From an uncultured Eubacteriales bacterium (GTDB lineage Bacteria > Bacillota > Clostridia > Oscillospirales > Oscillospiraceae), in NCBI GenBank assembly GCA_900549405.1, contig URNZ01000045.1:1-16818 (forward strand): DNA of 16,818 nucleotides. Direction: 5' to 3'. A program made the position numbers and the translations under genes. Positions 1-16,818 of this stretch are shown here, piece after piece. Position 1 is the stretch's first letter, and every line of letters starts with the position of its first letter. Under the pieces are notes generated by a model that saw only the letters and a list, made by a program, of their open reading frames with translations, was not told the origin of the DNA and searched no databases.

Positions 1-612
1 GGACCTGGCCCCTGGAGGACGCCGCTCCGGAGCTATATGTGATGGCCTGTGGGGCCTTCTCCCAAGCCAGTGATCTGGATGATTTTGCTGCGCGCATGGA
101 TGCCGCGCTTCTGGCCCGTGACCCTGTACCACCCGGACATCCAGTCCGCCGCCCCCATCCTGCTGCCCGGGCGGCACATCGCCTCCATCGACGGGGGCTG
201 CGTGCTGAAACTGGACGGCCAGCTCAACGCCCTCATCCTGCCCCAGGAGGACTCCCAGGACTTCACCTGGACGGCCTGGGATGGACTGCCCACCGCCACG
301 GCTTTAGACGGACAGGAACCCTCCGCCGACCCTCTGAACATCCGCTGGGGCCGCAGCGCTGTGGAGGTGCTGGAGCGTGGGGAGGAGCTGTCTCTCTGCC
401 GCCATTTAGAGACGGGGCGGACCCTGTACATCTTAAACCAATATCTGCGCACCGGCCCCAAGGGGGTGTGGTGCGAGGACTCCACCGACTATCGCCTGCC
501 CGTGTCCCCCGGGGACGAATTGACCCTGGTGGCCCGGACGAAAACCGGTTTTTTGTGCAAAAAAGACGGGGTGACGGGGTGGTATTATGGCCGCCTGTCC
601 GGTATAATATAA
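1..612 (+). CDS. Partial unidentified protein with an apparent frameshift; possible SH3-like C-terminus
   Basis: The gene enters from the left edge and ends at TAA 610-612. The upstream part reads well in frame 3 (from base 3, through ELYVMACGAF and FAARMDAALLA). From about base 118 the convincing protein is in frame 1 (VTLYHPDIQSAAPILLPG onward), where nearly every codon ends in G or C. Frame 1 has a TGA at 40-42, and frame 3 turns into arginine/proline-rich shadow sequence. One surplus C in the CCC run at 115-117 or 122-124 would reconcile the two frames, so this is either a frameshifted gene or a sequence error. A gene caller may instead start the 3' part at GTG 49. The last 40 residues (DELTLVARTKTGFLCKKDG, then GWYYGRL) resemble a bacterial SH3-like barrel, but this is weak. 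I do not recognise the family, and no terminator follows. Confidence 0.6.
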
Positions 613-713
613 ATTCGTCCAACGGCGGCCTGACCGCCCTTCACCCTCTGCCCGGATGGGCGGAACAAATAAATATAGATAGACTACTTTAGAAAAGTTG
701 AGGTTAATTTTTT

Positions 714-1619
714 ATGCTGGAGTTTCATCCCCTGCAACTGGAGGACCTGCCCCGTCTGCGCTCCTTTTTCAACTATAGCGGCAGCCGCATCTGCGACACC
801 ACGCCGGGAACCGTGTTCATCTGGCGGGACATGTACGAGACGGAGTGGGCCATCTGCGACGACAGCCTTTATTTCAAGGTCCAATACCCCTCCTTGGGGG
901 AGACCTTCACCCTGCCCCTGGGCGGGGGCCGGACAGAGCACTTTCGGGAGATCGCCCAGTACTGCTGTGAAAAGGGCATCCCCCTGTCCTTCTATCCCGT
1001 GCCCAAGGACGAGCTGCCCCGGCTCCAGGCGTATTTCCCCAACAGCGCCGCCGTGGCCGAGCGGGACAGCTTTGACTATCTCTATCGGGCGGAGGACCTG
1101 ATGTACTTCCGGGGCAAAAAGCTCAGCGGCCAGCGCAACCACGTGAACAAGTTTTTAAAGACCTATGGCAACTGGACCTTCCGCGCCATGACCGAGGAAG
1201 ACATCCCCCATGTGAAGGCGTTTTTGGATAGTTATGCCGCCCGGTGGGACAAGGCCGCCGCCTCCTTCCACGAGGACATCGCCAAGACCCACGAGGTGCT
1301 GGACCACTTCGCCACCTATGACCTGCTGGGGGGCATCCTCCAGGTGGAGGACAACATCGTGGGCTTCTCCCTGGGGGAGATCGTGGGGGACACCCTGTTC
1401 ACCCACATCGAAAAGGCGGACCGGGACTATGAGGGCTGCTATCAGATGCTGGTGGCCCAGTTTGCCCAGCACTTTGTCCGGGACGGCGTCCACTTCATCA
1501 ACCGGGAGGACGACACCGGCGACCTTGGCCTGCGCACCAGCAAGCTGTCTTATCACCCGGTGGCCCTGCTGGAGAAATACACCGTGACCATCGAGGAGCC
1601 CTGCGGCCAGCGGGGCTGA
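714..1619 (+). CDS. DUF2156 (phosphatidylglycerol lysyltransferase C-terminal-like) protein
   Basis: A 301-residue soluble protein with no signal peptide or membrane segment. It resembles the DUF2156 / LPG-synthetase C-terminal family, which has two GNAT-like folds. Typical features are the N-terminal half with TPGTVFIWRDMYETEWA, the centre RGKKLSGQRNHVNKFLKTYG, and the C-terminal half with GFSLGEIVGDTLFTHIEKAD followed by FINREDDTGDLGLRTSKLSY. In MprF-type enzymes this domain transfers an aminoacyl group from tRNA to phosphatidylglycerol. Stand-alone copies like this one lack the flippase membrane domain, and their substrate is unknown, so only the fold can be asserted. The ATG has just a weak GTTGAGG-like ribosome binding site. 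rimI starts 33 bp after its stop, suggesting a shared transcript with rimI and tsaD. Confidence 0.85.
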   Translation: MLEFHPLQLEDLPRLRSFFNYSGSRICDTTPGTVFIWRDMYETEWAICDDSLYFKVQYPSLGETFTLPLGGGRTEHFREIAQYCCEKGIPLSFYPVPKDELPRLQAYFPNSAAVAERDSFDYLYRAEDLMYFRGKKLSGQRNHVNKFLKTYGNWTFRAMTEEDIPHVKAFLDSYAARWDKAAASFHEDIAKTHEVLDHFATYDLLGGILQVEDNIVGFSLGEIVGDTLFTHIEKADRDYEGCYQMLVAQFAQHFVRDGVHFINREDDTGDLGLRTSKLSYHPVALLEKYTVTIEEPCGQRG

Positions 1620-1652
1620 GTTTTCAACCTAATCACGAACGGAAGTGTTTTC

Positions 1653-2117
1653 ATGTATTACGAGATCGTGCCCATGGACCGCAGCCACATCGAGGAGATC
1701 GCGGCCCTGGAAAAGGAGTGCTTCTCCACCCCCTGGACGGAGCAGATGCTCACCGACGCCCTGTTCGACAGCCAGGCCAGCTTTATCGTGGCCGAGGCGG
1801 AGGACGGCCACATCCTGGGCTATGCCGGTCTCCACGTCATCGTGGACGAGGGCTATATCGACAACATCGCCGTGACCCCCGACGCCCGGCGGCACGGGGT
1901 GGCCTCCGCCCTGCTTGACGTGTACTGCCGCTTCGGCGCGGTGAACCTGGCCTTCCTCACTCTGGAGGTGCGGGCGTCCAACCAGGCGGCCAGGGGCCTC
2001 TATGAAAAATACGGCTTTCAGCAGGCGGGCCTGCGCCCGGGGTATTATCAGCACCCCCGGGAGGACGCCGTCATCATGACCCGCTATTTCAACGGGCAGG
2101 AGGGGGAGCAGCCGTGA
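1653..2117 (+). CDS. rimI: Ribosomal protein S18-alanine N-acetyltransferase RimI
   Basis: A 154-residue single-domain GNAT acetyltransferase of usual RimI length. In the family it transfers acetyl from acetyl-CoA to the N-terminal alanine of ribosomal protein S18 in the cytoplasm. Visible family features are the N-terminal ECFSTPWTEQML segment, beta-4 leading into the acetyl-CoA pyrophosphate loop (DNIAVTPDARRHGVASALL, with RRHGVA as the Q/RxxGxG/A-type motif), then LEVRASNQAARGLYEKYGF and the closing RPGYYQHPREDAVIM. A modest GGAAG ribosome binding site precedes the ATG. The stop overlaps the tsaD start by 4 bp, so the two are probably translationally coupled. The rimI-tsaD pairing is common in Firmicutes and supports the RimI call over a generic GNAT. 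Confidence 0.9.
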   Translation: MYYEIVPMDRSHIEEIAALEKECFSTPWTEQMLTDALFDSQASFIVAEAEDGHILGYAGLHVIVDEGYIDNIAVTPDARRHGVASALLDVYCRFGAVNLAFLTLEVRASNQAARGLYEKYGFQQAGLRPGYYQHPREDAVIMTRYFNGQEGEQP

Positions 2118-3124
2118 ACATTCTGGCCATTGAATCCTCCTGCGACGAGACGGCAGCGGCGGTGGTCCGGGACGGGCGCACCGTCCTGTCCAACTGCGTC
2201 TCCTCTCAGATCGAGATGCACACGATTTACGGCGGCGTGGTTCCGGAGATCGCCTCCCGCAAGCACGTGGAGGCCGTCACCGCCCTGGCCGACCAGGCGG
2301 TGGAGCAGGCGGGCCTGACGAAGTCTGACCTAGACGCCGTGGCCGTCACCTATGCCCCCGGCCTCATCGGGGCGGTGCTGGTGGGGGTGAACTTTGCCAA
2401 GGGGGCCGCCATGGCCCTGGATCTGCCCCTCATCCCCGTCCACCACGTGCGGGGCCACATCGCCGCCAACTATCTCACCCACCCGGATCTGGAGCCCCCC
2501 TTCGTCTGCCTGTGCGTCTCCGGCGGCACCACCGCCATTGTGGATGTGCGGTCCTACACGGACATGTCCGTCCTGGGCGGCACCCGGGACGACGCGGCGG
2601 GGGAGTGCTTTGACAAGGTGGCCCGGGTGCTGGGCATCGGCTATCCCGGCGGCGGCCCCATGGACCGGCTGGCCGCGGGGGGCGACGACCGGAAATATGA
2701 CCTGCCCCAGGCCCACGTCAGCGGCCACGAGCTGGACATGTCCTTCTCCGGCCTGAAGACCGCCAGCCTGAACCTGATCCACAACGCCCAGCAGAAGGGG
2801 GAGGAACTGGACCTGCCCTCCTTCGCCGCCAGCTTTGGCCGGGCGGTGAGCCAGTCCCTGGTCCCCCGGGCCATGGCCGCATCCCGAAAGCTGGGCTATG
2901 GCAAGGTGGCCGTGGCCGGGGGCGTGGCCGCCAACAGCCGCATCCGGGCCGACCTCCAGGCCGCCTGCGCCAAGAGCGGAGACAAGCTGTTCCTGCCCGA
3001 GCTGCGCTATTGCGGGGACAACGGGGCCATGATCGGCTGCCAGGGGTATTACGAGTTCCTGGCCGGACACACCGCCGGGGCGGAGCTGAACGCCTACGCC
3101 ACCCGGGATATCTCTCTGGGCTGA
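2114..3124 (+). CDS. tsaD: tRNA N6-adenosine threonylcarbamoyltransferase TsaD
   Basis: A 336-residue Kae1/TsaD protein of normal length. It transfers threonylcarbamoyl from threonylcarbamoyl-AMP to A37 of ANN-decoding tRNAs, acting with TsaB and TsaE in bacteria. Visible motifs are the ASKHA phosphate-1 loop AIESSCDETAAAV, the metal ligands in HHVRGH (His111, His115), CVSGGTTAIVDV, DDAAGECFDKVARVLG, GYPGGGPMDRLA, DMSFSGLKTA, AGGVAANSRIR and a C-terminal GDNGAMIG with the third metal ligand near Asp302. The start is GTG 2114, inside the end of rimI, with a purine-rich AGGAGGGGG ribosome binding site. TsaB and TsaE are not in this window; in many Firmicutes they sit just upstream of rimI, a place taken here by the DUF2156 gene. 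Confidence 0.96.
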   Translation: MNILAIESSCDETAAAVVRDGRTVLSNCVSSQIEMHTIYGGVVPEIASRKHVEAVTALADQAVEQAGLTKSDLDAVAVTYAPGLIGAVLVGVNFAKGAAMALDLPLIPVHHVRGHIAANYLTHPDLEPPFVCLCVSGGTTAIVDVRSYTDMSVLGGTRDDAAGECFDKVARVLGIGYPGGGPMDRLAAGGDDRKYDLPQAHVSGHELDMSFSGLKTASLNLIHNAQQKGEELDLPSFAASFGRAVSQSLVPRAMAASRKLGYGKVAVAGGVAANSRIRADLQAACAKSGDKLFLPELRYCGDNGAMIGCQGYYEFLAGHTAGAELNAYATRDISLG

Positions 3125-3162
3125 GCGTTTTTCTCTTGCTGAAAATTTTCTGAAATGGGCAC

Positions 3163-3243
3163 TTTTCCACATTGCCTGTGGAAAACTCTGTGGAAAATGT
3201 GCATAACTTGGTGTTATGTCTCCCATCCCACCGGTTTTCCACA
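3163..3243. promoter_or_regulatory. Cluster of five DnaA-box-like 9-mers
   Basis: Five matches to the bacterial DnaA-box consensus TTWTNCACA lie within 81 bp: TTTTCCACA at 3163-3171 (plus) and 3235-3243 (plus), the same word on the minus strand at 3177-3185 and 3189-3197, and TTATGCACA on the minus strand at 3198-3206. The first two form a perfect 9-bp inverted repeat with a 5-bp spacer. AT-richer sequence follows on the right. No dnaA, dnaN or rpmH gene is nearby, so this is more likely a DnaA-binding/titration or regulatory cluster than the main origin. The 9-mers are directly visible; binding is inferred. Confidence 0.55.
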
Positions 3244-3274
3244 TCCCTCCCCCGGCAATTTTTCGGAAAAACGA

Positions 3275-3303
3275 TTGTATTTTTCTCCGTTTTCCTGTAG
3301 ACT
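3275..3303 (+). promoter_or_regulatory. Possible sigma-A promoter for the 56-residue membrane protein
   Basis: TTGTAT (3275-3280), a 17-bp spacer and TAGACT (3298-3303) give a modest sigma-A-like promoter. It lies about 50 bp before a small gene with a strong ribosome binding site. A short GGCCC/GGGCC hairpin could form in the leader. The match is weak at both hexamers. Confidence 0.35.
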
Positions 3304-3356
3304 AGGTTTCATCAAGGACTGTCGGCCCTGCGGGGCCCCATAAGGAGGTCAAGAAT

Positions 3357-3527
3357 ATGAAAGTCGCCCGTTTTGTGCTGAAGATCGTGGCCCTGTCCCT
3401 GGGGGCCGCCGCCGCCGTGTGCGCCATCATCGCCTATTGGGACAAGCTGGCCCAGCTGGGCAGCTGCGCCAAGACCAAGATCCAGCGCACCGCCTGCGCC
3501 TCGGAGTATGATGACTACGAGGAGTAA
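3357..3527 (+). CDS. Small single-pass membrane protein, 56 residues, function unknown
   Basis: The ATG at 3357 follows a textbook ribosome binding site (AAGGAGG, 3342-3348) at 8-bp spacing, and the frame runs to TAA 3525-3527. The protein starts MKVARFVLKIVALSLG, has one hydrophobic alanine/valine-rich helix at about residues 5-27, then YWDKLAQLG, a middle with Cys37 and Cys47, and an acidic C-terminus ending DDYEE. Most codons end in G or C, matching neighbouring genes. A strong terminator lies 18 bp beyond the stop, so it is probably a one-gene transcript. I do not recognise the family. Topology is likely N-in with the tail outside, or a simple membrane anchor. Confidence 0.75.
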   Translation: MKVARFVLKIVALSLGAAAAVCAIIAYWDKLAQLGSCAKTKIQRTACASEYDDYEE

Positions 3528-3545
3528 GCCCACCGAAAACCCACA

Positions 3546-3590
3546 GCGCCCTGCCGGAGGATATTCCCCGGCAGGGCGCTTCTTTGTTTT
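3546..3590. terminator. Bidirectional rho-independent terminator
   Basis: A perfect 12-bp GC-rich stem (GCGCCCTGCCGG at 3546-3557 with its complement at 3568-3579) has a 10-nt loop and is followed by the T-rich stretch TTCTTTGTTTT. It lies between the convergent ends of the small membrane protein gene (plus) and nrdG (minus). On the minus strand the following sequence contains TTTT, so it may also stop nrdG transcription. Confidence 0.85.
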
Positions 3591-3602
3591 GCTTTTCTTG
3601 GC

Positions 3603-4121
3603 TCACTCGATCTTGTCCCACAGGACGATCTCCCCCGTCTTCAGAGAGGCGGGCACGTCGATGAGCCGCTGGTTGTCCGAGCCGCGAAAGCGGATGCTCA
3701 GACTCTTCCGCTCCAAAATAAAGGGCCCGTCCACCAGCACGTCCAGCAGCTCTAATATCTCCCGGCTGTGCCGGCCCACCTCTCCGGCGGCCAGGCGGGG
3801 GAAGAGATAGCCGGAGTAGCACCAGACGTCCTTGTCCGGGAAGCGCTCCCGCACCCGACGGACCAGGTGGAGGATGGCCTGCTGATTTTCCGGCTCCATG
3901 GGCTCGCCCCCCAGCAGGGACAGGCCGTGGATATAGGGCCGGGCCAGGGCGGATAATATCTCCTCCTCCTGCTCCGGGCCGAAGGGCTTTCCATAGTGAA
4001 AATCCCAGGTCTCCGGGTTGAAGCACCCCTCGCAGTGGTGGGTGCAGCCGGAGACAAACAGAGACACCCGCACACCGGGGCCGTTGGCCACGTCGATGGG
4101 CCGGATATCCGCGTAATTCAT
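3603..4121 (-). CDS. nrdG: Anaerobic ribonucleoside-triphosphate reductase activating protein NrdG
   Basis: A 172-residue radical-SAM activase. In the family, NrdG uses a 4Fe-4S cluster and S-adenosylmethionine to generate the glycyl radical on the class III ribonucleotide reductase NrdD, for dNTP synthesis without oxygen. The cluster motif CTHHCEGC (Cys26, Cys30, Cys33; CxxxCxxC) is intact and follows VANGPGVRVSLFVSG. The SAM-binding region GLSLLGGEPMEPEN and the C-terminal DVLVDGPFILERK also match. The start ATG overlaps the TetR stop as ATGA and has a GGGAGG ribosome binding site inside the TetR gene. NrdD is not adjacent on either side, which is less usual. PflA-type activases are close relatives, but the length and motif order favour NrdG. 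Confidence 0.92.
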   Translation of the reverse strand: MNYADIRPIDVANGPGVRVSLFVSGCTHHCEGCFNPETWDFHYGKPFGPEQEEEILSALARPYIHGLSLLGGEPMEPENQQAILHLVRRVRERFPDKDVWCYSGYLFPRLAAGEVGRHSREILELLDVLVDGPFILERKSLSIRFRGSDNQRLIDVPASLKTGEIVLWDKIE

Positions 4122-4732
4122 GTTGTAAGACCTCCCTGCGGCCTGTTAAGCCGCAAACTTTCTTCCTTTTGGCGGTCTATGGCCCCCCGCAGCTGGTCCG
4201 TCAACAGCCGGTCGATAAAGTCCACCAGCTCCTCCGCCGAGCACTTCAGCTCCCCCAGCACCCAGCTCTCCACCACCCCGGCCAGGGCGATGACATAGAA
4301 CTGGGTCAGCAGCTCCCCCTGCTCCGGGGCCTGCAAAAAGTGGGCCTGCCGGTGCAGCTCGTCCACGGTGCGGTGGATGATGGCATGGATGTCGTCCCGG
4401 AAGAACATGCTGATGTACGACCGGCCCAGGGACTGCAGCGCGCAGCGGCACACGGCCCGGTTCTCCTCTAAATAGCGCAGCAGCTGCAAAAGGCCCTCCT
4501 GCCACAGCAGGGCCCCGTCGTGCTGCCGCAGCAGGGACACCGCCTCCTGCTGGAACATCCAGCGCACCAAATCATAGATATCCTCAAAGTGATAATAAAA
4601 CGCCTGGCGCTTTAATCCGCAGTCGTCGGCCAGCTCCCGGATGGTGATCTTGTCCAGGGGCTTTTGGGCCATTTTTTTCTTCAGCGCCTGGCAGAGCATG
4701 GTCTTGGTGTGTTCAGACACCGCATATGGCAT
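4118..4732 (-). CDS. TetR/AcrR-family transcriptional regulator (DhaS-like)
   Basis: A 204-residue regulator with an N-terminal TetR helix-turn-helix at about residues 12-55 (KMAQKPLDKITIRELADDCG followed by LKRQAFYYHFEDIYDLV) and an all-helical ligand-binding C-terminal domain resembling the DhaS / TetR_C_8 group. The open frame extends further upstream to 4783, but a perfect TATAAT lies inside that extension, so ATG 4730-4732 (MPYAVSEHTK) is the better start. The gene is coupled to nrdG by a 4-bp overlap. It is divergent from the small-protein/MMPL operon, which is the classic arrangement for a TetR repressor of an exporter. The ligand is unknown. Confidence 0.88.
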   Translation of the reverse strand: MPYAVSEHTKTMLCQALKKKMAQKPLDKITIRELADDCGLKRQAFYYHFEDIYDLVRWMFQQEAVSLLRQHDGALLWQEGLLQLLRYLEENRAVCRCALQSLGRSYISMFFRDDIHAIIHRTVDELHRQAHFLQAPEQGELLTQFYVIALAGVVESWVLGELKCSAEELVDFIDRLLTDQLRGAIDRQKEESLRLNRPQGGLTT

Positions 4733-4754
4733 GGGTCTCACCGCCTTCCTAGGC

Positions 4755-4783
4755 ATTATAGCATGGGACGGAAAATCATACAA
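4755..4783 (-). promoter_or_regulatory. Promoter of the TetR-nrdG operon
   Basis: On the minus strand TTGTAT (4778-4783), a 17-bp spacer and a perfect TATAAT (4755-4760) form a good sigma-A promoter. Transcription would begin about 20 bp before the ATG at 4732, so the longer upstream start cannot be used from this promoter. Confidence 0.7.
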
Positions 4784-4794
4784 TCTTTCTGATG

Positions 4795-4810
4795 TGTAAA
4801 AATTTTGACA
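4795..4810. promoter_or_regulatory. Candidate TetR operator (imperfect 16-bp palindrome)
   Basis: TGTAAAAATTTTGACA is palindromic except at one base pair. It lies between the divergent TetR and small-protein genes, 12 bp upstream of the TetR -35 element. A 7-bp inverted pair, TCTTTCT (4784-4790) and AGAAAGA (4811-4817), surrounds it off-centre. Position and symmetry fit a TetR-dimer site; binding is inferred. Confidence 0.4.
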
Positions 4811-4829
4811 AGAAAGACCGGATTGCAGG

Positions 4830-4859
4830 TTGTGCTTTTCCCGCCCTTTCGCATATCAT
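4830..4859 (+). promoter_or_regulatory. Possible promoter of the MMPL operon
   Basis: TATCAT (4854-4859) is a 5-of-6 match to the -10 consensus and has a weak TTGTGC (4830-4835) 18 bp upstream. It would give a leader of about 20 nt before ATG 4886. A full TTGACA at 4805-4810 has no -10 at proper spacing. Confidence 0.35.
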
Positions 4860-4885
4860 GTTACTCTGATATGGAGGGACAAACT

Positions 4886-5182
4886 ATGACACACCGCTAT
4901 CGCATCACCCTGCACAGCCCCATGGGCCCCCGGGAGGGGGAGCTGACCCTGACCGGCGAGGTGAACGGAGCCGTGACCGGTATCCTGTCGGTGCTGGGCT
5001 TTCAGCAGCCGGTGTCCGGCCGCGAAAGCAGCGGCCACATTCAGCTGCAGCACCGCCTGCGTACCGCCATGCAGGAGCTGGACTGTGTCTCTCTGCTGGA
5101 ACTGACCGGAGAGACCATCACCGGCGTGACCCACACGGACAAGGGCTCCATCCACTGGACCGGCGTGAGGCGGCCGGACTGA
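4886..5182 (+). CDS. Small beta-rich (calycin-like) protein, 98 residues, function unknown
   Basis: The ATG at 4886 (MTHRYRITLHSPMGPREG) follows GGAGGG at 4873-4878. The open frame extends upstream to 4805 but has no ribosome binding site there, and that part would lie upstream of the likely promoter. The protein has no signal or membrane segment. It is made of alternating beta-strand-like stretches (YRITLHSPMGPREGELTL, VTGILSVLGF, GHIQLQHRL, LLELTGETITGVTHT, GSIHWTGVR), suggesting a small calycin or lipocalin-like barrel, which could hold a hydrophobic ligand. It is the first gene of the unit containing the MMPL transporter, 48 bp upstream of it. No named family is recognised with certainty. 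Confidence 0.7.
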   Translation: MTHRYRITLHSPMGPREGELTLTGEVNGAVTGILSVLGFQQPVSGRESSGHIQLQHRLRTAMQELDCVSLLELTGETITGVTHTDKGSIHWTGVRRPD

Positions 5183-5230
5183 CGGCCCTTGCGCGCGACC
5201 CCCCGATTCCCCGACAAAGGAGTGTATTCC

Positions 5231-7768
5231 ATGAGTAAACCCCAGGGCGGCGGCTCGTTTTTTGAAACGATCGCCCGGTTCGTCGTAGACCGGCGAAATC
5301 TGATCTTTTTTCTGTACATCGTCGCCGCCATCTTCTCTGTGATCTCCTCGCGCTGGGTGGGCGTGGACAACGACATCACCGACTATCTGTCAAAAGACAC
5401 CGAGACCCGCAAGGGCCTGACCCTGATGGACGACGAGATGACCACCTTCGGCACGGCGCGGATCATGGTGTCCCATGTGACATATGACATCGCCTATGAC
5501 CTGGCCGGGCAGATCGAGGGCATCGACGGCGTGTCCTCTGCCAAGCTGGGGGACAACGACCCCGCCGACCCGCCGGACGAGGACGACGATGCCGAGCCGG
5601 ACACCCCGGAGGACATCGCCGATTACATGCAGGGGGCCAACGCCTTGATCACCGTCACCTTTGACGGGGAGGAGGACGACAACTCGGCCAAGGCGGCCAT
5701 GCAGGACATCAGGACCCTCCTCAGCGACTATGATGCCTATATCTCCACCAAGGTGGGCGTGTCCCAGGCGGACACCCTGGCCCAGGAGATGACGGTCATC
5801 CTGGCCATCGCCGCCGTCATCATCGTGCTGGTGCTGCTTATCACCTCCCGCTCCTATGCCGAGCTGCCCGTGATGATCCTCACCTTCGCCTCCGCCGCCC
5901 TGCTGAATATGGGCACAAACTTCTGGTTCGGCACCATCTCCTTCATCTCCAATTCGGTGACGGTGGTGCTGCAGCTGGCACTGGCCATCGACTATGCCAT
6001 CATCCTGCTCCACCGGTTCACCGAGGAGCGCCAGACCTATGACACCCGCCAGGCCTGCATCAACGCGGTGAGCTACTCCATCCCAGCCATTGCCTCCAGC
6101 AGTCTGACCACCATCTCCGGCCTGGGGGCCATGCTGTTCATGCAGTTCGGCATCGGCCCGGACATGGCTATGGTGCTCATCAAGGCCATCTGTTTCAGCA
6201 TGCTGTCGGTGTTCACCCTGATGCCCGGCCTGCTGATGCTGTTTGCCAACGCTCTGGTCAGAACCCAGCACAGGGAGTTTCTGCCTAAGATCGACAGGTG
6301 GGGCCGCCTGGTGGTCAAGCTGCGCTATATCGGCGTGCCCGTGTTCCTGGTGGTGCTGGTGGCCGGGTTCATCCTGGCCAACCGCTGCCCCTATGTCTAT
6401 GGCGACACCCTGGTGAAGACCACCAGCCACAGCGAGCAGCAGATCGCCGACCAGCGGGTGGACGACACCTTCGGGGCCCAGAACGTGGCCGCCGTGCTGG
6501 TGCCCCGGGGGGACTATGAGAAGGAGAAACGCCTGCTGGACCGCCTGGAGCGCTATGACCAGGTGGATTCCGCCACAGGCCTTGCCAACATCGAGGCCAA
6601 GGACGGCTATTGCCTGACGGACAAGATGACCCCCCGGCAGTTCTCCGAGATGACCGACGTGTCCTATGAGTCCGTCTGCCTGCTCTACAGCGCCTATGCC
6701 GTGGACCAGGAGGAGTATGGCCGCATCGTGGGGGGCATCGAGAACTACTCTGTCCCCCTGATGGATATGTTCATCTTTCTCCACGACCAGATGGACGAGG
6801 GCTATGTCTCCCTGGACGACGAGACCGAGGCCGATGTGAACGATATGTATGACCAGCTCATCGACGGCCAGAAGCAGATGCTGGGCGAAAATTACTCCCG
6901 CCTGGTGCTGAACCTGGACCTGCCCGAGGAGGGACAGGAGACCTTTGACTTTTTAAAGACCATCCACCAGGAGGCCGAGCGCTATTACCCCGCCGACCAG
7001 GTGCTGGTGGTGGGCAACGCCACCAGCAACTATGATCTGTCCACCTCCTTTGCCCGGGACAATGTGATGATCAGTGTGCTGTCCGTGGCCTTCGTCATCC
7101 TCATTCTGCTGTTCACCTTCCAGTCGGTGGGCCTGCCTATTCTGCTGATCCTGGTCATCCAGGGCAGCATCTGGATCAACTTCAGCTTCCCCACCCTGAC
7201 CAATACCAACATCTACTTTATGAGCTATCTGGTGGTCACCGCCATCCAGATGGGCGCCAACATCGACTATGCCATTGTCATCTCCACCCGGTATACCGAG
7301 ATGAAGGCCAGCTTCCCGCCCAAGACCGCCATTGTCAAGGCCCTGAACCTGGCCTTCCCCACGGTGTTCACCTCGGGCACCATCCTAAGCTCCGCCGCTT
7401 TCCTCATCGGCAAGATATCCACCGAGGCCGCCATTGTGGGCATCGGTGAGTGCATCAGCCGGGGCACACTGATCTCCATGTTCCTGGTCATGTTCATCCT
7501 GCCCCAGATCCTGCTGGTGGGCGATATCATTGTGGAAAAGACCAGCTTTAAGCTGAAGGCACCTGTGCCCGCCCAGCGCACCGCCGGAACGGTGTATGTG
7601 AACGGCCGGGTGCGGGGCCGCATCAACGGCGTGGTGGATGCCAACGTCCACGGCGTGGTCCACGGGGAGATATCCGCCCTGGTGGGCAGCGGGACCATTG
7701 AGAAATTACCGGAGGAGGACCCTTCTGATGACGATCAAGCGCAAGATGAAGAAACAAACGGCAAATAA
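5231..7768 (+). CDS. MMPL/RND-superfamily transporter with a [VI]xGx-repeat C-terminal tail
   Basis: An 845-residue membrane protein with the duplicated MMPL/RND layout. It has TM1 at about residues 23-40, a large outer loop, and a five-helix block with the conserved LAIDYAIILLHRF. A second TM1 (about 371-391, YIGVPVFLVVLVAGFILA), outer loop and helix block follow, the last with ANIDYAIVISTRYTEM. Family members export lipids, peptides or drugs, driven by the proton gradient; the substrate here is unknown. The first outer loop holds a very acidic stretch (PADPPDEDDDAEPDTPED). After the last helix, residues 790-821 form eight [VI]-x-[GAS]-x tetrads, a bactofilin-like beta pattern, then an acidic tail. 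The start at ATG 5231 is chosen for its AAGGAG site. The last 41 bp overlap the next gene, whose ribosome binding site lies in this coding sequence. Confidence 0.92.
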   Translation: MSKPQGGGSFFETIARFVVDRRNLIFFLYIVAAIFSVISSRWVGVDNDITDYLSKDTETRKGLTLMDDEMTTFGTARIMVSHVTYDIAYDLAGQIEGIDGVSSAKLGDNDPADPPDEDDDAEPDTPEDIADYMQGANALITVTFDGEEDDNSAKAAMQDIRTLLSDYDAYISTKVGVSQADTLAQEMTVILAIAAVIIVLVLLITSRSYAELPVMILTFASAALLNMGTNFWFGTISFISNSVTVVLQLALAIDYAIILLHRFTEERQTYDTRQACINAVSYSIPAIASSSLTTISGLGAMLFMQFGIGPDMAMVLIKAICFSMLSVFTLMPGLLMLFANALVRTQHREFLPKIDRWGRLVVKLRYIGVPVFLVVLVAGFILANRCPYVYGDTLVKTTSHSEQQIADQRVDDTFGAQNVAAVLVPRGDYEKEKRLLDRLERYDQVDSATGLANIEAKDGYCLTDKMTPRQFSEMTDVSYESVCLLYSAYAVDQEEYGRIVGGIENYSVPLMDMFIFLHDQMDEGYVSLDDETEADVNDMYDQLIDGQKQMLGENYSRLVLNLDLPEEGQETFDFLKTIHQEAERYYPADQVLVVGNATSNYDLSTSFARDNVMISVLSVAFVILILLFTFQSVGLPILLILVIQGSIWINFSFPTLTNTNIYFMSYLVVTAIQMGANIDYAIVISTRYTEMKASFPPKTAIVKALNLAFPTVFTSGTILSSAAFLIGKISTEAAIVGIGECISRGTLISMFLVMFILPQILLVGDIIVEKTSFKLKAPVPAQRTAGTVYVNGRVRGRINGVVDANVHGVVHGEISALVGSGTIEKLPEEDPSDDDQAQDEETNGK

Positions 7769-10700
7769 GCTGCTGTGCCTGCTGCTGGCGGTGCTGCTGC
7801 TGGCCGGACAGGTCCTCCCCGCTCTGGCCCTGAACCAGGAGGGCGGGACCATCACCATCGCCACGGCGGAGGACCTGAAGGAGCTGGCTGTCCAGTGTAC
7901 CCTGGACAGCTGGTCCCAGGGAAAGACGGTGGTGCTGACTGACGACATCAATCTCAGTGGCAGCGGCTTTACCCCCATCCCCACCTTCGGCGGGACGTTC
8001 GACGGCCAGGGCCACACCATCTCCGGCCTGACCATCACGGGCAGCGGCAACACCCGGGGGCTGTTCCGCTATGTGCAGCAGGGGGCCGTGGTCCAGAACC
8101 TGACGGTGAAGGCCTCTGTGGGGCCCAGCGACCGGAAAAACGAAGTGGCCGCCATCGCCGGCAGCAATTCCGGCATCATCCGCCAGTGCGCCGCGCAGGG
8201 CGGCGTGAAGGGGGGCGACTCCGTGGGCGGTGTGGTGGGCGTCAACGAGCTCACCGGACAGGTCATCAACTGCACCTTCAGCGGCTCTGTCACCGGGGAG
8301 CACTATGTGGGCGGCATCGCCGGGCGGAACCTGGGCAGCCTGATCCAGTGCCGGAACTCCGGCAGCGTCAATACCACCGAGGTGGAGACGGAGAAGGACC
8401 TGACCAACGTGGACTGGGAGCAGCTGAACTCCGCGGAGAACATGCCCGCCTCCACCGACATCGGCGGCATCGCCGGGTGGTCCAGCGGCATTTTGCAGAG
8501 CTGCTCCAACTCCGGCCCGGTGGGCTATGCCCACGTGGGCTATAACATCGGCGGCGTGGTGGGCCGCCAGTCCGGCTATCTGGACGGCTGCTCCAACTCC
8601 GGGCCTATTTTGGGCCGCAAAGACGTGGGCGGCGTGGCCGGGCAGCTGGAGCCCCAGCTCACCCTGAAATATGACGAGGACACCCTGAACAAGCTGTGGG
8701 ACGAGCTGGACAACCTTCAGGACCTGATGGACTCCACCCTGAACCACACGGGGACCACGGTGGACGCCGTGTCCCAGCAGATCACCGACTTTACCGACAG
8801 CGCCCGCACCGCCAAGGACGCGGTGCACGACCTGACCGACGCCATGACCGACTGGGGCAACGACAACATCGACCAGGTGAACGACGCCTTTGCCCGCATC
8901 TCCTGGACCCTGGACCAGATGAGCCCCATTCTGGACACCATCAGCCAGTCGGTGGACCGCATGTCCAAGGCCTCCTCCCAGCTGGCCGACGCCATGGACA
9001 GTATGCGGGAGGTGAACGACGCCCTGGACGACGCGGCGGACAACATGGACGATGCCCGGGACGACATGGACGATGCCCACAAAAAGGCCCAGGACGCGCT
9101 GGATTCCATTCAGGACGCCCTGGCCGACCTGAAAAAGGCCGTGGGCAGCGACGCAGAGACTGCCGCCGCCCTGGCCAAGCTGGCCACAGGCATGACCCAG
9201 CTGTCCCAGGCCCTGGCCGACGTGTCTGTGACCATGGGCACCATGCTCCAGATCATTCTGGACGCCTATGTGGAGGACGGCGGCATGACCGAGGAGGCCT
9301 ATGACGCCCTACAGGAGCAGGTGCGCCAGACCATGGCCGAGCTGGACAGCGCCAAGGGCGCGCTGGACAGCATGTCCGGGGCGGTGCGGTCCCTGACCAA
9401 CCACCTGCTGAAAAATCTGCGCAACGCCATCAACGACCTGAACGACGCCATGGGCTATCTGAAGGACGCGGGGGACTATCTCTCCCAGGCGGGCAGCCAC
9501 TTTGCCGACGCCCTGGCCGACCTGCAAAAGGCCCACGACCCCCTGGACGATGCCCTGAGCAGCCTGTCCGACGCGGGGGACACCCTGTCCGCCGGACTGG
9601 ACCTGCTCAAGCAGGCTCTGGACGACGGCAAGCGGGTGGTGGATGAGCTGGCGGCCAAACCCACCATCCAGTTTCAGGTCATCGGCGACGACCTGACTCA
9701 GAAGGGGGACGCGGTGGACGATGCCTTCTCCGACCTGCTGGACAACGCGGGCAGCATGAACGACATGCTGTCTGACCGCTCTGACATCGCCATCGCCGAC
9801 CTGCGGGCCATCAACGACCAGCTGCGGGTCATCATCGACCTCATCCGGGACGCCATTGACGAGGAGCGGGACAAGGACCTGGACGACTACTTCGAGGACA
9901 TCTCCGACCAGGATGGGGACGGAAAGCCGGACGCGGGCCTCATCTCCGCCTGCCAGAACAGCGGCAGCGTGGAGGGGGACGTGAACGTGGGCGGCATCGC
10001 CGGGTCCATGGCCGTGGAATATGACTTTGACCCGGAGGACGACCTGACCAAAGTGGGCGACAAGTCCCTGGACTTCCGCTATCTGGCCCGGGCGGTGATG
10101 CTGGACTGCGTCAACCGGGGGGAGATCACCGGCAAGAAGAATTACACCGGCGGCGTGGTCGGTCTCATGGACCTGGGCCGGGTGTCCGGCTGTCAGGGCT
10201 ATGGCCCCGTGTCCAGCAGCGACGGGGACTATGTGGGCGGCGTCGCGGGCGCTTCCTATGGCTTCATCCGGGACAGCTGGGCCCGGTGTCAGCTGTCCGG
10301 CAAGGACTATGTGGGCGGCGTGGCCGGTTACGGCAGCACCATTGAAAACAGCCGCTCCTTCATCGAGATCGACAAGGGAGAGGCCTATGTGGGGGCCATC
10401 GCCGGGGACATGGAGGAGGACGGCACCCTGACGGGCAACCTCTTCGTCCACGACACCCTGGGCGGCCTGGACGGCATCAGCTACACCGGCAAGGCCCAGC
10501 CCACCACCTTCGACGAGCTGTCTGCCCTGGGCAATGCCCCCGGGGAGTTCACCCAGTTCCAGCTGACCTTTATGGCTGACGGCAAGCAGGTGGCGGTGAT
10601 CCCCTTCCAGTATGGCCAGGGGATCGAGCGCCTGCCCGACATCCCGGCCAAAAAGGGCTATTCCGCCCAGTGGCCCGACCTGGACTATGGCCACCTGACC

Positions 10701-11222
10701 TTCAGCCGGACGCTGGAGGCGGAGTACACCCCCTATTCCTCCGTCATCACCGACGGGAGCGGCCTGCCTGAGATATTGGTAGACGGCAGCTTCAGCCGCA
10801 ACGCCAAGGTGGAGCACGCCACCGCCGACGTGACCTGGACCGACGAGAGCGGCAAGGAGCACACCGGCACGGCCTACACCGTCACCGTCACCGACCCGGT
10901 GCTGGACGACGTGAGCTACACCGTCCACTATCGCCTGCCCGACCGCAGCCAGCGCTATGCCCTGTGGGTGGAGACGAAGGAGGGCTGGCAGCGCCAGTCC
11001 CTCACCGTGGACGGCAGCTATGCCATGATCCCCTGCCAGGAGCGGAAGATCACCTTCTGCGTCCAGGAGGAGGGCCCCGCCTGGCTCATCTGGGCCGTGT
11101 CCGGGGGCGGCGCGGTGGTCCTGCTGGGCGGCGCAGCCCTCCTGCTCCGCCGCAGACACAAGAAGCAGTGCGCCAAGGCCCAAAAGGCTCAGACCCCTGA
11201 CCAGACCCCCGTGGGCAAATAA
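7728..11222 (+). CDS. Secreted, membrane-anchored GLUG-repeat / coiled-coil surface protein
   Basis: A 1164-residue protein. GGAGGAGG (7711-7718) precedes ATG 7728. Domains in order: a signal peptide at 1-34 (basic start, LLCLLLAVLLLAGQVL, cleavage after PALA); beta-helix-like GLUG repeats at about 40-305, with GGVVGVN, GGIAGRN, GGIAGWS, GGVVGRQ and GGVAGQL motifs and CSNSGPV-type turns; a long helical, Asp/Ala-rich coiled coil at about 310-720 (DALDDAADNMDDARDDMDDA); a calcium-loop-like DQDGDGKPD at about 727; more GLUG repeats at about 735-890; beta domains; and a C-terminal helix at about 1118-1138 (WAVSGGGAVVLLGGAALLL) followed by RRRHKK. There is no LPXTG motif, so anchoring is by the helix. 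It overlaps the MMPL gene and is probably translationally coupled to it. An adhesin or a stalk/adaptor for the transporter is possible; no function is proven. Confidence 0.88.
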   Translation: MTIKRKMKKQTANKLLCLLLAVLLLAGQVLPALALNQEGGTITIATAEDLKELAVQCTLDSWSQGKTVVLTDDINLSGSGFTPIPTFGGTFDGQGHTISGLTITGSGNTRGLFRYVQQGAVVQNLTVKASVGPSDRKNEVAAIAGSNSGIIRQCAAQGGVKGGDSVGGVVGVNELTGQVINCTFSGSVTGEHYVGGIAGRNLGSLIQCRNSGSVNTTEVETEKDLTNVDWEQLNSAENMPASTDIGGIAGWSSGILQSCSNSGPVGYAHVGYNIGGVVGRQSGYLDGCSNSGPILGRKDVGGVAGQLEPQLTLKYDEDTLNKLWDELDNLQDLMDSTLNHTGTTVDAVSQQITDFTDSARTAKDAVHDLTDAMTDWGNDNIDQVNDAFARISWTLDQMSPILDTISQSVDRMSKASSQLADAMDSMREVNDALDDAADNMDDARDDMDDAHKKAQDALDSIQDALADLKKAVGSDAETAAALAKLATGMTQLSQALADVSVTMGTMLQIILDAYVEDGGMTEEAYDALQEQVRQTMAELDSAKGALDSMSGAVRSLTNHLLKNLRNAINDLNDAMGYLKDAGDYLSQAGSHFADALADLQKAHDPLDDALSSLSDAGDTLSAGLDLLKQALDDGKRVVDELAAKPTIQFQVIGDDLTQKGDAVDDAFSDLLDNAGSMNDMLSDRSDIAIADLRAINDQLRVIIDLIRDAIDEERDKDLDDYFEDISDQDGDGKPDAGLISACQNSGSVEGDVNVGGIAGSMAVEYDFDPEDDLTKVGDKSLDFRYLARAVMLDCVNRGEITGKKNYTGGVVGLMDLGRVSGCQGYGPVSSSDGDYVGGVAGASYGFIRDSWARCQLSGKDYVGGVAGYGSTIENSRSFIEIDKGEAYVGAIAGDMEEDGTLTGNLFVHDTLGGLDGISYTGKAQPTTFDELSALGNAPGEFTQFQLTFMADGKQVAVIPFQYGQGIERLPDIPAKKGYSAQWPDLDYGHLTFSRTLEAEYTPYSSVITDGSGLPEILVDGSFSRNAKVEHATADVTWTDESGKEHTGTAYTVTVTDPVLDDVSYTVHYRLPDRSQRYALWVETKEGWQRQSLTVDGSYAMIPCQERKITFCVQEEGPAWLIWAVSGGGAVVLLGGAALLLRRRHKKQCAKAQKAQTPDQTPVGK

Positions 11223-11233
11223 AGACATGCTAA

Positions 11234-11280
11234 AAGCCGCGCAGGCAAGCCAAACTGGCTCGTCTGCGCGGCTTCTTTTT
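11234..11280. terminator. Rho-independent terminator, probably bidirectional
   Basis: An 11-bp stem (AAGCCGCGCAG at 11234-11244 with its complement at 11264-11274) contains an inner AGCC/GGCT stem and is followed by CTTTTT. It closes the plus-strand MMPL operon 11 bp after the GLUG-protein stop. On the minus strand the hairpin is followed by TTTT, so it can also serve putP. Confidence 0.88.
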
Positions 11281-11298
11281 GTGGTTTGGGGATGGCGC

Positions 11299-12828
11299 TC
11301 AGGTGTTGTAGCTGTCGAACATGTCGGTGATCTCCTTCTCCGGCACGGGGGTGAGGAGAGAGACCACGACGATGGCGCACAGGGCGCACAGGAAGGCGGG
11401 CAGCAGCTCATAGATGTTGAAGATGCCGCCGATAGGCGCCACCAGGAACTTCCACACAAAGATCATCACGCCGCCCACGATCAGACCGGCCATGATGCCC
11501 TGGCGGTTGCTCCGCCGCCAGAACAGGGCGCACAGCATAGTGGGACCAAAGGTGGCGCCAAAGCCCGCCCAGGCGAAGGAGACGATCTTGAACACGTTGC
11601 TGTTGGGGTCGGCGGCCAGGAAGATGGCGATAAAGGCGATGACCACCACCGTCAGCCGGGCGGCCAGCATGTTCTGCTTGGGGGTCAGCTTCACGCCGAA
11701 CAGGTCCTGGAGCACGTTCTCCGAAAAGGCGGAGGAGGCGGCCAGCAGCTGAGAGTCGGCGGTGGACATCGTCGCCGCCAGGATACCGGCCAGGATGCAC
11801 CCGGCGACGACGGCGGGCAGGATGCCATAGCTGGACAGCAGGTCGGCCAGGCGGACGATGACCGTCTCGGTGGCGCTGCCCTCCAGGGCAGGGATGCGGC
11901 CCACGTTGGACACGGCGTGACCCACGATGCCGATAAACACGGCCACGGCCATGGAGATGACCACCCAGCTGGCGGCGATGCGGCGGGAGAGCTTCAGCTC
12001 GTCCTCGTGGCGGATGGCCATAAAGCGCACCAGGATGTGGGGCATGCCGAAGTAGCCCAGGCCCCAGGCCAGCATAGACACGATGCGGATAACGCCATAG
12101 GGCTCGGCGGCGCCGGTAGCGGCGTTATAGGTCTGGTCAAAGCGCAGGAAGCCGGGCAGGCTGCGGGCGTGCTCCAGCACGGCGTCCATGCCCCCGGCCT
12201 GGACCACGCCGAAGGCCACGATGATGGCCAGGGCCACCGTCATGATGATGGACTGAATGAGGTCCATGGTGGCCACAGCGCTGAAGCCGCCCACGGAGGT
12301 ATAGCTGATGATAACGATAGCGCCGATGATGACCGCCACCATATAGTCCCAGCCGAACAGGCTGTTGAACAGCTTGCCGATGGCCGCCAGACCGGAGGCC
12401 ACATAGGGCACGAAGAACACCAGGATGATAACGGCGGAGATGCCCATGATGACGGGCTTCTTCTCCCCATAGCGCTTGGAGATGAAGCTGGGGATGGTGA
12501 TGGCGTCCAGGTGGACGCTGTACCGCCGCAGACGGCGGGCCACCAGCAGAAAGTTCAGATAGGTGCCCGCCACCAGACCGATGGCGGTCCAGCTGGCGTC
12601 GGCCACGCCGCTGAGATAGGCAAGGCCCGGGATGCCCATGAGCAGATAGCTGCTCATGTCCGAGGCCTCGGCGCTCATGGCGGTGACCAGGGGGCCCATG
12701 CCGCGGCCGCCCAGGTAAAAGCCCTCGGAACTCTTCTTAGACCGGCGTCCGATCATCACGCCGGTGAAGATCACCATACACAGGTACAGGATGATGGTAC
12801 CCATGATGATCATTTGTATGGTAGTCAT
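11299..12828 (-). CDS. putP: Sodium/proline symporter PutP
   Basis: A 509-residue solute:sodium symporter of the SSS family, with about 13 predicted membrane helices, importing proline with Na+. PutP-specific features are SAEASDMSSYLLMGIPG (Asp57 and Ser59 match the Na+-site Asp55/Ser57 of E. coli PutP), the family signature ISYTSVGGFSAVATMDLIQS, WGLGYFGMPHILVRFMAI, and MSTADSQLLAASSAFSENV, which carries the second Na+-ligand pair Ser-Thr. The start is ATG 12826-12828 with an AGGAGG site just upstream; the open frame extends to 12921 but would cover the promoter. Proline taken up this way could serve as a Stickland-type electron acceptor or osmolyte; that is inference. A related substrate such as another small amino acid cannot be excluded. 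Confidence 0.93.
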   Translation of the reverse strand: MTTIQMIIMGTIILYLCMVIFTGVMIGRRSKKSSEGFYLGGRGMGPLVTAMSAEASDMSSYLLMGIPGLAYLSGVADASWTAIGLVAGTYLNFLLVARRLRRYSVHLDAITIPSFISKRYGEKKPVIMGISAVIILVFFVPYVASGLAAIGKLFNSLFGWDYMVAVIIGAIVIISYTSVGGFSAVATMDLIQSIIMTVALAIIVAFGVVQAGGMDAVLEHARSLPGFLRFDQTYNAATGAAEPYGVIRIVSMLAWGLGYFGMPHILVRFMAIRHEDELKLSRRIAASWVVISMAVAVFIGIVGHAVSNVGRIPALEGSATETVIVRLADLLSSYGILPAVVAGCILAGILAATMSTADSQLLAASSAFSENVLQDLFGVKLTPKQNMLAARLTVVVIAFIAIFLAADPNSNVFKIVSFAWAGFGATFGPTMLCALFWRRSNRQGIMAGLIVGGVMIFVWKFLVAPIGGIFNIYELLPAFLCALCAIVVVSLLTPVPEKEITDMFDSYNT

Positions 12829-12882
12829 GTCTCTCCTCCTCTTGCTCTGCCCCCGGCACACATCCGGCGGCACGGTTTCTTC

Positions 12883-12911
12883 ATTATAGCACACAAATTT
12901 CCGAAATAAAA
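12883..12911 (-). promoter_or_regulatory. putP promoter (extended -10)
   Basis: On the minus strand TGCTATAAT gives a perfect -10 (TATAAT at 12883-12888) with an extended TGn. The -35 region (TTTTAT-like, 12906-12911) is poor, so the promoter may need an activator or rely on the extended -10. It starts transcripts about 50 bp before the putP ATG. Confidence 0.6.
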
Positions 12912-12913
12912 TA

Positions 12914-12951
12914 CAGAACAAAGTACAGACTTAATTCTGTACTTTGTTCTG
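12914..12951. repeat. 38-bp near-perfect palindrome upstream of putP
   Basis: The arms CAGAACAAAGTACAGA (12914-12929) and its exact complement (12936-12951) are 16 bp each, around a 6-bp centre. The palindrome lies directly upstream of the putP -35 region and 83 bp after the aminotransferase stop. It could be an operator for a dimeric regulator of putP. It could also be an AT-rich terminator of the aminotransferase gene, since TATTTTATTT follows on the minus strand. A weaker TCACA/TGTGA inverted repeat (12976-12991) lies between it and the aminotransferase stop. Confidence 0.7.
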
Positions 12952-13033
12952 CTTTAATTATTTGAACACTTGATATCACAGCATTTTGTGACCGTACTGA
13001 AATTCGATTTGAAACTAGGACAAAGAAAATATT

Positions 13034-14227
13034 TCAGTCCTTCTTCTGATACAGCTCCGCCAACTGCTTGAATTTGGGCAGGGCCACGGTGACCCGCTCC
13101 TCGGGCACGCAATAGGCCAGGCGGAAGTGGCCGGGGCAGCCGAAGGCCGTGCCGGGCACCAGGAACAGGTCCAGCTCCGTGGCTTTTTTGCAGAAGGCCA
13201 CGTCGTCCGGCTCCAGAGACCGGGGGAACATATAGAAGCTGCCCCCCGGCTCCACGCAGGAGAAGCCATACTCCGTCAGGGCGGCGAACAGCCGGTCCTT
13301 GTTCCGCTCATACACCTCCAGCTGGCTGGTCAGGTCGGCGCAGCGGCCCACCGTCAGCTGCATCAGGGTGGAGGTGCCGTTGCAGCCGATGGTCCGGGAG
13401 ACCTGAGGGCACACCTCCGCGATGGTCAGGGCCTGCTCCGCCTTGGGGTTCACCGCCAGATAGCCAATGCGCTCCCCCGGCAGGGACAGGGACTTGGAGA
13501 AGGAGTAGCAGGTGATGGTGTTGTCATAGAACCGGGCGGGGTAGGTCTCCTCTGTCCCGGTGAACAGCAGCTCCCGATAGGGCTCGTCGGAGATGAGATA
13601 GATGGGGTGGCCGAACTGGTGCTGCTTCTCTTCCAGCAGGGCGGCCAGCCGCGTCAGGGTGGCGGAGGACAGCACCATGCCCGAGGGGTTGTTGGGGGAG
13701 TTCACCAGCACCGCGGTGACGGCGGGGTTCAGGCGTTCCTCCAGGGCCTGAAAGTTGATCTGGAAGGAGTCCACGTCCGCCGGGACCACCGACAGGCGCA
13801 GCCCGGCCCCCTGGACATAGGGGCGGTACTCGGGGAAATAGGGGGCAAAGACGATGATCTCGTCCCCCGGCTCGGTCACCGCCCGCAGGGCGTGGCCCAG
13901 GGCTCCCGCCGCACCGCTGGCCATGAACAGGTGCTCGGGCCGATAGTCCATGCCGAACCGGCGGTTCAGCGACTGGGCCAGCTGGGCGCGGACCTGGGGC
14001 AGCCCGGCGCTGGGGCCATAGCTGTGGATCTGAAGGGTGGGGGTGTCGTTCAGGATGTCATGGATGGTCTGGTTCACCGCCTCCGGCGCGGGCACCGAGG
14101 GGTTGCCCAGGCTGAAGTTATACACATTCTCCTCGCCGATCTCCTGGGCGCGGCGCTTGGCCATCCCGGCGATCTCGAAAATAATGTCCTTTTCCGACAG
14201 CATATCCACATAGCGTTTTGACAGCAT
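13034..14227 (-). CDS. Pyridoxal-phosphate-dependent class I/II aminotransferase
   Basis: A 397-residue fold-type I aminotransferase, likely cytoplasmic and of the aspartate/aromatic type. It would move an amino group between an amino acid and a 2-oxoacid. The cofactor lysine is Lys245 in YSFSKSLSLPGERIGY. Other cofactor contacts are Asn180 in NSPNNPSG, and Asp214 and Tyr217 in SDEPYREL; a C-terminal FRLAYCVPEE holds the substrate-carboxylate arginine. The exact substrate cannot be told. The open frame has a GTG at 14254, but ATG 14225-14227 (MLSKRYVDML) is preferred: it has AGGGAG at 9-bp spacing, and family members begin this way. Its own promoter lies at 14319-14347, and it lies upstream of putP on the same strand. 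Confidence 0.9.
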   Translation of the reverse strand: MLSKRYVDMLSEKDIIFEIAGMAKRRAQEIGEENVYNFSLGNPSVPAPEAVNQTIHDILNDTPTLQIHSYGPSAGLPQVRAQLAQSLNRRFGMDYRPEHLFMASGAAGALGHALRAVTEPGDEIIVFAPYFPEYRPYVQGAGLRLSVVPADVDSFQINFQALEERLNPAVTAVLVNSPNNPSGMVLSSATLTRLAALLEEKQHQFGHPIYLISDEPYRELLFTGTEETYPARFYDNTITCYSFSKSLSLPGERIGYLAVNPKAEQALTIAEVCPQVSRTIGCNGTSTLMQLTVGRCADLTSQLEVYERNKDRLFAALTEYGFSCVEPGGSFYMFPRSLEPDDVAFCKKATELDLFLVPGTAFGCPGHFRLAYCVPEERVTVALPKFKQLAELYQKKD

Positions 14228-14270
14228 CCTGACCATCTCCCTGATAAATTTCACCCAACTTCTGCAAGTG

Positions 14271-14297
14271 CTTCCCGCCCCCGCAGGGGGCAGGAAG
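14271..14297 (-). other. GC-rich hairpin in the aminotransferase leader
   Basis: CTTCCCGCCCCC (14271-14282) pairs with GGGGGCAGGAAG (14286-14297) with one mismatch and a 3-base loop. It lies in the presumed 5' untranslated region of the aminotransferase, about 45 bp before its start. No T-run follows, so it is not a classical terminator. No known riboswitch pattern was recognised. Confidence 0.5.
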
Positions 14298-14318
14298 TAT
14301 CTTGCGCCGGTTTTCTAT

Positions 14319-14347
14319 ACACTAGCACGATAGAGAGCGAAAGTCAA
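14319..14347 (-). promoter_or_regulatory. Probable promoter of the aminotransferase gene
   Basis: On the minus strand TTGACT (14342-14347), a 17-bp spacer and TAGTGT (14319-14324) with an extended TGC form a plausible sigma-A promoter. It gives a leader of about 85 nt containing the GC-rich hairpin. Confidence 0.45.
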
Positions 14348-14415
14348 TGGACACCTTGCAACAAAAACTTGATAACTTGAGAGTATATTTTTTCCGAGCG
14401 TCGTTTTTGCGATAA

Positions 14416-14650
14416 CGATTCAAAAAATGGGGGTCATTTTAAATCGTCGAGCCGTATGCGCCGATATGATTCAAAAAACGACGCCGATTTTGAATCGTTT
14501 CGCTCCACGTACAAATATGATTTAAAAAACAGTGCCATTTTTGAATCGTTCTGCCATACACGCAGAAATGGTTTAAAAAGCACCCCCGTTTTTAAATCGT
14601 TGTCGAAAATATCTGCGTATCGGTTCAAAAAATATCCCGATTTTAAGATG
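14416..14650. repeat. Tandem array of five 51-bp palindromic units in a gene-free stretch
   Basis: Within the gene-free stretch 14228-14711, units start at 14416, 14467, 14518, 14569 and 14620 (the last partial and degenerate). Each unit carries a left arm like GATTCAAAA and a right arm like TTTTGAATCGTT about 8-9 bp apart, followed by a variable 20-bp linker. The arms are conserved; the loops and linkers are not. The unit at 14467 pairs perfectly over 9 bp; the others have one mismatch or wobble per stem. As 51 is a multiple of three and the unit is palindromic, both strands show short open frames with a 17-residue periodicity, which probably do not encode proteins. The array ends about 60 bp before the serine recombinase gene. 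Left of it, 14348-14415 holds only an isolated -10-like TATATT (14384-14389). Confidence 0.85.
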
Positions 14651-14668
14651 TACGTCCCCGTACAACGG

Positions 14669-15311
<643 letters not shown>

Positions 15312-15328
15312 GTAAAAAATTCGCAAAA

Positions 15329-15449
15329 GTGTACTTTTACAAACTTTCTCCCGTGTTTTCAACAAATTCAGTTTAGCACTCTTTTATGCTATTTGCAATA
15401 GGATTTCGGGATATTATTTCCTTGATTTTACTGATTTGTAAAAGTACAC
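15329..15449. repeat. 15-bp inverted repeats flanking a 91-bp segment (possible invertible element)
   Basis: GTGTACTTTTACAAA at 15329-15343 recurs as its exact reverse complement at 15435-15449, enclosing 91 bp between the recombinase and the lipoprotein gene. Each arm contains an imperfect palindrome, TGTA-CTTT-TACA, whose central dinucleotide is TT. That is the symmetry expected of serine-invertase crossover sites. The enclosed DNA is AT-rich. An alternative is a pair of operators for one regulator. Confidence 0.6.
15370..15398 (-). promoter_or_regulatory. Leftward promoter inside the inverted-repeat segment
   Basis: Read leftward, TTGCAA (15393-15398), a 17-bp spacer and TAAACT (15370-15375) with an extended TGC match a sigma-A promoter. 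It points away from the lipoprotein gene and into the 3' end of the recombinase gene. No comparable rightward promoter was found inside the segment. Inverting the segment would aim this promoter at ATG 15471. Confidence 0.45.
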
Positions 15450-15470
15450 ATATCAGAACGGAGGAAAAAT

Positions 15471-16454
15471 ATGAAAAGGCAGTTTTCAATTTTATTGACC
15501 TTAGCGGTCACAGCAGCACTACTTGCAGGGTGCGGAAGTACGAGCACCTCAGATAACCCTAACAATGCCGGCAGTTCCAAAAAGGGGGACGTATCGGTAA
15601 CGCTAGGAAACGATTATTCAACAGATAACGGCACTTCGTTCGACCTTTTTAAGGTCGTTACTTCGGGGAAATTACAGTCTGTAAGCGGACAAGGTTCCTA
15701 TTACGAAGCTGACAGCGGATATAATTTCATCGATTTCGTGATCGATCTTACGAATAACGGCACCGAAGATATCTCCGTCAGCGATGATATGGCCGGTTAT
15801 TTTGAAAGCAGCGACGGTACACAGTATAACAACCCTTTGATTGCGGTTGAAGATCGGGACGATTATTTAGACCAATATAGTTCTATTAAACCATTAACGA
15901 CCAGCAAAGTACATATCGGCTATACAGTTCCCACTGACATTACGACAGGAACAGCTTATTTCAGCATCATGGGTGAACTTTATTCTGTGGATTATGACGC
16001 AAGCGTCGATATTTCAAGCAAAACCAGCGTTTCAATGAATCAGGAAATTACAGTTGATGATGTCGCGTCGTTCGAGCTTTTAGGGACAAATTATACCGCG
16101 GATGTCCTGCCCCCTAATACATCCGGCTTCTATACGCATTATTCCATCGACGACCCCTCAAACAACGTATACTTTGTTGTTTACTGCAATCTTACGAACT
16201 ATTCAGCTTCCGCAATCGGTGCCGATGACATGATCTCCATGAAAGCTGTTTTTGACGGAAAATACGAGTACACCGCCAACATGGTCTTAGAGGAAAAGGA
16301 TGGGACCGGCTTTGATTATGCAAGTATAACGAGTATCGATCCGTTGGAGACCAGAAAGGGCGTGTTCATGTTCGATATCCCTAAAAAGGTGCAGGATATG
16401 AATTGTGAGCTGTCTATTTATTTCTATGGCAACGAATATTCTTTCAATGGTTAA
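15471..16454 (+). CDS. DUF4352-like lipoprotein
   Basis: A 327-residue lipoprotein. Residues 1-20 form a lipoprotein signal (MKRQFSILL, hydrophobic core, lipobox LLAGC), so Cys21 would be lipidated and the protein anchored to the outer face of the membrane. A Ser/Asn-rich linker follows (about 22-40), then two immunoglobulin-like DUF4352-type beta domains at about 40-180 and 190-327. The first carries NFIDFVIDLTNNGTEDISV and FESSDGTQYNN; the second carries VYFVVYCNLTNYSASAI. GGAGG at 15460-15464 lies 6 bp before the ATG. Codons often end in A or T, unlike most genes in the window, suggesting horizontal transfer. Its expression may depend on the orientation of the segment at 15329-15449. The role is unknown; a surface or immunity-type binding protein is possible. 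Confidence 0.87.
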   Translation: MKRQFSILLTLAVTAALLAGCGSTSTSDNPNNAGSSKKGDVSVTLGNDYSTDNGTSFDLFKVVTSGKLQSVSGQGSYYEADSGYNFIDFVIDLTNNGTEDISVSDDMAGYFESSDGTQYNNPLIAVEDRDDYLDQYSSIKPLTTSKVHIGYTVPTDITTGTAYFSIMGELYSVDYDASVDISSKTSVSMNQEITVDDVASFELLGTNYTADVLPPNTSGFYTHYSIDDPSNNVYFVVYCNLTNYSASAIGADDMISMKAVFDGKYEYTANMVLEEKDGTGFDYASITSIDPLETRKGVFMFDIPKKVQDMNCELSIYFYGNEYSFNG

Positions 16455-16528
16455 ATTAGAACCGTTTTATCGCTAATTTATATGGAAATCAAAATATAAT
16501 TTTTGACTATCTCTTTATAAGTTCTTAT

Positions 16529-16569
16529 ATGCCGGTATAGCCCGTATTTACAGGCTTTCCGGCATTTTT
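16529..16569 (+). terminator. Rho-independent terminator of the lipoprotein gene
   Basis: ATGCCGG (16529-16535) pairs with CCGGCAT (16559-16565), with an inner AGCC/GGCT stem, and is followed by TTTT (16566-16569). It lies 75 bp after the lipoprotein stop. The stretch before it (16455-16528) is AT-rich and has no visible gene. Confidence 0.75.
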
Positions 16570-16626
16570 CATATCGGAAGAAGTTCACAAATCTTTTTAT
16601 TTCCCCTCATGTTTTCGCGTCCAGAA

Positions 16627-16661
16627 GTAGTAAATCGGGTAGTAAAAATGCTGTTTACTAC
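16627..16661. repeat. Short direct and inverted repeats beside the integrase stop (possible att or arm sites)
   Basis: GTAGTAAA occurs at 16627-16634 and 16639-16646 (12-bp period), and its complement TTTACTAC occurs at 16654-16661, forming an 8-bp stem with a 7-base loop. The cluster touches the stop codon of the integrase. Attachment cores and integrase arm-type sites often lie here, so an element boundary is plausible. A weak terminator is the alternative. Confidence 0.45.
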
Positions 16662-16818
16662 TAAGCAATCAGCCGTTCCATTTCTGCCATTGCGCTGTCA
16701 GATGTAGCGTGGGCGTAATAGTTCAGCGTCATAGTGATGTTGGAATGTCCCATGATATACTGCAATGCTTTCGGGTTCATTCCGGCGTTTGCTAAATTGG
16801 TACAGAACGTATGGCGTA
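16661..16818 (-). CDS. Tyrosine-type site-specific integrase, C-terminal fragment
   Basis: Read on the minus strand from the right edge to TAG 16661-16663, the last 52 residues start RHTFCTNLANAGMNPKALQ. They continue with YIMGHSNITMTLNYYAHAT and end EMERLIA. This is the catalytic C-terminus of a phage/ICE integrase: the Arg and His of RHTF, the His of MGHS, and the nucleophile tyrosine in the LNYYAHAT segment. These enzymes insert or excise mobile elements through a 3'-phosphotyrosine link. The gene continues beyond the window, so its length and subfamily (Tn916-like or phage-like) cannot be judged. The 3' end points to the att-like repeats at 16627-16661. Confidence 0.88.
   Translation of the reverse strand, partial: RHTFCTNLANAGMNPKALQYIMGHSNITMTLNYYAHATSDSAMAEMERLIA

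What the first reader, a model, noticed from the sequence alone, without database searches (positions are those of the whole stretch)
15329..15449. Candidate invertible promoter switch controlling a lipoprotein, apparently in the OFF orientation
A perfect 15-bp inverted repeat flanks 91 bp directly between a small serine recombinase and a lipoprotein gene. The best promoter inside (TTGCAA, 17 bp, extended TGC-TAAACT) points left, away from the lipoprotein. Inversion would place it just upstream of the lipoprotein ribosome binding site. Each repeat is itself an imperfect palindrome with a TT centre, as serine-invertase sites are. This would be a compact phase-variation cassette: recombinase, switch and surface protein.
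Basis: partly seen in the sequence, partly recalled or inferred. Interest (0 to 1): 0.72.

Follow-up and report, generated by a model that had tools for sequence, protein, structure and literature searches.

The report
Invertible promoter switch beside serine recombinase
A short DNA segment carrying a promoter sits between two recombination sites of the recombinase gene next door, so that flipping it should switch a surface lipoprotein of a gut bacterium on or off; relatives of this cassette are found in both orientations.

Summary
The perfect 15-bp inverted repeat (15329-15343 / 15435-15449, 91 bp apart) is part of two 26-bp sites (15319-15344, 15434-15459), each a dyad around a non-palindromic central dinucleotide: GT left, AC right, as expected for a small serine recombinase set for inversion. 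A similar pair follows the homologous recombinase in 45 of 80 relatives. A scan blind to the central dinucleotide found pairs in 38 of 73 stretches (window included) and in no control at that score; all 38 had complementary dinucleotides. Site arms co-vary with the recombinase's C-terminal domain. Homologous segments occur in opposite orientation in two families, including an orthologous pair. The window's best promoter points away from the lipoprotein, the usual state of the family (37 of 57 OFF, 7 ON, 13 unclear). Read leftward, the left site folds into a terminator-like hairpin. No flipped copy of this exact locus was seen: no genome is held for the window, no near-identical locus turned up, and no reads were available. 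The kind is known; this is a new member from a broad Clostridia family.

The parts
14712..15311 (+). small serine recombinase (resolvase/invertase family), 199 aa, the likely inverting enzyme
   Evidence: PF00239 E=3.3e-28; best solved relatives are entries named Tn552 DNA-invertase bin3 / Sin, then gamma-delta and Tn3 resolvases and 'DNA-invertase' 4m6f, 3uj3
15319..15344 (+). left crossover site ATTCGCAAAAGT-GT-ACTTTTACAAAC; central dinucleotide 15331-15332; read leftward it is also a terminator-like hairpin
15434..15459 (-). right crossover site ATTTGTAAAAGT-AC-ACATATCAGAAC (+ strand letters), inverted relative to the left site; outer half degenerate; central dinucleotide 15446-15447
15333..15445 (.). 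invertible segment between the two crossover points (113 bp)
   Evidence: site geometry; homologous segments flipped in relatives
15370..15398 (-). promoter inside the segment, TTGCAA-17-TAAACT with extended -10 TGC; now points left (OFF); its -10 ends 25 bp from the left site
   Evidence: not listed by the generic scan
15303..15345 (-). terminator-like structure for leftward transcription: left-site hairpin followed by a T-run
   Evidence: site read leftward -8.3 kcal/mol, then 6 T in 8 nt; right site read rightward -0.5 kcal/mol and 0 T; fold of the leftward RNA
15460..15464 (+). GGAGG ribosome-binding site directly after the right site
   Evidence: sequence
15471..16454 (+). lipoprotein with DUF4352, the gene under switch control
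   Evidence: lipobox LLAGC in the sequence; PF11611 E=1.3e-10

Best explanation
A compact phase-variation cassette. The small serine recombinase at 14712-15311 binds two 26-bp sites in inverted orientation, cuts at their central GT/AC dinucleotides and inverts the 113 bp between them. The segment carries an outward promoter. In the sequenced orientation it fires left and should stop at a hairpin plus T-run formed by the left crossover site, so the lipoprotein is off. After inversion the same promoter lies with its -10 25 bp before the right site, and transcription runs through that site (whose outer half is degenerate and hardly folds) into the ribosome-binding site and the lipoprotein gene. 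Shown by sequence comparison: the site pairs, their linkage to and co-variation with the recombinase, and flipped homologous segments in relatives. Inferred: that this exact locus flips, that the promoter is active, and that the left site terminates.
For: Site pairs downstream of the recombinase in 45 of 80 relatives. With scoring blind to the central dinucleotide, pairs scoring 50 or more in 38 of 73 stretches (window included) against 0 of 73 upstream, 0 of 70 further downstream and 0 of 73 shuffled; all 38 have complementary dinucleotides, six of them not GT/AC (AA/TT 2, AC/GT 2, CT/AG 1, AT/AT 1). Half-site sequence tracks the C-terminal domain (r=0.51, 0 of 2000 permutations reach it) more than the catalytic domain (r=0.18). 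Centre-to-centre spacings sit near whole helical turns (R 0.76-0.80 at 10.5 bp after thinning recombinases at 75-80% identity; 13 distinct spacings alone, Rayleigh p 0.0012). Among 69 interiors 41 of 2346 pairs score above every shuffled pair, 12 of them only when inverted, with no conflict in orientation: L063 and L172 against nine loci (six by direct pairs), L028 against six (one direct pair, L010). L010/L028: recombinases 78% identical, downstream proteins 70%, interiors 64/84 identical after inversion. Mirrored geometry: -10 to site 26-27 bp in L063/L172 (ON), 24-29 bp in 23 of 38 OFF loci. Contigs end within 300 bp downstream of the recombinase in 7 of 80 loci, upstream in 0 of 80; 1.19 expected per side.
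Against: No flipped copy of this locus was found; its interior has no recognisable homologue (best score 16), and 300 genomes of the nearest family gave no near-identical locus (best-scoring match 75%; two candidates scored per genome). 35 of 80 relatives gave no accepted pair (8 of these had too little or masked sequence downstream), and pairs are scattered over the recombinase tree (30 changes, shuffled mean 38.6). The window's promoter is weak by plain consensus. 13 of 57 interiors give no clear orientation; of the 7 scored ON, three (L052, L068, L162) rest on a match overlapping the left site and L066 on one in mid-segment, so only L063, L172 and L098 have a promoter near the right site. 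The co-variation test does not remove relatedness. Contig ends could also come from multi-copy cassettes.
Confidence: 0.9

Rival explanations
1. The two arms are paired operators for a transcription factor (looping), with no DNA inversion.
For: Dyad sites flanking a promoter look like operators; no flip of the window itself was seen.
Against: Central dinucleotides are complementary in 38 of 38 pairs found blind to them, the variant types changing together; arms co-vary with the adjacent recombinase's C-terminal domain; homologous segments occur inverted between the sites.
Confidence: 0.04
2. A former switch, now frozen: the recombinase or a site has lost function and the lipoprotein is permanently off or driven from elsewhere.
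For: The outer half of the right site is degenerate (6 of 12 dyad pairs); the evidence of flipping comes from relatives only.
Against: The recombinase frame is intact; a less palindromic gene-side site is common in the family (left more palindromic in 46 of 65, right in 11, 8 ties), also in loci of families seen in both orientations (L063, L010, L028; L172, L173).
Confidence: 0.05
3. The sites are ends of a mobile element (integration or excision by the recombinase) rather than a promoter switch.
For: Cargo genes differ between loci; an integrase C-terminus lies at the window's right edge.
Against: The sites enclose only 113 bp; they are inverted, which gives inversion and not excision; spacing is constrained; the integrase fragment is about 1.2 kb away and of another family (PF00589).
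Confidence: 0.01

Closest known systems
Hin/Gin-type DNA invertases and the Salmonella flagellar switch (recalled; one passage on Hin seen in PMC11868660)
   Same: Serine recombinase encoded beside the switch, inverted dyad sites with a 2-bp central overlap, promoter inside the segment
   Different: Segment here is 115 bp centre to centre; no enhancer or Fis partner was looked for; the best-scoring solved relatives are Sin/Bin3 and resolvases, ahead of the entries named DNA-invertase 4m6f and 3uj3
Invertons of gut bacteria (hCom2 survey PMC11892184: passages, section 8)
   Same: Short promoter segments between inverted repeats, near surface genes and an invertase
   Different: There the most significant link, for a Clostridia inverton group, is to a tyrosine-type recombinase; the main text holds neither 'serine recombinase' nor 'resolvase'. 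Supplements could not be read
Clostridioides difficile flagellar switch (search listing and starts of abstracts only)
   Same: Inversion upstream of a surface locus in a Clostridia species
   Different: Run by RecV, a tyrosine recombinase (recalled)
Bacteroides Mpi-type serine invertase system (recalled)
   Same: Serine recombinase inverting short promoter segments
   Different: One enzyme serving many distant promoters; here the recombinases carry their own adjacent switch

Membership tests
small serine recombinases (resolvase/invertase) | N-terminal resolvase catalytic domain | tested here: met
   PF00239, residues 3-146, E=3.3e-28
small serine recombinases (resolvase/invertase) | short dyad crossover site with a 2-bp central overlap (recalled definition) | tested here: met
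   26-bp sites, complementary central dinucleotides in 38 of 38 blind pairs; cleavage itself not testable here
inverton (invertible promoter) | inverted repeat flanking a promoter-bearing segment | tested here: met
   promoter weak by plain consensus
inverton (invertible promoter) | both orientations occur | tested here: inconclusive
   met for relatives; not testable for this locus without reads
Hin/Gin enhancer-dependent invertases | recombinational enhancer bound by Fis | not tested
   no search for an enhancer was made
tyrosine-recombinase invertons | adjacent tyrosine recombinase acting on the repeats | tested here: not met
   the adjacent enzyme is PF00239 and its C-terminal domain tracks the sites
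bacterial lipoprotein | signal peptide with lipobox cysteine | tested here: met
   LLAGC near the N-terminus (crude pattern)

The most novel reading that the evidence does not exclude
A default-OFF design in which the recombinase-proximal crossover site doubles as a transcription terminator and the gene-proximal site is kept degenerate so that the ON transcript stays open. This would make the switch tight in one state; together with biased inversion it would explain why most assembled genomes are caught OFF. The module would have been recruited many times for different cargo, from surface proteins to methylases and TnpB-like proteins without the usual catalytic residues.
Probability: 0.3. Interest if true: 0.65.

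Novelty: new member of a known kind. Interest (0 to 1): 0.52.

Why it matters
Here is a recognisable recombinase-plus-switch module of gut Clostridia with predictable sites, so orientation can be scored in any assembly or read set, and with an OFF bias that can be tested. The cargo (lipoproteins, repeat-rich surface proteins, sugar transferases, DNA methylases, TnpB-like proteins) suggests what these bacteria keep switchable.

Tried and rejected
Considered and rejected: paired operators, mobile-element ends, a tyrosine-recombinase switch (see rivals). Looked for a near-identical locus in 300 genomes of the family of G019, the best of 29 genomes by TsaD, and for the lipoprotein in 400: 57 of 400 genomes had some match, three near full length at 33-37% identity; of the 25 loci fetched only L221 holds a recombinase, about 1 kb away on the other strand. 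Viral contigs were searched for flipped near-identical copies: 58 of the 78 loci were given to the scan (some with little sequence downstream), 4 had site pairs, none of them near-identical to another. Antisense silencing of the recombinase by the leftward promoter was put aside because a terminator-like hairpin lies between them in the window. Hairpin plus T-run is leftward in 15 of 65 and rightward in 7 of 65 loci, so that reading is clear in the window but not general. A single origin of the site-bearing recombinases is not supported. The first inversion model was off by one base and was redone.

Rows dropped. From: L062 (no core) and L078 (out-of-frame match of what one search suggests is a real pair). 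From the 65-row set: 12 duplicate loci, L050 (its translated recombinase stretch was filtered out, apparently for a stop), and L201, L202, L208 (recombinase cut by a contig end). From: 8 of 81 loci, too short or masked. From: three duplicates. Complementarity of 65 of 65 is partly built into that scan; use, where at the looser score of 45 the shuffled set gave 3 of 73. The jitter control (0 of 5000) is weak, since jitter of a full period removes any phase. Promoter weights are recalled textbook values.

Full report
Observation. It is the only perfect 15-bp inverted repeat with a 20-300 bp gap in the window; 1 of 300 Markov copies of the window and 0 of 20,000 copies of the intergenic stretch gave one. 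To its left is a 199-aa small serine recombinase (PF00239), to its right a lipoprotein with DUF4352.

What the repeat is. In 45 of the 80 a similar pair of sites lies downstream of the recombinase. Each site is 26 bp: a 12-bp arm, a central dinucleotide, and the complementary arm. In the window these are ATTCGCAAAAGT-GT-ACTTTTACAAAC and ATTTGTAAAAGT-AC-ACATATCAGAAC. A second scan that ignored the central dinucleotide found pairs scoring 50 or more in 38 of 73 stretches (window included) and in none of 73 upstream, 70 distal and 73 shuffled controls; at a score of 45 the numbers are 47 of 73 against 0, 0 and 3. All 38 had complementary dinucleotides, though six were not GT/AC. Strand exchange with a 2-bp overlap requires that; an operator pair would not.

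Whose sites they are. Relatedness among loci is not removed by this test. Site spacings cluster near whole helical turns, also after thinning related recombinases.

Does it flip. A DNA search with an ON-looking locus (L063) in the 25 genomes of its genus returned, in G058, in two places of G340 and in a paralogue of L063's own genome G026, the recombinase on one strand and the segment on the other; G330 (L172) is collinear with L063. Over 69 interiors, 41 of 2346 pairs scored above every shuffled pair; 29 align directly and 12 only after inversion, and the orientations are mutually consistent. In one family L063 and L172 are flipped against nine loci, six of them by direct pairs. In another L028 is flipped against six, by its direct pair with L010; these two are orthologous in recombinase (78%) and downstream protein (70%), and their interiors match at 64 of 84 positions after inversion. 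A third, weaker case (L043 against L015; 1 of 2000 shuffles as good) did not pass the stricter test. These pairs are not independent events. The window's own interior matches nothing.

Which way it points. With a simple sigma-70 score the best promoter points away from the gene in 37 of 57 loci (eight TnpB-cargo loci left out), towards it in 7, and is unclear in 13. Of 38 OFF loci (these 37 and L010) 23 have the -10 end 24-29 bp from the left site and 8 have it at 14-17 bp; L063 and L172 have the mirror image, 26-27 bp from the right site, and L098 lies at 32 bp. The other four ON calls lack that geometry. The window is OFF (10.1 against 5.25), but its promoter matches the plain consensus in only 8 of 12 positions and the generic scan did not list it. 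Read leftward, its left site folds (-8.3 kcal/mol) and is followed by 6 T in 8 bases; the right site read rightward hardly folds (-0.5). Across 65 loci the left site is more palindromic than the right in 46, less in 11, equal in 8; the hairpin-plus-T rule is met leftward in 15 and rightward in 7.

Indirect sign. Contigs end within 300 bp downstream of the recombinase in 7 of 80 loci and upstream in none, with 1.19 expected per side. Mixed orientations in a sample could break assemblies there, but so could repeated cassettes.

Cargo. First genes downstream differ widely. Thirty of them were scanned against Pfam: eight TnpB-family proteins, a family 2 glycosyltransferase, a sugar transferase, a cytosine-5 methylase, an Eco57I-type methylase, a TadZ-like protein, leucine-rich-repeat, Ig-like and collagen-repeat proteins, and several without a match. 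By a crude pattern 6 of 68 have a lipobox (L038, L073, L101, L182, L201 and the window) and 21 more a signal-like N-terminus.

Known or new. The kind is known: phase variation by inversion of a promoter. All ten searches of the paper library listed no paper whose title or shown abstract describes this serine-recombinase family in Clostridia. Jiang 2019, Chanin 2024 and the Johnson review were not held, so absence from print is not claimed. The hCom2 inverton survey links its main Clostridia group to a tyrosine recombinase.

Verdict. An invertible promoter switch, with high confidence in the kind and by inference for this locus; new member of a known kind.

Noticed in passing
window 14413-14650: Four dyads of about 30 bp (GATTCAAAAAA ... 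TTTTGAATCGTT) and a partial fifth, at a 51-bp period, in the gap upstream of the recombinase; one strict pattern found no such array in any other locus held at the time. Possibly operators of the recombinase gene.
   Followed up: partly
L006, L010, L015, L024, L028, L043, L181, L185: Switch cargo of the TnpB family. In L010, aligned to a solved TnpB-type nuclease, the three acidic positions that are catalytic in TnpB (recalled) appear replaced; the alignment of the eight suggests the same for the others, and L185 lacks part of the region. Probably nuclease-dead, as in TldR regulators (passage seen in PMC13418256). No guide RNA was looked for.
   Followed up: partly
window 16661-16816 (- strand): C-terminal end of a phage-integrase family protein (PF00589) cut by the window's edge; the lipoprotein stretch has 40% GC against 60% overall and may be part of an inserted element.
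   Followed up: partly
genomes G026, G058, G151, G330, G340: Four to eight matches per genome to the L063 cassette (not all of them recombinase), some with their own switch and different cargo: a multi-copy set.
   Followed up: partly
L076, L077, L057: DNA methylases (L076 Eco57I-type, L077 cytosine-5) and an AMP-binding enzyme (L057) as switch cargo, suggesting phase-variable DNA modification.
   Followed up: no
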